Assembly: GCF_026191725.2 (NCBI RefSeq)
Contig: NZ_CP120863.1
Span: forward strand, 3,266,001 to 3,330,000
Origin: Roseibium porphyridii
Lineage (GTDB): Bacteria; Pseudomonadota; Alphaproteobacteria; Rhizobiales; Stappiaceae
Length of the DNA stretch: 64,000 nucleotides
Direction: 5' to 3'
A program made the translations under genes and the position numbers. Shown piece after piece: positions 1 through 64,000 of this stretch (its first letter is position 1; each line of letters opens with the position of its first letter). The notes beneath the pieces are model-generated. The model saw only the letters and a program-made list of their open reading frames with translations. It did not search any database and was not told where the DNA came from.

Positions 1-312
1 GCTGAAACGCTTGGGGCATCCGTCTGGCAGATGGTGACACGGTTGGTTTTGCCTCAGGTCTTGCCAAAACTCATCACGGCATTGCGATTGGGGCTGGTGC
101 CTGCCTGGATTTTTCTGATTTCGGCTGAGGCGATCGCGTCGACCACTGGGCTCGGATACCGGATTTTTCTCGTCCGAAGATATCTGGCGATGGATGTGAT
201 CCTCCCTTATGTGGTGTGGATCACTCTGTTGGCATTTTTGCTCGACCGCTTGCTTCTTTTGCTTTCTCGACGCGCTTTTCGCTGGAACCATCTCGGGAGC
301 GAAGCGCTATGA
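1..312 (+). CDS. ABC transporter permease, NitT/TauT type (5' end outside window)
   Basis: This is the C-terminal part of an inner-membrane permease; the frame is open from base 1, so the gene begins to the left of the window. About 103 residues are visible. They contain the cytoplasmic EAA-type loop (A-E-T-L-G-A-S ... LPQVLPKL, residues 2-24 of the fragment), followed by two to three hydrophobic segments and a short basic tail. The stop overlaps the start of the ATPase gene (ATGA), so the two are translationally coupled. The NitT/TauT assignment rests on the EAA loop and the partner ATPase. The substrate is inferred from the downstream enzyme to be guanidine or a related small cation. The substrate-binding protein should lie outside the window. 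Confidence 0.85.
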   Translation, partial: AETLGASVWQMVTRLVLPQVLPKLITALRLGLVPAWIFLISAEAIASTTGLGYRIFLVRRYLAMDVILPYVVWITLLAFLLDRLLLLLSRRAFRWNHLGSEAL

Positions 313-1154
313 GCACGGTCACCACGCCCAAGCTGTCGGTACAGGGACTTACCAAATCATATGACGGGACACCTGTGCTGGAACGGGTCGACCTTCTGGT
401 CGAAGACGGATCTTTCTGCACGATCGTTGGCGCATCAGGCTGCGGTAAATCTACGTTCTTGCGCATGCTGTTGTCGCAGGAGCTGCCGACACGCGGCCAA
501 ATTCTCCTTGATGGTGAACCCCTCCCCGATGAACCAACGCCGGACAGGGGTATCGTATTCCAAAAGTATTCGGTGTTTTCCCATCTTACCGTTGCGGAGA
601 ACCTTATCCTAGCCGCGGAATTCGCGGCTGCTCCGTTGTCAGGTCGGCTTTTCGGAAAATCCCGTCGTCAAGCGATGGGTGACATAGATGAAATTCTGGA
701 CCGAATTGGCCTGAAAGCAGCGGCAGACCGCTACCCCGTGCAGTTGTCGGGAGGGATGCAGCAACGGTTGGCAATAGCGCAGGCGCTGATCAAGAAGCCC
801 AACATCTTGTTGCTTGATGAACCCTTCGGCGCCCTGGATCCAGGCATTCGCGTCGACATGCACGAGTTGCTTTTGGGTCTTTGGAAAGACCTTGGCATGA
901 CCATCTTCATGGTCACGCACGACATCCATGAAGCCTTCAAACTTGGCACTCGTCTGCTGGTATTCGACAAGGTTCGCCACGACCCGCAGGCCCCGGACGC
1001 CTATGGGGCAACCATCACTTACGACCTGCCTTTGTCATCGCCGAATTCTTCGCCGGAAAAACTGCCGGAAGATATCGCAGGTGCGATCCGTCGACCGGAA
1101 AAACAACCATTTCCCAATGCCCAACTACCCAAAATACACGAGGAACGCTCATGA
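309..1154 (+). CDS. ABC transporter ATP-binding protein, NitT/TauT type
   Basis: This is the energising subunit of the importer whose permease lies immediately upstream. The 281-residue protein has a Walker A motif (GASGCGKST, residues 41-49), Q-loop Gln85, the signature LSGGMQQ (146-152), Walker B (NILLLDEP, 165-172) and the H-loop His204. About 60 C-terminal residues extend beyond the nucleotide-binding domain. The ATG at 309 was chosen over an upstream in-frame ATG at 216 because it overlaps the permease stop as ATGA and begins right before the domain. Its own stop overlaps the next gene's ATG in the same way. An ATPase of this class accompanies the guanidine hydrolase gene in Synechocystis (known gene order), which supports guanidine uptake, but the sequence alone does not prove it. 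Confidence 0.9.
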   Translation: MSTVTTPKLSVQGLTKSYDGTPVLERVDLLVEDGSFCTIVGASGCGKSTFLRMLLSQELPTRGQILLDGEPLPDEPTPDRGIVFQKYSVFSHLTVAENLILAAEFAAAPLSGRLFGKSRRQAMGDIDEILDRIGLKAAADRYPVQLSGGMQQRLAIAQALIKKPNILLLDEPFGALDPGIRVDMHELLLGLWKDLGMTIFMVTHDIHEAFKLGTRLLVFDKVRHDPQAPDAYGATITYDLPLSSPNSSPEKLPEDIAGAIRRPEKQPFPNAQLPKIHEERS

Positions 1155-2389
1155 GCCTGTTTGATCGATCTGTCCCGGCAACACTGCAAAGAGCAGCTGG
1201 TCTGGTCCGGCGAGACCCCACGACAAGGCAACACCATCCGGACTTCGACAAGCTTCAGTTGCGTGGTTGGAAGGCCGCGGAAAAAGAAGGCGCTTTGCCA
1301 AGCGCAGCCTGGGAGAAAGAAAAGGCGTGGGCTCTCAGAATGGGGTTGACTGGATCTGACAGCCTTACCGACAAATCCATTCCAACCTTTGCACGTGGTG
1401 AATTGCCCCACTATGCGGGCATCAATACGTTCCTCAAAGCGCCCTATATCGAAGACGTCACGAAAGTTGGCGCGTATGATGCTGCCGTCATTGGTATTCC
1501 GTTTGATGGTGGGACGACTTATCGCCCGGGCACCCGTTTCGGGCCTCAAGGTGTGCGCCGGATTTCGGCACTCTACACGCCCTACAACTATGAAATGGGT
1601 GTTGACCTCCGCGAACAGATGACGCTTTGCGATGTCGGCGACATTTTCACCATACCTGCAAATATCGAAAAAACGTTCGACCAGATAACGCGGGCCGTTT
1701 CACATGTGGCGTCTTCTGGCGCTTTGCCAATCATGATCGGCGGTGATCATTCCATCGGTTTCCCGTGTGTTCGCGGCATTGCGCAATGTACCTCCAAACG
1801 TATCGGTATCGTTCATTTCGATCGACATATAGATATTCAGGAAAAAGACCTCGACGAGCGCATGCACACAACGCCGTGGTTCCATGCGACGGATCTGGTG
1901 AATGTTCCGGCGGTCAATCTCGTTCAGATCGGCATTGGTGGCTGGCAGGTGCCGCGCGAAGGGGTGGAGGTTGCCCGCGAGCGCAATACCAACATTTTCA
2001 CGATGCGTGACGTTGAAGAACTTGGTCTGGCCGAAACAGCGGCACGTGCCCTGGAGTTGGCCTGGAAAGATGCCGATGCCGTTTACATCTCCTTCGACAT
2101 CGACAGTGTCGACTGCGGTTTCGTGCCTGGTACGGGTTGGCCTGAACCGGGCGGCTTCCTGCCCCGTGAAGCGCTTGAACTTGTGTCTCTAGTCGCCAAA
2201 GAAGGTATCTGCGGCCTAGAAGTCGTCGAAGTGTCACCGCCTTACGACTGTTCAGATATCACCGCACTGCTCGCAACACGCGTGATCGTCGATGTTCTCG
2301 GAACATTGGTTTCACATGGCAAAATGGGCTCTCACCGGTCGATCATAGACAAACCCGTGTCCATCCCCGCTGGCCCGGAAGTGGAGTAA
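1151..2389 (+). CDS. gdmH: Ureohydrolase (arginase/agmatinase fold), probable guanidine hydrolase
   Basis: The likely reaction is hydrolysis of guanidine to urea and ammonia in the cytoplasm. The 412-residue protein carries all six canonical metal ligands of ureohydrolases: His200 (GGDHS), Asp224, His226 and Asp228 (FDRHID), and Asp316 and Asp318 (FDID). Agmatinases usually have D-A-H-x-D; this protein has D-R-H-x-D followed by QEKDLDERMHTTPW, and later GTGWPEPGG and VEVSPPYD. It also has an N-terminal extension of about 90 residues before the catalytic core. From memory these traits match the nickel-dependent guanidine hydrolase GdmH (Synechocystis Sll1077) rather than agmatinase or arginase. 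The gene sits between an ABC importer and a His-rich protein, which fits a nickel enzyme. Alternatives are agmatinase, guanidinopropionase or guanidinobutyrase. The ATGA overlap with the ATPase gene fixes the start. Confidence 0.78.
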   Translation: MSLFDRSVPATLQRAAGLVRRDPTTRQHHPDFDKLQLRGWKAAEKEGALPSAAWEKEKAWALRMGLTGSDSLTDKSIPTFARGELPHYAGINTFLKAPYIEDVTKVGAYDAAVIGIPFDGGTTYRPGTRFGPQGVRRISALYTPYNYEMGVDLREQMTLCDVGDIFTIPANIEKTFDQITRAVSHVASSGALPIMIGGDHSIGFPCVRGIAQCTSKRIGIVHFDRHIDIQEKDLDERMHTTPWFHATDLVNVPAVNLVQIGIGGWQVPREGVEVARERNTNIFTMRDVEELGLAETAARALELAWKDADAVYISFDIDSVDCGFVPGTGWPEPGGFLPREALELVSLVAKEGICGLEVVEVSPPYDCSDITALLATRVIVDVLGTLVSHGKMGSHRSIIDKPVSIPAGPEVE

Positions 2390-2393
2390 CCGC

Positions 2394-2864
2394 ATGAGTT
2401 CAGATCACGCCCATTCTCATCATCATGACCACGACCATGCGCATGCCCACATGCATGGACACAATCTTGGCGGTCACGATCATCTTCATTCGCATGTTCA
2501 CGGTATTTCCGACGCGGACAAAGTCGATGAAATGCAGGCGCTTAGCTCAAGTTTCATTGACGGGTTCCGCTCTGCGGAAGACAAGACAAGCTACCTTCGT
2601 CTTGCAGGCATTTCGTTTCACAGACCGGGTGCTGACGGACTGGTGCAGCACCTCGTTGACGCGAAAATTGAAAGCAACTGGCAGATCGGGACGGCCTCAC
2701 CTGCCTTCGCATCCCGTGAGTTGGCCTATATGCCTTTTCCCGGTTCCATGGTGCAGGCAAGAGAGACGATGACTTTCACGTATGTATCGCTAACCGAGCG
2801 CTCGGATGTCGACCTAATCGAAGTTTTGACTGACCGCCTTAAGCAAGGAGATATTGCTGAATGA
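2394..2864 (+). CDS. His-rich putative metal-binding accessory protein
   Basis: I do not recognise the family. The 156-residue protein opens with an extremely His-rich stretch: 16 of the first 36 residues are His, in H-x-H and HHH patterns mixed with Asp. A soluble domain of about 115 residues without obvious catalytic motifs follows. There is no signal peptide, so it should be cytoplasmic. His-rich segments of this kind store or deliver Ni or Zn in proteins such as HypB, UreE and SlyD. Here the gene starts 4 bases after the ureohydrolase stop and overlaps the next gene (ATGA). I infer that it loads metal, probably nickel, into the ureohydrolase, taking the place of the HypA/HypB-like helpers found next to GdmH in cyanobacteria. 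It shows no HypA zinc-finger cysteines and no HypB GTPase P-loop. Confidence 0.8.
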   Translation: MSSDHAHSHHHDHDHAHAHMHGHNLGGHDHLHSHVHGISDADKVDEMQALSSSFIDGFRSAEDKTSYLRLAGISFHRPGADGLVQHLVDAKIESNWQIGTASPAFASRELAYMPFPGSMVQARETMTFTYVSLTERSDVDLIEVLTDRLKQGDIAE

Positions 2865-3070
2865 AGCACCTACTGACTGCACTAATTTACAGCCTGCTCG
2901 CGTCTTCCGCGTTTGCGCATCCCGGTTCGCACAACGATGTCCATGGAATGAGCGGTTTTGTCCGCCACTTCCTGGACTCACCCTTCCATATTGCATTGCT
3001 TGCCGGTGCCGTTCTTTCGGTGTTTGCCGTCGTGCTATACTTGTTCTTCGCTCGCAAACCTCAGGTTTGA
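2861..3070 (+). CDS. Small secreted/membrane His-containing protein with a HupE-like N-terminus
   Basis: A 69-residue protein. Residues 1-19 form a Sec signal ending in SAFA, which would give a mature N-terminus HPGSHNDVHG. One transmembrane segment follows (about residues 42-63), with a short basic tail (ARKPQV). The mature N-terminus resembles the start of HupE/UreJ-type nickel permeases (HPG-x-H ... G ... GF), but the rest of such a permease is missing. It is the last gene of the operon and overlaps the His-rich gene as ATGA. A role in periplasmic metal binding or nickel uptake for the ureohydrolase is inferred. Coupling and the clear signal peptide argue that it is real despite its size. 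Confidence 0.65.
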   Translation: MKHLLTALIYSLLASSAFAHPGSHNDVHGMSGFVRHFLDSPFHIALLAGAVLSVFAVVLYLFFARKPQV

Positions 3071-3111
3071 AAAATATGCCGCCGACACTTCGTTTAGGTG
3101 ACCGGCGGCAT
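3071..3111. terminator. Probable terminator between the ureohydrolase operon and the EAL gene
   Basis: An inverted repeat ATGCCGCCG (3076-3084) / CGGCGGCAT (3103-3111) lies between convergent genes. On the minus strand the stem is followed by an A/T-rich run containing five T (complement of 3071-3075), so it best fits termination of the EAL gene. On the plus strand the T-run is poor. Confidence 0.5.
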
Positions 3112-3145
3112 TAATCATTGTCAAAAATGAGATTGGAAGTAGCAG

Positions 3146-4666
3146 TTAAACGCTCGCGAGTTCTTCCGCTCGAGCACGTGAAAAAAACAGTGTGATCAGT
3201 TGATCGATATCCATTGGGCCGCTGAACAGGTAGCCTTGGCCATGATCACAACCCAGTTCGACAAGTGCGTCGAGGCGTTCTACTGTTTCGACCCCCTCTA
3301 TTACCGTGTTGCTCTTCATATTGGCGATCAAGCTTAGGGCAGCAAGAAGTGTTTCAGCATGTCTTTCATTGTTGAATGCACGATCCACATAGCGCGCGTC
3401 GATCTTGATTTCATCCCACTCGAATTCAGTCAAATGGCGTAATGCGGCGAATTTTGAACCAAAGTCGTCCAACGAAACGGCGATACCACATTCTTGGATT
3501 TCGGAAAGTGACCGCCAAACACTGTCCAGTTTTGTAGGCAGTTGCGTCTCGGAAAATTCGATCTTCAAACGGTGTGCCTCAATGCCTGCATCTGTGAGGC
3601 ACTCAAGCATCATTTCGGGCAGACCTTCGTTCAGGATCTGAGACAATGTGAGGTTTACGGACAACGTCAAATCAGCAGGCAATCTTTGCAGTTGCATGCA
3701 AGATTTTTCAAGAATAATGCGACCCAGCCTGATGATATCTCCAGTGCTTTCAGCCGCTGAAATGAATTCTGAAGGGCTGATCCAACCCAGTTCATTGTGT
3801 TGCCACCTTGCAAGTGCTTCGACGCCAATGATCTTGCCAGTCTTTAGATTGAACTGAGGTTGGAAATGAGGAATGAAATCGTGGTTTTCGAAGGCGTTTG
3901 ATAAAGACGAATGGATCTTTTCCCGACGCTGGTATTTCGCCTGCATCGCAGGTGTGAATAGGGAAACTCGGGACTGTTTTTTCACAAAAGCATTTTCAAG
4001 CGCCAATTCCGCATTCTTGAGTATGAGTTCAGGCCTCCAATCGACGGGGTCGGCAATTGCCACTCCAATCGCAAGATTTGTTCTGAAAGATCCTGAACCG
4101 GTCAAGAGCGGTTGGCGAAAAAGATCTGATATTTGCTTTGCGATCTCCATCGCAGCTTGCTCTTGGTTTTCGGCAAGAGCGACGCCGAGCACGAAGTCGT
4201 TTCCCTTCAAGCGCGCAACAAGGGTTTCAAGATCAGCCCCAAGAGCATAGTGGTGAAGCAGCTCTGTAGCGGTGGCCAGGATGGAGTCTTCCACCTGTCT
4301 CTTCGCAACCAGAATTTCTGTGTTCGCGGCTTCAAACCTCAACCTGAAGACAGCAAGGGTCTCGACCGCATTCGACCGACACTCGGCCATCTTAACTAGT
4401 CGTATGAACTGTTGACGGTTCAGCAGTCCGAAGTTCTGGTCGCTGGTATTGAGCGGGCTTGGGCGATCAGATGGTCTCTCCAGCGTCCCTCTGGTATCGC
4501 GGAAACGATTGTTCTTGGTTTGGGCGAACAATAACAGGCAAAGAACAACCAAACACAGAACAAGTACGAGATAAGTCGACGAGGTGGCCACTAAACTGGC
4601 CAAAAACGATAGCAGTGCAACAACAAGGCACAGCCAAGTGCCCCAACGTTCCAAAAAAGCAAACAT
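3146..4666 (-). CDS. Membrane-anchored GGDEF/EAL protein, probable c-di-GMP phosphodiesterase
   Basis: A 506-residue protein with two N-terminal membrane helices (about 11-28 and 31-48), a GGDEF-like domain (about 80-240) and an EAL domain (about 250-500). The EAL domain keeps the key residues: E-A-L at 283-285, DDFG at 400-403, Lys421, EGVE near 457-460 and the final QGYLFSGP. It should therefore hydrolyse cyclic di-GMP. The GGDEF signature is replaced by KGNDF (154-158), so no cyclase activity is expected; such domains often bind GTP or act as regulators. The gene stands alone between convergent and divergent neighbours. No periplasmic sensor domain is visible between the two short helices. 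Confidence 0.92.
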   Translation of the reverse strand: MFAFLERWGTWLCLVVALLSFLASLVATSSTYLVLVLCLVVLCLLLFAQTKNNRFRDTRGTLERPSDRPSPLNTSDQNFGLLNRQQFIRLVKMAECRSNAVETLAVFRLRFEAANTEILVAKRQVEDSILATATELLHHYALGADLETLVARLKGNDFVLGVALAENQEQAAMEIAKQISDLFRQPLLTGSGSFRTNLAIGVAIADPVDWRPELILKNAELALENAFVKKQSRVSLFTPAMQAKYQRREKIHSSLSNAFENHDFIPHFQPQFNLKTGKIIGVEALARWQHNELGWISPSEFISAAESTGDIIRLGRIILEKSCMQLQRLPADLTLSVNLTLSQILNEGLPEMMLECLTDAGIEAHRLKIEFSETQLPTKLDSVWRSLSEIQECGIAVSLDDFGSKFAALRHLTEFEWDEIKIDARYVDRAFNNERHAETLLAALSLIANMKSNTVIEGVETVERLDALVELGCDHGQGYLFSGPMDIDQLITLFFSRARAEELASV

Positions 4667-5123
4667 ACCGCTCGGTTCATCCGCATGGTCAATTGAGCAT
4701 TTCCGATCAGTCGGAAGTGCGCGGTTGATATCGCCGGTTGAAAGTCGATTGTCGGACTAACCGGCGCCCCCCGGTTGGTCTCAAAAGTCTGCTCAGCCCG
4801 ATCTAAAAATGCGGGTCTGTGAGTTTCTTGTCTTCTGCTGCCTTTTCACCATTAGAAGGGTCCCGATACCCGACGCAGCATAGATGGCAGCTGTTGAAGT
4901 TTAGCGTTGCGCATTGGAGAATAGTCGCAAGCGTCACGGATGCATCAATAGAGAGTAGAACCGTTAAAGCCGTCTAAATTGCAAGCTTGGAAACCTAACA
5001 GTTTTTGGTTGAAAATCGAGCTGATTTTCCCTCCTCGTCTTGCAAGGCCCTGACTGAAATAAGATTTTCGTTCGTTATCTGATCAGAAGAAAAAGTTTTT
5101 GATAATTTTTTGGAGCGGCACTC
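4667..5123. other. Intergenic region without a recognisable gene
   Basis: 457 bases between the divergent EAL and alpha/beta-hydrolase genes. I see no coding frame with domain-like content and no RNA gene. A very A/T-rich stretch from about 5055 to 5110 (polyA, polyT and a TGATCA palindrome) precedes the GGAG ribosome binding site at 5111-5114 and probably holds the promoter of the rightward gene. Confidence 0.5.
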
Positions 5124-6773
5124 ATGAAAGTCTGGGAGATAGCAAAGGCAGGATGGTCAGCTTTTGCTCTGGTGCTAGCTGTCAGTTTCTTTGGGGCAGC
5201 CCTGACCCCTTCCCTGATGCCAAGAGACCCATTGGTTCAGGCTGCGCTTTGTGGTGTCGCGGCGGTTCTTGGGTATGAAACAGTGCTCCTGGTTCGCACT
5301 TTGTGGCGCTATCTGGAGTTGCCGGAATTCGGCGGAAGATTGGCTGCTTGGTGGAATTGGGCTGCACTTGCTTCAAGCCTCGCCATCATCGCATTTTCTC
5401 TGACCAGGGCAGCAAGTTGGCAGGATGCGACGCGTGCGGCCGTCGGTATGATGCCCCTGGAAAGTGCGGCACCTGTCTATATTTTTCTTGTGGGCTCTAT
5501 GATCGGCCTAGGCTTGTGGCTGCTGTTTCGGATGGCCGGCGCGCTTCGCCATTTTGTCGCTTTGCAATTGGAACGAATGGTACCGCGCCGTCTAGGTGTG
5601 GTGTTGTCAGTCGGGATTGTTGGTTGGCTTTTGTGGGCGTTGGTCGATGGAGCTTTGGTCAGGAATCTCTTCAAGGCTGCTGATGCGTCTTTTCTTGCTG
5701 CCGACATTCTGATGGAACCAGATGTTGTTCAACCCGAAGACCCTTTGAAAACCGGCAGTTCTGCTTCGCTGATCAAATGGGACGAAATCGGGCGACGTGG
5801 ACGACAGTTTATCGCTACTGCCCCCACGGTCCAGGAGATCTCAGAGTTTCAGAAAGGACCCGTCATTGATCCCATTCGGGTTTATGTTGGACGCAGATCT
5901 GCCGACACAGCGGAAGACCGCGCTAAGCTTGCACTGGAGGAGATGATCCGTGTCGGAGGGTTCGAGCGGGCGGTGCTGGTGGTTATGGTGCCGGTCGGGA
6001 CTGGTTGGATGGATCCTGGGGCCCAGGACACTTTGGACTTCATACTTGCCGGCAATGTGGCCACCGTCGCCGTTCAATATTCCTACCTTTCCAGCATGCT
6101 GGCGCTTGTTGCACATCCAGATGACGGCGTTGATCAGGCTCGGGCCTTGTTCAATGCCATTTACGATCACTGGACAACATTGCCCAAGGATCAGCGGCCC
6201 AAGTTCTATGTGCACGGCCTTAGTCAGGGAGCCTTCAATTCGCAGGCGACCTTACCTCTGCTGGATATGCTCGGTGACCCAATCCAGGGCACATTCTGGG
6301 CAGGGTCTCCCTTCTTTTCCAGATACTGGGCTGAAGTGAGAGATCAACGAAACCCCGGAAGCCCGGCCTGGCGGCCCAACTATGGCAACGGCTCATTGAT
6401 CCGTGTCATGAACCAGTATGGTGGCCTCGAGGGCGACTACCTGCCTTGGGGACCGGTCAGAGCAGTGTTCTTGAATTACGGCAGCGATCCGATCGTCAAT
6501 TTCACTTTTGACAGCGCTATTCGCGCACCTGCCTGGCTTGCGGAACCGAGGGCCCCGGATGTTTCAGACAAGCTTTCCTGGTTCCCGATTGTCACCATGT
6601 TGCAGTTGGTGCTCGATTCCATGTTTGCGCTCGATATCGAAAGATATGGCCACTACTACGTCGCCCCGGATTATATCGACGGATGGGCCGCAGTCCTTGA
6701 ACCGGAAGGTTGGACACAAGGCCGGGCAGAAGAACTCAAGGAAGTCTTTTCTCGCCGCCCTGCCCCATTCTAA
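5124..6773 (+). CDS. Membrane alpha/beta-hydrolase (Abhydrolase_9 / DUF2319 type)
   Basis: A 549-residue inner-membrane protein. The N-terminal third has about four hydrophobic segments (around 12-32, 38-56, 78-95, 115-137, with a further one near 157-175). The C-terminal part (about 245-549) is an alpha/beta-hydrolase with the nucleophile elbow GLSQG (365-369, Ser367) preceded by FYVH. A conserved patch GTFWAGSPFFSRYW follows. The architecture matches the two-part Abhydrolase_9 family, whose substrate is unknown; a lipid or ester hydrolase is plausible. GGAG lies 9 bases before the ATG. It is a single-gene unit, convergent with the patatin gene, which may also act on lipids. Confidence 0.85.
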   Translation: MKVWEIAKAGWSAFALVLAVSFFGAALTPSLMPRDPLVQAALCGVAAVLGYETVLLVRTLWRYLELPEFGGRLAAWWNWAALASSLAIIAFSLTRAASWQDATRAAVGMMPLESAAPVYIFLVGSMIGLGLWLLFRMAGALRHFVALQLERMVPRRLGVVLSVGIVGWLLWALVDGALVRNLFKAADASFLAADILMEPDVVQPEDPLKTGSSASLIKWDEIGRRGRQFIATAPTVQEISEFQKGPVIDPIRVYVGRRSADTAEDRAKLALEEMIRVGGFERAVLVVMVPVGTGWMDPGAQDTLDFILAGNVATVAVQYSYLSSMLALVAHPDDGVDQARALFNAIYDHWTTLPKDQRPKFYVHGLSQGAFNSQATLPLLDMLGDPIQGTFWAGSPFFSRYWAEVRDQRNPGSPAWRPNYGNGSLIRVMNQYGGLEGDYLPWGPVRAVFLNYGSDPIVNFTFDSAIRAPAWLAEPRAPDVSDKLSWFPIVTMLQLVLDSMFALDIERYGHYYVAPDYIDGWAAVLEPEGWTQGRAEELKEVFSRRPAPF

Positions 6774-6793
6774 AGGTGGTTTCTTGTATGTTT

Positions 6794-7735
6794 TTATTGG
6801 GCATTGAGCAGCGCAGACAATCCACGTTTGAAGTCCTCTTTGGCTGGTTCTGCTGCCTGTAACAAGTCTTCGATCTTGAAAAAATCCATGGTCTTGAATC
6901 GACCTATCGGTGGTTCGATCAACACATCAGGCTTCGAACAAGCCAACTTTGCCGCGACCAAAGAGTGAAGAGTGATCGAAAAGGACCCGATCCAGGTTTC
7001 AAGGCCACTCGGCAATCCTTTGCCTTGATCGAACTCACTGCCAGTGACGTCTATTGCAACGGTGTGATAACCGTCTGTTTGCAACACATCAAATGGGGTC
7101 GGGTTTACGAACCCGCCATCTATCAGAACTCTCCCATTGATTTCGACGGGCGTTAGCAACATCGGCAATGCTGAGGACGCAGCAATTGCCGGAAGCAACT
7201 CGCCTTCGCTCAATACGACTTGAGACTGGGTATAGAAATCTGTCGCGATGATCTTCAATGGAAATTGGAGATCCGAAAAGTTTGAGGCAAGTCCGGCAGG
7301 AAACACAGTCTCGAAGAGCACGATCGGATCAATGATGGCGGGGCGAACGACATTGAACAAAGAAGTCCAGGTTCGTCCGTCGTTCAAGAACAGTTTCTGA
7401 AACAGCTGGGTCTTGCGGGTGAAAAGGTCGACTGTGATTTCCCTGACTTCCTTGCCGCTCATTCCGCTGGCATAAAAGCCACCCAGGATCGCACCCATGG
7501 ATGTACCAGCAATCTCGACGGGTTGAACGCCAAGTTCATCCATCGCTTCTAGGATTGGAATATGGGCAAAAGCTTTGGCTGCACCTCCGCCCAAAGCCAA
7601 TGCAAAGCCTTCGGTCTTGCGATTGGTCTCGTTTACCAATTGTGACGAACTGTCCGCTTTGACCGGCTTGATGCCCGTTAGCGTGCCGGTTCCTGCCGAA
7701 ACGGCAGCTAGCATCAAATCTCGTCTCTGGATCAT
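6794..7735 (-). CDS. Patatin-like phospholipase with N-terminal export signal
   Basis: A 313-residue serine lipid hydrolase of the patatin family (RssA-like). It has the oxyanion-hole motif GGGAAK (49-54), the nucleophile GTSMG (77-81, Ser79) and the second member of the catalytic dyad in DGG (206-208). The N-terminus QRRDLMLA followed by a small-residue hydrophobic stretch resembles a twin-arginine signal, so the enzyme may be exported folded to the periplasm. RssA homologues are usually cytoplasmic, so this is an uncommon feature. It is convergent with the alpha/beta-hydrolase gene, with only 20 bases between the stops and no clear terminator. Confidence 0.9.
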   Translation of the reverse strand: MIQRRDLMLAAVSAGTGTLTGIKPVKADSSSQLVNETNRKTEGFALALGGGAAKAFAHIPILEAMDELGVQPVEIAGTSMGAILGGFYASGMSGKEVREITVDLFTRKTQLFQKLFLNDGRTWTSLFNVVRPAIIDPIVLFETVFPAGLASNFSDLQFPLKIIATDFYTQSQVVLSEGELLPAIAASSALPMLLTPVEINGRVLIDGGFVNPTPFDVLQTDGYHTVAIDVTGSEFDQGKGLPSGLETWIGSFSITLHSLVAAKLACSKPDVLIEPPIGRFKTMDFFKIEDLLQAAEPAKEDFKRGLSALLNAQ

Positions 7736-7833
7736 GAGGTCACCGGTTGCTTATTAGCTGTCTGAACGTGCGTAGCAGACGCTATTCTTACGGCAACAGC
7801 GTGCCGAGATACCGGAGAAGGTCAATTGTTTTT

Positions 7834-7865
7834 TGAAAACGGGCCGGAAGATCCCCTCCGGCCCG
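7834..7865 (-). terminator. Rho-independent terminator of the purine operon
   Basis: On the minus strand a GC-rich stem CGGGCCGGA / TCCGGCCCG (7857-7865 and 7840-7848, 8-base loop) is followed by TTTTC and a T/A-rich run. It lies 13 bases after the stop of the BMP-family binding protein and closes the long leftward operon. Confidence 0.8.
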
Positions 7866-7877
7866 ATCTCTGTTATC

Positions 7878-8951
7878 TTACTGAGGCAGTTTGTCGTCGA
7901 TACCCTGGACATACCAGTTCATGCCTAGGATCGCGCCGTCGTCCAGCCTGACGCCGTCCTCAGCTGCGACGCTGCCATCCTGCTTGGTGATTGGGCCTGT
8001 AAATGGTTCCCAACCGTCCTTGATTTTCGCCTCTGTGGCTTTGGCCATTTCGACGACATCTGCTGGAAGGTTTGTGTAAGGCGCCATTACGACGTGCCCT
8101 TCCGCCAGACCTTCCCAGGAGCTGCCGCTTTCCCACTTGCCGTCAAGAACGTCTTGCACGCGGTGAATGTAGTAAGGTGCCCAGTCATCGATGATGGCGG
8201 TGTATTGCGCATCCTTGGCGAAGTTGACCATGTCGGACGCCTGACCGAAACCGTGCACGCCGCGTTCCTGAGCCACTTGAAGTGGAGCTGTGGAATCTGT
8301 GTGTTGGGTGATGATATCGGCACCCTGGTCGATCAGTGCTTTTGCCGCATCGGCTTCCTTGCCCGGGTCAAACCAGGTGTTCACCCAAACCACTTTCAGT
8401 TTGAAGTCCGGATTGACGGACTGAGCACCCAGCAGGAACGCATTTATGCCAGACACGACTTCAGGGATTGGGAACGAAGCGATATAGCCTGCAACACCCG
8501 ACTTGGATTGCTTGGCGGCGATCTGACCAATGATGTAGCGGCCCTGGTGGAACTTTGAATTGTAGGTCGCCACGTTGTCGGCGGTTTTGTAGCCGGTCGC
8601 GTGCTCGAATTTCACGTCCGGGAATTTCTTGGCCACTTTGATGGTTGGGTTCATGTAGCCGAAGGAGGTCGTGAAGATGACGTTGCAGCCTTCCCGCGCG
8701 AAACGCTCGATTGCGCGTTCTGCATCAGGGCCTTCCGGCACACTTTCAAGATACGCGGTTTCGACCTTGTCTCCGAAGTGTTCTTCCACGGCCAACCGGC
8801 CCTGATCGTGCTGGTAGGACCAGCCAAAATCACCGACTGGACCGACATAGATGAAGCACGCCTTGACGTCGGCCGCTTGAGCCGCTGAGCCGGCTGCGGC
8901 AAAGGCAAGGGCTGCCACGGTTGCTTTCAATAGAGACTTCATGTGGTTCAT
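7878..8951 (-). CDS. BMP-family (Med/PnrA type) periplasmic substrate-binding protein
   Basis: The solute receptor of a purine or nucleoside importer. It has 357 residues with a Sec signal (MNHMKSLLKATVAALAF ... AQA, cleavage near residue 26) and no lipobox, so it is a soluble periplasmic protein. The mature part has the family pattern FIYVGPVGDFGWSYQHDQG, then REGCNVIFTTSFGYM and GVAGYIASFP. Known BMP proteins bind nucleosides or purines. The position at the end of an operon with xanthine dehydrogenase points to xanthine, hypoxanthine, guanine or a nucleoside. A second ATG nine bases downstream (8942) has better spacing to the AGGGG ribosome binding site and may be the real start. It is the last gene of the operon, which allows higher expression than the membrane parts. 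Confidence 0.92.
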   Translation of the reverse strand: MNHMKSLLKATVAALAFAAAGSAAQAADVKACFIYVGPVGDFGWSYQHDQGRLAVEEHFGDKVETAYLESVPEGPDAERAIERFAREGCNVIFTTSFGYMNPTIKVAKKFPDVKFEHATGYKTADNVATYNSKFHQGRYIIGQIAAKQSKSGVAGYIASFPIPEVVSGINAFLLGAQSVNPDFKLKVVWVNTWFDPGKEADAAKALIDQGADIITQHTDSTAPLQVAQERGVHGFGQASDMVNFAKDAQYTAIIDDWAPYYIHRVQDVLDGKWESGSSWEGLAEGHVVMAPYTNLPADVVEMAKATEAKIKDGWEPFTGPITKQDGSVAAEDGVRLDDGAILGMNWYVQGIDDKLPQ

Positions 8952-9023
8952 TCCCCTCTTGTTTGATCTCTCTGTTTTGCGATCTTGTTGATTGAATCGG
9001 GTTCCGATCGCGTTGGATCCCTG

Positions 9024-9049
9024 AGACCGGAAGGCGAAGCTACCGGTCT
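9024..9049 (-). other. Intercistronic hairpin between permease and binding-protein genes
   Basis: A perfect 7-bp inverted repeat AGACCGG (9024-9030) / CCGGTCT (9043-9049) straddles the permease stop codon. There is no T-run, so it is not a standard terminator. It could protect or process the mRNA and so set the ratio of binding protein to membrane subunits. Confidence 0.35.
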
Positions 9050-9954
9050 GGAACGAATGGTTTGCCCAGACAAGCCGGGGTGTTCACAAGTGTCAGTCTG
9101 CGGTTTGCGGAAATGAGCACAAGCACCAAAATAGTCGCAAGATAAGGCAAGCTGGAAAGAAGCTGGGACGGGATGTCCAGCTCAACAGCCTGCGCGTGAA
9201 GGTTAAGCACGCTCACAGCTCCAAATAGATATGCGCCGACGACCACACGCAGGGGCAGCCAGGATGAGAAAACAACCAGTGCCAAAGCTATCCAGCCCCT
9301 GCCCGCTGTCATGTTTTCAACCCATTGCGGTGTGTAGGCAAGCGACATATAGGCTCCGGCAAGACCCGCACATGCACCGCCGAAAAGCACGGCGGCAAAT
9401 CGGATGCGAATGACGGAGTAACCAAGGGCATGGGCGGAGCCGTGGTTGTCACCAACGGCACGCAGAACCAAGCCGAGCCTTGTCCGAAACAGGAAGTAGG
9501 CAACAGCCGCAACCAGTGCGAAACTGAGATAGACAATCGCGTCCTGCTGAAAAAAGACCGGTCCGATAAAGGGTATGTCCGAAAGGACCGGAATATAGAG
9601 TTCCGGTATTTTCAATCCCGGAACGCCGATAAAAGCTTCACCGATCATTCCTGAAAATCCGATGCCGAGAATGGTCAGTGCCAGGCCTGTCGCAACCTGA
9701 TTGGTGACCAGCACAAGCACCAGAAAGCCGAATAGCGCGGACATGGCCATGCCGGCACCAACCGCCGCAACCACACCCAGAAAACCTGAACCTGTCTGGT
9801 TTGCGACGGCGAACCCGACGACAGCTCCCATGATCATCATGCCTTCAACGCCAAGATTGAGGACACCAGATCTTTCCACGACCAATTCACCAAGTGCAGC
9901 GATCAAAAGCGGTGTTGCGGCGGTGATGACTGTCAGAAGAACGGCTTCAAACAT
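9040..9954 (-). CDS. ABC transporter permease, BMP/nucleoside (YufQ-like) family
   Basis: A 304-residue inner-membrane permease with about eight to nine hydrophobic segments, belonging to the branched-chain/simple-sugar permease superfamily. It has the typical start MFEAVLLTVITAATPLLIAA and the motif VLNLGVEGMMIMGA near the N-terminus. The ATG at 9954 was preferred to a longer frame starting at 10026 because AGGGGAGG lies at correct distance and the protein then matches its family. The start overlaps the upstream permease gene by 8 bases. It pairs with that permease to form the transmembrane channel of the purine importer. Confidence 0.9.
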   Translation of the reverse strand: MFEAVLLTVITAATPLLIAALGELVVERSGVLNLGVEGMMIMGAVVGFAVANQTGSGFLGVVAAVGAGMAMSALFGFLVLVLVTNQVATGLALTILGIGFSGMIGEAFIGVPGLKIPELYIPVLSDIPFIGPVFFQQDAIVYLSFALVAAVAYFLFRTRLGLVLRAVGDNHGSAHALGYSVIRIRFAAVLFGGACAGLAGAYMSLAYTPQWVENMTAGRGWIALALVVFSSWLPLRVVVGAYLFGAVSVLNLHAQAVELDIPSQLLSSLPYLATILVLVLISANRRLTLVNTPACLGKPFVPDR

Positions 9955-11035
9955 GGGACGCCTCCCCTTGTGAACCATGACGGGAGACGAAGCGGATCCG
10001 ATAGAGAATAAGCGTGTCGCATGCAAGAACGAAGAACAACAGCAACCCCTGGATAACGCTTGCTATTTCATTGGTCACTCCCATGGCAGACTGAACGCCT
10101 TCTCCGCCGATATAGGAGAGCGCCAAAACAAATCCGGCAATGATGATCCCGATGGGATTCAAACGGCCCAGAAAAGCGACGATGATCGCCGTAAACCCAT
10201 ATCCGGGTGAAATGGACGGCAGCAACTGGTTCAAGGCACCTGACACTTCCATCGTGCCAGCGAGACCTGCGAGTGCTCCGGCCAGAGCAAAGGAAAAGAG
10301 CGTCAACCCTTTGGCCGAAAAGCCCGCGAAACTGCCCGCACGCGGGCTTTCGCCCATGACGCGTATTTCAAAGCCCTTTAGCGTTTTTGCCAGGACTATT
10401 GCCAAGATGATGGCAATCAGGATGGTGATCGGTGCCGACAGGCTCATGGCGCCACCGAAGACTTCTGGCAACGTCGCCGCGTCGGAGAAAATCCTGGATT
10501 CAGGAAAGTTATACCCGTCAGGATCACGCCAGGGTCCGCGCACCAGATAGTCGAGCACAAGGCTTGCGACATAGACGAGCATCAGGCTGGTGAGAATTTC
10601 GTTCGTATTGAAGCGCGTTTTCAAGAGAGCTGGAACAAGTGCCCAGAGAGCCCCGCCTATAGCACCGAATATGAGCATAAGCGGCAAGGTTGCTGCATTC
10701 TCGAACGAAGGAAAGAGCACTGGCAGAATAGAGCCGAACAGAGCTCCAATCACGAACTGCCCCTCTGCCCCGATATTCCAATTGTTGGACAGATAGCAGA
10801 CTGAAAGTCCACAGGCGATCAGGATAAGTGGCGTTGCCTTGTCGATCGTGGCCTCAAATGACCATTGCTGGGTCAAGGGTTCAATAAAGAATTTATAAAG
10901 ACCAACCAATGGGTTGTGACCGGAAATTGAGAAAATGATTCCAGCAGCCAATGCAGTCAGCGCTACTGCGATGAGTGGTGACAGCATCGCCATCATCTGG
11001 CTGTGCTCTTTGCGTTTGACCAATTCAATACGCAT
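9947..11035 (-). CDS. ABC transporter permease, BMP/nucleoside (YufP-like) family
   Basis: The second membrane subunit of the importer, 362 residues with eight to ten hydrophobic segments. Family features include the start of the membrane domain at about residue 17 (LSPLIAVALTALAAG), NNWNIGAEGQFVIGA and LTLFSFALAGALAGLAGTMEV. It is slightly longer than its partner, as is usual for the YufP-like member of such pairs. The start codon shares one base with the ATPase stop (TGATG). The order in the operon is ATPase, permease, permease, binding protein. Confidence 0.9.
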   Translation of the reverse strand: MRIELVKRKEHSQMMAMLSPLIAVALTALAAGIIFSISGHNPLVGLYKFFIEPLTQQWSFEATIDKATPLILIACGLSVCYLSNNWNIGAEGQFVIGALFGSILPVLFPSFENAATLPLMLIFGAIGGALWALVPALLKTRFNTNEILTSLMLVYVASLVLDYLVRGPWRDPDGYNFPESRIFSDAATLPEVFGGAMSLSAPITILIAIILAIVLAKTLKGFEIRVMGESPRAGSFAGFSAKGLTLFSFALAGALAGLAGTMEVSGALNQLLPSISPGYGFTAIIVAFLGRLNPIGIIIAGFVLALSYIGGEGVQSAMGVTNEIASVIQGLLLFFVLACDTLILYRIRFVSRHGSQGEASHV

Positions 11036-12618
11036 CAGGCCACCTCCCCATGGGTTTCTGCACCACCGGCCATCAGAAGTCCGACCCGCTCACGGGTCAT
11101 GTCCTCAGCCGGTTCTGCTTCAGACAAGAAGCCTCTGGAGATCACAGCAATCCGATCCGCAATTTCAAAGATTTCATCAAGATCCTGGCTGATGACGAGG
11201 ACAGCGGATCCCTCACGGGCCAGATCGATAAGCGCCTGTCGAATGAGTGCGGCTGCTCCGGCGTCCACCCCCCATGTAGGCTGATTGACGACAAGAACAC
11301 CGGGTTTGCGGTCAAGCTCGCGACCCACTACAAATTTCTGAAGGTTGCCGCCGGAAAGAGAGCGCGCTTCGGGGTCGTCATGCGACATACGGACATCGAA
11401 ATTCTGTTTGATCCGCTTTTCCATGTCTCCGGCTTGGGCATTCGAGACGAAACCATTGCCAACCAATTTGTCTCCTGTCGAATGCCTTGTCAGAACGATG
11501 TTCTGTGACAACTTCATTCCTGGGACAGCGCCATGGCCCAGCCGTTCTTCGGGGACGAAGGCGGCGTTCTGCCGCCGCCGCCAGGTGATGTTTTTTTTGC
11601 CGCAAGCCTGCCCATCGATCTGCACCATCGAGGCTTCAACCGGCATTTCACCTGAAATCGCGTCAAAGAGTTCTCCCTGACCGTTTCCGGCAACACCGGC
11701 AATCGCAACCACCTCACCTGCCCTTAAATCAAGAGAGATGCTGTTGAGCGCTGTGGCAAAAGGTGTTGCTGCCTTTGCGGATAGGTCGTTCAGTCCCAAG
11801 CGTACGTCACCGACTTGTGGCTTCTGCTCGCTAGCGCTGACCGACGCAACGTCTGCGCCCACCATCATGCTTGCAAGGGATGCAGGTGTTTCTTTTGTTG
11901 GGTCGCACTCGCGCACAACCTGGCCGTGGCGCAGAATAGTCGCGTGATGGCAGATGCGCTTTACTTCCTCCAGGCGGTGGCTGATGTAAAGGACCGCACA
12001 GCCTTCGTTTGCCAGACGATCAAGCGTCAAGAAAAGCTGGTCAGCTTCTTGAGGTGTCAACACGGATGTTGGTTCATCCATGATAATGAGCTGTGGTTCC
12101 TGAAGAAGGCAGCGGACGATCTCAATCCGTTGACGAATTCCGACCGGAAGGTCGGCAACAATGTCGGCCGGATTGAGTGGCAGCCCATAATCCCGGGACA
12201 CGCTTTCAATCCGCTTGGCAAGTTCGGTCATTCGACCCGGGTTCGGCAATGCGAGCGCAATGTTTTCAACGACACTCAAGGCTTCAAATAGCGAAAAGTG
12301 TTGGAACACCATGCCAATACCCAGTTCGCGTGCCGCGGCCGGGTTGCCGATGTTGACCGGAGATCCTTGCCACAGAATGTCTCCGCTGTCAGGTTCCAAT
12401 GACCCGTAGAACATCTTGACGAGTGTCGATTTGCCGGCTCCGTTTTCGCCGAGCAATGCGTGGATTTCACCCTTGTTTATGACAAGGTCCACGCGGTCAT
12501 TGGCAAGGATATCGCCGAACCGTTTGGTAAGCCCACGAGCGTCCAGCAAAGTGTCCTTTCCGGATCTCGGTTGCTGAACCATGTTGCTGCCATTCTGTGA
12601 AAGGCTGTTATCTGACAC
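11035..12618 (-). CDS. ABC transporter ATP-binding protein with two nucleotide-binding domains
   Basis: A 527-residue protein made of two fused ABC domains, as in the RbsA/YufO group. The first domain has Walker A GENGAGKS (about 58-65) and Walker B IIMDEPTSV; its signature is the family variant VGIRQR. The second has a degenerate P-loop (AGVAGNGQGE), a good signature (LSGGNLQKF) and a degenerate Walker B (VVNQPTWGVD), typical of this class where one site is catalytic. It energises the purine importer. It lies 24 bases after xdhC, which ties transport to xanthine oxidation in one transcript. Confidence 0.93.
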   Translation of the reverse strand: MSDNSLSQNGSNMVQQPRSGKDTLLDARGLTKRFGDILANDRVDLVINKGEIHALLGENGAGKSTLVKMFYGSLEPDSGDILWQGSPVNIGNPAAARELGIGMVFQHFSLFEALSVVENIALALPNPGRMTELAKRIESVSRDYGLPLNPADIVADLPVGIRQRIEIVRCLLQEPQLIIMDEPTSVLTPQEADQLFLTLDRLANEGCAVLYISHRLEEVKRICHHATILRHGQVVRECDPTKETPASLASMMVGADVASVSASEQKPQVGDVRLGLNDLSAKAATPFATALNSISLDLRAGEVVAIAGVAGNGQGELFDAISGEMPVEASMVQIDGQACGKKNITWRRRQNAAFVPEERLGHGAVPGMKLSQNIVLTRHSTGDKLVGNGFVSNAQAGDMEKRIKQNFDVRMSHDDPEARSLSGGNLQKFVVGRELDRKPGVLVVNQPTWGVDAGAAALIRQALIDLAREGSAVLVISQDLDEIFEIADRIAVISRGFLSEAEPAEDMTRERVGLLMAGGAETHGEVA

Positions 12619-12642
12619 GCTGTCCCCCAGGCGAATGCCGCT

Positions 12643-13653
12643 TTATTGACCATGTGGTATATTTTGTGCAAGCCCCCCGCCTGCACCGGCCTGTTGATGA
12701 AGTGCCTCATCCCGTTCCAAAAGGTCTGCGGCGATACCGGCAGCGATGATAGCGGGTGCTTTGGACCTGATGGTCGAGCTGCCTATCGGGCAAACCATGT
12801 GCGAAATCAGCGTCGGGGCGATCCCTCTGGATTTTAGCCTTTTCTGAAACCGCATTTTCTTGGTTCTGGATCCGATAACACCGCAATAACCGAAACGTTG
12901 ATGAAGCAAGGCACGTGCCATGATCTCTTCATCAAGCGCGTGCGAGTACGTCATTGCCAGCACAAACGCACCATCCTTGGCATTTTCCAGTGCCATTGCC
13001 GGATCAGTCATGGAGATTTTGCGGACATTTGGCGGAACAGCGCCCGGGAATTGATCCGGACGGCTGTCAATCCATGAAACGTCGAAGGGCAGCGGTGCAA
13101 GCGCCAGCACCAGAGCCTTTCCAACGTGGCCTGCGCCGAAGAGCACAACAGGACGTCGAGCCTGCCCAAAGACCTCTACAAGCTGCTGGCTGCCATCCGA
13201 GACCGTTTCAATGGTAAAAGGAAACTCAGGCGATGAGCTCGATATCCGCCGTTCTCCAACAATCTTGTCATGCAGAGTTGCGCAGGTCGCAAACGTTCCG
13301 AGCACGGCTTCTTGTGAAGAAAGCTCTTCCGCCAATTTCAAGCTTTCTTTGGTCAGAACCTCAATCGTGATCTGTGCGCGGCCACCGCAGCATTGTCCCA
13401 GATCAGGTCCTAGAGAAACGTTTTGCTGCCGGAAAACGGCTAGTCCTTCCCGAGCTGCCATGGCCGCATTGCGGATTGTCTCGAACTCGAGTGTGCCCCC
13501 ACCAATTGTTCCTGAAAACCTCATATTCGGAGCAACAACCATTCTTGCCCCTGCTTCCCTTGGTGCGGAACCTTCAACACGGGACACTGTAACGAGAGCA
13601 CAGGCATCGCCTTCTTTCAGCAAACTGGCAATGTGTGCCCAGGTTTTCATCAA
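12643..13653 (-). CDS. xdhC: Xanthine dehydrogenase accessory protein XdhC
   Basis: A cytoplasmic factor that inserts sulfurated molybdenum cofactor into the XdhB subunit. The protein has 336 residues. The N-terminal XdhC domain contains GSAPREAGARM and FSGTIGGGTLEFE (around 28-60) and the CCGGR motif. The C-terminal Rossmann domain has LFGAGHVGKALV (about 170-182). It is longer than the roughly 280 residues of many XdhC proteins because of a C-terminal tail (VCPIGSSTIRSKAPA onward, then about 45 residues). The start overlaps the xdhB stop by 4 bases (ATGA). Confidence 0.94.
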   Translation of the reverse strand: MMKTWAHIASLLKEGDACALVTVSRVEGSAPREAGARMVVAPNMRFSGTIGGGTLEFETIRNAAMAAREGLAVFRQQNVSLGPDLGQCCGGRAQITIEVLTKESLKLAEELSSQEAVLGTFATCATLHDKIVGERRISSSSPEFPFTIETVSDGSQQLVEVFGQARRPVVLFGAGHVGKALVLALAPLPFDVSWIDSRPDQFPGAVPPNVRKISMTDPAMALENAKDGAFVLAMTYSHALDEEIMARALLHQRFGYCGVIGSRTKKMRFQKRLKSRGIAPTLISHMVCPIGSSTIRSKAPAIIAAGIAADLLERDEALHQQAGAGGGLAQNIPHGQ

Positions 13654-15986
13654 GTTGCCCTTCTCCGGCGCATGTCCTGGACGGCTTTCATGATCGCTTC
13701 CGGCGTCGCGGGGGCATCGAGCGTCGGCACTTCTCCCGGATTGAGACTGGCAACCGCATCCGTGATCGCACAGAAAACCGCATTTGCCAGCATTACAGGC
13801 GGTTCTCCAACCGCTTTTGAACGGTATACGGTCGCCTGAGGATTGCCCGACCCTTCATAGAGGTTGACTGTAAAGTCTTCTGGAATGTCTGAAGCCGTTG
13901 GTATCTTGTAGGTGGATGGTGCATGAGTTCGAAGGCGACCAGCCTCATCCCAGATCAGCTCCTCCGTGGTCAGCCATCCCATGCCCTGCACGAAACCACC
14001 TTCAATCTGCCCAAGGTCGATGGCCGGGTTGAGAGAGTGGCCGACATCGTGAAGAATATCGACCCGGTCCACGGTCATTTCACCAGTCATCGTGTCGATG
14101 GTGACTTCGGCACATGCTCCACCAAAGGCAAAATAGTAGAATGGACGGCCTGTTGCGCTGTCTCTGTCCCAAGTGATCCCGGGCGTTGCATAAAAGCCCG
14201 CATGAGACATCTGGATCCGCGCCATATGTGCCTGCTTGGCGATCTCTGCCAATGTAAAGCTTTGCTCGCCGATCAGAACCTTGTTGTCTCCGAAATGTAT
14301 CGCCTCTTCACCGCACTGATGTTGTTCGCACAGAAATGTGGTGAGCCGGTTCCTGATTTCTTTGGCCGCCAGTTTTGCAGCCATTGCATTGAGATCCGTT
14401 CCCGATGACGCTGCCGTTGGACCGGTGTTGGGAACCTTGGATGTGTTGGTTGCCGTGATGTGAACCTTATCGAGAGTGACACCAAATTCTTCGGCAACTA
14501 CCTGAGCCACCTTTTGATAAAGGCCCTGACCCATTTCCGTGCCACCATGGTTCAGATGGATTGAACCGTCGGTATACAGATGCACCAAGGCTCCGGCTTG
14601 GTTGAGGTGCTTGAGCGTAAATGAAATGCCGAATTTGACGGGCGTCAGTGCCAGGCCCTTCTTTAGGACCGCGTTTTCTGCATTGAATGCCGTAATCGCT
14701 TCCCGACGATCCCAGTAACTGGAACTTTCTTCCAGCTGCGCAATGAGATCATGCATGACCTCGTATTCTTCAACCGGCATGCCAAAAGGCGTCAAGTTTT
14801 GCTCACCGTCGTAGAAATTCAGCTTTCGAATTTCCAAGGGATCTTTTCCGACACTGATCGCGATGGCATCGATCATGCGCTCCGCTGCCAGCATGCCTTG
14901 TGGACCGCCGAAGCCGCGAAAAGCCGTATTGGAGCATGTGTCTGTGCGGAGTCGGCGTGACCGGATCTGAGCGTCGGGGTAGAAGTAGCTCGAATCCGCG
15001 TGAAACAGTGTGCGGTCGTTTACACCAAGCGACAGGTCGACCGAATAGCCGCAGCGGGACAAAAACTCCATTTCAACGGCCCGGATCTTACCGGTGCCAT
15101 CATGCCCGACTTTCCAATCAACCCGGAAATCGTGTCGTTTCCCGGTCATGATCATGTCGTCGTCCCGGTCAAGCCGAAGCTTGCAGGACTTTCCGGTTAT
15201 CTGAGCAGCGATTGACGCGAGCGCCGCCCATTGGTTGGCCTGAGACTCCTTGCCACCAAAGCCACCACCCATGCGGCGCACCTCTGCGGTGATACGCGCA
15301 TCCGGCACGCCAAGAACCTTGGCCACCGTGTGCTGGATTTCGGTCGGGTGCTGCGTGGATGAATAGACCAGCATGCCACCGTCTTCTTGTGGCTGTGCCA
15401 TCGCCACCTGGCCTTCCAGATAGAAATGTTCCTGGCCGCCAATGCGCATGGATCCGTCCAGAAGCGACGTTGACGCCGTCATGCCTGTTTCCGGGGACCC
15501 TCTCCGAAACTGATAGTCCGGCAAGACGGTGGTGTCGGCGTCTTCGGCATCTTCCACCGTCAGAATTGGTGTGATCGGCGAGATATCGATCTTGGCCAGA
15601 AGTGCTGCTCTGCGTGCAGCTTCCCGTGTTTCAGCCACAACGGCAAAAATGACCTGCCCAAAGAACAAGACCTCACCCGATGCGAGAACGGGATCATCGC
15701 CAAATGCGGATGAGCAGTCGTTTGTTCCAGGAACATCCTCCGCCGTCAAAACGGCAACAACACCGGGTGCGTTTCGAACATCTTCCAGGTCAATCGACTG
15801 GATACGGCCCCGTGTTGCTCTTCTTTCCCATCCCGGAACGACATGAAGCGTTCCGACAGGTTCTGCCATGTCGTCGATATAAGTGGCTGTACCTGAGACG
15901 TGCTTCTCGGCACTGTCATGCGGTAAAGCCTTGCGAACCTGTTTCAGCGGCAGCTCATGGGTGGTCTGGTCAAGCGGCGCGGTCAT
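13650..15986 (-). CDS. xdhB: Xanthine dehydrogenase, molybdenum-binding large subunit
   Basis: Catalyses hydroxylation of hypoxanthine to xanthine and of xanthine to urate. The 778-residue protein shows molybdopterin-binding signatures in order: RRMGGGFGGKESQ (about 236-248), FRGFGGPQGM, GGTEMGQGLYQKV and the segment with the expected catalytic glutamate, KAVGEPPVMLANAVF, near residue 730. The N-terminal domain SAEKHVSGTATYIDDM is the usual start of this subunit. The length fits bacterial two-subunit XDHs. It overlaps xdhA by 17 bases and xdhC by 4, so the three are coupled. No aldehyde-oxidase-specific features were noticed, and the neighbours support purines. Confidence 0.96.
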   Translation of the reverse strand: MTAPLDQTTHELPLKQVRKALPHDSAEKHVSGTATYIDDMAEPVGTLHVVPGWERRATRGRIQSIDLEDVRNAPGVVAVLTAEDVPGTNDCSSAFGDDPVLASGEVLFFGQVIFAVVAETREAARRAALLAKIDISPITPILTVEDAEDADTTVLPDYQFRRGSPETGMTASTSLLDGSMRIGGQEHFYLEGQVAMAQPQEDGGMLVYSSTQHPTEIQHTVAKVLGVPDARITAEVRRMGGGFGGKESQANQWAALASIAAQITGKSCKLRLDRDDDMIMTGKRHDFRVDWKVGHDGTGKIRAVEMEFLSRCGYSVDLSLGVNDRTLFHADSSYFYPDAQIRSRRLRTDTCSNTAFRGFGGPQGMLAAERMIDAIAISVGKDPLEIRKLNFYDGEQNLTPFGMPVEEYEVMHDLIAQLEESSSYWDRREAITAFNAENAVLKKGLALTPVKFGISFTLKHLNQAGALVHLYTDGSIHLNHGGTEMGQGLYQKVAQVVAEEFGVTLDKVHITATNTSKVPNTGPTAASSGTDLNAMAAKLAAKEIRNRLTTFLCEQHQCGEEAIHFGDNKVLIGEQSFTLAEIAKQAHMARIQMSHAGFYATPGITWDRDSATGRPFYYFAFGGACAEVTIDTMTGEMTVDRVDILHDVGHSLNPAIDLGQIEGGFVQGMGWLTTEELIWDEAGRLRTHAPSTYKIPTASDIPEDFTVNLYEGSGNPQATVYRSKAVGEPPVMLANAVFCAITDAVASLNPGEVPTLDAPATPEAIMKAVQDMRRRRAT

Positions 15987-17454
15987 GGCCAGCCTCCCGC
16001 CTTGCTAGAACGCGAATGTCTTCCGGTGCAGTGCCGCTGACTTCCATGAGCGCCTTTGCCAGCAGTGCTCTTGCGGTCTCCATCCGATATTCAGAGCTGG
16101 CCCTCATGTCGGTCAGGGGCGTAAAGTCAGACAATAGCGATTGCATTGCTGTACCCCAGGTGGACGGATCTTCAAGAGAAACTCCCACAAGAGCGGCTTC
16201 AGTTTCAAACGCTCTTTTGGGCGTGCCCGCCATCCCGCCATAGGCGACGCGTGCTTCAATGATCGTGGCATCCGGAGCAACCGTAAATCTGAATGCTCCC
16301 ATGACAGAAGAGATGTCCTGATCGAACCTTTTGGAAATCTTGTAGCAACGGAATGCCTGATTGGCCGAAAGGCGCGGTACGAAGAGACCTGTTACAAATT
16401 CTCCAGGCCGCCGGTCCTGCTTGCCGTAGTCGATGAAGAAATCTTCCAACGGCAGTGCCCGCGAGCCTTCCGCTGAGTGAAGTTCCAGCGTGGTTCCGAG
16501 CGCTATCAAGGCAGGCGGGGTGTCGCCGATCGGAGATCCATTTGCAATGTTTCCACCAACGGTGCCGGAGGCGCGCACTTGTTTGGAGCCAATTCTTCTC
16601 CAGAGCTCGGCAAGATTTGGTGAAAGGGCGTTCATCGCACTTTCAGTCGCCTGATAGGTGGCTGTTGCTCCAATCAGAACGCCTGAAGGGCTTTCCTCGA
16701 CCCGATCGAGACCTTCAATCCGTCCAAGCCAGATCATTTTCTTCAGGTCACGCAGCTGCTTGGTTATCCAAAGGCCGACGTCGGTCGCACCGGACACAAG
16801 CGTTGCATCCGGATGCTGGCCGAACAGTGCGGCGAGCCCGTCAAGCGTTGCAGGCGATGAAAAAAACTTGTTGCTGTCGCCCAAGAAAACATCGCGGCTG
16901 TCAGCAAGCATCTGGAGACTTTCGCGTGTTTGCTTAGACCGCCAGGTAAACGCATCGTCCGCCGCCTCGAAACAAGCTTCAAGGGCAGCGTCGATGATCG
17001 GTCGATACCCAGTACAGCGGCATAGATTTCCTGCCAGCCATTCCGTAACAGTTTTGCGCGACTTGTGCTCCCCCTCCGCATGGTAGAGCGTGAAGAGCGT
17101 CATGATAAAACCGGGCGTACAGAAGCCGCATTGCGATCCATGCAAGTCGACCATGGCTCTTTGGACCGGATGCAAACGTTTGTCTTCGATCAGGTCTTCG
17201 ACGGTAACAAGTTCCGCACCGTCGATCATTCCCAGCAGCTGAATACAGCTGTTGACGGGTTGGTAGACAATGCGTCCACCCTGCAGCCGACCGAGAGCCA
17301 CGGTACAGGCACCACAATCCCCTTCTCCGCAACCCTCTTTGGTACCGGTTTCCATGCGCCGCAGACGTAGATAATCCAAAAGTGTCTCGCTCGGCCCGAC
17401 ATTGGAAAGTTCGACGACTTGTCCACCTTTCAAGAAGCGAATGGTGTCACGCAT
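15970..17454 (-). CDS. xdhA: Xanthine dehydrogenase, FeS/FAD small subunit
   Basis: Carries electrons from the molybdenum site through two [2Fe-2S] clusters to FAD and NAD+. In 494 residues it has a plant-type ferredoxin domain (Cys42, Cys47, Cys50, Cys70), the second cluster domain (Cys109, Cys112, Cys145, Cys147 in GSQCGFC and CRCTGY), then an FAD-binding domain with GGNIANGSPIGD and a C-terminal CO-dehydrogenase-flavoprotein-like domain. This is the usual fused XdhA of Proteobacteria. The start lies 3 bases after the hydroxyisourate hydrolase stop, so it belongs to the same transcript. Confidence 0.95.
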   Translation of the reverse strand: MRDTIRFLKGGQVVELSNVGPSETLLDYLRLRRMETGTKEGCGEGDCGACTVALGRLQGGRIVYQPVNSCIQLLGMIDGAELVTVEDLIEDKRLHPVQRAMVDLHGSQCGFCTPGFIMTLFTLYHAEGEHKSRKTVTEWLAGNLCRCTGYRPIIDAALEACFEAADDAFTWRSKQTRESLQMLADSRDVFLGDSNKFFSSPATLDGLAALFGQHPDATLVSGATDVGLWITKQLRDLKKMIWLGRIEGLDRVEESPSGVLIGATATYQATESAMNALSPNLAELWRRIGSKQVRASGTVGGNIANGSPIGDTPPALIALGTTLELHSAEGSRALPLEDFFIDYGKQDRRPGEFVTGLFVPRLSANQAFRCYKISKRFDQDISSVMGAFRFTVAPDATIIEARVAYGGMAGTPKRAFETEAALVGVSLEDPSTWGTAMQSLLSDFTPLTDMRASSEYRMETARALLAKALMEVSGTAPEDIRVLARREAGHDRAA

Positions 17455-17457
17455 GGT

Positions 17458-17808
17458 TCAGCTTCCTCTATAGGTCGAATAGCCGAACGGCGACAAAAGA
17501 AGCGGCACATGGTAGTGGCCATCGGGTTCTGCCATACCAAATCGGATTGGAATAATGTCAAGGAAGAGCGGTTCGGAAAGTTGTTGGGTCGTAGCTTTCA
17601 GATATTCGCCTGCATGAAACCGCAATTCATAAGAACCAGTCCTGAAGGCCGCGCCATCGAGAATTGGGCCGTCGACCCGCCCGTCATTGTTGGTTTCGTG
17701 CGTCGAGATATGGCGGGGTGTGTCTTCCGCTGTCCAAAGTTCAATTTTCAAACCTTTTGCTGGCTTGCCAAGAGCTGTGTCCAGAACATGCGTGGTCAGG
17801 CGCCCCAT
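17458..17808 (-). CDS. uraH: 5-hydroxyisourate hydrolase (transthyretin-related)
   Basis: Hydrolyses 5-hydroxyisourate, the product of urate oxidation, to OHCU. The 116-residue protein matches the usual family length. It begins [18 protein letters not shown] (His7 is the N-terminal catalytic His), has [19 protein letters not shown] at the end, and keeps the C-terminal YRGS signature that separates these enzymes from animal transthyretin. It is the first gene of the purine operon. The urate oxidase and OHCU decarboxylase that should act on either side of it are not in this window. Confidence 0.95.
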
Positions 17809-17882
17809 CTATACCTCTCCTGTCTGCGGTGAAATGCCGCAAAATCCTTCAAGAAAAATGTGCCTTAAAAATTTGCCGAACC

Positions 17883-17924
17883 AAAGCGCTCATTTGAGAG
17901 CTTTATGATGCCTATTTGGCATCA
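17883..17924. promoter_or_regulatory. Two adjacent inverted repeats upstream of the purine operon
   Basis: An imperfect 22-bp palindrome (AAAGCGCTCA / TGAGAGCTTT, 17883-17904, 9 of 10 positions matching per arm) is followed one base later by TGATGCC-TATTT-GGCATCA (17906-17924), which overlaps the stop codon of the LysR gene. Together they fill the gap before uraH. They are candidates for an operator of the LysR or another purine regulator. The second repeat could also act as an mRNA 3'-end hairpin, though no T-run follows it. Confidence 0.45.
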
Positions 17925-18862
17925 ATAGTAGGCAAATGATCCTTCAGTGTGAGCACAGAGTGATCGAAGAACATACCGGGCGCCAAGGCAAGCGCGCGCA
18001 AGGAAGAGGTTATCACACAAAGGCGATCGGCCTGAAGCGGTGCGTCCGACAATGGTTTGAATACCAGAACCCCTGACGATAGATCATCTTCGCAACCGAT
18101 CAGTGTTTGGAACCCTATTACCTGCTCCTCTCGCGCAAGAGCACGCATCAGACGCAGCGAATTGGCTTCAACGTAAGTTCTGGAAGCGCCGGGTATCCTG
18201 TTTCTGACAAGATCTATACGCGTTCTAAGGGAGAGCCCCTGTGCAGGCAATGCGACTGGATATTTCAGGCACTCCTGCAAACTGAGCGACTTTGACTTTG
18301 CAAGTGGATGATCCGGCGTCATCAAAGCGCCGATTCCAAGATCGTGCTGGAACGCAACTGAAAGTGCAGAGGTTTCCGGTGGATCAAACGTGAACCCGAC
18401 GTCTGCTTCTGCAGCCTCGACTTTCCTGGCGGCCTCATGAGAAGACGACACGGATACGTTTACGTGAATTCCTGGATAGCTTTTTCGGAAACTGCTGATC
18501 AGCGCGGGCAGCAGTTTTTCAGCGACGCTTTCAACGCTGGCGATCGAAACAGTTCCCCGTCTCAATCCTTTCAGGGCATCAAGTTCGGCAACTGTGCCTT
18601 CAAAGTCCGAATATGTTCGACGAATGTGGGCCAGGAGAACTTCGCCTGCTTGAGACAGTTTCAATCGTCGACCGACCCGGTCGAACAACTGCAATCCTAG
18701 CGCTTCTTCAAGCCAGAGCACTTGTCGGTTGACTGCCGAAGACGCGACATTGAGTTCCCGGGACGCAGCTCGGATTGAACCAGCTTCAGCAACCGCCAGG
18801 AAGTAGCGCATTGCCGGACTGTATAGGTTCCTTGATAGATCTTGTGCCCTTACCGATCGCAT
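17912..18862 (-). CDS. LysR-family transcriptional regulator, likely of the purine operon
   Basis: A 316-residue regulator with an N-terminal winged helix-turn-helix (about residues 16-75: RYFLAVAEAGSIRAASRELN, then LEEALGLQLFDRVGRRLKLS) and a C-terminal ligand-binding domain of two lobes. It is transcribed in the same direction as the purine genes, 103 bases upstream of uraH, rather than divergently as is common for LysR genes. The quinone oxidoreductase gene lies 15 bases upstream, so those two may form their own unit. The effector is not evident; urate or xanthine is a guess from context. Confidence 0.88.
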   Translation of the reverse strand: MRSVRAQDLSRNLYSPAMRYFLAVAEAGSIRAASRELNVASSAVNRQVLWLEEALGLQLFDRVGRRLKLSQAGEVLLAHIRRTYSDFEGTVAELDALKGLRRGTVSIASVESVAEKLLPALISSFRKSYPGIHVNVSVSSSHEAARKVEAAEADVGFTFDPPETSALSVAFQHDLGIGALMTPDHPLAKSKSLSLQECLKYPVALPAQGLSLRTRIDLVRNRIPGASRTYVEANSLRLMRALAREEQVIGFQTLIGCEDDLSSGVLVFKPLSDAPLQADRLCVITSSLRALALAPGMFFDHSVLTLKDHLPTIDAK

Positions 18863-18877
18863 AATTGCCGATACGCC

Positions 18878-19855
18878 TCAGGGGACCAAAACCGTGGTCC
18901 CGGTGGTTTTCCTGCCTTCCAGATCCTGATGGGCCTGGACAGCGTCGGCGAGCCGGTATTCCTGGTTGACGTTTATTTTGACGATGCCTTTTTGAACGAC
19001 CTCGAAAAGCTCACCTGCCGTCGCCTCCAGGGCATCCCGGGTTGCAATGTAGTTGAAGAGCGTTGGCCGTGTTGCGAAAAGCGAGCCCTTTTGTGCCAGT
19101 AAACCAAGGTTGAAATCCGTTATCGGGCCGGAAGACTGTCCAAAGCTGACCCAAAGTCCGCGAGACTTCAAACAGTCAAGAGATCCGGGATACGTGTCTT
19201 TGCCGACAGAATCGTAGACAACATCACAGCCCTTTCCATTTGTGATCTCCTGAACACGTTCGACAAAATTCTCGGTGCGGTAGTTGATCATGTGCTGATA
19301 GCCATGATCTTTGGCCAGTGCGATCTTTTCATCTGACCCTGCGGTTCCAATGACGGTTGCGCCAAGGTGGGCGGCCCACTGCCCTGCGATGAGACCAACC
19401 CCACCTGCAGCGGCGTGAAAAAGAAGTACTGTGTCGCTGTCGACCTTGAAAGTCTGGCGCAGAAGGTACTGGGCCGTCATACCCTTGAGCATCATTCCGG
19501 CAGCTGTCTTCTCATCGATACCCTCCGGCAGGACAACCAGTTTGTCTGCGGGCAGCACCCTTTCTTGCGCATAAGCGCCTATCGGGCCGACATAGGCCAC
19601 ACGATCACCTGGGCGGAGATGGTTTACGCCTTCGCCAACGCTTTGAACGACCCCTGCGCCTTCATTCCCCGGACTGAACGGTGTTCCATCAGGAGACGGA
19701 TAAAGACCAGACCGGAAATAGGTATCGATAAAGTTCAGGCCGATTGCAGTTTGTCTGATGCGTGCTTCGCCAGGTCCGGGTTCTCCGACTTCGACATGTT
19801 CCCACCGCATGACTTCGGGGCCACCCGTTTCATGAATGCAAATCGCTTGAACCAT
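18878..19855 (-). CDS. NADPH:quinone oxidoreductase (Qor, MDR family)
   Basis: A 325-residue zinc-independent medium-chain dehydrogenase/reductase that reduces quinones with NADPH. Landmarks are the start MVQAICIHETGGPEVM, the segment NFIDTYFRSGLYP, and the cofactor fold HAAAGGVGLIAGQWA (about 150-164) with the usual AAGGVG motif. No structural or catalytic zinc cysteines are present. It closely follows the family length. It is probably co-transcribed with the LysR gene 15 bases downstream; a link to purine catabolism is not evident. Confidence 0.92.
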   Translation of the reverse strand: MVQAICIHETGGPEVMRWEHVEVGEPGPGEARIRQTAIGLNFIDTYFRSGLYPSPDGTPFSPGNEGAGVVQSVGEGVNHLRPGDRVAYVGPIGAYAQERVLPADKLVVLPEGIDEKTAAGMMLKGMTAQYLLRQTFKVDSDTVLLFHAAAGGVGLIAGQWAAHLGATVIGTAGSDEKIALAKDHGYQHMINYRTENFVERVQEITNGKGCDVVYDSVGKDTYPGSLDCLKSRGLWVSFGQSSGPITDFNLGLLAQKGSLFATRPTLFNYIATRDALEATAGELFEVVQKGIVKINVNQEYRLADAVQAHQDLEGRKTTGTTVLVP

Positions 19856-20046
19856 TTTAGAACCTCAGCGTTCTGGCCGGTCTGCACAGATGGCATTGCG
19901 GCGGTTGTCTTTGAAAGAACTCTACTGACAGGGCTGGTATCGGAAAAGACCTTAGGCACATTGCATCCAACCAGCGCCTTGCTGGACAGTCAGATGTGTG
20001 ATCGGACCAAAGAATTAGAGATCGAGAATTCGCGATCCTGAATAGC

Positions 20047-20763
20047 TCAATCGACCCGGTCCAACACTTGCTGAACTGCGGAAACGAAGAACAGGTAAAT
20101 GCTTGCAGCGGTAAAAAGCATTGCCATGGGAGCGTTCAAGGTCATGTCGTCCAAAATGGCAAGCGCTGCCAGACCCATCCAGAGGAGCGTCACCGGGAGC
20201 GTCAGCACACGCCAGCGTCGCACCCGCACCGGATGAACGAAACGGACCGGCGCGAACGTCAAAGCACAGCAAAGCAGGATGAACCCAATGGTGAAGCCTT
20301 CCGATGGCGACAGAACCATCAAGCCGAATATGACCATGTTCCAGCCAGCAGGGAATCCCTTGAACGATCCATCCGGCGTTTTCATTCCGTTGTCAGCGAA
20401 GTAAAGCGCGCCCGTGAAAACGATCAATCCACCGCAGATCCAGTTCCAGGGCTGCGACAACATCAAGCTCCAGGAGAGCGCAAATGCGGGCAGAAAAACG
20501 TAAGTCGCGTAATCGATGACAAAATCAAGGGAAGCGCCAGACCAGCGGGGCAGCTTTTCAGCGATATTGAATCGGCGAGCGAGCGGTCCGTCGATTCCGT
20601 CGATAAAGAAAGCCAAGCCTAGCCAGGCGAACATTTCTGCCCAATTTCCCTGGGCTCCGGCCAAGAGCGCGACAAGGGCAATGGGCGCACCGGACGCCGT
20701 CAGGATATGAATCAGAAACAGGGCCGGTTCGGCTCTGTCTTTACCTGTCGGAATGTCCGTCAC
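20047..20763 (-). CDS. pcs: Phosphatidylcholine synthase (CDP-alcohol phosphatidyltransferase)
   Basis: Condenses choline with CDP-diacylglycerol to make phosphatidylcholine in the inner membrane. The 238-residue protein has the CDP-alcohol transferase motif DGIDGPLARR ... GASLDFVIDY (about residues 54-85), with all expected aspartates, and six to eight hydrophobic segments. The length and sequence style match the Pcs branch found in Rhizobiales and other host-associated or marine alphaproteobacteria. It stands alone, with about 190 bases to the upstream oxidoreductase gene. No choline transporter is adjacent. Confidence 0.92.
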   Translation of the reverse strand: MTDIPTGKDRAEPALFLIHILTASGAPIALVALLAGAQGNWAEMFAWLGLAFFIDGIDGPLARRFNIAEKLPRWSGASLDFVIDYATYVFLPAFALSWSLMLSQPWNWICGGLIVFTGALYFADNGMKTPDGSFKGFPAGWNMVIFGLMVLSPSEGFTIGFILLCCALTFAPVRFVHPVRVRRWRVLTLPVTLLWMGLAALAILDDMTLNAPMAMLFTAASIYLFFVSAVQQVLDRVD

Positions 20764-20951
20764 GCGAAGTCCTCACTCCAATCCAGGGTGAATAAGGCTG
20801 ACAGCGGTAGGACTGGATCAATTTTTGGAATTACCTGTCACTGCGCTGGAGCGGTTGGAAACCTTTATTGCAATCGTATGACAGTGTGAACCGAAAAAAC
20901 AGCCCCAGCTCACTTTCCTTGCCAATCTTGATGTCATCAAAGGCTTCGGTT

Positions 20952-21911
20952 TCAAAATGCATTGCCATCAACGAGGATAAGTGTGGTCAGGAAGCCTGCC
21001 CACATCAGGAAGAAGACACCCAGAAGATTGGGAAAGATACGGCTCGGGAATGTCTTTTCCAGAGCCATGACCGCACCCAGCAATGCGATCCATATGACGT
21101 TCATAAGTCCGACCGCGAACATAACCGTCATCACCGCCCAGCAACAGCCAAGACATGCCCAGCCCTGTACGACCCCTTCTTTCATGCCGGTTGCAACGCG
21201 GTTTCCTGTATTCGTCTCAGCAAATACCCAGCGTGGATACCAGCAACGCGCGAGGCATGCTTTTTTGGCAGGTGTGAATTGGTAAAGACCCGCGGCAAAA
21301 AGGACGCTTGTTGTCAGTGCGAGCGTTGCCGGTGCCATCATGTCGCTGACCGCGCCTATCTTGAAAAGCAACACTTGGGCGGACGTTGCCACCGCGGCAT
21401 AGCCCAGCCAGACAAGCACATAGCCCATTGATGCACTGATGACGGCAGAGGCTGGATTGATCTTTAAGTTTGTATCTTGGCCCAACTTGAGGTGATAGGC
21501 CCGCAACATGGGAATTGCGCTCGGCAGCATCATTGCGAATGCCATCATGGCCCACATCACGAAGATCTTCAAAACGTCAGTAGCAGCCATTGCCGGGCCA
21601 GGCATTCCGAATGTAGCGCCAGCTGGAAGACATAGGACCGCAAGTGCAGCTCTTGCGTCTGCAGTCAGGCCCTTGAACAGGTTGAATTGGTTCAGCAATC
21701 CCATGCCGGGACCAGCTTCAGTCATGTCCATTACAGGAACCATGTCGGCGACCATCGCAACAAGATAGGCCCAACCGGAGAGCGTCAAAAGCGTGATGAA
21801 AAGCAGAACCAATGGCCAGCCGCGCGTAAATCCACTTTCCATCTGAGTATTGCTGGCCGTGGTCAATGGCACTGTCAATTCCTTCAATCCGATAACCCTG
21901 CTATTGAACAA
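20952..21911 (-). CDS. DUF2182 integral membrane protein
   Basis: A 319-residue membrane protein with about six to seven helices. It has the DUF2182 hallmarks: FVMWAMMAFAMMLPSAIPML around residues 115-134, then CLARCWYPRW and a Cys-rich segment GWACLGCCWAVM followed by a further helix. The family is often described as a predicted metal-binding membrane protein and is of unknown function. An alternative start at the ATG at 21842 would remove 23 N-terminal residues that are not hydrophobic. The gene is divergent from the UbiH-like gene. DUF1326 proteins, frequent partners of this family, were not seen here. Confidence 0.82.
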   Translation of the reverse strand: MFNSRVIGLKELTVPLTTASNTQMESGFTRGWPLVLLFITLLTLSGWAYLVAMVADMVPVMDMTEAGPGMGLLNQFNLFKGLTADARAALAVLCLPAGATFGMPGPAMAATDVLKIFVMWAMMAFAMMLPSAIPMLRAYHLKLGQDTNLKINPASAVISASMGYVLVWLGYAAVATSAQVLLFKIGAVSDMMAPATLALTTSVLFAAGLYQFTPAKKACLARCWYPRWVFAETNTGNRVATGMKEGVVQGWACLGCCWAVMTVMFAVGLMNVIWIALLGAVMALEKTFPSRIFPNLLGVFFLMWAGFLTTLILVDGNAF

Positions 21912-22106
21912 GCCTGCTGATTTGGCACCTGTGTGATCAGATTAGTTAGCAGGACTGCGATGCGAAGCGTTTGATTTCGCTCACTATGGCAACATATGCT
22001 TAAAAGCAGGGTTCGCGGTATCAAACAGGCTGCGTAACTTCGTCTCGTTGAATTTCTCCTTTCTGCGATCGATCTTAAGCCAATCCCTATCAAGTGAGCC
22101 TGGATT

Positions 22107-23309
22107 ATGCCGAAAGCAAAATTGTCCCAGATCTATGACATAGCGATCGTCGGAGGTGGACCGTCAGGACGAATTGCAGCGCTGACACTGGCGCAAAACG
22201 GATTTTCCTGTGTTCTCGTAGCTCCCAGATCAACAATAAAGGATGGGCGCACAACAGCTCTTTGGCAAAGGTCTATCGAGCTGTTGCAGGAGATCGGTGT
22301 CTGGGACGAGCTCGCCAACACGGCTTGCGAGCTTAAGAAGATGCGCATGATTGACGATACAGGTCGTCTCATTCGTGCGCCGGAAGTCGTGTTTGACAGC
22401 GCTGAACTCGGTTTGGAAGTATTTGGTTTCAATATCTTAAATCATGAACTTAATAAGATACTTGAGAAACACTGCGACGCGCATAACAACGTTGCCGACC
22501 TGGACGACAGCGCAGCGCAGGTCGAATTTGGCGATGAAACTGCGCTTTTGACCACAAAGTCCGGTCAAACCATCGAAGCGCGTCTGGTCGTTGCTGCAGA
22601 CGGGCGAAACTCCGTACTCAGAGAAACAGCCGGGATCCCCGTTCGCCGATGGTCCTATCCTCAGGTAGCCGTGGTTCTAAACCTTGAGCATCGTTTGCCG
22701 CATCAGCACATTTCAACTGAATTTCACACGCCAACAGGTCCGTTCACGCTTGTCCCACTGCCCGGCAGACAATCGTCGCTCGTGTGCGTCGAAACGGCAG
22801 AAGGTGCAGAAGCCTTGCTTTCACTTGAAGATCATGAGTTGGAGTTTGAGTTGGAGCGTCGCGCGCACTCCATACTGGGACGTTTGTCCTTGGCGTCGAA
22901 ACCACAGAGTTTTCCCCTTTCAGGACTTACTGCGCAGACCTTGGTCAAGGACAGACTGGCACTTGTCGGAGAAACCGCGCACGTCTTCCCGCCGATCGGT
23001 GCACAGGGCCTAAACCTGTCACTGCGGGATGTCCTGGACCTTTCCGGTGTCCTTCTGGCAGCGCGCATGAAACATCAGGACATAGGCCGCGAAGCCGTAC
23101 TCAAGGCATATGATACAAAGCGTGCCAGCGACATCCGTTCGCGTACCAATGCCGTTGACGCGCTCAACCGATCTCTTTTAACCGATTTCCTGCCGGTTCA
23201 GGCTGCACGCAGCATAAGTATGCACCTGGCCGAACGTGTCGGCCCATTTCGGCGAATGCTCATGCGCGAGGGACTTGCGCCAGGATCTGCTTTCAGGTTT
23301 GGCCGTTAG
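22107..23309 (+). CDS. FAD-dependent hydroxylase of the UbiH/UbiF/COQ6 family
   Basis: Probably a flavin monooxygenase of ubiquinone ring hydroxylation. The 400-residue protein has the dinucleotide motif VGGGPSGRIAALTLA (about 14-28), the middle DG motif near AADGRNSVLRE (about 168-178) and the second FAD motif LVGETAHVFPPIGAQGLNLSLRD (about 290-312). The G-x-D of this second motif is GET here: Gly is present but the usual Asp is Glu, a conservative change. Alphaproteobacteria have several such hydroxylases (UbiL, UbiM and others), so I give no symbol. It is monocistronic. Confidence 0.88.
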   Translation: MPKAKLSQIYDIAIVGGGPSGRIAALTLAQNGFSCVLVAPRSTIKDGRTTALWQRSIELLQEIGVWDELANTACELKKMRMIDDTGRLIRAPEVVFDSAELGLEVFGFNILNHELNKILEKHCDAHNNVADLDDSAAQVEFGDETALLTTKSGQTIEARLVVAADGRNSVLRETAGIPVRRWSYPQVAVVLNLEHRLPHQHISTEFHTPTGPFTLVPLPGRQSSLVCVETAEGAEALLSLEDHELEFELERRAHSILGRLSLASKPQSFPLSGLTAQTLVKDRLALVGETAHVFPPIGAQGLNLSLRDVLDLSGVLLAARMKHQDIGREAVLKAYDTKRASDIRSRTNAVDALNRSLLTDFLPVQAARSISMHLAERVGPFRRMLMREGLAPGSAFRFGR

Positions 23310-23324
23310 CAGAAGTCGACCAGA

Positions 23325-23756
23325 TCACGACAAAGCTGTTTTTCGCTTGTTCTTGTTGGCATGGTAAGTGAGTGCCATTAGGATCATCTGCCGAACGTCG
23401 TCCTCCGGCAGTGCGGTATCCAGACGAAAATGAACACTGCGATCTCCGCCGAACGTCATGTCCGGAAACAGGCCGCGCCACTCCGACACAAGTGAAGACT
23501 GACAGTTGACGTAAAGCGCGTAATCGCCTGCATCAGATGTATCCCGGTCGATACGAACCGTTGTTCCGGATTTTGGACGAATTGTCAGGTAGCTGGGCTG
23601 TCCCCATTTGAGCGTTTCTTCAAGCGTCCCGACAGCGTCGCTGCTATTTGCTGTTTCTACAATAAGAGTTCTCAGTTTGAGAATTGCAGCCCTCACCTCA
23701 TCTGAGTAACCATCTATGACGGAAAGCACATCCGGGTTGTCTTGCATTTTGCTCAT
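23325..23756 (-). CDS. DUF1801 domain protein
   Basis: A 143-residue protein of the DUF1801 (YdhG-like) family. It contains the characteristic EETLKWGQPSYLT (about 46-58) and, near the C-terminus, RLDTALPEDDVRQMILMALTYH with a basic tail NKNKRK. Family members are small, soluble and of unknown function. It lies 18 bases after the AEC transporter gene on the same strand, so the two are probably co-transcribed, but a shared role is not obvious. It is convergent with the UbiH-like gene, with only 15 bases between the stops. Confidence 0.85.
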   Translation of the reverse strand: MSKMQDNPDVLSVIDGYSDEVRAAILKLRTLIVETANSSDAVGTLEETLKWGQPSYLTIRPKSGTTVRIDRDTSDAGDYALYVNCQSSLVSEWRGLFPDMTFGGDRSVHFRLDTALPEDDVRQMILMALTYHANKNKRKTALS

Positions 23757-23774
23757 TGAAGTTTTCCAGGCTGT

Positions 23775-24725
23775 TCAAGTTGGCAAAAGTCCCGTCGTAA
23801 TCGCCCAGATGAAGAAGGTGACGGTCACAATGGAAATTGCGGTTCCAATCAGTACGAAACTCGAGGCCCTTTGAACATAGGTTCCGTATTGTTGCGCAAT
23901 CACAAAGACATTTGTTGCAGGCGGCAAACACGACATGAGAACGGCGGTCGCCACCCAACTCGGGTCGAAGCCGCCAAGAAAACTCAAAAGCAAGAAAATA
24001 AGAACCGGATGCAAAACCAGTTTTATGGCCAGAACGACCGGCAATTCGAGCGGAATTCTGCCGACCGGCCGAAGCGCAATACTCACACCCATAGCGAACA
24101 AAGCGCAGGGAGCAGCAGCATTGCTGAGGTATCTCAACAGTGTGTCAACCGCCTGAGGGGGCCGAAATTCAAACGCTGCGGCCATGACGCCGGCAATCGT
24201 CGCCAGAATGAACGGATGGGTGAAAATACGCGTGCCGATTTGTTTCAACGTTCCCAGGAAACTGTCGTTCTCGGTGCCGGCGAGCGCCATCAGGAGCGGC
24301 GCCAAGATGAACATCAGCGCATTGTCGAATGCCAGGATCAAGGCAGTAGGTACGGTTGCCTGCTCACCAAGTACTGCGAGTGTCAGGCCCGGACCCATGT
24401 AGCCGACATTTGAGTACGCTCCGGCAATACCGAGAATGGTAGATTCGCCAATATTTCCGCGAGTTGCCAAGACGCCGATACAGAACGAGATTGCGAAGAC
24501 GATGTATGTTGTAAATGTTGTGGCAGCAACGAAAGACACGTTTGCCAGTTGTTCAAAAGGTGTTTCTGACAAAAGACGAAAGAACAAAGCCGGCAAGGCG
24601 AGATAGACGACGAAGAAGTTCATCCAGCTCAAACCTGCTTCGGGCAAGTTGCGCAACTTGCCTGCGCCGAACCCAAGGAGAATCAGACCGAAAAACGGCA
24701 AGGCAAGTGTAACGACGTCCTGCAT
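23775..24725 (-). CDS. AEC-family transporter (auxin-efflux-carrier type)
   Basis: A 316-residue membrane protein with about ten helices, organised as two repeats of five. It starts MQDVVTLALPFFGLILLGFGAGK and has the conserved helix-break region GIAGAYSNVGYMGPGLTLAVLGEQ near residues 98-121, and MSCLPPATNVFVIAQQYG near the end. Family members export or import organic acids such as malonate or malate. The substrate cannot be told from the sequence. It is the first gene of a short unit with the DUF1801 gene. Confidence 0.88.
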   Translation of the reverse strand: MQDVVTLALPFFGLILLGFGAGKLRNLPEAGLSWMNFFVVYLALPALFFRLLSETPFEQLANVSFVAATTFTTYIVFAISFCIGVLATRGNIGESTILGIAGAYSNVGYMGPGLTLAVLGEQATVPTALILAFDNALMFILAPLLMALAGTENDSFLGTLKQIGTRIFTHPFILATIAGVMAAAFEFRPPQAVDTLLRYLSNAAAPCALFAMGVSIALRPVGRIPLELPVVLAIKLVLHPVLIFLLLSFLGGFDPSWVATAVLMSCLPPATNVFVIAQQYGTYVQRASSFVLIGTAISIVTVTFFIWAITTGLLPT

Positions 24726-24953
24726 TCAACTTCCAGATTTCGACAAACTGTGACGGTTCATACCGGGCAATAAACGGAAGGCGCTTGCATCTTGCGCCTG
24801 GCTTGGCTAGGACGCGTGACTTAAGGGCCAACACGTTGTCCTGCATTCCAATCAGGTCTGAAACCACATCGCAAGGTCACATTCAAGCGGACCGGATTGG
24901 GACAAGCCCTCTTCCAAGGAAAGAGGCGCAAAAACCGAGAGCACTTGTCCGAA

Positions 24954-25919
24954 ATGTCACGGAAGAAAAGACAGCGCAATCATCCCAAACTGACAGCTAT
25001 GCAGAATTGGGTCGAAGGGATCGCCCTTCATGCCGCGATCTGGGTGTTTCGGCTCATTCCGGTTGATGTTGCTTCTTTCGTTATGGGTGCGTTCTGGCGA
25101 CGGCTTGCGCCTTTGAATGCAAGGCACAAGCGTGCGCTTCGACATCTGGAAAAAGCGTTTCCTGAAATGGCGCCAGAAGAGCGCGAAAGAACTGTCCGAG
25201 GCATGTGGGAAAACCTTGGTCGGGTTGCGGCGGAAACCTTTCATATCGATCGGCTATTGCGCAAAGAAAAACGGTTTGAAGCAGATGCTGACGAAGAGAC
25301 ACAAGAGCTGCTGAAGGGCGGCAAGGCATGTTTGTTTGTCTCGCTTCACAGCGCTAACTGGGAGCTTTGTGTCCAGCCGGCTGTTCAAAATGGGCTTTCG
25401 ATTACCGGAATTTATCAGGCATTGCGCAATCCGGAGGCTGACAAGGCGCTGCAGGCGCTCCGGCAGGATCTCTATAAAGGCGGCCTTCTTTCCAAGAGTC
25501 ACCAAACGGCTCGCAAGATACTTGCAACGCTCAAGTCAGGTGGCGTGGTCGCCATGATGGGGGATCTGCGGGAAACGAGAGGCATACAAGTGCCGTTTTT
25601 CGGACAATTGGCTTATGCCAACCCCGTTCCAGCATCGCTTGCACGCTCCTGCAATGTTCCAATCGTACTTGGAAGAGTTATCCGAAAGAGTGGCGTGCAT
25701 TTTCGTGTCGAAGGCAGGGCCATTCATGTCCCGATTACCGACAACCGGCAGGTAGACATCGAGACAGCGACGGCACAGATCCACGCAGTTTTTGAGGAAT
25801 GGATACGCGAATACCCCGATCAATGGATGTGGATCCACAAGAAATGGGCCCCTCCCGGCAAGACCTCTGCTCAAAAACAGGCGCGCAAAGCCGCGGTTGC
25901 CAAGCTCAATACGGGTTGA
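24954..25919 (+). CDS. Lysophospholipid acyltransferase of the LpxL/HtrB family
   Basis: Transfers an acyl chain to a lipid acceptor, in this family usually Kdo2-lipid IVA at the inner membrane. A single N-terminal hydrophobic segment follows the start. The HX4(D/E) catalytic motif appears as HSANWE, then GDLRETRGIQVPFFG, and the family end motif PDQWMWIHKKW. I chose the ATG at 24954 (321 residues). The open frame extends upstream to a TTG at 24897 and another ATG lies at 24999, just before MQNWVEGIALHAAI. No other lipid A gene is adjacent, so an ornithine-lipid or other acceptor is possible. Confidence 0.87.
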   Translation: MSRKKRQRNHPKLTAMQNWVEGIALHAAIWVFRLIPVDVASFVMGAFWRRLAPLNARHKRALRHLEKAFPEMAPEERERTVRGMWENLGRVAAETFHIDRLLRKEKRFEADADEETQELLKGGKACLFVSLHSANWELCVQPAVQNGLSITGIYQALRNPEADKALQALRQDLYKGGLLSKSHQTARKILATLKSGGVVAMMGDLRETRGIQVPFFGQLAYANPVPASLARSCNVPIVLGRVIRKSGVHFRVEGRAIHVPITDNRQVDIETATAQIHAVFEEWIREYPDQWMWIHKKWAPPGKTSAQKQARKAAVAKLNTG

Positions 25920-26012
25920 TTTTGTTGGTGAGCCCTTTCGCCTTTCGGGGGATGGTTGCAGCGCAGCATTGACGCTATAGCTATCAGCCATACTGGTGGA
26001 GGATGCAGACAC

Positions 26013-27056
26013 ATGAAGACCCCGAGCGCATTTTATCAACCTCTTGCGATTGGTGCACCGTCGCCGTTCAGGGAATTGCCAGTCACTCTTGAGCGGATGA
26101 TTCATTTCGTCCCGCCCCATATTGAGAAAATGCGTGCGAAAGTGCCCGACCTGATCAAGAAGGTCGATGTCGTTCTTGGGAACCTGGAAGATGCCATCCC
26201 GGCAGACGCAAAAACCGATGCCCGCAACGGCTTCATACAGCTCGCGAAAGAAAACGACTTCGGTTCAACGGGATTGTGGACACGCGTCAATTGCCTGAAC
26301 AGCCCCTGGTTTCTGGATGACCTCCTGGAAATCGTTCCTGCCGTGGGCGACAAGCTCGATGTCGTCATGCTGCCCAAGGTAGAGGGGCCCTGGGACGTCC
26401 ACTACCTTGACCAGCTGCTGGCACAGCTTGAGGCCAAGTCTGGAATTAACAAGCCAATCATGATCCACGCCATTCTGGAGACAGCAGAAGGCGTTAAAAA
26501 CGTGGAGGCAATTGCCGCTGCCAGTCCGAGAATGCATGGCATGAGCCTTGGGCCAGCAGATCTGGCGGCTTCACGCGGCATGAAAACAACGCGTGTCGGC
26601 GGAGGGCATCCCGATTATGCGGTTCTGTCCGATCCTGATGAAACGGGGAATGCACGGACAGCCTATCAGCAAGACCTCTGGCACTACACCGTGGGCAAGA
26701 TGGTCGATGCCTGCCTGTCTTATGGCTTGAAACCCTTTTATGGACCCTTCGGCGATTTCTCCGATGCTCAAGCTTGTGAAAGCCAGTTTCGAAATGCATT
26801 CCTGATGGGATGTCTGGGCGCGTGGTCACTTCACCCGACCCAGATTGATATTGCCAAGAAGGTATTCTCTCCCGATCCGGCCGAGGTCGCATTTGCGAAG
26901 AAAATTCTAGACGCCATGCCTGACGGCACGGGTGCGGTTATGATCGATGGTAAGATGCAAGACGATGCCACATGGAAACAAGCAAAGGTGATTGTAGATT
27001 TGGCGAAACTTGTGTCATCGAAGGACAGTGAGCTTGCTGAAATCTATGGCCTTTAG
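26013..27056 (+). CDS. CoA ester lyase of the malyl-CoA / beta-methylmalyl-CoA lyase type
   Basis: A 347-residue HpcH/HpaI/CitE-family enzyme that should cleave or form malyl-CoA or methylmalyl-CoA (glyoxylate plus acetyl- or propionyl-CoA). Visible motifs are [19 protein letters not shown] (about 51-69, with the metal-binding Glu/Asp), [16 protein letters not shown] and [26 protein letters not shown], then [10 protein letters not shown] and [19 protein letters not shown], which match the malyl-CoA lyase branch. Most malyl-CoA lyases have FLDLEDAV where this has VLGNLEDAI. The ATG at 26013, with GGAGG upstream, was preferred to the frame start at 25956. Ethylmalonyl-CoA pathway partners are not nearby. 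Confidence 0.82.
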
Positions 27057-27158
27057 ACTTTCGCAAGGCTCGATGTCTAAGGTTTAATGTGACAACGCTT
27101 GCAAGCAGGCTGCTGACACGGTATCCCGGCATTGCATGCAGTAGGCGGACGAGTAACC

Positions 27159-27482
27159 ATGCGGACGGCAAAATTCAGAATTGGACAGGTCGTTCGACAC
27201 CGGATTTATCCCTTCAGGGGGGTAATTTTCGATGTCGACCCAACGTTCAGCAACACGGAAGAATGGTGGAACGCCATTCCTGAGGATGTGCGACCGCAAC
27301 GTGACCAGCCATTTTATCACCTGCTTGCAGAAAACGAAGAAACTGAATACGTCGCTTATGTGAGCGAACAAAATCTTGAGCCGGACATGACTGGTGAGCC
27401 CGTGCGGCATCCGCAGGTGGAAGAGATTTTTGAGGAACAGACCGACGGTTCCTATTTGCCGCGAAGTGTCGAGATCCATTAA
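27159..27482 (+). CDS. hspQ: Heat shock protein HspQ (hemimethylated-DNA-binding YccV type)
   Basis: A 107-residue small protein of the HspQ family, described as a heat-shock protein, hemimethylated-DNA binder and modulator of Lon specificity in enterobacteria. It has the family core KFRIGQVVRHRIYPFRGVIF, then NTEEWWNAIP, QPFYHLLAENEE and YVAYVSEQNLEPD. The ATG at 27159 begins MRTAKFRIG, matching the usual N-terminus; a frame nine codons longer exists. A strong terminator follows 29 bases after the stop. I saw no convincing heat-shock sigma factor promoter upstream. Confidence 0.93.
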   Translation: MRTAKFRIGQVVRHRIYPFRGVIFDVDPTFSNTEEWWNAIPEDVRPQRDQPFYHLLAENEETEYVAYVSEQNLEPDMTGEPVRHPQVEEIFEEQTDGSYLPRSVEIH

Positions 27483-27511
27483 ACAGATTTAAGTCATTTT
27501 GAAATGACAAC

Positions 27512-27545
27512 AAAAAAGGCCGGAACGATTGTTCCGGCCTTTTTT
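27512..27545. terminator. Strong bidirectional terminator between hspQ and the IalB gene
   Basis: A perfect 9-bp stem GGCCGGAAC (27518-27526) / GTTCCGGCC (27531-27539) with loop GATT is flanked by A6 on the left and T6 on the right. It can therefore stop transcription of hspQ rightward and of the convergent gene leftward. Confidence 0.93.
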
Positions 27546-27573
27546 GCATTGGTGCAGAAACTAGTACTTGCGA

Positions 27574-28185
27574 CTATTCGCTGGCCTTTTGAGCGTCGAT
27601 CAGCTTCTGACGGGCTTCGTCAGCGCGCTTTTGCAATTCGCTTTGAAGTTCTTCCTGACGCTCTTGCAATTCTGCAATGTTCATTGGGTCACCGTCATAA
27701 ACTTTGGTGAATCCGATCAGCGTCATCTTGAAGACGATTTCCTTGGCCTGCTGGTTGTATGGTGCAACCCGCATTTCGCCGCCCTGCTTCATCGCGTTGA
27801 TGAATGTGTCATCAATGGCAAGTTCAGCATAGCAGGCATTGGGTGCACAGATGCTGTATTTGCCTTGCACCGGCTTGCTGTCGTCAATTTGAATGCGCAA
27901 GCCTGGCTGGATTAGAACACCGGTCGGAACTGCGACAAGCAGCTTCTTGCGTGCTTCACCTTCCGTTTCCTGAATAGCAATGTTGCTCAGGAATTGGCCT
28001 GTGTTGGTGCGCAGTTCAATCGAGATGAAGCAGATTTCCTTCTGCGTCTTCGGATTGGTGTTACACGCCTTCGTCCAAGGGCTATTTTCTTCCTGGGCGA
28101 TTGCGGGAGCACCTGCAAAAGAAGACACAGCCAGGAACGCTCCTGCAGCGCATCCAAACAATCCTCTTTTCAAAACACTCTTCAT
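27574..28185 (-). CDS. Invasion-associated locus B (IalB) family periplasmic protein
   Basis: A 203-residue protein with a Sec signal peptide (residues 1-31, ending AGAPAIAQ), then an IalB domain: SPWTKACNTNPKTQKEICF, LRIQIDDSKPVQGKYSICAPNACYAEL and a final VFKMTLIGFTKVYDG. Four cysteines are visible, in two close pairs of positions. About 35 C-terminal residues rich in Glu, Gln and Arg form a likely coiled coil. IalB was named in Bartonella for red-cell invasion, but homologues are widespread in free-living alphaproteobacteria and their role is unclear. The ATG at 28185, with GAGGA before it, was preferred to a longer frame because it places the signal peptide at the N-terminus. Confidence 0.9.
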   Translation of the reverse strand: MKSVLKRGLFGCAAGAFLAVSSFAGAPAIAQEENSPWTKACNTNPKTQKEICFISIELRTNTGQFLSNIAIQETEGEARKKLLVAVPTGVLIQPGLRIQIDDSKPVQGKYSICAPNACYAELAIDDTFINAMKQGGEMRVAPYNQQAKEIVFKMTLIGFTKVYDGDPMNIAELQERQEELQSELQKRADEARQKLIDAQKASE

Positions 28186-28450
28186 CGAAACGTCCTCAAT
28201 CGTGCGTGTGCGAAACTTTCGCGTTGTTCTGAGCCATTCCGGATGTAACCGCAAGACCCGATAGAACATTTGATCCGTGAAAACATGGTAACGCACTTAA
28301 TTAGGGCAAGAGGGTGGCCGATTTGCAACGTAGGCCCTGTCCTGGATTCAAATCTGAATATCTTGGTGTTTATTTCTTGCGCCGGGCGCGTCTCAACAAT
28401 CCTTGTGTTAGGCTAAAGGGTGAGAATCAACGGTATCTCGGGCGGTTGTC

Positions 28451-30322
28451 ATGCGTTTTATTGATAGTGCTGTGCATTCACTTCTGAAGAACGGTGTCCT
28501 TGGGGCTGCGCTTGCGCTTTCCCTTTCGGCGGTGCCATTTTCGGGCTCAACAGCTTTTGCCGATGATAAAGACGTGCCGTGGGTTCATGGCATATCCATG
28601 CACGGATCCCCTGCCCTTGGACCGGATGAACCGTTTCCCTACGCCAATCCAGATGCTCCCAAGGGCGGCTCAATAACGCTTGGCGTTCAGGGAACCTTCG
28701 ACAGCATGAATTCGTTCATTGTTCAAGGCGGCTGGACCTCCGCCAGAGGCATGCGCGAACGCCAATTCGGCAACAACATCCTGGAGAGCCTTCTCGTTCG
28801 CTCCTATGCGGAACCATTTTCACTCTATGGGCTCGTGGCGCAGCGCGTTCGCATGCCCGACAGCCGGGAATGGATCGAGTTTGAGTTGAACCCGGATGCC
28901 AAGTTCTCCGACGGTACACCTTTGACCGTTGATGACATTATCTTTTCCCTCGAGGTCATTGAAGAAAAGGGACGGCCGCCCTATCGCAACTGGTACGCAG
29001 CCATCAAGGAAAAGCAGGTCACTGCGCCTAACCGGCTGAAGCTCGTGTTTGAAAATGGAGACAATCGCGAATTGCCGCTGCTCATTGCTCTGGCGCCAAT
29101 CTTCTCTAAAAAACACACAGATGTCGAGAATTTTGACAAGTCCTCGCTCAACCCGCCGATCGGGTCCGGCCCCTATACCTTCAAGACGATCGAAGCCGGT
29201 CGATTGGTTGTCTATGAAAAGAACCCAGACTACTGGGCAAAGGATCTGCCCGTTAAGGCCGGTTTCGACAATTTCGATGAAATCCGCGTTGAGTACTTCC
29301 GGGATGAAACGACACTTCAGGAAGCCTTCAAGAAAGGCCTTGTGAATGCGCTTCAATTCCGGGACCCGGCACGGTGGGCAACCGGATTTGACTTTCCTGC
29401 GGCCGAAAACGGTGACGTTGAAAAACTTTCCATTGCATTCGGTATCCCGGCCAAGATGCAAGGCATTGCCTTTAACACCAGGCGTGAGCAGTTTAAGGAC
29501 AAAAACGTTCGCAAAGCGCTCAGCATGCTCTTCGATTTCAAGTGGGTGAACGAAAACCTCTATTACGGGCTTTATCAGCGAACCGCCGGGTATTGGGACA
29601 ATTCCGATCTTTCCTCTATCGGGCGGCCTGCAAGCGACCGGGAAAAAGAATTGCTGGCGCCTTTCCCTGACGCAGTCGATCCGGAAGTCATGGCTGGAAC
29701 TTGGAGGCCTGCAGATGCCGATGGTTCAGGTCGTGACAGGAAAGTCCTGCGTGAAGCGCTCGGAACGTTTGGCGAGGCTGGTTACAGCCTGGAAAACCGG
29801 AAGCTCGTGAACAAGGAAACCGGAAAGCCGCTTTCATTCGAGATCCTTGCAAAGAACGAAGACGAAGAAAAGCTTGCACTCGCCTACATCCGCACATTGG
29901 AACTTCTGGGCATTGAAGCAACTGTTCGAAGTGTTGATCCGGCACAGTTTGAAGACCGCCGCACCAAGCGTGAGTTCGATATGGTTTTCAACACCTGGAG
30001 GGCGTCGCTGTCACCAGGTGCCGAACAATATGGACGCTGGTCTTCAAAAGCGGCGGACCAGGAAGGTTCCTTTAATTTCGTGGGCGCTCGGGAGCCGGCA
30101 ATTGATGCTTTGATCGATGAAATCGTCGGGGCACGCAGCCGCGAGCATTTTGTCGACGCCGTTCGGGCCTTCGATCGTGTGCTCATTTCAGGAGCTTATG
30201 CCGTTCCGCTGTATCACGTGTCAGACGACTGGGTTGCCCATTGGAAAAAAGTCATCCCGCCGCAGTCACACTCTCTTTACGGACACGAATTCGACACTTG
30301 GTGGTCAGCCACCGCTCAATGA
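28451..30322 (+). CDS. Extracellular solute-binding protein, family 5 (YejA-like)
   Basis: A 623-residue periplasmic binding protein of the oligopeptide class, with a signal peptide cleaved after about residue 38 (STAFA). Features typical of the YejA branch are GISMHGSPALGPDEPFPYANPDAPKGG at the mature N-terminus, FDSMNSFIVQGGWTSARG and PPIGSGPYTFKTIEAGR. YejA homologues bind peptides such as microcin C. The usual YejB, YejE permease and YejF ATPase genes are absent nearby, so it must work with a transporter encoded elsewhere. The following gene starts 24 bases downstream. Confidence 0.9.
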   Translation: MRFIDSAVHSLLKNGVLGAALALSLSAVPFSGSTAFADDKDVPWVHGISMHGSPALGPDEPFPYANPDAPKGGSITLGVQGTFDSMNSFIVQGGWTSARGMRERQFGNNILESLLVRSYAEPFSLYGLVAQRVRMPDSREWIEFELNPDAKFSDGTPLTVDDIIFSLEVIEEKGRPPYRNWYAAIKEKQVTAPNRLKLVFENGDNRELPLLIALAPIFSKKHTDVENFDKSSLNPPIGSGPYTFKTIEAGRLVVYEKNPDYWAKDLPVKAGFDNFDEIRVEYFRDETTLQEAFKKGLVNALQFRDPARWATGFDFPAAENGDVEKLSIAFGIPAKMQGIAFNTRREQFKDKNVRKALSMLFDFKWVNENLYYGLYQRTAGYWDNSDLSSIGRPASDREKELLAPFPDAVDPEVMAGTWRPADADGSGRDRKVLREALGTFGEAGYSLENRKLVNKETGKPLSFEILAKNEDEEKLALAYIRTLELLGIEATVRSVDPAQFEDRRTKREFDMVFNTWRASLSPGAEQYGRWSSKAADQEGSFNFVGAREPAIDALIDEIVGARSREHFVDAVRAFDRVLISGAYAVPLYHVSDDWVAHWKKVIPPQSHSLYGHEFDTWWSATAQ

Positions 30323-30346
30323 TCGGACCTATGGACGAAGGATAAT

Positions 30347-31978
30347 ATGAAAGTCACTCAAGAAAGCCTTGCAAAGGAGTACCATGAAAGCGGAGCCTGG
30401 TCCGATGTGCCGCTTGACGAACTCCTGAAAAAGACTGCCTCAGAACACCCTGACAGACTTGCCCTTGTGGATGCACCAGATCGGGCAGACTGGACAGGCG
30501 GTGGGCCCAGATCGCTGACTTATGCGGAGGCCGATCGTGAAATAGACCGACTGGCAGCTTTCTACAGCACAGTCGGACTGTCCTCCGACCATGTCATCGG
30601 CGTTCAGGCACCTAATACGGTCGATACGGTGATTGCTCTTCTGGCAGCGCTCAGAGCTGACCTCATCGTTTCCCCATTGCCTCTGCATTGGCGCCAAAAG
30701 AATGTACTTGAGGCGTTGAATTCAATTGGCGCGAAAGGCTTTATTGCGGCTGACCGTGTGGAGACCAGAGATGTTGGCGTCGCCGCGCGAGATGTTGCCG
30801 CCGACCTCTTTTCACTGCGCTTTGTATTCGGGCTTGGCAAAGACGTTCCCGATGGACTGATTGAACTCGGGCCGTTGCTTCGTGATATGGCAGACGATCT
30901 GGAATTCTCGTCCAGCGAACGTCCGGATCCGGCCGACCATACCGCCACGATCTGCTGGAGCCGTAGCGGCGAGGAAAATGTTCCGGTGAGCAGATGCCAC
31001 AACCATTGGATGGCCGCAGGCCAGATGGTTGTCCACGAAGCCCATATCAAGGAAGAAAGCAACATCCTGGTGCCCTATTCGCTCAGCGGATTGACGGGAC
31101 TTGGTGGCGGTCTGGTTCCCTGGCTGCAGACCGGTGGAACACTGCATTTGCATCACCCGACATCACTGGCAAACCTTGCCGCTCATGCGAATGACGTTGG
31201 TGCGGATGTTGTCATGACACCTGGTCCACTTGCGCAAACTTTGGACCGGAAGCTTGAAAACAACAACACGTCGGTACTCGCAGCCTGGAACATAGCCGCA
31301 CCGCATCCGACTACGTTCGTGGCGCGTCGCAGGCTAGTCGACCTTCATGTTGCAGATGAGTTTGCACTTGTTGCCAAGGCCCGGGGGCCTTCTGCCAAAA
31401 TGAAGGCGACTGCGCTGGGAAAGTATAGCGGGCCGAACGGGTGCGAAAGCGGGCCAGCCCTCCTGGAAGTCTCAGTCAATGACGAAGTGGAAGATCAGAC
31501 ACCCACGCTTTTGGTGAAAGGGGCGATGGTTCCCGAAATAGGTTGGCGCACGATCAACAGCGAACAGCGACGCGTGCGTTGGGAAGGAACCGGCTATCTG
31601 AATACCAATATCAAGGTCGAATTGACCGATGGAGGCATCTCAGGTTTTGGCATTCCGGGCCAGTATGCGCTTGGAACCGGAAATCTCGAGACGATCGATG
31701 TTATCTATTCAAGGTATCCAGGCATCAGGGAAGCAGCCGCTTTCGTCGTTGAGGATGGAATTCTTGGCGCGAGAATGTATGCGGCCCTTGTGCCAGAACC
31801 GGGCAACGTGCCCGATGCGGGTGCCTTTTTTGCATATCTTGATGCGGAAGGCGTCGACCTTGCCAAAATACCCCATCGTGTACTGATCTTGCAGTCTTTG
31901 CCTCGAAATGCCGATGGAACGCTTTGCAGGGACCGGCTGACAATGCGGACGCAGCGGCTGCCGGCTGCTGTGGCATAG
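30347..31978 (+). CDS. Degenerate adenylate-forming (acyl-CoA synthetase-like) protein
   Basis: A 543-residue protein with the overall fold of AMP-dependent acyl-CoA synthetases: LTYAEADREIDRLAAFYSTVG near 57-77, then ADVVMTPGPLAQTL and a C-terminal subdomain with YPGIREAAAFVVEDGILG. Key motifs are altered. The Ser/Thr/Gly-rich P-loop is RSGEENVPVSR (206-216) with no Gly-Lys pair, a YGxTE motif is not found, and the C-terminal adenylation lysine (PRxxxGK) is replaced by Thr525. It may have lost classical adenylation or work on an unusual substrate. It starts 24 bases after the YejA-like gene and ends 9 bases before the next, so the three are likely one transcript. Confidence 0.72.
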   Translation: MKVTQESLAKEYHESGAWSDVPLDELLKKTASEHPDRLALVDAPDRADWTGGGPRSLTYAEADREIDRLAAFYSTVGLSSDHVIGVQAPNTVDTVIALLAALRADLIVSPLPLHWRQKNVLEALNSIGAKGFIAADRVETRDVGVAARDVAADLFSLRFVFGLGKDVPDGLIELGPLLRDMADDLEFSSSERPDPADHTATICWSRSGEENVPVSRCHNHWMAAGQMVVHEAHIKEESNILVPYSLSGLTGLGGGLVPWLQTGGTLHLHHPTSLANLAAHANDVGADVVMTPGPLAQTLDRKLENNNTSVLAAWNIAAPHPTTFVARRRLVDLHVADEFALVAKARGPSAKMKATALGKYSGPNGCESGPALLEVSVNDEVEDQTPTLLVKGAMVPEIGWRTINSEQRRVRWEGTGYLNTNIKVELTDGGISGFGIPGQYALGTGNLETIDVIYSRYPGIREAAAFVVEDGILGARMYAALVPEPGNVPDAGAFFAYLDAEGVDLAKIPHRVLILQSLPRNADGTLCRDRLTMRTQRLPAAVA

Positions 31979-31987
31979 GGAGTGGGA

Positions 31988-33169
31988 ATGGACGTTGAAA
32001 CTTCGCTTTCCTGGCGTGGTCCCTATTGGTATGCGGGGCGACGTCCAAGGCGAACCAATGTCGGGGACGATCCTGAAGATCTGGATGTTTCCCTTCATGA
32101 CATGTTTGCGCGCGGCAATACCCTGCCGACAGCACTTCCGGCCGCCATCGTAGTCGACATTTCTGAACTTGAGGAAGCCGAACGGGATCCGTTTTTCAGC
32201 TGGCTTTTAAACGAGATCTCCAAATTGCCGTGTGAAGTTCCCTTTTACGTTCTGACCGGCAGTGAAGATGTATTGCCCGATGATCTGCCGGCAACTGCAA
32301 TTATTGATCGGGTTGTGCCGGATGACGTGTTGATTATGTTGATCTGCATTCATCAGCGCGCAATCTTGCGGTCTGAGGAGGCTCAGCTGCGAAGAAGGGT
32401 TTTTGGCCGTATTCCGGGGTTTGGAACCGCTCCGCACCACAGCGGAACGAGCAGCCTTATGGTGGTAGGTCTCAGCGGCCGTTTTCTGGAATGGCAGGAC
32501 GCCAGTGACGACAAGGTTGAAGTTGTCGGAGCCTTTGACGGCAATATGGCGGTAGAATTCATGTCTCAACGCGCCTTTGACGCGGTTGTTGTAGACGCTC
32601 CCTTTGATGATGCGATTGACTATATGCAGCAAATTCGAAGAGATGCCCGGTTTGCCGGTTTGCCTGTCTTGGCGGTTTGCGAACGTGAAGAGGATTTTGT
32701 GCTACTGTTTCGGAACGGTGCCTCTGATGTGCTCGCCGGAGAAAACCGAAAGGAAACGCTGAGTCGGAGACTGAAAGCTGCCATCCGGTTCGGAAAACGG
32801 CGCCGGCTTGCCGATCGGGTGCTTGCTGAAAGTCATGTCTGGTTGCGGCAACAGGTCAATCACGGCGGCCTCGGTGTTGAGTATTACACAAACTATCTTG
32901 AATCCTGCAGCAACGCATTGGCCGTTCGAGGTCTCGATCTATGGGAAATGAGGCTTCAGCCTGAAAATTTCGGTTTGACCGTATCCAGTGATTTCAATCT
33001 CGAAGAGATCAATGCAACCCTGCTATCGGTTGCTGACGCCACGAGCCGGGACGAGGATTTGGTTTGTCTGGTGAGGGATTTCGGCCCGGTGGCGGTCCTG
33101 AAAAACGAGGCAGGGACTGAAAGGCTTCAAAAACGCATTAACTCGATCTTGAGTCATACTGTTCTTTGA
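31988..33169 (+). CDS. Degenerate PleD-like protein (receiver-like and GGDEF-like domains)
   Basis: A 393-residue cytoplasmic protein. Two segments resemble CheY-like receivers: about 30-120, and about 155-270 with VVVDAPFDDAIDYMQQIRRDARFAGLPVLAV and a degenerate acidic pocket. The C-terminal 110 residues look like a GGDEF fold without its signature (VRDFGPV stands roughly at the expected position). It may be a pseudo-diguanylate cyclase that binds partners rather than makes c-di-GMP. The ATG at 31988 has GGGAG at good spacing; a GTG two codons earlier is the alternative. The domain calls are by eye and uncertain. Confidence 0.6.
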   Translation: MDVETSLSWRGPYWYAGRRPRRTNVGDDPEDLDVSLHDMFARGNTLPTALPAAIVVDISELEEAERDPFFSWLLNEISKLPCEVPFYVLTGSEDVLPDDLPATAIIDRVVPDDVLIMLICIHQRAILRSEEAQLRRRVFGRIPGFGTAPHHSGTSSLMVVGLSGRFLEWQDASDDKVEVVGAFDGNMAVEFMSQRAFDAVVVDAPFDDAIDYMQQIRRDARFAGLPVLAVCEREEDFVLLFRNGASDVLAGENRKETLSRRLKAAIRFGKRRRLADRVLAESHVWLRQQVNHGGLGVEYYTNYLESCSNALAVRGLDLWEMRLQPENFGLTVSSDFNLEEINATLLSVADATSRDEDLVCLVRDFGPVAVLKNEAGTERLQKRINSILSHTVL

Positions 33170-33263
33170 ACCTTGATTGCCACAAGATTGCCCCGAAATT
33201 GGGGTTGGCATATCCGTTTCAGGCGTTAGCCTTTGTTGAACGACACTCATGTTGGATGGATGA

Positions 33264-33938
33264 ATGACCGATGTTGCCCCTTTGACCGTCGATGTGGTCT
33301 CCGATGTCATGTGCCCCTGGTGCTATATCGGCAAGAGACGGTTGGAGGCAGCGATCAGATCCGTTCCGGATCTCGATGTATTGGTTCGCTGGCATCCGTT
33401 TCAACTCGACGCCACGCTTCCCAAGACAGGAAAAGACCGGCAAAAATACCTTAGCGACAAATTTGGCGGTTTGGACCAGGCAAATGCTTTTTACAGCCAG
33501 ATCAAGGCTGCTGGACTTGAGGAAGGAATTGACTTCGCATTTGATGCCATCAAGCTGTCGCCGAATACACTGGATTGTCACCGTCTCATTCTGTGGTCTC
33601 GAGCAGATGACCTTCAGGACGAGGTGGTCGAGCGGCTTTTCAAAGCCTATTTCCTTGATGGAGAAGACCTGACGAAATCGGAGACGCTCGTCAGGATTTC
33701 AGACGAGGCAGGCATGGAATCCGACCTGGTCGAGCAGCTTTTTGAAACGGATTCCGATCTGGACAAGACCATTGCTCAAATAGGCAAGGCGCAAGAATCC
33801 GGGATTACAGGGGTGCCGTGTTTCATCATTGATGGCCGGTTTGTATTGGCTGGTGCAGAAAAGGCTGAAACCATTGCCGCAGCGTTGAAACATGCGGAGG
33901 AAACACGCACGTTTCCGGAAACTGAATCCGTAAACTGA
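33264..33938 (+). CDS. DsbA-family oxidoreductase, FrnE-like
   Basis: A 224-residue cytoplasmic thioredoxin-fold protein with the active site CPWC (Cys17, Cys20) directly after the first strand (VDVVSDVMCPWCYIGK). Later come LDCHRLILW and the cis-proline loop GVPCFIIDGRFVLAGAE near residue 180. This is the FrnE/polyketide-oxidoreductase branch of the DsbA superfamily. FrnE of Deinococcus acts as a cytoplasmic disulfide isomerase; the role here is unknown. No signal peptide is present. A strong terminator follows. Confidence 0.93.
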   Translation: MTDVAPLTVDVVSDVMCPWCYIGKRRLEAAIRSVPDLDVLVRWHPFQLDATLPKTGKDRQKYLSDKFGGLDQANAFYSQIKAAGLEEGIDFAFDAIKLSPNTLDCHRLILWSRADDLQDEVVERLFKAYFLDGEDLTKSETLVRISDEAGMESDLVEQLFETDSDLDKTIAQIGKAQESGITGVPCFIIDGRFVLAGAEKAETIAAALKHAEETRTFPETESVN

Positions 33939-33958
33939 CCTACGCTACGGCTGGACGT

Positions 33959-33993
33959 AAAAAAGCCCCGCGATGCTGCGGGGCTTTTGTTTT
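33959..33993. terminator. Bidirectional terminator between frnE-like gene and eno
   Basis: A perfect stem AAAAGCCCCGC (33961-33971) / GCGGGGCTTTT (33978-33988) with a 6-base loop GATGCT is flanked by A-rich and T-rich sequence on both sides. It serves both convergent genes. Confidence 0.93.
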
Positions 33994-34011
33994 ATGCTGT
34001 TCACAACAGTT

Positions 34012-35370
<1,359 letters not shown>

Positions 35371-35390
35371 TTAGGGGTCGGAGCAAAGCT

Positions 35391-35428
35391 CCAAAAAGAC
35401 AAAGGCCGCACTTTTCGGCGCGGCCCAA
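35391..35428 (-). terminator. Probable terminator downstream of kdsA
   Basis: On the minus strand a 6-bp GC stem GGCCGC / GCGGCC (35420-35425 and 35404-35409) with a 10-base loop is followed by TTTGTCTTTTT. It lies 6 bases after the kdsA stop and separates kdsA from eno. Confidence 0.75.
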
Positions 35429-35431
35429 ACA

Positions 35432-36280
35432 CTATTCGGCTGCAACAGCCGGTGACTTCACGACGGCATCAAGTGCCTGCAGCTGTTTCAACAAAGCTTC
35501 CAACTTGTTGAGCGGTACCATATTCGGTCCGTCTGATGGTGCTTTGTCTGGATCTGGATGTGTCTCAATAAACAAACCGCCGACACCAACGGCAACTGCC
35601 GCACGAGCAAGAACAGGAACCATTGTCCTGTCGCCACCTGTGGATGCTCCCTGCCCGCCTGGTTGCTGCACGGAATGAGTGGCGTCGAACACGACCGGAG
35701 CCCCTGTCTGCGCCATGATTGGCAGAGCTCTCATGTCGGTTACGAGAGTGTTGTATCCGAAACTGGCGCCCCGTTCAGTCAAGAGAACATTCGGATTGCC
35801 GGATCCTGTGACCTTGGCCAGAACGTTTTTCATGTCCCAGGGTGCAAGAAATTGTCCCTTCTTAACGTTGATGACCTTACCTGTCTTTGCTGCGGCAACC
35901 AGCAAATCTGTTTGCCGGCAGAGGAACGCCGGGATCTGAAGCACGTCGATCACTTCGGCGACGGGAGCGCATTGCTCGGCAGCATGAACGTCAGTGATGA
36001 CGGGAAGCCCGAACTTCTCCTTGACCTCTGCAAAGATTGGGAGAGCTTCGCTCAATCCGACACCTCTTCCACCTGAGAGTGAGGTCCTGTTGGCTTTGTC
36101 AAAGGAACTCTTATAGACCAACCCGATGCCGAGGCGGTCGGCAATGTCTTTGATTGCCTCGGCGCATTCCAATGCATGAGCACGGCTTTCCATAGCGCAC
36201 GGCCCGGCAATCAGACTGAACGGGGCTGAATTGCTGAACGTTACGTTTCCAACAGATACTTCACGATTAGGCTCGGACAT
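35432..36280 (-). CDS. kdsA: 3-deoxy-8-phosphooctulonate synthase (KDO-8-P synthase)
   Basis: Makes KDO-8-phosphate from phosphoenolpyruvate and arabinose-5-phosphate for the lipopolysaccharide inner core. The 282-residue protein matches the family length. Motifs are [16 protein letters not shown] (about 23-38), [12 protein letters not shown] (about 55-66), [18 protein letters not shown], and [17 protein letters not shown] near 200. Asn in NVKKGQF and absence of a Cys metal ligand just after the N-terminal strand would fit the non-metal type. A TTG one codon earlier is the only alternative start. The next enzyme of the route, kdsB, is not nearby. Confidence 0.96.
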
Positions 36281-36671
36281 CAATCACCACTTTTCAGCAC
36301 AAGACGGCGCGGATCGCGCATGTCTCATACAACTTTGGCTGCGGACAGGATTCCGGCATTGCATAACCTTCTTTTGCATCGGCTGCAACCACGGTCCGCA
36401 CCAGCCAAGTCTTGGAAGATCCGGCGGAATAGGCACCCGCTGATCCCGCCCTTTCCAAGCTTGAGATCAAATCTACAACCGGTAAAAATATTGCGTTGCA
36501 CAAAAATGAAATCGACAAATGTTTCGCGCGGTCATATTCTCGTTCCTGCAAAGATCGACATTCAGAAGATAACCCTTTGTTAGCGATTTTAGATCCGTAG
36601 TTTGAACAATGGGGCCGCACAGAGGCCTCATCGTTTCAAAAGCAGCTGACGCAAAGCATTGGAAGGCAAAA
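36281..36671. other. Intergenic region between kdsA and galU without a recognisable gene
   Basis: About 390 bases between divergent genes. Short open frames exist on both strands, but none has a ribosome binding site with a domain-like product. It probably holds the promoters of both kdsA and galU. The part from about 36480 to 36600 is more A/T-rich and is the likelier galU promoter region. Confidence 0.5.
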
Positions 36672-37565
36672 ATGAAGAAGCCAATTCGCAAGGCCGTGCT
36701 CCCTGTCGCCGGTCTCGGGACAAGATTTCTGCCGGCCACCAAGGCCGTGCCGAAGGAAATGCTCACAATTGTTGACCGGCCAATCATCCAATACGTTGTC
36801 GATGAAGCAAGAGCGGCTGGAATTGAGCACATTGTTTTTGTGACCGGGCGCAACAAGCATGTCATCGAGGATCACTTCGACATGGCATACGAGCTTGAGG
36901 ACACCCTCCGATCCAGGAACAAGGATGCTGCGCTCGACCTGTTGGAGAAACACCGGCCTGAGCCTGGTTCCACAAGTTTCACCCGCCAGCAAGCGCCCCT
37001 TGGTCTTGGGCACGCGATATGGTGTGCCCGAGATATTATTGGCGATGAACCATTTGCGATCCTGCTACCAGATGTGATTATCAAATCCCAGGTCAGTTGC
37101 CTCAGACAGATGGTTGATCTGTACGACCAGACAGGCGGCAATGTGATCGCTGTTGAGGAAGTTCCGGAAGATCAGACCCATCAATATGGGATTGTCGAGC
37201 TTGCCGAAAAGATCAACGACAATGCCAGCAAGATTTCGAATATGGTTGAAAAACCTGCACCGGGTACCGCACCTTCAAACCTGATGATAACTGGCAGATA
37301 TATTCTACAACCCGAAATTTTTGAACTTTTGTCAAACCAGACCAAAGGCGCTGGCGGCGAGATTCAGCTGACTGACAGTATGCTCTCCATGATGAAAAAT
37401 CAGTCCTTTGCATCGCTCAAGTTCGAAGGCCGAAGCTACGATTGCGGCAGTAAACCGGGCTTTCTGTCAGCTAACATCGCATTCGGAATGGACGATCCTG
37501 CTCTTGCGGAAGAATTGGTTCCATTCATGAAGGAAATGATCCGGCAGCCACTGGCCGCTGAATAA
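36672..37565 (+). CDS. galU: UTP-glucose-1-phosphate uridylyltransferase
   Basis: Makes UDP-glucose from UTP and glucose-1-phosphate, the precursor of exopolysaccharide, LPS and glucans. The 297-residue protein starts with the nucleotidyltransferase signature VAGLGTRFLPATKAVPKEML (residues 13-32). It then has DRPIIQYVVDEARAAGIEH, LGLGHAIWCA, EKPAPGTAPSNL and KGAGGEIQLTDSM. The ATG at 36672, with GGAAGG upstream, gives the canonical start MKKPIRKAVLPV; a longer frame to 36609 adds an unconserved tail. The downstream nucleotide-sugar dehydrogenase points to a polysaccharide role. Confidence 0.97.
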   Translation: MKKPIRKAVLPVAGLGTRFLPATKAVPKEMLTIVDRPIIQYVVDEARAAGIEHIVFVTGRNKHVIEDHFDMAYELEDTLRSRNKDAALDLLEKHRPEPGSTSFTRQQAPLGLGHAIWCARDIIGDEPFAILLPDVIIKSQVSCLRQMVDLYDQTGGNVIAVEEVPEDQTHQYGIVELAEKINDNASKISNMVEKPAPGTAPSNLMITGRYILQPEIFELLSNQTKGAGGEIQLTDSMLSMMKNQSFASLKFEGRSYDCGSKPGFLSANIAFGMDDPALAEELVPFMKEMIRQPLAAE

Positions 37566-37619
37566 AAGCGGCCAGATTGCCTGCGGGCTTGAAAAGACTT
37601 CAAAGAACGGATTAGGACT

Positions 37620-37659
37620 GAGCCGGATCACCAGCAGGTGGTTCGGCTCTTTCATTTTT
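37620..37659 (+). terminator. Terminator-like hairpin just before the nucleotide-sugar dehydrogenase
   Basis: A 13-bp stem with two G-T pairs, GAGCCGGATCACC (37620-37632) / GGTGGTTCGGCTC (37637-37649), loop AGCA, is followed by TTTCATTTTT. It ends only 11 bases before the ATG at 37671, with the AGGAACC ribosome binding site in between. It can end galU transcription or act as an attenuator in the leader of the next gene. Confidence 0.8.
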
Positions 37660-37670
37660 CAGGAACCTCC

Positions 37671-38975
37671 ATGATTTCTCGTAATCTTTCCCAGCTCAAG
37701 ATAGCCGTTATCGGTCTTGGATATGTCGGCTTGCCGGTGGCTGTCGCGTTTGCTGGGAAGGGCTACGATGTTCTTGGCTACGATATCAGCCAAGGCAGAC
37801 TTGATGAGTTGAAAGCTGGAAGCGACAGCACAGCTTCGGTTTCGACGGCAGAGCTCAACCAGCACTGCCTGTCTTTTTCCTCAGATGAGGCATTACTCAA
37901 AGACTGCGATGTTTTTATCGTTGCAGTCCCCACGCCTGTGGATGACGCAAAACGACCGGACCTGACACCTTTCAAAGGTGCCGCTGAAACTGTCGGTCGC
38001 AATATGAAGCGCGGCTCAATTGTCGTTTTTGAATCGACGGTTTTTCCTGGGGCAACCGAAGAGGTTGCCGTGCCCCTGCTTGAACACGCGTCACAGCTAA
38101 CTTTGAATGATGGATTTGAGGTCGGGTATTCGCCCGAACGAATAAACCCGGGCGATGGCCAACGCGGATTTTCCGACATTACCAAGATTGTTTCCGCGTC
38201 TTCTGAAACAGCCATAGAAATCCTCGCAGACCTCTATGGCAGTGTGGTCAGTGCCGGCATACACAAGGCCCCTTCTATCAAGGTGGCGGAAGCGTCCAAG
38301 GTTATTGAAAACACTCAACGCGATCTGAACATCGCATTGATGAACGAACTATCGATGATGTTTCACCAAATAGGGATCGACACTCGAGATGTTTTGGCCG
38401 GGTCCGCGACGAAATGGAATTTTCTACCGTTTCAACCTGGATTGGTCGGTGGCCACTGTATCGGGGTAGATCCCTACTACCTCACCCACAAGGCACATGA
38501 AATCGGTATGACGCCGCAAGTAATCCTGGCTGGCCGAGGTACCAATGAAGCGATGCCTGGATTTGTTGCCGGGAAGGTCATCCAGGAAAGCGTGAAGCTC
38601 GGTCAGCCGATGCCGCTGAAAATTGCGGTTCTCGGAATTACCTATAAGGCTGACGTTCCAGACACTCGAAATTCGAAGGTCGTGGACCTGATACACGAGC
38701 TTGAGAAGTTCGGTGCTGAGGTTCTCGTCCATGATCCACTCGCCGATCATGATCAGGTCAGGGAAGAATATGGCATCGACCTGAGCGATCTTGATCAGCT
38801 ACAAGAATCACATGTTGTGGTACTTGCGGTTCCGCATACGCAATTTTTACAAGGCCATGATGGCTGGCAGATGACGACCTCGGTTTTGAAAAACAGCACG
38901 GGCCTTGTTGCAGACATACCAGCTGTTCTTGATCGCGAAACTGTGCCTGACAACGTAACGCTGTGGCGCCTTTGA
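37671..38975 (+). CDS. Nucleotide-sugar dehydrogenase (TviB/WbpA-like)
   Basis: A 434-residue UDP-sugar 6-dehydrogenase, which oxidises the C6 hydroxyl of a UDP-hexose (glucose or an N-acetylated sugar) to a uronic acid. It has the Rossmann motif VIGLGYVGLPVAVAFA (about 12-27), VPTPVDDAKRPDLTP, ESTVFPGATEE, the catalytic cysteine in GGHCIGVDPYYLTHKA (about 262-277) and LGITYKADVPDTRNSK. The GGHCIGVDPYYL form matches UDP-GlcNAc or UDP-GalNAc dehydrogenases (WbpA/WbpO/TviB) better than plain UDP-glucose dehydrogenase. Clustering with galU suggests a cell-surface polysaccharide. Confidence 0.92.
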   Translation: MISRNLSQLKIAVIGLGYVGLPVAVAFAGKGYDVLGYDISQGRLDELKAGSDSTASVSTAELNQHCLSFSSDEALLKDCDVFIVAVPTPVDDAKRPDLTPFKGAAETVGRNMKRGSIVVFESTVFPGATEEVAVPLLEHASQLTLNDGFEVGYSPERINPGDGQRGFSDITKIVSASSETAIEILADLYGSVVSAGIHKAPSIKVAEASKVIENTQRDLNIALMNELSMMFHQIGIDTRDVLAGSATKWNFLPFQPGLVGGHCIGVDPYYLTHKAHEIGMTPQVILAGRGTNEAMPGFVAGKVIQESVKLGQPMPLKIAVLGITYKADVPDTRNSKVVDLIHELEKFGAEVLVHDPLADHDQVREEYGIDLSDLDQLQESHVVVLAVPHTQFLQGHDGWQMTTSVLKNSTGLVADIPAVLDRETVPDNVTLWRL

Positions 38976-39158
38976 TTTTTCAAGCTTTTTTAGAATCGCA
39001 ACCGAGTAAAAACAGGAAATTATAGACGTCTTTATTATTATTATTTCGTTTTCGGCAAAAGAAGACTGCCTGTTGACGTCGGGGATTACTCTCATTTTGC
39101 GATCTGGTTAAACAATTGCGCCGTATACTGATCGGGTTCAGAAAAGGAGACACCGATC

Positions 39159-39593
39159 ATGGCTCAAACTCGTTTCTGGAAGACAGCGGCAGCTGCGGGT
39201 CTTGGCGCTCTCTTATGTCTGGGCGCCGCACAGGCTGAGGAAGCGCCAGACAGTGGCGTTTTCCAAAAAATCATCAAAAACCAGATGACAGCCTTTGCCT
39301 CCGGGAATGCCAAGGCGGCCTTCTCTTTCGCCACTAACTCTCTTCAGCAGCAATTCCAGACGCCTGAGTTTTTCATGGAAATGGTGCGTCAGGGATACCA
39401 ACCGGTGTTCCGGCCCAAGAGCGTTACCTTTGGGCAATCCAAGATGACGAAGCTGGGGCCAACCCAGGAAGTTTACGTTACTGGACCCAAGGGTAAAAAC
39501 TGGCTTGCGCTCTACAGTTTCGAAAAACAGGACGATGGCTCCTGGCGCATATCTGGCTGTTACCTGACCAAGTCAGACGGGATTTCTGCTTAA
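39159..39593 (+). CDS. DUF4864 secreted protein
   Basis: A 144-residue protein with a clear Sec signal (residues 1-26, ending GAAQA), giving a periplasmic domain of about 118 residues. The domain matches DUF4864: IIKNQMTAFASGNAKAAFSFA, FMEMVRQGYQPVFRPKSVTFG and a final YSFEKQDDGSWRISGCYL. The fold is probably NTF2/SnoaL-like; the function is unknown. A TATACT (39124-39129) lies just upstream and is a possible -10 box. A 7-bp repeat TGATCGG/CCGATCA brackets the AAGGAG ribosome binding site and touches the ATG. It is convergent with tgt. Confidence 0.88.
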   Translation: MAQTRFWKTAAAAGLGALLCLGAAQAEEAPDSGVFQKIIKNQMTAFASGNAKAAFSFATNSLQQQFQTPEFFMEMVRQGYQPVFRPKSVTFGQSKMTKLGPTQEVYVTGPKGKNWLALYSFEKQDDGSWRISGCYLTKSDGISA

Positions 39594-39632
39594 TCCGGCA
39601 GGATCAGCGTTGTCGTTGTCATCACGGCGGGT

Positions 39633-40784
39633 TTAGTGCGCGGGAATATCACCCCGTGCCCAATCTTCCTTGGTTCTTGAATAGAAGTCGTCAAAGTGAC
39701 CCGCCTCGATGGCATCACGCATGCCCTGCATGAGGTGCTGGTAGTAAGCAATGTTGTTCCAGGTCAACAGCATACCTGCGAGCCCTTCCCCCGATCGAAC
39801 CAGGTGATGCAGATAGGCCCTGCTGTAGATGCTGGAGGCTGGGCAACTGCTCTCGTCATCGAGTGGCCTTGGATCGTCCTGGTGACGCGCGTTTTTTAGA
39901 TTGACCTTGCCAAAACGGGTATAGGCCAAGCCGTGTCGGCCGGCTCGCGTTGGCATAACGCAATCGAATTGATCAATACCTCGCTTGACACTTTCAAGAA
40001 GGTCATCAGGAGTGCCTACTCCCATAAGATACCGAGGCTTGTCAGTCGGCATGACAGGTGTCGTGATGTCGAGCATACTCAACATAACTTCTTGTGGTTC
40101 TCCTACGGCAAGCCCTCCGACTGAGTATCCTTCAAAGGGCATTTTCCCGAGTTCCTGTGCTGATCGGATCCGAAGGTCCGGCTGATCGCCACCTTGCACG
40201 ATTCCGTAAAGTCCTTGCCCTTTTTGGGGACCGCTCATGTCTTCAAACTGCCTTCGGGAGCGTTCTGCCCACCTAAGCGACAGCTCCATGGCGCGCTGCA
40301 CCTCTTCTTTCGGGCTTGGAAGTTTGATGCATTCATCAAGCTGCATCTGAATATCCGATCCAAGCAAGCCTTGAATCTCGACCGAGCGTTCCGGTGTCAA
40401 GTGATGCTTGGAACCATCGATATGACTTTGAAAACGGACGCCGTCTTCATCCAGTTTGCGCAGTTGAGCGAGAGACATCACCTGAAATCCGCCACTGTCG
40501 GTTAGGATCGTATGCGGCCAATTCATGAACTTGTGCAATCCGCCAAGTTTTTCGACCCGCTCGGCCGTTGGTCGAAGCATCAGGTGGTAGGTGTTGCCAA
40601 GGACAACATCCGCACCGGTTTCACGCACCTGTTCAGGATACATGGCCTTGACCGTTGCCTGTGTGCCCACCGGCATAAAGGCAGGAGTGCGGACCACGCC
40701 GTGTGGTGTTGTAATTTCTCCCCGACGCGCCATTCCGTCGGATGAAATCAACTTGAAACCAAACTTTTTGTTCTGCTCGGTCAT
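39633..40784 (-). CDS. tgt: tRNA-guanine transglycosylase
   Basis: Exchanges G34 of GU(N) anticodons for preQ1 on the way to queuosine. The 383-residue protein has [12 protein letters not shown] (about 94-105, Asp96), GGLAVGEP (about 223-230) and the catalytic [10 protein letters not shown] (271-280, Asp274). The zinc site is unusual. Where the family has C-x-C-x2-C, this protein has SSCPASS, keeping only Cys314, although the later YLHHL His is present. The ATG at 40784 gives the expected N-terminus; the frame continues upstream to 40916 through the queA overlap region. It lies 7 bases after queA in one operon. Confidence 0.96.
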
Positions 40785-40791
40785 GATGTTC

Positions 40792-41865
40792 CTAAACCGC
40801 GCCTTGCTGCGGAAACAGCAAAGAGGCGTCGCCATAGCTATAGAAGCGATAGTTTTGTTCAATCGCGTGTTGGTATGCGGTGCGCATTGTCTCAAGCCCG
40901 GAAAACGCCGACACAAGCATGAACAACGTAGATCGTGGAAGATGGAAATTGGTCATCAAAGCATCGATCGCGCGGAAGCGATAACCGGGAGTAATGAAGA
41001 TTGCGGTCTCACCGGCAAACGCGGTTATTTCACCCGTGATCTGGGCAGAGCTTTCCAGAATACGCAATGAGGTCGTTCCGACACTGACAACTCTGTTGCC
41101 CCGCGCTTTTACAGCCCTCAGCGCTTTGGCAGTTTGTTCGGAGATCGCTCCCCACTCGGCGTGCATCTTGTGGTCGTTGGTGTCTTCTGCTTTCACCGGC
41201 AGAAACGTTCCGGCACCGACATGTAGCGTCACGCGGTGCTGTTCCACACCTTGCTGCGTCAATGCTTCCAGAAGATCCGGCGTAAAATGCAGACCGGCGG
41301 TTGGGGCTGCTACAGCGCCGTCCTTTTCGGCAAATATTGTCTGGTAGTCTTTGCGATCCTGTTCATCTTCTCCGCGTTTTTGGGCGATGTAAGGTGGTAG
41401 AGGAATATGCCCTACGGCCGCGATGGCCTCGTCAAGTGCGGGACCGTCTCTGTCAAAAACGAGAAGAACTTCACCACCGTCAGCTTTTTCCGCAACTTCT
41501 GCAGTCAGTCTTGCCCCAAATCCTTCGAATAGGATGGCGTCGCCAACTTGAAGTTTCTTTGCCGGACGGACAAAAGCCTTCCAGCTGTTTGAAGAAGTCC
41601 GCATATGGAGGGTTGCGCCCACTCCAGCGCTGATGTCACCGCGCAATCGTGTCCCTTCAAGTTGCGCAGGAATTACGCGCGTGTCGTTGAATACAAGTGC
41701 ATCGCCGGGCTTCAATATATTGCTCAGATCCCGTACGCCCTTATCGGATAGCGGGAGGTTTTCATCGGGTTTGACAACAAGCATACGTGCCGAATCCCGC
41801 GGCCTTGCCGGACGCAATGCGATCCGCTCGTTTGGGAGGTCAAAATCAAAGGTATCAACGCGCAT
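40792..41865 (-). CDS. queA: S-adenosylmethionine:tRNA ribosyltransferase-isomerase
   Basis: Adds the cyclopentenediol moiety to preQ1-tRNA using the ribosyl part of SAM, the step after Tgt. The 357-residue protein matches family length. Motifs are [24 protein letters not shown] at the N-terminus, [33 protein letters not shown] and [19 protein letters not shown]. It is directly followed by tgt, so both queuosine steps are made from one transcript. A strong hairpin lies between it and the upstream cyclophilin gene. Confidence 0.97.
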
Positions 41866-42007
41866 GACGCTCAGATTGTTCGCTAGTCTTGAGTTTCTGA
41901 ACTACGTGCACAGCACCGCTTGAGGTGAACCGGACAAGATCAGGTCAGCGGCTCATAAAGGGCGATCGAGATCCGGTCAACACAAGGAACCCAATTCCGG
42001 CACCAGT

Positions 42008-42042
42008 TAAAACGGCGCGGCATATTCTGCCGCGCCGTTTCA
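42008..42042. terminator. Terminator between the cyclophilin pair and queA
   Basis: A perfect 12-bp stem AACGGCGCGGCA (42011-42022) / TGCCGCGCCGTT (42028-42039) with loop TATTC. On the minus strand it is followed by TTTTAAC. It lies 28 bases after the stop of the cytoplasmic cyclophilin and separates it from queA-tgt. Confidence 0.88.
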
Positions 42043-42067
42043 ATAGAAAAAACTGCAAATTCTGGTA

Positions 42068-42541
42068 TCAAGCCGCGTCGGCGGCGACTTTCAACGACAC
42101 GATGTTGTCGGGATCGACCACTGGTTCGCCGCGTTTGATCTTGTCGACATTGTCCATGCCGTCGATTACGACGCCCCAAACCGTGTACTGACCATCAAGC
42201 CAAGGTGCATCGGTGAAACAGATGAAAAACTGGCTATCGCCTGAATTGGGATCCATGGCACGGGCCATGGAACAAGTGCCGCGGATGTGTTTTTCCTGGC
42301 TGAACTCGGCCTTCAGTTTTTGACCGGAACCGCCGGTGCCTGTTCCTTGCGGACAACCGGTCTGGGCCATGAAGCCATCGATGACGCGGTGAAACACGAT
42401 GCCGTCGTAAAAGCCTTCGCGGACAAGTTCCTTGATCCGGGCAACATGCGTCGGCGCAAGGTCGGGTTTCAATTCGATAACGACCTGACCCTGGCTGGTT
42501 TCCATGATCAATGTGTTTTCGGCATCTGCAATTTCTGCCAT
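42068..42541 (-). CDS. Peptidyl-prolyl cis-trans isomerase, cytoplasmic cyclophilin
   Basis: A 157-residue cyclophilin that isomerises Xaa-Pro bonds in folding proteins. It lacks a signal peptide, unlike its neighbour. Core motifs are GIVFHRVIDGFMAQTGCPQG (about 49-68), SMARAMDPNSGDSQFFICF and GQYTVWGVVIDGMDNVDKI. The ATG at 42541, with AGGAG upstream, was chosen; the open frame continues to 42691 but that stretch overlaps the neighbouring gene. Three Cys residues sit near the active-site loops. It is the second of two tandem cyclophilins. Confidence 0.94.
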   Translation of the reverse strand: MAEIADAENTLIMETSQGQVVIELKPDLAPTHVARIKELVREGFYDGIVFHRVIDGFMAQTGCPQGTGTGGSGQKLKAEFSQEKHIRGTCSMARAMDPNSGDSQFFICFTDAPWLDGQYTVWGVVIDGMDNVDKIKRGEPVVDPDNIVSLKVAADAA

Positions 42542-42584
42542 TTCATTCACTCCTTGAGTCCTAAACAGGGCGTTGTTAAGCAGA

Positions 42585-43121
42585 TTAGCCGGCGTCTGCG
42601 GCAACCTGCATCTTAATGATCTTGTCCGGGTTTGCAGGCGGTTCGCCGCGGGTGATCTTGTCAATGACATCCATGCCATCAACCACTTCACCGAACACGG
42701 TGTATTGTCCGTTCAGCCAGTCGCCATCGTTGAACATGATGAAAAACTGTGAGTTGGCGCTGTTCGGATCTGCTGCGCGAGCCATCCCAAGCGTACCGCG
42801 TTTGAAGGACGCATTGCTGAATTCGGCAGCAATGTCAGGAAGGTTAGATCCACCTCTGCCGGTTCCGGTCGGATCACCGGTTTGGGCCATGAAACCATCA
42901 ATCACCCGGTGAAAGACGATGCCGTCGTAGAAACCTTCTCGGGTCAATTGCTTGATGCGCTCCACATGGTTGGGCGCAACGTCGGGCCGAAGTTCTATCG
43001 TTACCCGTCCATCCTTCAAGTCGAGGTAAAGGGTGTTTTCGGGATCCGCTGCGTGAGCACCCAAAACGGGAAGGATCAGAAATGACGCCAGTACGGCGAA
43101 AACAGTAAACAATCGTGACAC
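42585..43121 (-). CDS. Peptidyl-prolyl cis-trans isomerase, periplasmic cyclophilin
   Basis: A 178-residue cyclophilin with a Sec signal peptide (residues 1-24, ending GAHA), so it folds proteins in the periplasm. Core motifs are GIVFHRVIDGFMAQTGDPTG, LGMARAADPNSANSQFFIMF and GQYTVFGEVVDGMDVIDKI. It closely resembles the cytoplasmic paralogue 43 bases downstream, which points to a tandem duplication followed by loss or gain of the signal. It lies 36 bases after coaD in the same direction. Confidence 0.95.
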   Translation of the reverse strand: MSRLFTVFAVLASFLILPVLGAHAADPENTLYLDLKDGRVTIELRPDVAPNHVERIKQLTREGFYDGIVFHRVIDGFMAQTGDPTGTGRGGSNLPDIAAEFSNASFKRGTLGMARAADPNSANSQFFIMFNDGDWLNGQYTVFGEVVDGMDVIDKITRGEPPANPDKIIKMQVAADAG

Positions 43122-43157
43122 TGGAGACTCCTAAGGTTCAGGTCAGAGGAAATTGAA

Positions 43158-43664
43158 TCATGAACCGGGTAACGCCCGTTGTCTGAGAGGCTCGGCAACC
43201 GGCTCCGGTACAAACGCGGATATTTCTCCGCCCATTTTTGCGATTTGACGTACCAACGTGGCCGTGATGTGGCGTACTTTCGGAGAAGCAGGCAAAAAAA
43301 CCGTCTTGATGTCTGGTTCAAGTGTGCCGTTCATGCCGGCCATTTGCATTTCATAGTCAAGGTCCGTTCCATCTCTGAGACCGCGCACAAGGTAGGCGGC
43401 ACCTTGTGTTTTGGCCGTGTTGATCACCAGATCTGAGAATGAAATTACCTCAACTCGGGCAGCTTCTTCGGGACTGAATTCAGCTCTAGCAGAGGTATGC
43501 AGCAGTTCAACGCGTTCCTCAAATGAGAATAGCGGTGTTTTTCCGGGATGAATCCCGATCGCCACCACCACCTTGTCAGCCAAGGCGAGTGACTGACGAA
43601 GAATATCCATGTGGCCGTTGGTGACCGGATCAAACGAGCCGGGATAGAGCGCAATACGAGTCAT
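43158..43664 (-). CDS. coaD: Phosphopantetheine adenylyltransferase
   Basis: Transfers AMP from ATP to 4'-phosphopantetheine, the fourth step of coenzyme A synthesis. The 168-residue protein begins [20 protein letters not shown] with the T/H-x-G-H nucleotide motif (residues 15-18) and has [22 protein letters not shown] (about 83-104). The ISSTxxR motif appears as ITATLVR. The ATG at 43664 is the canonical start; an open frame continues 10 codons upstream. The gyrA-coaD-cyclophilin order is common in alphaproteobacteria. Confidence 0.97.
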
Positions 43665-43745
43665 GGCCTCTTCAATACTCCGGCAATACTCCACTCACAA
43701 GCCAAAGCCCCAGTACATTTGAATTTTTGCGGGCAACTGACATTT

Positions 43746-43761
43746 TGTGACGGTCATCACA
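43746..43761 (+). promoter_or_regulatory. CRP-like palindromic site
   Basis: TGTGACGGTCATCACA is an exact TGTGA-N6-TCACA palindrome, the core of Crp-family binding sites. It lies 69 bases before the start of the small membrane-protein gene at 43830 and 82 bases before the coaD start on the other strand. Crp-type regulators occur in this bacterial group, but the regulator here is not known. Confidence 0.45.
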
Positions 43762-43829
43762 TCTGTCTTTTCTTCTATGAGGCAAAGTGAGGTCATCGAA
43801 AACAGATGGCGTGAGCAGGAGCCAAGACA

Positions 43830-44246
43830 ATGAGGAGCTACGAAACTATCGACCGGACCGCAGATCAGACCGCGGCAAAGTCATTTATCATTCAGGCCAA
43901 GGCCGTTGATCCGGTGGCCAACTTCAAGATGGTTGCAATCTTTACGTTGGCGTTGCTGACAATGATCGCAGCGGGCGTAATGACAATGCACCCGAGCAAT
44001 GCCTCGCAGGCGCAGGATCTGAACAGCCTGGCGACACAAGGCATGATGGCTACCAAAGGTGATCGTGCAGCAATCTCTCAGACAGCCAATGGCTGTGAAA
44101 CACAGGCATGGGGTGCCTGGACCGAAGACTGTGCAGCAGCATTGACTGGCGCAAGCAAGGTTCGCAACGTTTCTTTCGTCACCGTTGAGAAACAGACCCC
44201 GTCCGTAAACGAAACAATTTTGGCCCGTTACCCAACGGCAAACTAA
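43830..44246 (+). CDS. Hypothetical protein with one transmembrane segment
   Basis: I do not recognise this 138-residue protein. It has a short cytoplasmic N-terminus, one membrane segment at about residues 33-52 (FKMVAIFTLALLTMIAAGVM) and a periplasmic part of about 85 residues. Two Cys (in NGCETQAWGAWTEDCAAAL, about 89-107) could form a disulfide. It is inserted on the opposite strand between gyrA and coaD. GGAG lies upstream of the ATG, and a CRP-like site stands 69 bases upstream. A hairpin terminator follows. These signals support a real gene. Confidence 0.75.
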   Translation: MRSYETIDRTADQTAAKSFIIQAKAVDPVANFKMVAIFTLALLTMIAAGVMTMHPSNASQAQDLNSLATQGMMATKGDRAAISQTANGCETQAWGAWTEDCAAALTGASKVRNVSFVTVEKQTPSVNETILARYPTAN

Positions 44247-44278
44247 GTCTTATCACAAGACCTCCCTCCCCAACGGCA

Positions 44279-44319
44279 AACAGCGGCTCAGGTTCCACCC
44301 TGGCCGCTGTTGTCGTTTT
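44279..44319 (+). terminator. Probable terminator after the small membrane-protein gene
   Basis: A stem AACAGCGGC (44279-44287) / GCCGCTGTT (44303-44311) with a 15-base loop is followed by GTCGTTTTA. It lies between convergent genes, 32 bases after the stop. Confidence 0.65.
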
Positions 44320-44339
44320 AAGCGCGTCGTTTGGCTCTA

Positions 44340-47165
44340 TCAACCTTCCGGAGGCGTTCCGTCCGGCTCTGAGGAACTGTCATCAGCATCACCGGAGTTC
44401 GCGCTGTCTTCAGTGTTGTCACCGCTTTTTGCGCCCTCACCTTCTTCGTCGATGACGTCTTCGTCATCAACTTCCGAAATCCCCTCAACAGCCACGACTT
44501 TCTCATCGTCAGCGGTCTTGAAGACAATGACACCTTGCGTGGCTCTGCCTGCGATGCGAATGCCGTCGACAGGACACCGGATCAACTGCCCACCATCGGT
44601 GACCAGCATTATCTGGTGGCTATCCTCCACCGGGAAGGATGCGATCAATCCACCGTTTCTGTTGTTGACGGCCATCGCCGTGATACCCTTACCGCCACGG
44701 CCTGTTACCCGGTATTCAAATGACGAGGTCCGTTTGCCGTAGCCGTTTTCGGAAATGGTCAGAATGATCTGTTCGGCTGCGCTCATTTGAGCGTATCGTT
44801 CTTGTGGCAGATCGCCGGCTACAACACCGTCCTCATCCGCTCCGTTGCCATTTTCATCCGCTTCCCCGCGCATTGCACGCGACAATTTAAGATAGGCGGC
44901 GCGCTCTTCCGCATCGACATCGATGTGGTGCAGGATCTGCATTGAAATGACACAGTCACCATCGGCAAGTCTAATGCCACGAACACCAACTGAGTTTCTG
45001 CCGGCAAAGACGCGCACGTCGGTAACCGGGAAACGGATACACTGGCCGTAATTGGTGGTGAGCATGACATCGTCGTGTTCTGAACATGTGTCCACACCGA
45101 CAATTCCGTCACCGTCCTCCAGCTTCATGGCAATCTTGCCGTTTCGATTGATGTTGACGAAGTCAGAAAGCTTGTTGCGCCGGACGGTGCCGCGCACCGT
45201 CGCAAACATGACATCAAGATTTGCCCAGCTGTCTTCGTCTTCAGGCAACGGCAGTATCGACGTGATCTGTTCGCCCTGCTCGAGAGGCAGCATATTGACG
45301 AGCGCTTTGCCTCGTGAGGTCGGGCCGCCAAGAGGTAGACGCCAGACCTTCATCTTGTAGCAAATGCCGCGTGACGAGAAAAAGAGCACCGGCGTATGGG
45401 TGTTTGCAACAAAGAGACGGGTGACGAAATCCTCTTCTTTGGTTGCCATGCCGGAGCGGCCTTTGCCACCGCGTCTTTGTGCACGATAAGTGGCCAAAGG
45501 AACGCGCTTGATGTAACCGCCGTGTGAAACGGTCACGACCATATCTTCGCGTTGGATCAGGTCTTCGTCATCGAAATCAGCACCGCCTTCGACAATCTCT
45601 GTCCGTCGCGGTGTCGCGAATTCTTCCTTGATCTCGAGCATTTCCGTTCTGACAATGTCCTGAATGCGCGCACGAGAGCGCAGGATGTCTAGAAAATCGG
45701 AAATTTCCGCACCAATCTTGTTCAGCTCCTCCTCGATTTCATCACGGCCCATTGCCGTCAGGCGCTGGAGTCTGAGATCGAGAATGGCTCTTGCCTGTTC
45801 TTCGGACAGTTTGTAGGTGCCATCTTCCTGAACCATGTGGCGCGGGTCGTCGATCAAGCGGATCAACGCCTCAACGTCACGCGCTGGCCAGTTCCGTTCC
45901 ATCAACTGCGCTCGAGCAGTTGCGGGATCGGGAGCAGCTCGGATCAGTTTGATGACCTCATCGATGTTTTCAACGGCAATACCCAGACCGACCAAGATAT
46001 GCGCACGATCGCGTGCTTTCTTGAGCAGGTAACGGGTCCTGCGCTGAATGACTTCTTCGCGGAAAGCGACGAAGGCACGCAGCATGTCGGACAGGTTCAT
46101 CTGTTCCGGCTTGCCGCCATTAAGTGCCACCATATTGGCGCCGAAAGACGTTTGCAGCTGACTGAAGCGATAGAGCTGGTTCAGCACAACATCCGGGACC
46201 GCATCTCGCTTGAGTTCAATGACGACCCGCATACCTGAGCGGTCGCTCTCGTCCCGGATATCGGAAATGCCTTCAATGCGTTTGTCGCGCACAAGTTCGG
46301 CAATCTTCTCGATCATAGTCGATTTGTTGACCTGATAGGGAATTTCCGTGACGATCAAGGCGTTGCGGTCCTTGCGAACCTCTTCGATATCCACTTTTGC
46401 CCGCATGACAACCGAGCCGCGCCCACTTTCATAGGCGTTGCGGATACCTGACCGACCAAGGATCATGCCACCAGTCGGAAAATCCGGACCTGGAACGATT
46501 TGCATCAACTCTTCCAGCGGCATCGCCGGATTTTCCATGATTGCGATGGCGGCGTCGATCACTTCACCCAGATTGTGTGGCGGAATGTTCGTTGCCATGC
46601 CGACCGCAATACCGCCGGCACCGTTGACCAGAAGGTTCGGGAATTTTGCCGGAAGAACAACCGGTTCACTTTCCGAATTGTCATAGTTTTCCTGGAAGTC
46701 GACGGTTTCCTTGTCGATATCGTCAAGGAGCCTGTGGGCGACTTTTTCCAGTCGGCATTCCGTGTACCGCATAGCCGCGGCCGGATCGCCGTCGATTGAT
46801 CCGAAGTTACCCTGTCCGTCAATCAGTGGAAGACGCAGGGAAAAATTCTGTGCCATTCGGACCAGAGCGTCGTAAATCGCACTGTCGCCGTGTGGGTGAT
46901 ACTTACCCATGACGTCACCGACCACGCGCGCTGACTTGCGGTATGGCTTATTCCACTCATAACCATTCTCATGCATCGAATACAGGATGCGCCGATGCAC
47001 CGGTTTGAGACCGTCTCTGACGTCTGGAAGTGCACGCGATACGATTACGCTCATCGCGTAATCGAGGTAGCTGCTCTTCATTTCGTCGACAATGGAAATC
47101 GGTTTGATATCGGACGAAAATCCGTCCGAAGGGGTGCTGTTGTCCTGGTCGGCCAAGGAAGACAC
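44340..47165 (-). CDS. gyrA: DNA gyrase subunit A
   Basis: The breakage-reunion subunit of DNA gyrase, which introduces negative supercoils. The 941-residue protein has the catalytic tyrosine in [11 protein letters not shown] (Tyr134). The quinolone-resistance-determining region reads [11 protein letters not shown] (90-100), with Ser95 and Asp99 at the positions of E. coli Ser83 and Asp87, i.e. the sensitive form. The C-terminal beta-pinwheel domain has the GyrA-box (QRRGGKG, at GQ-equivalent position about 566). About 45 residues at the end form a very acidic tail rich in Asp, Glu and Ser, as in other gyrases where it tunes wrapping. Length is at the long end for the family. Confidence 0.98.
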
Positions 47166-47383
47166 TCATTTAATTGTTATTGCTGTGTCTTTTATATCCG
47201 ATTCAATCATCAGGACCAAATAAATGGCCGATTTTCGCTTGCGCAAAAACACCATAAAAACAATAACTTGCAGACAGTATACACAGGGTCGAAAAATGAA
47301 TTTGCAGATGCGGGTCGTCGCAGTGTCGAAACCCCTGTAGTAAGACACAAATCAGGCCAGATTGATTGTCCGGGGTATGGGAA

Positions 47384-48019
47384 ATGATTGACTATTACAT
47401 CAACGCTTTTGCAACGTTGTTCGTCACGATTGACCCGGTCGGTTTGGCCCCGATGTTCCTGGCGATCACAGCCGGAATGAGTCAGGCGGACAGGCGCAGG
47501 GTCGCCATCAGGGCGACGCTTACGGCAGCAGCAATTCTGTTGGTGTTTTACGCATCCGGTCAGACCGTACTTAATGTACTGGGTATTTCTGTTTCCGCGT
47601 TTCGCGTTGCGGGCGGCATCTTGTTGTTCCTGATCGCAATTGAGATGATTTTTGGAAAGAGGCAGCAACGTAAATCGGAAACTGCCGAAAAGGCGATAGA
47701 GTCAGAGACCCATCAAGGTTCCATCCACGAGTTGGCAATTTTTCCGCTAGCCATTCCACTTATCGCAGGTCCGGCAGCGATATCTGCGATTATACTGCTG
47801 TCCAGTCAGGCACCAGACACGCTGACTTATGCGGGTCTTGGCGGTGTGATTGCCATTATCTTGTTGAGCTGCATGGGCGCTTTCCTGCTGGCTGACAAAA
47901 TTGAACGCCTGTTGGGTGATACCGCACAGTTGGTTATCACCCGGCTGCTCGGAGTGTTGCTTGCCGCATTGTCTGTTCAATTCGTTGCTGACGGCATTCT
48001 TGCCTTCATTCAAGGATAA
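47384..48019 (+). CDS. MarC-family integral membrane protein
   Basis: A 211-residue inner-membrane protein with six hydrophobic segments and the MarC pattern: FVTIDPVGLAPMFLAIT (about 14-30), FRVAGGILLFLIAIEMI, LAIFPLAIPLIAGPAAISAII and the final VITRLLGVLLAALSVQFVADGI. The family was once linked to multiple antibiotic resistance, but later work did not support that; the function is unknown. The ATG at 47384 was chosen because the predicted first helix follows directly; six codons of open frame lie upstream. It is divergent from gyrA. Confidence 0.9.
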   Translation: MIDYYINAFATLFVTIDPVGLAPMFLAITAGMSQADRRRVAIRATLTAAAILLVFYASGQTVLNVLGISVSAFRVAGGILLFLIAIEMIFGKRQQRKSETAEKAIESETHQGSIHELAIFPLAIPLIAGPAAISAIILLSSQAPDTLTYAGLGGVIAIILLSCMGAFLLADKIERLLGDTAQLVITRLLGVLLAALSVQFVADGILAFIQG

Positions 48020-48030
48020 GCCCGGGCTGT

Positions 48031-48408
48031 TCATTGAGTGAGAGAGATCCTGAACTCCTGAGCCGCCACACCGTGGACGCTGTCTCTCGCCTTGATGACA
48101 ACCTCATTGATACCGTCTGGGATTTTGACACCTGACAATGATCTCGTGAAGGGTTGCTCATTCACGTGAGGATGATGGAGAACACGTTCTCCCAACAGGT
48201 CACCGTCCGGTGTGAAAACCTGCCAGAGATCGGCATAGTGATCCCAACCGGTGTCACCATGTTCCAGCGTGACCGAAAACGTCCAGCTATTGCCCGACTT
48301 TCTGGCTTCAGCTCCGACGATCTTTACCTCACCTGCTACAGCAGTGCCGATCATCAAGGATGTGAGTATGAGTGCTGTTCCAGACAGTCGTCTCAAACCG
48401 TTTTTCAT
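48031..48408 (-). CDS. Hypothetical secreted protein
   Basis: A 125-residue protein with a Sec signal (residues 1-25, MKNGLRRLSGTALILTSLMIGTAVA). The mature part, about 100 residues, is predicted all-beta and has the pattern SWTFSVTLEHGDTGWDHYADLWQV and ERVLHHPHVNEQPFTRSL. It resembles a small Ig-like periplasmic domain, and the HHPHVNEQPF stretch could bind metal. I do not recognise a named family with certainty. The ATG at 48408 puts the signal at the N-terminus; the open frame continues 17 codons upstream. Confidence 0.75.
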   Translation of the reverse strand: MKNGLRRLSGTALILTSLMIGTAVAGEVKIVGAEARKSGNSWTFSVTLEHGDTGWDHYADLWQVFTPDGDLLGERVLHHPHVNEQPFTRSLSGVKIPDGINEVVIKARDSVHGVAAQEFRISLTQ

Positions 48409-48580
48409 GTTCTTGAACTCCAAATGAAGACCTTTGACCGCCATCCTTGCAACGGCCATTCAAGGAGACAAAGTAAAGATTGCGTCATAGGCAAATCTGA
48501 AGTGGAAGTCGTGTCTGTGTATCCGAATTTCTTTGGTAAAGAAACCCTTTGAAACTCTTCAAATCCGCATGTTTCAGGGA

Positions 48581-48985
48581 CTATTTGACGGTTTGCAAAT
48601 GACTGTCGCGTTTGAACCCCAATGGCCAAAGCTCTTTATGACCGTTGCCCCACTCTGCGAGTGACTTGACGACAGGCTCAAGCGACAGGCCGAGTTCAGT
48701 TAGGCGATATTCTACCTTTGGAGGCACCACCGGGTAGACAGTTCGGTCGATCAAACCATCTGCTTCCATGCTGCGCAGTTGGGATGTCAGTACTCTTTGC
48801 GTGATGTTCGGCAATGCCTTTTGGAACGCGTTGAAACGCATGACATTTCGATCAAGCAACAGAAAAAGGATCACGCCCTTCCACTTTCCGTCGATGAGAC
48901 TGAGAGCCGCCTCGACCGCACACCCTGGGTGACAATCATAGCTGTTCTTAAGTTCATCCTTTTTCGGAATCTCTACAGTATCCAT
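48581..48985 (-). CDS. HxlR-family transcriptional regulator
   Basis: A 134-residue winged-helix regulator. It has the HxlR pattern CAVEAALSLIDGKWKGVILFLLL (about 22-44), FNAFQKALPNITQRVLTSQLRSMEADGLIDR and VPPKVEYRLTELGLSLEPV. Two Cys (in YDCHPGCAVE) precede the first helix; a Cys in this region senses quinones or diamide in Bacillus YodB, so redox sensing is plausible. The ATG at 48985 gives the family-like start; further in-frame codons exist upstream to 49075 but overlap the operator. It is divergent from the oxidoreductase gene it probably controls. Confidence 0.9.
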   Translation of the reverse strand: MDTVEIPKKDELKNSYDCHPGCAVEAALSLIDGKWKGVILFLLLDRNVMRFNAFQKALPNITQRVLTSQLRSMEADGLIDRTVYPVVPPKVEYRLTELGLSLEPVVKSLAEWGNGHKELWPLGFKRDSHLQTVK

Positions 48986-49010
48986 TGTGTGCCTATCTAC
49001 CATTCTTGTC

Positions 49011-49035
49011 AGTATGTGTTTGAATTGTACATACT
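49011..49035. promoter_or_regulatory. Probable HxlR operator between the divergent genes
   Basis: An inverted repeat AGTATGT (49011-49017) / ACATACT (49029-49035) with an 11-base spacer stands between the HxlR gene and the oxidoreductase gene. HxlR regulators typically bind such A/T-rich palindromes with AGTA/TACT ends. Its position lets one dimer repress both promoters. Confidence 0.6.
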
Positions 49036-49092
49036 TGCGTGGTGAAAGATTATGGCCAATTTGACCGGTACGCAAACATGGAGAACAACGAA

Positions 49093-50106
49093 ATGCGTGC
49101 TATCGGTTACACAACTTCGCTGCCAGCGAGTGATCAAAGGTCGCTGGAAGAATTCAACCTGCCAAAACCAGTTGCCCAAGGTCGCGATCTTTTGGTCGAA
49201 GTCAGGGCAATCGCAGTAAATCCCGTCGACACCAAAGTGCGCATGAGGCGACAGTCTGAAAACGGTCAGCCGGTTGTGCTGGGCTACGATGCTGCAGGTG
49301 TGGTTGTTGAAGTCGGTCCGGATGTTGAGGGTTTTCGCCCTGGCGACGAAGTCTATTACGCGGGCGATATTACTCGGCCCGGCACAAATTCAGAGTTTCA
49401 TCTTGTTGACGAGCGGATCGTTGGAAGAAAGCCTAAATCCCTGAGTTTCGCCGAGGCTGCGGCTTTGCCGCTAACGACAATTACTGCATGGGAAGCTTTG
49501 TTCGATCGCCTGAAAGTGCAGGACAAAGTCGGCAATGGTGCCGGAAGTCTACTTATTGTAGGTGGTGCTGGCGGTGTCGGATCAATAGCAATCCAACTTG
49601 CACGCCAGTTGACTAACCTGACCGTTATCGCGACAGCTTCGCGGCCTGAAAGCCAATCCTGGGTTAAAGAGCTGGGAGCACATCATGTCTTCGATCATTC
49701 CCGAAAAATTGCGCCCCAATTTGAAGAAGCGGGCCTGAACCCACCCGGCCTAGTTTTTTCAACGACGCATACCGAGCATCACCTCCAAGACCTTGCAGAA
49801 ACGATCGCGCCCCAAGGCCGGTTCCTTCTGATAGACGACCCTCAGGATTTCAGCATCATGCCGTTCAAGCAAAAGGCTGTTTCGATCCATTGGGAATTCA
49901 TGTTTACCCGGTCGATGTTTCAGACGGCGGATATGGATGCACAAGGACGGTTGCTGACAGAAGTTGCTGATCTTGTCGATCAGGGACGTGTCCGAACCAC
50001 ATTGTCAGGCGTTGTTTCGCCAATTAATGCCGAGAATTTGCGACAAGCCCATCAACAAGTCGAAAGTCAAAAGACCGTTGGGAAAATCGTTCTCGAAGAT
50101 TTCTGA
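49093..50106 (+). CDS. Zinc-binding-type alcohol dehydrogenase / quinone reductase (MDR family)
   Basis: A 337-residue medium-chain reductase close to the YogA/ZADH group. It starts MRAIGYTTSLPASDQRSLEE and has GRDLLVEVRAIAVNPVDTKVRMR, the cofactor motif LLIVGGAGGVGSIAIQLARQL (about 152-172) and the end segment NAENLRQAHQQVESQKTVGKIVLE. Members reduce quinones or enones with NADPH. The ATG at 49093 has GGAG 9 bases upstream and gives the family's usual N-terminus; open frame continues to 49039. Control by the adjacent HxlR regulator would fit a quinone or aldehyde stress response. Confidence 0.92.
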   Translation: MRAIGYTTSLPASDQRSLEEFNLPKPVAQGRDLLVEVRAIAVNPVDTKVRMRRQSENGQPVVLGYDAAGVVVEVGPDVEGFRPGDEVYYAGDITRPGTNSEFHLVDERIVGRKPKSLSFAEAAALPLTTITAWEALFDRLKVQDKVGNGAGSLLIVGGAGGVGSIAIQLARQLTNLTVIATASRPESQSWVKELGAHHVFDHSRKIAPQFEEAGLNPPGLVFSTTHTEHHLQDLAETIAPQGRFLLIDDPQDFSIMPFKQKAVSIHWEFMFTRSMFQTADMDAQGRLLTEVADLVDQGRVRTTLSGVVSPINAENLRQAHQQVESQKTVGKIVLEDF

Positions 50107-50140
50107 GAACGTTCCCACGCCTTGCACGAAACAATCGTAT

Positions 50141-50169
50141 TCGTCATCCTCATACCTGGAGGATGACGA
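50141..50169 (+). promoter_or_regulatory. Perfect hairpin sequestering the ribosome binding site of the DksA-like gene
   Basis: An 11-bp perfect inverted repeat TCGTCATCCTC (50141-50151) / GAGGATGACGA (50159-50169) with a 7-base loop ATACCTG covers the GGAGG Shine-Dalgarno (50158-50162) and the first base of the ATG at 50169. In the mRNA this would hide the ribosome binding site. It could be an RNA thermometer, a protein- or sRNA-regulated switch, or (as DNA) an operator. It lies 34 bases after the stop of the oxidoreductase gene and has no T-run. Confidence 0.7.
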
Positions 50170-50501
50170 TGCCGATAGATGAAAGCTCTGTGCGCAACAA
50201 ATTGCTGTCGCTGAAAGAGGAACTGGAAGCACTTAGCGAAATCTCAGAAGAGGCACGCGCACCAGTTACTCTGGATCAGCAATCAGTTGGTCGACTTTCG
50301 CGTATGGATGCACTTCAGGGTCAAGCAATGGCCCAGGCTTCCGAACGGCAGCGACGTTCGCAAATACAACGCATCGAGGCAGCGCTGCACCGTTTGGACA
50401 CAAAAGACTACGGGTACTGCGTTGAATGCGGAGATGACATTGCGCCCGGTCGGCTTGCTGTTGACCCTGCTGCAGCATTTTGCATCAGATGTGCCAGTTA
50501 A
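50169..50501 (+). CDS. DksA/TraR-type C4 zinc-finger protein
   Basis: A 110-residue protein of the DksA/TraR family. The N-terminal 70 residues are predicted helical (coiled coil, ... QAMAQASERQRRSQIQRIEAALHRLD), followed by a C4 zinc finger CVECGDDIAPGRL ... AAAFCIRC with both Cys pairs. Large DksA proteins (about 150 residues) bind RNA polymerase; short ones like this are less studied. The ATG at 50169 was chosen because GGAGG directly abuts an earlier ATG (50163), leaving no spacing. Its start region is held in a perfect hairpin. The gene is convergent and overlaps the next gene by 4 bases. Confidence 0.88.
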   Translation: MPIDESSVRNKLLSLKEELEALSEISEEARAPVTLDQQSVGRLSRMDALQGQAMAQASERQRRSQIQRIEAALHRLDTKDYGYCVECGDDIAPGRLAVDPAAAFCIRCAS

Positions 50502-51028
50502 ACGACGTGCCGTCTAAGCCCGCTCAGGAATGATAGGATTTCTTTTTCTCTTTGCTCAATTGGAAAGTGTTGAAGGTCTGCCTCGGTCCATTTTTCTTTC
50601 CGAGAAAGCTCGTTTTCCAGAAACTCGACTGAGCTGCGTTCCTCTTTGCTAAGCGGAAGATTCCTTGAAGAGCGCAACAACGAGAGCTGTTCGTGGATGC
50701 GACGTAACACAGAAAGAGCTGCCCCCATCTGCTGTTTCAAGTGATCGTTTTCCCGCCAGGTTTTTCCATTGAAGACTTCCTGAGTGACACGCTGACCGGC
50801 CCCAAAGCAGTTGTATGTAACGCAACCGGCAAAGCCGAGTTGTGTTCTTTTTTGGAAAATCATGCATCTGTTCTGAGTGTCCAGGTTGGGACACTCCTCA
50901 CCGGCAGCCTTGTCTATTCCGAAGGACTCGGATTGGTCGAACGCAAATACAACACAGCAAAGAGCAGCGCACGCTGAGCAATCGGGACTCAGGTCAATCT
51001 GATCAGCGTTGTTCTGGCAGTTTGACAC
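50498..51028 (-). CDS. Cys-cluster hypothetical protein
   Basis: A 176-residue protein of unknown function with a Cys-rich N-terminal half: CSACAALCC at 17-25, then single Cys near 46, 55, 69 and 74. Such clusters bind Zn or Fe-S in the YkgJ-like group, which this resembles only loosely. The C-terminal half (about 95-176) is helical and charged, with runs of Leu and Glu. The start is GTG at 51028, because no in-frame ATG lies near. It is tail-to-tail with the DksA-like gene with overlapping stops in a shared TTAA, so no terminator separates them. Confidence 0.68.
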   Translation of the reverse strand: MSNCQNNADQIDLSPDCSACAALCCVVFAFDQSESFGIDKAAGEECPNLDTQNRCMIFQKRTQLGFAGCVTYNCFGAGQRVTQEVFNGKTWRENDHLKQQMGAALSVLRRIHEQLSLLRSSRNLPLSKEERSSVEFLENELSRKEKWTEADLQHFPIEQREKEILSFLSGLRRHVV

Positions 51029-51085
51029 CAGGATATTGCTTTCTGGTTTTCCAGGGGTTTCAAAGAGCTCTCATGCCGAAGCACG

Positions 51086-52660
51086 TTACTCCCACTCAAT
51101 CGTACCGGGAGGTTTTGACGTGATGTCATAGGTGACGCGGTTAATACCCTGGACTTCATTGATGATACGCGTTGCGGTTTCACCAAGGAAATCGTGTTCA
51201 AACGGGTAATAGTCTGCCGTCATTCCGTCGACTGACGTTACAGCCCGAAGCGCACAGGCATAATCGTAGGTTCGCCCGTCCCCCATAACACCGACTGTAC
51301 GAACCGGCAAAATGGCAACGAAGGCCTGCCAGATTTCATCATAGAGCCCGTGTTTTCTAATTTGATCAATGTAGACTGCGTCGGCTTTCCGCAGAATTTC
51401 CAGTTTTTCGCGCGTAATTTCGCCAGGGCAACGGATTGCAAGCCCTGGTCCCGGGAATGGATGACGACCGATAAAACTGTCTGGCAGTCCAAGCTCGCGG
51501 CCGAGTTCCCTCACCTCGTCCTTGAAAAGTTCACGCAATGGCTCAACGAGTTTGAGACCCATCTTTTCCGGCAAACCACCTACATTGTGGTGGGACTTGA
51601 TGGTGACCGAGGGGCCGCCTGAGAAACTCACGCTTTCAATGACATCTGGATAAAGAGTGCCCTGCGCAAGATATTCTGCGCCCTCAATCTCATTGGCATG
51701 TTTTTGGAAAACATCGATGAACAGCTTGCCAATGATTTTCCGCTTTGTTTCCGGATCGGAAACGCCATCCAATTCTCCCAGGAACAGTTCGGTTTCGTCT
51801 GCATGGATAAGCGGTATGTTGTAGTGATCACGGAACATGGAAACGACTTCGTCTGCTTCATTCAGACGCAATAGGCCGTGGTCAACAAAGACGCATGTCA
51901 GTTGGTCCCCGATCGCCTCGTGAATGAGGACCGCGGCCACTGAACTGTCCACTCCGCCTGAAAGTCCGCAAATGACCTTCTTGTCGCCGACCTGCTCACG
52001 AATTTTGTCTATGGCGTCGTCTTTGTAAGCACCCATCGTCCAGTCACCGGTAAATCCTGCAAGCCGAACAAAGTTCTCATAAAGCGTTTTGCCATTGGGC
52101 GTGTGATGAACTTCCGGATGAAACTGGACCGCAAAAAAGTTCCGGCCCTGATCAGCCGTTATGGCAAATGGCGCATTTGGTGAGACGCCAAACACTTCAA
52201 AGCCCGGAGCCAGCTCACTGACGTGATCTCCATGGCTCATCCAGACCTGTTCTTTGCCGCTGGCAAACCAGTCCTTCAGGATTGGCAGCGGATTGCCCAT
52301 CGGGGTGACGAAGGCGCGACCGAATTCAGCTGTGCCACCTCCGCCTGAAATCTTGCCACCTTCTACCCTGCCGCCGAGGTCCTGCATCATGACCTGTTGG
52401 CCGTAACAGATTCCAAGGATCGGGACACCCAGCTCATAAACCGCACTTGGCGGCCGGGGAGCCCCTTCCCTGACGACTGAGTCCGGGCCGCCGGAGAAGA
52501 TCACTGCCTTAGGTCGAAATTCCTCAAGAAAGCTCTCGCTTACATTCTGATAAGGGTGAATTTCGCAATATACGCTGAGTTCTCGAAGGCGCCGCGCAAT
52601 AAGTTGCGTCACCTGTGAACCGAAGTCGATGATAAGTAGGCGGTCGTGATGATGGGTCAT
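51086..52660 (-). CDS. guaA: GMP synthase (glutamine-hydrolysing)
   Basis: Converts XMP to GMP with glutamine and ATP. The 524-residue protein has a class I glutamine amidotransferase domain with Cys85 in GICYGQQ, and the FHPEV His-Glu pair (about 177-181). The ATP-pyrophosphatase domain has the P-loop GLSGGVDSS (about 230-238), and the C-terminal dimerisation domain ends IEWE. Length and motifs are standard. guaB lies about 3 kb away on the same strand, so the two GMP-branch enzymes are near but not in one operon. Confidence 0.98.
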
Positions 52661-52920
52661 GGCCAGCTTCTATCCGGTCTTTTCTCCAAATTGAACCTGT
52701 TTTTGGCGGTGCGAATGCTCCCTCACAATATTTTTTAGGCCTCCGTCGCCCACTGCACAGAAGTTTTCATCTTTGGTCGAGTTCAAGGTCATCCGACAAG
52801 CTGTGTACGGCTGAATTTCGGTTTTGACGCATGTCCTTTGGCTACTTAGTCTGGACTTCGATCGTGCCCGAACTGTCCAATGCCGGGCGGTGACACGGTG
52901 CACAAGGATGCCAGGCCCAT

Positions 52921-54084
52921 ATGACCGCAGCTGCCCGTAAAGCGTTTGATGACGCTGTCGCTCTTGAACAATCTGGAAACCTGGACAAGGCGCTTGTGTC
53001 TTATCTCAAGGCTCAGGAACTTGCGCCACAGGATACTGAAATTGCCTATCGAACGGCTTCAGCGCTTTTGCAGGCTGGATATCTGGAGGAAGCACAATCG
53101 CAACTGCGCAGAATTGTGTTTGCTGAACCGGAACATCTGAATGCGCGTGGAAGCCTTGGAAGTTGCCAGCTCTTGCAAGGAGATCTGGAAAACGCCCAAC
53201 AGAACTTCCGCGATGTGCTTGACCAAGCCCCTGACAATCGAAATGCGCTTTTTGGTCTTGCTACGGTGCTGTTAAAAGAAGGCCGGGCGGCAGAGGCAGA
53301 GAGACTTGCAAGAAGTCTCGTTGAATTGCTGCCTGAAACACCAGCTGTTCTTACGCTCTTTGCGGAGACACAAGGCAAGACCGGTCAGGTCCCTGCGTCT
53401 ATCGCAGCCTATCGCAAAGCCTTAAAGATTGATCCGGAGCATACGCCGGCACTGATCGGCCTATCGGAGATTCTTCTGCTCAGAAAACGATATGATGAAG
53501 TCATCGAGCTAGCCGTTCGCGCCAGCCAACTGTCTAAAACCGATGCTTATCCTTTGTCGCTGCTTTCCGATGCGCTTTCTGGCAAAGGTGCGCTTGAAGA
53601 TGCGAGAGAAGCATCGGAAGCCGCGTTGGAACTGGATCCGCAGTCTTTCCTGGCTACGATGCAACTGAGCATACTTTCGCGAAAGCTCGGGGATCCCGTT
53701 TCTGCACTACGTTATGCACTGGCTGCGCATGACAAGGACACAAGCGCGGCGGAACCTTTCAATGCATTGGGATCAGTTCTTGCCTCGTTGAAATACGCAA
53801 CAGAAGCAAGAAAAGTTTTGACCGGTCAAACATCACAGAAAGAGTTAGAGCCAGCTGTTCGACAGTTGATCGAGTCATTGATCGCTGAAGAAAGGGATCG
53901 TGAGCTGGTACCGGAAAAATCCAAAGTTCACACCAAGCTTGAGAACGAAAGCGTTGAAACCAGTCTAGATGCCGCGCAGCACCAATCAGAGACATCGACT
54001 GTTCTACTATCCAATGAGCCTTTGCGTCCCGGCGTAGAAGGCAAACCGAATGTTCTTGGCCTCAACCGACAAGACAGATCTTGA
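52921..54084 (+). CDS. Tetratricopeptide repeat protein
   Basis: A 387-residue cytoplasmic protein without a signal peptide, built mainly of TPR repeats (about seven to eight 34-residue units between residues 5 and 310, with the usual small-residue and Pro-at-turn pattern such as ALGSCQLLQGDLENAQQNFRD and AYRKALKIDPEHTPALIGLSE). About 75 C-terminal residues are charged and probably disordered. TPR proteins mediate protein-protein contacts; the partner is unknown. It is divergent from guaA. A weak TTGACG (52824-52829) lies upstream, but no good -10 box at 17 bases. Confidence 0.88.
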   Translation: MTAAARKAFDDAVALEQSGNLDKALVSYLKAQELAPQDTEIAYRTASALLQAGYLEEAQSQLRRIVFAEPEHLNARGSLGSCQLLQGDLENAQQNFRDVLDQAPDNRNALFGLATVLLKEGRAAEAERLARSLVELLPETPAVLTLFAETQGKTGQVPASIAAYRKALKIDPEHTPALIGLSEILLLRKRYDEVIELAVRASQLSKTDAYPLSLLSDALSGKGALEDAREASEAALELDPQSFLATMQLSILSRKLGDPVSALRYALAAHDKDTSAAEPFNALGSVLASLKYATEARKVLTGQTSQKELEPAVRQLIESLIAEERDRELVPEKSKVHTKLENESVETSLDAAQHQSETSTVLLSNEPLRPGVEGKPNVLGLNRQDRS

Positions 54085-54110
54085 ACTCCCGGGTCAATCC
54101 AGTCTCGAAA

Positions 54111-55403
54111 CTAGGTTTGCTTTTTGAATACCGAAATGAAAAAACCGTCGGTACCTGTCGAGTGCGGCGTCAGCATGACAGAGCCGCTTTCCGATACGTG
54201 ATCCGGTAAGGCTTTTTCCGGCAACAACTCTTTCCAGATATCGAGCGCTGACAACGCCTGAAATTCGGGGTTCTGTTCCAGGAACCACTCCGACTGAGAT
54301 TGGTTTTCTTCGCGAAGAACAGAACACGTTGCATAAACCAAGCGGCCGCCATTTTTGACGTATTTCTTTGCGTTTTCAAGCACATGCCGCTGATCTTTTA
54401 TGCGATCTTCGAGCGCTCTTTCCGACAATCGCCACTTTGAGTCAGGCCGCCTGCGCCAAACGCCTGTTCCAGTACAAGGCGCATCGATGAACACAAGATC
54501 CATTTGTGCTTCAAGATCTTTCAAATCCGTACTGGCAGGGTCGCGAACCTGGATATTGTGTATGCCTGCCCGCTTCAACCGTTCATGAATAGGTGCGAGC
54601 CGAAGTCGATCGGCATCGAAGGCATAGAGTTGCCCCTTGTTCTGCATGCTTGCAGCCAGGGCGAGCGTCTTGCCACCACCACCAGCACAATAGTCGAGTA
54701 CCTGTTCGCCGGGTTCTGCCTTCGCCAATTGAGCCGCCAGTTGGCTCGCCTCGTCCTGAAGCTCAAACCATCCTTTTTGATAACCCTCTTCAGCCTGGAC
54801 ATGTGGCATGCGACCAAGACCGGGTTTTGCTTCAATTCGGATGCCAACTGGTGACAAAGACGAAGACTTTGCACCCGTATGGGCCAGACGCTTCAGAACT
54901 TTGTCGCGGTTCGATTTCAATGTGTTGACGCGAAGGTCGACTGGCGCACGCCTTGCCAACGCTTGCCCTTCAGTGACCGCATTTTCGCCCAAACTTGCCT
55001 CGAAACGGGACCATAGCCAATCGGGTACGTCTGCAGCCTCGGCAGGAGACGATCTGAGTTGTGCGTCTTCTGAAAGGAGTTTCTTTTCTTGTTCCGACAA
55101 TGGCTCTGGCGCATGCCTATCCTGAGCGAGTGCATCTTCGAGAGCTAAGAGCCCTTTTTCCCAGGTTTTGACATAGGTTGCGAAGACCAGCCCTCGTGGG
55201 TCACCAGATTGCATGACGGCGCTGAGTGATGCCTTGTTGCGCAGCGCATCAAAGACCAGGTTTCCTATTACGGTACGGTCTCCAGACCCTGCGAACCTAT
55301 GTGCCGTTCCCCAATCTCTTAGTGCAGCTTGAACGGGGCGATGCCGCGTTTCGACTTCCTGCAAAACTTCAATTGCAGCCGTCAGGCGTCCACCGTCTTT
55401 CAT
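54111..55403 (-). CDS. RsmB/NOP-family SAM-dependent RNA cytosine-C5 methyltransferase
   Basis: A 430-residue enzyme that should methylate C5 of a cytosine in rRNA or tRNA. It has the SAM motif DYCAGGGGKTLALAA (about 237-251), the motif IV catalytic Cys in FIDAPCTGTGVWRR (about 304-317) and the motif VI Cys in YATCSVLREEN (about 357-367). The N-terminal 150 residues are a NusB-like domain as in RsmB/Fmu, fused in front of the methyltransferase. The exact target base is not clear. It lies 48 bases downstream of guaB on the same strand, so co-transcription is likely. Confidence 0.92.
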   Translation of the reverse strand: MKDGGRLTAAIEVLQEVETRHRPVQAALRDWGTAHRFAGSGDRTVIGNLVFDALRNKASLSAVMQSGDPRGLVFATYVKTWEKGLLALEDALAQDRHAPEPLSEQEKKLLSEDAQLRSSPAEAADVPDWLWSRFEASLGENAVTEGQALARRAPVDLRVNTLKSNRDKVLKRLAHTGAKSSSLSPVGIRIEAKPGLGRMPHVQAEEGYQKGWFELQDEASQLAAQLAKAEPGEQVLDYCAGGGGKTLALAASMQNKGQLYAFDADRLRLAPIHERLKRAGIHNIQVRDPASTDLKDLEAQMDLVFIDAPCTGTGVWRRRPDSKWRLSERALEDRIKDQRHVLENAKKYVKNGGRLVYATCSVLREENQSQSEWFLEQNPEFQALSALDIWKELLPEKALPDHVSESGSVMLTPHSTGTDGFFISVFKKQT

Positions 55404-55451
55404 GCAAATCCCTTGTACTGCTTGCTGCGCTTATCAAGCTGCCAAACTCGA

Positions 55452-57056
<1,605 letters not shown>

Positions 57057-57094
57057 TCAATAACACGCAGGTGACAGAATGAAAAGGGTCATAC

Positions 57095-57463
57095 TCAATC
57101 CGAGGAATTATCCCCAGTGAGGTCTGTCGCGAGCACGGCAGTGACCGCCTTACTCAAATAACCATATTGCTGGTCGTTCGTGTCGGCCAGAGCCTCTTCC
57201 CTTGAGGCTGGAATGTCATCGTAAACGATCGGATACTCAAACTGAGCTTTTGTAAAGTCGTAGCGTTTCCCGTCGATCAAGTTGTAAAAATGCCAAGTCA
57301 GTCCAAAGCGGGTTTTGACGATCAGAGCATTCAAAATGTCATTCGCGACAAGGGCTGTTACGCCACATTGACCGGCTGTAGGTGTTTCCTCTGACCAAAG
57401 AGTGCTGGATTCAAGGCTCCATGACTTTTGAAGTGCCCTTTCGAAGTCTTCTGTCTTTGTCAT
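57095..57463 (-). CDS. YunG-like hypothetical protein
   Basis: A 122-residue protein resembling the YunG family: FERALQKSWSLESSTLWSEE, then GQCGVTALVANDILNALIVKT, TWHFYNLIDGKRYDFTKAQF and SREEALAD. A Cys (in GQCGVTALV) and a His (WHFYNL) are in the order of a papain-like or transglutaminase-like pair, but a catalytic role has not been shown to my knowledge. The ATG at 57463 was preferred to a TTG-started frame nine codons longer. It lies between guaB and rlmE on the same strand and may be co-transcribed with guaB. Confidence 0.7.
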   Translation of the reverse strand: MTKTEDFERALQKSWSLESSTLWSEETPTAGQCGVTALVANDILNALIVKTRFGLTWHFYNLIDGKRYDFTKAQFEYPIVYDDIPASREEALADTNDQQYGYLSKAVTAVLATDLTGDNSSD

Positions 57464-57536
57464 CGCAAAGGGTCCCGGAGATATGGTCAAGTTCGTCCAA
57501 TCAACGCTTCAAAGTTTGATCTCCTTGACCGTCACA

Positions 57537-58247
57537 TTAGGTCTTCGATCCAGGCTCTATACCTCTAAAGCCTTTTGCAATTACATATAGTTCCGGGCTT
57601 TCCTTGCGGCTTGCCGGCGGTTTCAGATGTGCGACGGTTTTGAAATCCCGTTTCAGATCCCGCAGGAGCGCGTTTTCCGTACCGCCCCTGAATACCTTCG
57701 CCAGAAATGATCCTCCTGGAACCAGGTTTTGACGTGCAAAATCAACGGCGATCTCAAATAGATGAGTTGTCCGAAGGTGATCGGTTTGCTTATGACCGGT
57801 TGTTGGAGCCGCCATGTCAGACAGGACGACATCGGGTTTTTGTCCCCCAAGAGCCTCCATCAGCACGTCCGGTGCATCATCATCCAGAAAGTCTTTCTTC
57901 AGGAAGGTTGCACCCCGGACATGGTCCATATCCAGGTAATCGATCCCAACCACTTTTGGGGCCTCGATGCTTGATTGAACCCGCTGAACGGCAACTTGAC
58001 ACCAACCTCCAGGCGCACAGCCAAGGTCAACCACACGGTATCCTGGCTTAAGGAGCTTATGCTTGTCGTCGATTTCAATCAGCTTATAGGCTGCTCTGGA
58101 TCTATAGCCGTCGATCTTGGCGCGCCGCACATAGGGATCATTCAATTGACGCTCCAGCCAGCGCGTGGACGATTCCCGCCGTCCAGCTGCGGTTTTCACC
58201 TTGACGTGGAGCCCGCGATCTCCAGATCCTTTTTTTGAACGGCTCAT
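57537..58247 (-). CDS. rlmE: 23S rRNA (uridine-2552-2'-O)-methyltransferase
   Basis: 2'-O-methylates U2552 in the A-loop of 23S rRNA, a step of large-subunit maturation. The 236-residue protein carries the K-D-K-E tetrad: Lys in [11 protein letters not shown], Asp in [12 protein letters not shown], Lys in LAKVFRGG and Glu in KESPELYV. The SAM motif is [15 protein letters not shown] (about 73-87). The N-terminal 35 residues are basic ([19 protein letters not shown]) and typical for alphaproteobacterial FtsJ. The start overlaps the Ppx/GppA gene stop by 4 bases (ATGA), so the two are coupled. Confidence 0.96.
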
Positions 58248-60013
58248 ACTCTGTTTCCTTGGCGGCCACGATCGAAACGCGACCTCGATCTACGACGCGC
58301 CCAAACTCCATCGGCCGCCATTAACTCGGTCAGGATCCCCTCACGCAATCCCCGGTCGGCAACTCTCAGCCTTGGACACGTCCAACGCCGCCGAATTGCT
58401 TCCAGTATTGCACAGCCTGCCAGCACGAGATCAGCGCGATCCGCACCGATGCAAGGGTTCTCCATGCGCGCCTCATAAGGCATGTCGCGAAGCTCATCAA
58501 TCATTCTGGAAACATCGCTGTCGTCGAGCCACGTTCCGTCGACCCGGCGCCGGTCATAGCGCTTAAGCCCGAGATGGACACCTGCCAGCGTCGTCACCGT
58601 ACCAGAGGTGCCAAGCATATGAACCCGCCCGGAAGCGATTGCTTCAGTAAGGTTGTTTGCAAGACTGAAAGCAGCAAGGTGGTCTGCTGCGTCTTCAACC
58701 ATCGCTTCGAAGATATCTGGTGTGACATGAACGCCGCCGTGCCGTTCCGCCAGATTTACCACTCCAACTGGTAGCGAAATCCAGGATCTAATAAAACGTG
58801 TCAGCGCATAGCCGCGGGCGCCACATCGGTTGCGAAGATCCAGCCAGACTATTTCGGACGATCCGCCGCCGATATCAAACAGAATGACGCCATCTGCTTC
58901 GTGGTCGACAAGCGACGCGCATCCGGCAACTGCCAGACGTGCCTCTGTTTCCCTGTTGACCACTTCCAAGGCCAGGCCTGTTTCCGTTTTCACCCGGTCA
59001 ATGAACTCTGACCCGTTTTCAGCTGCCCGACACGCTTCCGTCGCAATCAGCCTTGAGCGCGCCACACCGCGGTCAGAGAGTTTTCGATGACAATTCGCGA
59101 GCGCTTCTATTGCCCGGTCCATCGCCGCATCGCTTAGCCTCTTTTGCGAGTCGACGCCTTCGCCCAGTCGAACAATCCTGGAATAGGCATCGACAACACG
59201 AAACCCACGCTCCTCCGGCCTCGCAATCAGAAGACGACAATTGTTGGTGCCAAGGTCCAGTGCGGCATAAAGCGGACTGTTGTTTTGTCCATAAGGCGTT
59301 TTTTGGCGAAAACCTTGCGTTCTTTTCGGTCTTTGAACCTCACCAGTTGCAGAGGGGCCCCGATTATCGGATTTTGTCTCGGGCCTTTGCTTCGATTGTG
59401 GCTTCAGGCTTTTTTCGCTCGAACCTGAGAACCTTTGCGAAGCTAAGTCACCGGACTGATCAGCACCTGTAGTCCGTTGCTCGACACCTTGAGTGTTGCG
59501 CGCTTGCCAGCGTTTACGGCCTCGCCGCCTTGCTGCTTTCTTTCCCTTTGGACTGGTGATTCCCTCCCCACCCGTTTGCGGTTGCGAGGAAGAATTCAGG
59601 TCAGGAGTGCGCTGTTGATGATGCGTGCCGGTGGCCAGTTCTGGTTGGTTTTTTGCACGCCCGCGTCGGCGCTTTCTGCGCCGTTTTTGTGTCGACGACA
59701 GACCTTCTTCATCAGGCGAAGGTTGTGCCTGCTTGCTGTGCGATGTGCTGATGGATCCGGAGACAACAAGGGTCGGGCTTTGACCCGTCCCTTCAACAGA
59801 CGCAGCCGCCACACCGTTCTGTGTGACGGGAGAGCCTTTTGGACCACTGCCAGAACGACGCTTACGGCGCCTTCTGCCCGTGGTCCGGAGCTCAGAAGAA
59901 GCTCCGCTGTTCCCGGACTCATCAGGGATACCACGCCCGGAATCGGGCGGTTCCTGACCTGACTGAGTCACTTTTTGCCTTTCAGGCCGCCGCCGCAGCC
60001 TACATGTTTCCAT
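58244..60013 (-). CDS. Ppx/GppA phosphatase with long basic N-terminal extension
   Basis: An exopolyphosphatase / guanosine pentaphosphate phosphatase family enzyme of 589 residues. The catalytic domain begins near residue 248 with the ASKHA phosphate-1 motif [16 protein letters not shown], followed by [12 protein letters not shown] (phosphate-2) and [18 protein letters not shown], and ends in [11 protein letters not shown]. Residues 1-245 are low-complexity and disordered, rich in Ser, Gln, Gly and Arg, with Arg/Lys clusters at about 47-53, 110-121 and 158-169. Homologues in related bacteria have short basic tails, so this is an unusually long one. No other ATG lies between residue 1 and the domain. 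rlmE follows with a 4-base overlap. Confidence 0.88.
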
Positions 60014-60257
60014 GGGCGCAGCTCACAACCGTATCTATCGTTGCAAAAACTGTAACAGGTTGAACGCGGATGGAAAAGAACTTCCGAGACCGGAACCAGC
60101 TGGAGCGGTGTCAGCACCGCTGTCTGTACGAATTCATAAAAAAGTCAAAAACGGGCCTTGCAAAAAAGAATATGATGGATGTATATGCGGCTCACTTGAT
60201 CGAAGCGGCGCAATGCTCTGCTTCGGACAATCGCCAAGCTCACAAAATGAGCCGGAA

Positions 60258-60331
60258 TGGGGAATAGGTTAACGGTAGACCCACGGACTCTGACTCCGTT
60301 AGTCCTGGTTCGAATCCAGGTTCCCCAGCCA
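60258..60331 (+). tRNA. tRNA-Gln (anticodon CTG)
   Basis: A complete cloverleaf: acceptor stem TGGGGAA (60258-60264) with TTCCCCA (60321-60327), anticodon stem ACGGA/TCCGT enclosing the loop CTCTGAC with anticodon CTG, and a T-arm CCTGG-TTCGAAT-CCAGG. The discriminator is G and CCA is encoded. The U1-A72 first pair, G10-like D-arm and the loop fit glutamine tRNA, which reads CAG codons. It stands alone between the Ppx gene and cytochrome b561. Confidence 0.96.
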
Positions 60332-60455
60332 AATATTCATTAAGCCATTGATATTAAGAGGTTCGATTCTGTTCTGGATCGGCTCATATCGGCATTCTTG
60401 GCAATTCAGTTTTTCTTTTCGGTTGTTAACATCCCAGACTCGGCGCAACGGTCAC

Positions 60456-61004
60456 TTATTGCTGGCGTATCATGCGGGTCAGAGTTGAGTCATGGTCGAC
60501 GAAATGGTGTTTCAGCGCGCCAGCAACATGCAGCACCAGTGCGCCAACCATCAGCCAGCCACAGGCACCGTGGAGCCAGTGCCCCATTGCGGAGAACGCT
60601 TCTACTTTGTCACCTGCAGGGATCGTGAAAAGGCCAAATACGCTGGTAGTTCTGCCGCCAAAATAGGACCCGATTATTCCTGAGAGCGGCATGACTATGA
60701 TTCCGGCAAGCAAGACGATGTGAACCAGCTTGGATGTGAGGCGCTGCCAGGTGGGCATCACGGTAGCATCCTCCAGAAAGCCCTGTTTCAACCGGTACCC
60801 CACGCGCCACAGCCCAAAAATGAGCACAAGCACTCCAACTGCCTTTTGAATACCAATCAGTTGTCCTTTGCCCGGACCGCTTTCAAGGAATTCCGATAGG
60901 TAAAAACCGAAGCCTATCATCCCGATAATTGCAACGGCAATGATCCAGTGATTGAACCGTGAAATACCGTCATACGTCGTGGTTTTCGACAGGTTGGGGC
61001 TCAT
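60456..61004 (-). CDS. Cytochrome b561
   Basis: A 182-residue inner-membrane dihaem b-type cytochrome with four hydrophobic helices. Haem-ligand candidates are His in SRFNHWIIA (about 18), His in LVHIVLLAG (about 92), and His in HWLHGACGW and LVLHVAGALKHH near 143 and 159. Members pass electrons from ubiquinol to periplasmic acceptors or oxygen. It lies 9 bases after the lectin gene on the same strand, so the two are one operon. The multihaem cytochrome c further right could be a redox partner, which is only an inference. Confidence 0.92.
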   Translation of the reverse strand: MSPNLSKTTTYDGISRFNHWIIAVAIIGMIGFGFYLSEFLESGPGKGQLIGIQKAVGVLVLIFGLWRVGYRLKQGFLEDATVMPTWQRLTSKLVHIVLLAGIIVMPLSGIIGSYFGGRTTSVFGLFTIPAGDKVEAFSAMGHWLHGACGWLMVGALVLHVAGALKHHFVDHDSTLTRMIRQQ

Positions 61005-61013
61005 CGAATGCTC

Positions 61014-61559
61014 CTACAACTCGAACAAATTCCAGGTTTGGTAGGACTTGCTGGTTTCTTCGCATGGCTGGAGAGACAGGGGCCGCATCACATGAACAGG
61101 GGAGCCGCCACGCCCTTCCCGCTTCTCCGTACTGCTAACTGTCACGCACAACTGCGGATCGGCCTGGGCGACCAACTGACCATTTTCGTTCAACGTGAAC
61201 TTCTGAGTGGCGGTGCCCGCACATTGGTTGAGCACAATCGGCGCTCCGGCCTCGACGGATGGGACTGTCATACAGACATCGAAATAGGGAATTCGAAACT
61301 CTCCTTTGCCGATGAGTTCCTCATCAAAGCCCTGATCTTCCAGGATGCCACCCGTGTAGTTATAGCAAGTGTGAGCCTGCAGCCCCTTGTCCAGCGGTGC
61401 ATTCTTGCCCTGCCCACCAGCGATATCCAGGCAGTAGCCGCGTGCGTCGTCCAACCTGTCGGTCAACTGGACTTCAACCAGGTTTTCGGCTGATTGAGCT
61501 GGTGCGTCCAGCGAGGCCAAGCCAACAAATGCGAGCGCTATCCCGGTGACCGGTTTCAT
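61014..61559 (-). CDS. Secreted ricin-type beta-trefoil lectin domain protein
   Basis: A 181-residue periplasmic or secreted protein with a Sec signal (residues 1-23, ending APAQSA). The mature part is a ricin-B-like beta-trefoil: CLDIAGGQGKNAPLDKGLQAHTC, CMTVPSVEAGAPIVLNQCAGTATQKFTL and CVTVSSTEKREGRGGSPVHVM followed by LQPCEETSKSYQTWNL. Each repeat keeps the hydrophobic core residues, and disulfide-forming Cys pairs are visible. Such domains bind sugars or other polymers. Pairing with cytochrome b561 is unusual. The ATG at 61559 places the signal at the N-terminus. Confidence 0.82.
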   Translation of the reverse strand: MKPVTGIALAFVGLASLDAPAQSAENLVEVQLTDRLDDARGYCLDIAGGQGKNAPLDKGLQAHTCYNYTGGILEDQGFDEELIGKGEFRIPYFDVCMTVPSVEAGAPIVLNQCAGTATQKFTLNENGQLVAQADPQLCVTVSSTEKREGRGGSPVHVMRPLSLQPCEETSKSYQTWNLFEL

Positions 61560-61609
61560 GATGATACCCCTTGAGTGCCTATGACAGCGCAATTCGCCGT
61601 CGATTGATT

Positions 61610-61638
61610 GTTCTAATCCAAACAGTTTACATCAGAAC
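61610..61638. promoter_or_regulatory. Possible operator between lectin and MarR genes
   Basis: An imperfect inverted repeat GTTCTAAT (61610-61617) / ATCAGAAC (61631-61638), 7 of 8 positions symmetrical, lies in the 133-base gap between the divergent lectin and MarR genes. It is a candidate MarR binding site, but the match is modest. Confidence 0.3.
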
Positions 61639-61692
61639 TTTGTGACCGTAATGTGCCAGGATCATGAGTTTATTTATTAGCGCAGTCAGGTC

Positions 61693-62145
61693 ATGAAACA
61701 GACACTGATAACCATCCACCCCGTTTTGCATTCAGCCACCTTGTTGGAAAAGCGGATTGAAATCCTGCTTAGACCAACTGGGATCCGCCACCGACAGGCT
61801 CTCATCCTGGATGCCTTGTCGCAGATCGGGCCGACCTCACAGAGGCATCTGGCGAAACAGTTTGACGTTTCGGCGGGCAGCATGAGTTCTATGACAGAAC
61901 GGCTGGTAACGCTCGGGTTCATCACCCAAATCACGAACCCCGAAAATCGCCGCAGTGATATTCTTGACCTGACACCTGACGGCCGGGAAGTTCTAAAGAA
62001 AGTATGGGTTGTCTGGCAGGAGGCAACGGGCCTGATCACCTCGGCACTCGGTGAAAACCAGGCCGAGACACTCACGGTCCTTTCTACGAAGCTCCGGAAT
62101 GCTTTGGGGGGCACGCAGCCGGAAAAAGAACGGCACGAGACGTGA
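61693..62145 (+). CDS. MarR-family transcriptional regulator
   Basis: A 150-residue winged-helix regulator. The recognition region is TSQRHLAKQFDVSAGSMSSMTERLVTLGFITQITNPENRRSDILDLT (about 48-94) with the wing RRSDILDLT. The flanking helices form the dimer interface. MarR proteins repress nearby genes and release DNA on binding a small ligand or on oxidation. It is divergent from the lectin/cytochrome b561 operon and upstream of the multihaem cytochrome c, so it could control either. No Cys is present to suggest redox sensing. Confidence 0.9.
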   Translation: MKQTLITIHPVLHSATLLEKRIEILLRPTGIRHRQALILDALSQIGPTSQRHLAKQFDVSAGSMSSMTERLVTLGFITQITNPENRRSDILDLTPDGREVLKKVWVVWQEATGLITSALGENQAETLTVLSTKLRNALGGTQPEKERHET

Positions 62146-62604
62146 GTCTCCGCCCTCGGCCCCACTCCAAAATAGGTAGTCACAACTCTCTATCGAATTG
62201 TCGAAACATGACGCGAAATCATCACAGCAAATTGGCACTGTGTCCTAGATAGACCTCATCGAGCCATTGGGAATGGCTTCCGCGTCGCCCAAAATATGTC
62301 GGTCGAAGCAGTTCGGCCTGCTCACAATAGGTGTGTCCTGAACCAACCTGACTGCCACCCGAAACTTGGCCACGAACCATACTTCCAAAGGGGCAACTCA
62401 CCACATATCAGAGACCTACATATTCTAGCTGAAACGCTCGTTGCCCTTCCTAAACCTTCCCAAAGCAAAGAGCCTTTCGAACTGCGACCAAAAGGATATT
62501 ATCGTCAGTTCCATCACTTGTTGGGTCGCCAGAGCCTCGTTAAGCTCTGAAGCTGTTGCTTGTTTCGAATTTTCTCTGGCAAGCTGTTGAACCTGTGGGG
62601 CCAG
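62146..62604. other. Intergenic region without a recognisable gene
   Basis: About 460 bases between the MarR gene and the multihaem cytochrome. Open frames of 60 to 84 codons exist on both strands, but none has a ribosome binding site or a product I can place. It probably carries the promoter of the cytochrome gene, which I could not locate confidently. Confidence 0.45.
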
Positions 62605-64000
62605 ATGCAGATTGGGTCTTTTCTATGCTGGTCCATGATTTCTTTCATGCTTTTACAAGTGCATGCGAGTGCAAACGAAAGAACTCCTGGCTATCAAGGC
62701 AGCGCCATTTGTCAGTCGTGCCACAATGGGGCTTTTCAAGACTGGAAATCCAGTCACCATGCCATGGCCTGGCTCCCCGTTGATGATGAGCACGTTGATG
62801 GCGACTTCAACAATTCCACATTTGAGCATCGAGGTCGCAAGACACGTTTTTTCAAAGATGGTGACCGCTACTTCGTCGAGACATCCGACATAGATGGAGG
62901 CAGCAGGGTCCTTGAAGTCAAAGGGGTTGCCGGCATCTCACCCTTGCAGCAATACCTGATTGAGACTGAACCAGGGCGCTTGCAGTCACTAGATATTGCG
63001 TGGGACCAGGAAAACGACCGCTGGTATCACCTTTACTCGGATCAGGCGTTGGCACCCAATGATGGTTATCATTGGTCTGGACCATACAAGAACTGGAATT
63101 CGCGCTGCGCAGAATGCCACGCAACAGGGTTTCAAAAGAACTATGACCCAAGAACGCGACGTTACTCCAGCACTCAGTCTGAGATCGGTGTAGGATGTGA
63201 AGCTTGTCATGGACCGGGGGAAGCACACCTTGCCTGGGCGAATGGTGCTTCTTCGTCAGAACTATCCGTCTTTGAAGGAACAGACGATCAAGGCCTTATC
63301 GTTGGTTTCAAAGACGCATTTCCGCATACGGAAATCGAACAGTGTGCGGCTTGCCATTCAAGGCGCGAGCCGAACCAAGACGGCAATCCGCTTCCCGGCA
63401 CGCCCTTTCACGACAGTTATCGATTGGCGCTGCTGCGGGATGGACTTTATCACGCTGACGGTCAGATCCATGACGAAGTCTATGTCTACGGGTCTTTTCT
63501 TCAATCAAAAATGTATGCTGAAGGCGTCCGATGCACGGACTGTCATGAACCCCACTCCGGCCAGTTAAAGGCAGAGGGAAACGGGGTTTGTACCCAATGT
63601 CACTCTCAAGTGGGTAACGACACATTTCCCTCCTTGACGTTGAAAAGATATGACAGCCCGGACCATCACTTCCACGAAGCCGGAACCGCAGGTGCGCAAT
63701 GCGTTTCGTGTCACATGATCGAGCGCACTTACATGGGAATAGATGGACGCCGCGACCATTCCTTCAGGGTGCCGCGGCCGGATCTCAGCGCGTCTCTCGG
63801 AACGCCGAACGCCTGCACGGATTGTCACACCGACAAGCCTGCGACCTGGGCTGCGGAAGAGCTGAAGATGCGTTTTCCTGATAGTGCCCATCGTTCTTCC
63901 CATTTTGCTTCGGTTTTTGCCCCGGCACGCAGAGGGGTGACGGGACTTGGAGAACAATTGCTCAACATTGCGCTTCAAGAGACGCTGCCTGGAATCGTGC
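62605..64000 (+). CDS. Secreted multihaem cytochrome c (3' end outside window)
   Basis: The frame is open to the right edge, giving at least 465 residues. A Sec signal (MQIGSFLCWSMISFMLLQVHASA, about 23 residues) precedes eight CXXCH haem motifs: CQSCH (62710), CAECH (63106), CEACH (63196), CAACH (63343), CTDCH (63532), CTQCH (63589), CVSCH (63700) and CTDCH (63814). The pattern resembles cytochrome c554-like proteins with a C-terminal repeat domain, which would lie outside. It should carry electrons in the periplasm. The ATG at 62605 has GGGG upstream; in-frame TTG codons at 62560 and 62587 are alternatives. The function and donor are unknown. Confidence 0.88.
   Translation, partial: MQIGSFLCWSMISFMLLQVHASANERTPGYQGSAICQSCHNGAFQDWKSSHHAMAWLPVDDEHVDGDFNNSTFEHRGRKTRFFKDGDRYFVETSDIDGGSRVLEVKGVAGISPLQQYLIETEPGRLQSLDIAWDQENDRWYHLYSDQALAPNDGYHWSGPYKNWNSRCAECHATGFQKNYDPRTRRYSSTQSEIGVGCEACHGPGEAHLAWANGASSSELSVFEGTDDQGLIVGFKDAFPHTEIEQCAACHSRREPNQDGNPLPGTPFHDSYRLALLRDGLYHADGQIHDEVYVYGSFLQSKMYAEGVRCTDCHEPHSGQLKAEGNGVCTQCHSQVGNDTFPSLTLKRYDSPDHHFHEAGTAGAQCVSCHMIERTYMGIDGRRDHSFRVPRPDLSASLGTPNACTDCHTDKPATWAAEELKMRFPDSAHRSSHFASVFAPARRGVTGLGEQLLNIALQETLPGIV

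Follow-up and report, generated by a model that had tools for sequence, protein, structure and literature searches.

A histidine-rich protein that travels with GdmH-type guanidinases is a candidate nickel metallochaperone in an alphaproteobacterial guanidine operon

The cyanobacterial guanidine hydrolase GdmH is accompanied and activated by the products of ghaA and ghaB, nickel chaperones resembling HypA and HypB. In Synechocystis sp. PCC 6803, the operon of GdmH (Sll1077) comprises a guanidine-I riboswitch, a NitT/TauT-type ABC importer, the ureohydrolase itself and ghaA plus ghaB (PMC8390497, PMC10094980), and the enzyme is said to need GhaAB (PMC11271267). The guanidinase of the comammox bacterium Nitrospira inopinata is likewise under riboswitch control, with an APC permease and no ghaA/ghaB beside its gene; its authors (PMC11410670) report guanidine specificity residues Thr 105, His 222 and Trp 313 (Glu 344), found no nickel chaperone and called the nickel-loading mechanism unclear. 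Operons for metformin hydrolase in Aminobacter and Pseudomonas also encode a nickel-dependent ureohydrolase next to nickel-handling genes; there, these genes are hypA/hypB homologues and hupE, and the enzyme is heteromeric and acts on another substrate (PMC11399263, PMC11271267). The operon described here, from Roseibium porphyridii, shares with that of Synechocystis the riboswitch, the importer type and a GdmH-type enzyme with the same specificity residues, and with N. inopinata the clade, these residues, the riboswitch control and the absence of ghaA/ghaB from beside the gene. Where Synechocystis has ghaA and ghaB, it carries the gene of a histidine-rich protein belonging to a different family, together with that of a small membrane protein.

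We analysed a window of 64,000 nucleotides (contig NZ_CP120863.1, positions 3,266,001 to 3,330,000 of the forward strand), of which positions 1–3070 are the 3′ portion of a single operon. The complete gene order is guanidine-I riboswitch, binding protein, permease, ATPase, gdmH, histidine-rich protein of 156 residues and small membrane protein, with the following features in or next to the window:

1–312, forward strand: 3′ part of the ABC permease (NitT/TauT type; BPD_transp_1 and TauC-like matches, equivalog cut-offs not reached)
C1:3265446-3266312: full permease gene, its first 555 bases lying upstream of the window
309–1154, forward strand: the importer's ABC ATPase, resembling NtrD/TauB/SsuB; ATGA overlap with the permease gene
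1151–2389, forward strand: gdmH, whose product of 412 aa is predicted from sequence to be a guanidine hydrolase (guanidinase) of the Ni type within the ureohydrolase superfamily; ATGA overlap with the ATPase gene
2394–2864, forward strand: HISR, histidine-rich protein of 156 aa (His-rich N-terminal tail ∼1–38, predicted alpha/beta core ∼40–152), proposed nickel metallochaperone for GdmH
2861–3070, forward strand: small membrane protein of 69 aa, ATGA-coupled to the His-rich gene
3076–3111, forward strand: stable hairpin directly after the last gene (−21 kcal/mol, z −3.32; equalled by none of 200 shuffled sequences)

The hairpin, which is not followed by a T run, is a possible 3′ end of the operon transcript. 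An initial annotation of this DNA had already placed the permease end, the ATPase and the arginase-fold reading frame at these positions and had noted the ATGA overlap between gdmH and the importer, all of which we could reproduce; the ATPase–permease junction is an ATGA overlap as well. Its reading of a GdmH-centred uptake and degradation operon stands for the enzyme and the importer, and was silent on the two genes at 2394–2864 and 2861–3070. The likeness it drew to Synechocystis likewise stands for the NitT/TauT-type importer as partner, but does not extend to ghaA/ghaB, which are absent from the operon; neither HypA nor HypB was found in the 18.5-kb stretch around it.

The arginase-fold protein (PF00491, 259.2 bits against a cut-off of 22) has the sequence features first listed for it: all six metal ligands (H200, D224, H226, D228, D316 and D318), D-R-H-x-D in place of D-A-H-x-D (D224-R225-H226-I227-D228), the segments EKDLDERMHTTPW and GTGWPEPGG, and an extended N-terminus, as the Pfam Arginase domain begins only at residue 110. 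Its best matches among PDB sequences were the two guanidinases, at 544 and 530 bits, followed by the next entry at 177 bits. The specificity residues of N. inopinata, mapped by hand on the PDB-search alignments and then checked as letters in the sequence, are all conserved, with T123, H239, W330 and E360 matching positions 105, 222, 313 and 344. Placement inside the agmatinase or guanidinobutyrase clade had been named as speaking against the assignment; instead, the tree (28 rows, with a warning from the tool that the outgroup rows are long branches) united the protein with both characterised guanidinases and separated it from agmatinase, GbuA and GpuA, with support of 99/99. Score, tree and signature residues thus support a GdmH-type enzyme, a protein of an already known kind, and we reject an agmatinase or guanidinobutyrase identity. 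As the initial annotation had stated, databases do name such proteins 'agmatinase'.

The upstream search suggested by the initial annotation located both the riboswitch and the binding protein gene in the same genome. The guanidine-I aptamer (RF00442) heads the operon, with a full-length match (1–107) of 65.9 bits in covariance score against a gathering cut-off of 63, and its 3′ end lies 1.8 kb upstream of the window. It was also present in 12 of 14 further loci bearing the His-rich gene. We considered whether the enzyme might act mainly on another guanidino compound, such as agmatine or guanidinobutyrate, served by the operon. The database names, the match of the binding protein to a model named for urea (TIGR03427) and a riboswitch score just 2.9 bits above the cut-off would all be in line with this. 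The separate clade and the signature residues argue against it, as do the aptamer scores of at least 76 bits in 10 of the 14 other loci and the separate agmatinase-like and GbuA/GpuA-like paralogues in the same genome, which together make such a substrate very improbable. The operon almost certainly serves guanidine uptake and hydrolysis.

The His-rich protein, undescribed so far, travels with GdmH in its bacterial class. Its gene lay directly 3′ of gdmH in all 80 gdmH loci fetched (BLASTP E-values of 8e-14 or better). Among 397 genomes sampled across the phylum, ten had gdmH, and exactly the same ten had the His-rich gene; among 337 sampled across the class, gdmH occurred in 12, the His-rich gene in 13 and both in 11, the two occurrences of the His-rich gene without gdmH being broken remnants. 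GdmH without a nearby His-rich gene was seen in four loci from Rubrobacter, Nonomuraea and Embleya and in one alphaproteobacterial genome (G064). The accessible literature, which did not extend to the founding GdmH paper and its supplements, yielded no description of the gene, and its novelty is accordingly provisional.

Histidine makes up 34.9% of the tail versus 1.8% of the core, and the tail contains at least six histidines in 77 of the 80 family members. The run is at the C-terminus instead in one member and at both ends in another; L035 has only four histidines, and L088, with the start codon assigned to it, lacks a His tail. Within the core, D63, P103 and P116 are present in 80/80 members and R123, Y112 and Y130 are nearly invariant, while comparison of the 80 members revealed no conserved set of His or Cys ligands there; the protein encoded in the window has no cysteine at all. 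UreE, HypB and other His-tailed nickel proteins likewise combine a His-rich tail with a folded core, and His-rich tails are also found in storage and efflux proteins. The tail and the gdmH linkage are only suggestive of Ni(II) binding and transfer.

The family had no Pfam, NCBIfam or PDB match above cut-off. HypA (PF01155) matched neither the window protein nor appeared among the families matched by 46 members, and profile comparison with the HypA of the same genome gave a probability of 0.8%. For P-loop GTPases (PF02492, TIGR00073), there was no PF02492 match in the window protein or the 46 members, and no P-loop was seen in the 156 residues of the window protein; a single member touched a HypB prefix model (E 0.14). 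No Pfam UreE match was obtained for the same proteins, two NCBIfam UreE models were touched by one member each (E 0.19 and 0.59), and the only profile match to the genome's own UreE covered 13 columns, all in the His tail. Likeness to ZrgA (6 of 46 members, best E 0.017), to the nickel/cobalt efflux protein PRK10019 (9 of 46, best E 0.0025) and to DmeF (5 of 46, best E 0.0096) was set aside, as these look like matches to the His run. Structure comparison of the core using Foldseek and VIA-align gave nothing convincing, which does not in itself prove a new fold.

Alternatively, the core could function in guanidine metabolism as an enzyme or a binding protein, such as one handling a guanidine derivative, and the His tail would then be secondary. 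There is a precedent in MgdL, a riboswitch-controlled 'hypothetical protein' beside guanidine genes that turned out to be a lyase (PMC12508155), and the invariant D63 and nearly invariant R123, Y112 and Y130 would suit such a role. However, a His run retained in 77 of 80 members, at either end, fits metal handling, and no enzyme match above cut-off emerged from the sequence libraries or fold searches, although a missing match excludes nothing. We regard this explanation as rather improbable.

The genomic distribution of HypA and HypB bears on how GdmH might obtain its metal. Of 50 gdmH genomes searched, 21 have a HypA above cut-off and the same 21 also a HypB above cut-off; in the other 29, the majority, both went undetected. 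With the HypA and HypB of R. porphyridii as tblastn queries, the 80 loci yielded neither a HypA match nor a match to HypB alone. R. porphyridii itself encodes the two proteins at C1:281-282 kb, where they look like hydrogenase maturation genes because the adjoining ORFs resemble hypD, hypE and hoxX, which we recognised by eye. The His-rich protein could instead buffer or store nickel, with an effect like that of Hpn, and limit toxicity or smooth supply, while the metal enters GdmH without a chaperone or through the urease system (UreG/UreE). In line with this, the HypB model has one or more matches with E ≤ 0.001 in every one of the 50 genomes, those in the 29 genomes below cut-off scoring ∼60–90 bits and presumably representing UreG; the R. 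porphyridii genome carries a urease cluster; and the contig of the tail-less homologue L088 has UreE and UreG genes. Moreover, N. inopinata guanidinase was active and partly nickel-loaded (0.42 Ni per subunit) when produced in E. coli with no chaperone co-expressed (PMC11410670), so that a dedicated chaperone may not be strictly needed. Against a general store speak the conservation of the core in addition to that of the tail and the linkage of the gene to gdmH, not to urease or hydrogenase; a store would call for neither feature. On balance, we consider a storage role unlikely.

The reading we favour, with some reservation, is a guanidine-induced uptake and hydrolysis operon that brings its own chaperone. 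Guanidine would bind the riboswitch and thereby allow transcription, the binding protein, permease and ATPase would import guanidine, and GdmH, presumably with nickel as its metal, would split it into urea and ammonium, with breakdown completed by the urease, whose genes lie at another place in the genome. Translated together with GdmH and after it, the His-rich protein is probably a dedicated nickel metallochaperone standing in for GhaA/GhaB: the tail would bind Ni(II), and the conserved core would attach to GdmH and pass the metal on. Points against this role include the GdmH loci that lack the gene nearby, the presence of HypA and HypB in the R. porphyridii genome, the exceptions L088 and L035, and the missing ligand set in the core.

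The small membrane protein has a signal-peptide-like start, an A-H-P-G-x-H motif after the presumed cleavage site and one membrane segment, and is perhaps nickel-related. It is not general, being found in at least 33 of the 80 loci (30 of them ATGA-coupled) by a strict rule that misses some copies seen otherwise. Assignment to DUF6732 or DUF1206 was dropped, as all matches were below cut-off (DUF6732 in 4 of 7 homologues, E 0.056–0.51); the true DUF6732 gene of the genome lies elsewhere, away from the urease stretch. More tentatively, the His-rich protein may found a new type of GTPase-independent nickel metallochaperone that serves a single ureohydrolase, combines a core fold not yet described with a His tail that can change position, and replaces HypA/HypB in alphaproteobacterial guanidine use; the small protein, with its exposed A-H-P-G-x-H end, would then be the outward part of that nickel relay.

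The operon thus offers a concrete candidate for the nickel supply of GdmH where GhaA/GhaB are missing: a single small gene linked to gdmH in the alphaproteobacterial samples, in genomes mostly without detectable HypA/HypB. If confirmed, it would provide a simple route to active guanidinase in other hosts, with possible uses in guanidine removal and slow-release nitrogen. In rhizobia and marine alphaproteobacteria, labels such as 'agmatinase family protein' or 'putative urea transporter' could then be corrected to guanidine use.

The best matches to the window GdmH in a PDB sequence search were 7esr/7oi1 (544.2 bits) and 9fek (529.8 bits), with the third-best entry, a proclavaminate amidinohydrolase, far lower at 176.7 bits. 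According to PMC11410670, 7OI1 is the entry for GdmH of Synechocystis, and 9FEK that for the guanidinase from N. inopinata. The window protein is 100% identical to a Labrenzia sp. THAF82 protein over residues 1-412, which marks the host as an alphaproteobacterium of Roseibium/Labrenzia type. All six metal ligands of the arginase fold are kept, as the initial annotation had stated. The three positions by which the same account of the N. inopinata enzyme defines guanidinases (Thr105, His222 and Trp313; PMC11410670), and a fourth that it also marks (Glu344), have their counterparts in T123, H239, W330 and E360. In a 28-row tree, 22 GdmH-type rows, including the window protein and both references, fell on one side with 99/99 support, opposite agmatinase, GbuA, GpuA and three paralogues from the same genome, although the tool warned of long branches in the outgroup. 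Among the best 120 protein-database relatives listed, the named entries carry the labels agmatinase, agmatinase family protein or proclavaminate amidinohydrolase, in line with the mislabelling suspected at the outset. The original reading of a GdmH-type enzyme therefore stands.

The operon runs from a guanidine-I riboswitch through genes for a binding protein, a permease, an ATPase, GdmH, a His-rich protein and a small membrane protein. The riboswitch and the binding protein gene, for which a search upstream of the window (C1:3266001-3330000) had been proposed, are both present there. Coordinates of these two and of the last gene of the operon:

C1:3264123-3264240 (own contig): guanidine-I riboswitch, 65.9 bits against a gathering cut-off of 63
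C1:3264352-3265419, likely ATG at 3264352 (also L002:12352-13419, own-genome stretch reaching upstream): binding protein gene, TIGR03427
window 2861-3070: small membrane protein, with a signal-peptide-like start followed by AHPGSHNDVHG and a single membrane segment

The ATPase, gdmH and small membrane protein genes each share an ATGA overlap with the preceding gene, and 4 bases separate the gdmH stop from the His-rich gene start. The binding protein scored 564.5 bits (cut-off 333.9) against TIGR03427, 'putative urea ABC transporter substrate-binding protein'. Because a riboswitch heads the operon, it is probably a guanidine binder despite this name, and the urea label may be misleading here. 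By eye, a molybdenum hydroxylase-type cluster (xanthine/CO dehydrogenase-like subunits, MoxR-like ATPase, VWA protein, XdhC-like protein) was recognised upstream of the riboswitch and outside the window at L002:3874-11571; it seems unrelated to the operon. A GGDEF/EAL-type signalling protein-like ORF (window 3146-4666, − strand, by eye) is convergent with it.

A His-rich homologue lay downstream of gdmH in all 80 fetched loci (BLASTP E 8e-14 or better), which are the best 80 of 581 confirmed gdmH relatives in the genome collection and thus represent its closest kin rather than a random sample. For script-chosen starts, the gap was −14 to +33 bases in 78 loci, 75 in L039 and 221 in L059. The binding protein gene was present in 77 of the 80, missing from L035 (at a contig end), L065 and L063, the last with weak ABC matches and no aptamer over cut-off. 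One locus, L035, is a contig of an Anaerolineae MAG whose gdmH and His-rich gene are of alphaproteobacterial type, reflecting either misbinning or transfer. The guanidine-I aptamer exceeded its Rfam cut-off in 12 of 14 His-rich-bearing loci (exceptions L032 and L063) and, among five loci without the partner, only in L095.

Phylum and class samples drawn by the genome tool offered a fairer test. At thresholds of E 1e-100 for gdmH and 1e-5 for the His-rich gene, 10 of 397 genomes of the phylum carried gdmH, every one belonging to the class of the window, and these 10 were also exactly the genomes with the partner. In the class sample (n = 337) the counts were 12 for gdmH, 13 for the His-rich gene and 11 for both; Fisher tests for co-occurrence in the two samples gave 4e-20 and 7e-18, with relatedness of genomes ignored. 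The single gdmH-only genome, G064, encodes a divergent GdmH (58-61% identity) followed by glutamine-amidotransferase/glutamate-synthase-type (Glx) subunit-like ORFs (L092:7028-12305); no riboswitch over cut-off and no His-rich gene were found at this locus, and HypA was not detected in the genome. Both His-rich-only genomes hold remnants. In G309 (L094:8245-8894) a fragment of the guanidine binding protein gene lies directly against the His-rich core; the contig is short and may contain an assembly fault. In G107 (L093:7103-7360) the C-terminal part of the core alone remains, after a stop. Both loci are guanidine operons in decay, where part of the His-rich gene has survived the loss of gdmH.

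In the tree, the 15 partner-bearing GdmH rows formed one clade (100/99), with five partnerless rows outside. Five of 11 plasmid records with gdmH were opened; of these, the Limimaricola record encodes both the partner and the small protein, each annotated as hypothetical. No partner was found within 6 kb at the two Rubrobacter loci, the Nonomuraea locus or the Embleya locus. On the Rubrobacter indicoceani plasmid (L095:5840-7194) a guanidine-I riboswitch lies directly 5′ of gdmH, which is followed by sodium:solute symporter, formamidase and urease genes; the 13-kb stretch covered shows neither a His-rich partner nor annotated HypA/HypB.

Across the 80 His-rich proteins, His makes up 34.9% of the tail, taken from script-chosen starts as far as residue 45 of the window protein, and 1.8% of the core. 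At least six His occur in 77 tails, with four in L035 and none in L088; the run is C-terminal in L067 (L067:8154-8558) and present at both ends in L022. D63, P103 and P116 of the core are invariant (80/80).

GdmH activation is reported to need GhaA and GhaB (PMC11271267), whose genes are co-transcribed with gdmH in Synechocystis (PMC10094980); hypA and hypB are described as frequent in GdmH-type operons (PMC8390497), including picocyanobacterial ones (PMC10119275). The operon of the window has none of these genes. HypA was over cut-off in 21 of 50 genomes searched among the 80 (named isolates preferred) and HypB in the same 21; neither was over cut-off in the other 29. Most of the 50 are drafts, although one genome with neither, G363, has its locus (L053) in a record titled as a complete chromosome. 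In the class sample, HypA passed its cut-off in 24 of 337 genomes; 4 of these belong to the 11 that carry both gdmH and the His-rich gene, and in one of the 4, G106, the match is partial. Searched by tblastn with HypA and HypB from the window's own genome, the 80 loci yielded one match, of HypB at a UreG gene (L077).

Similar coupled ORFs to the small membrane protein occur 3′ in at least 33 of the 80 loci. A comparable His region lies at the N-terminus of the nickel permease HupE, and by this analogy an outer nickel site may be guessed at.

Against a chaperone role for the His-rich protein, GdmH occurs without the partner in other phyla, the N. inopinata guanidinase made in E. coli is reported to acquire some nickel although no chaperone is supplied (PMC11410670), and metformin hydrolase chaperones are described as dispensable in vitro, though growth needs them (PMC11271267). 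The His-rich protein may alternatively be a buffer, UreG may assist, or the protein may have a catalytic role comparable to that of MgdL (PMC12508155). The simplest reading is that the His-rich protein may serve as a nickel metallochaperone for GdmH: its His tail would load Ni(II), its core would dock on GdmH, and the metal would then pass to the enzyme.
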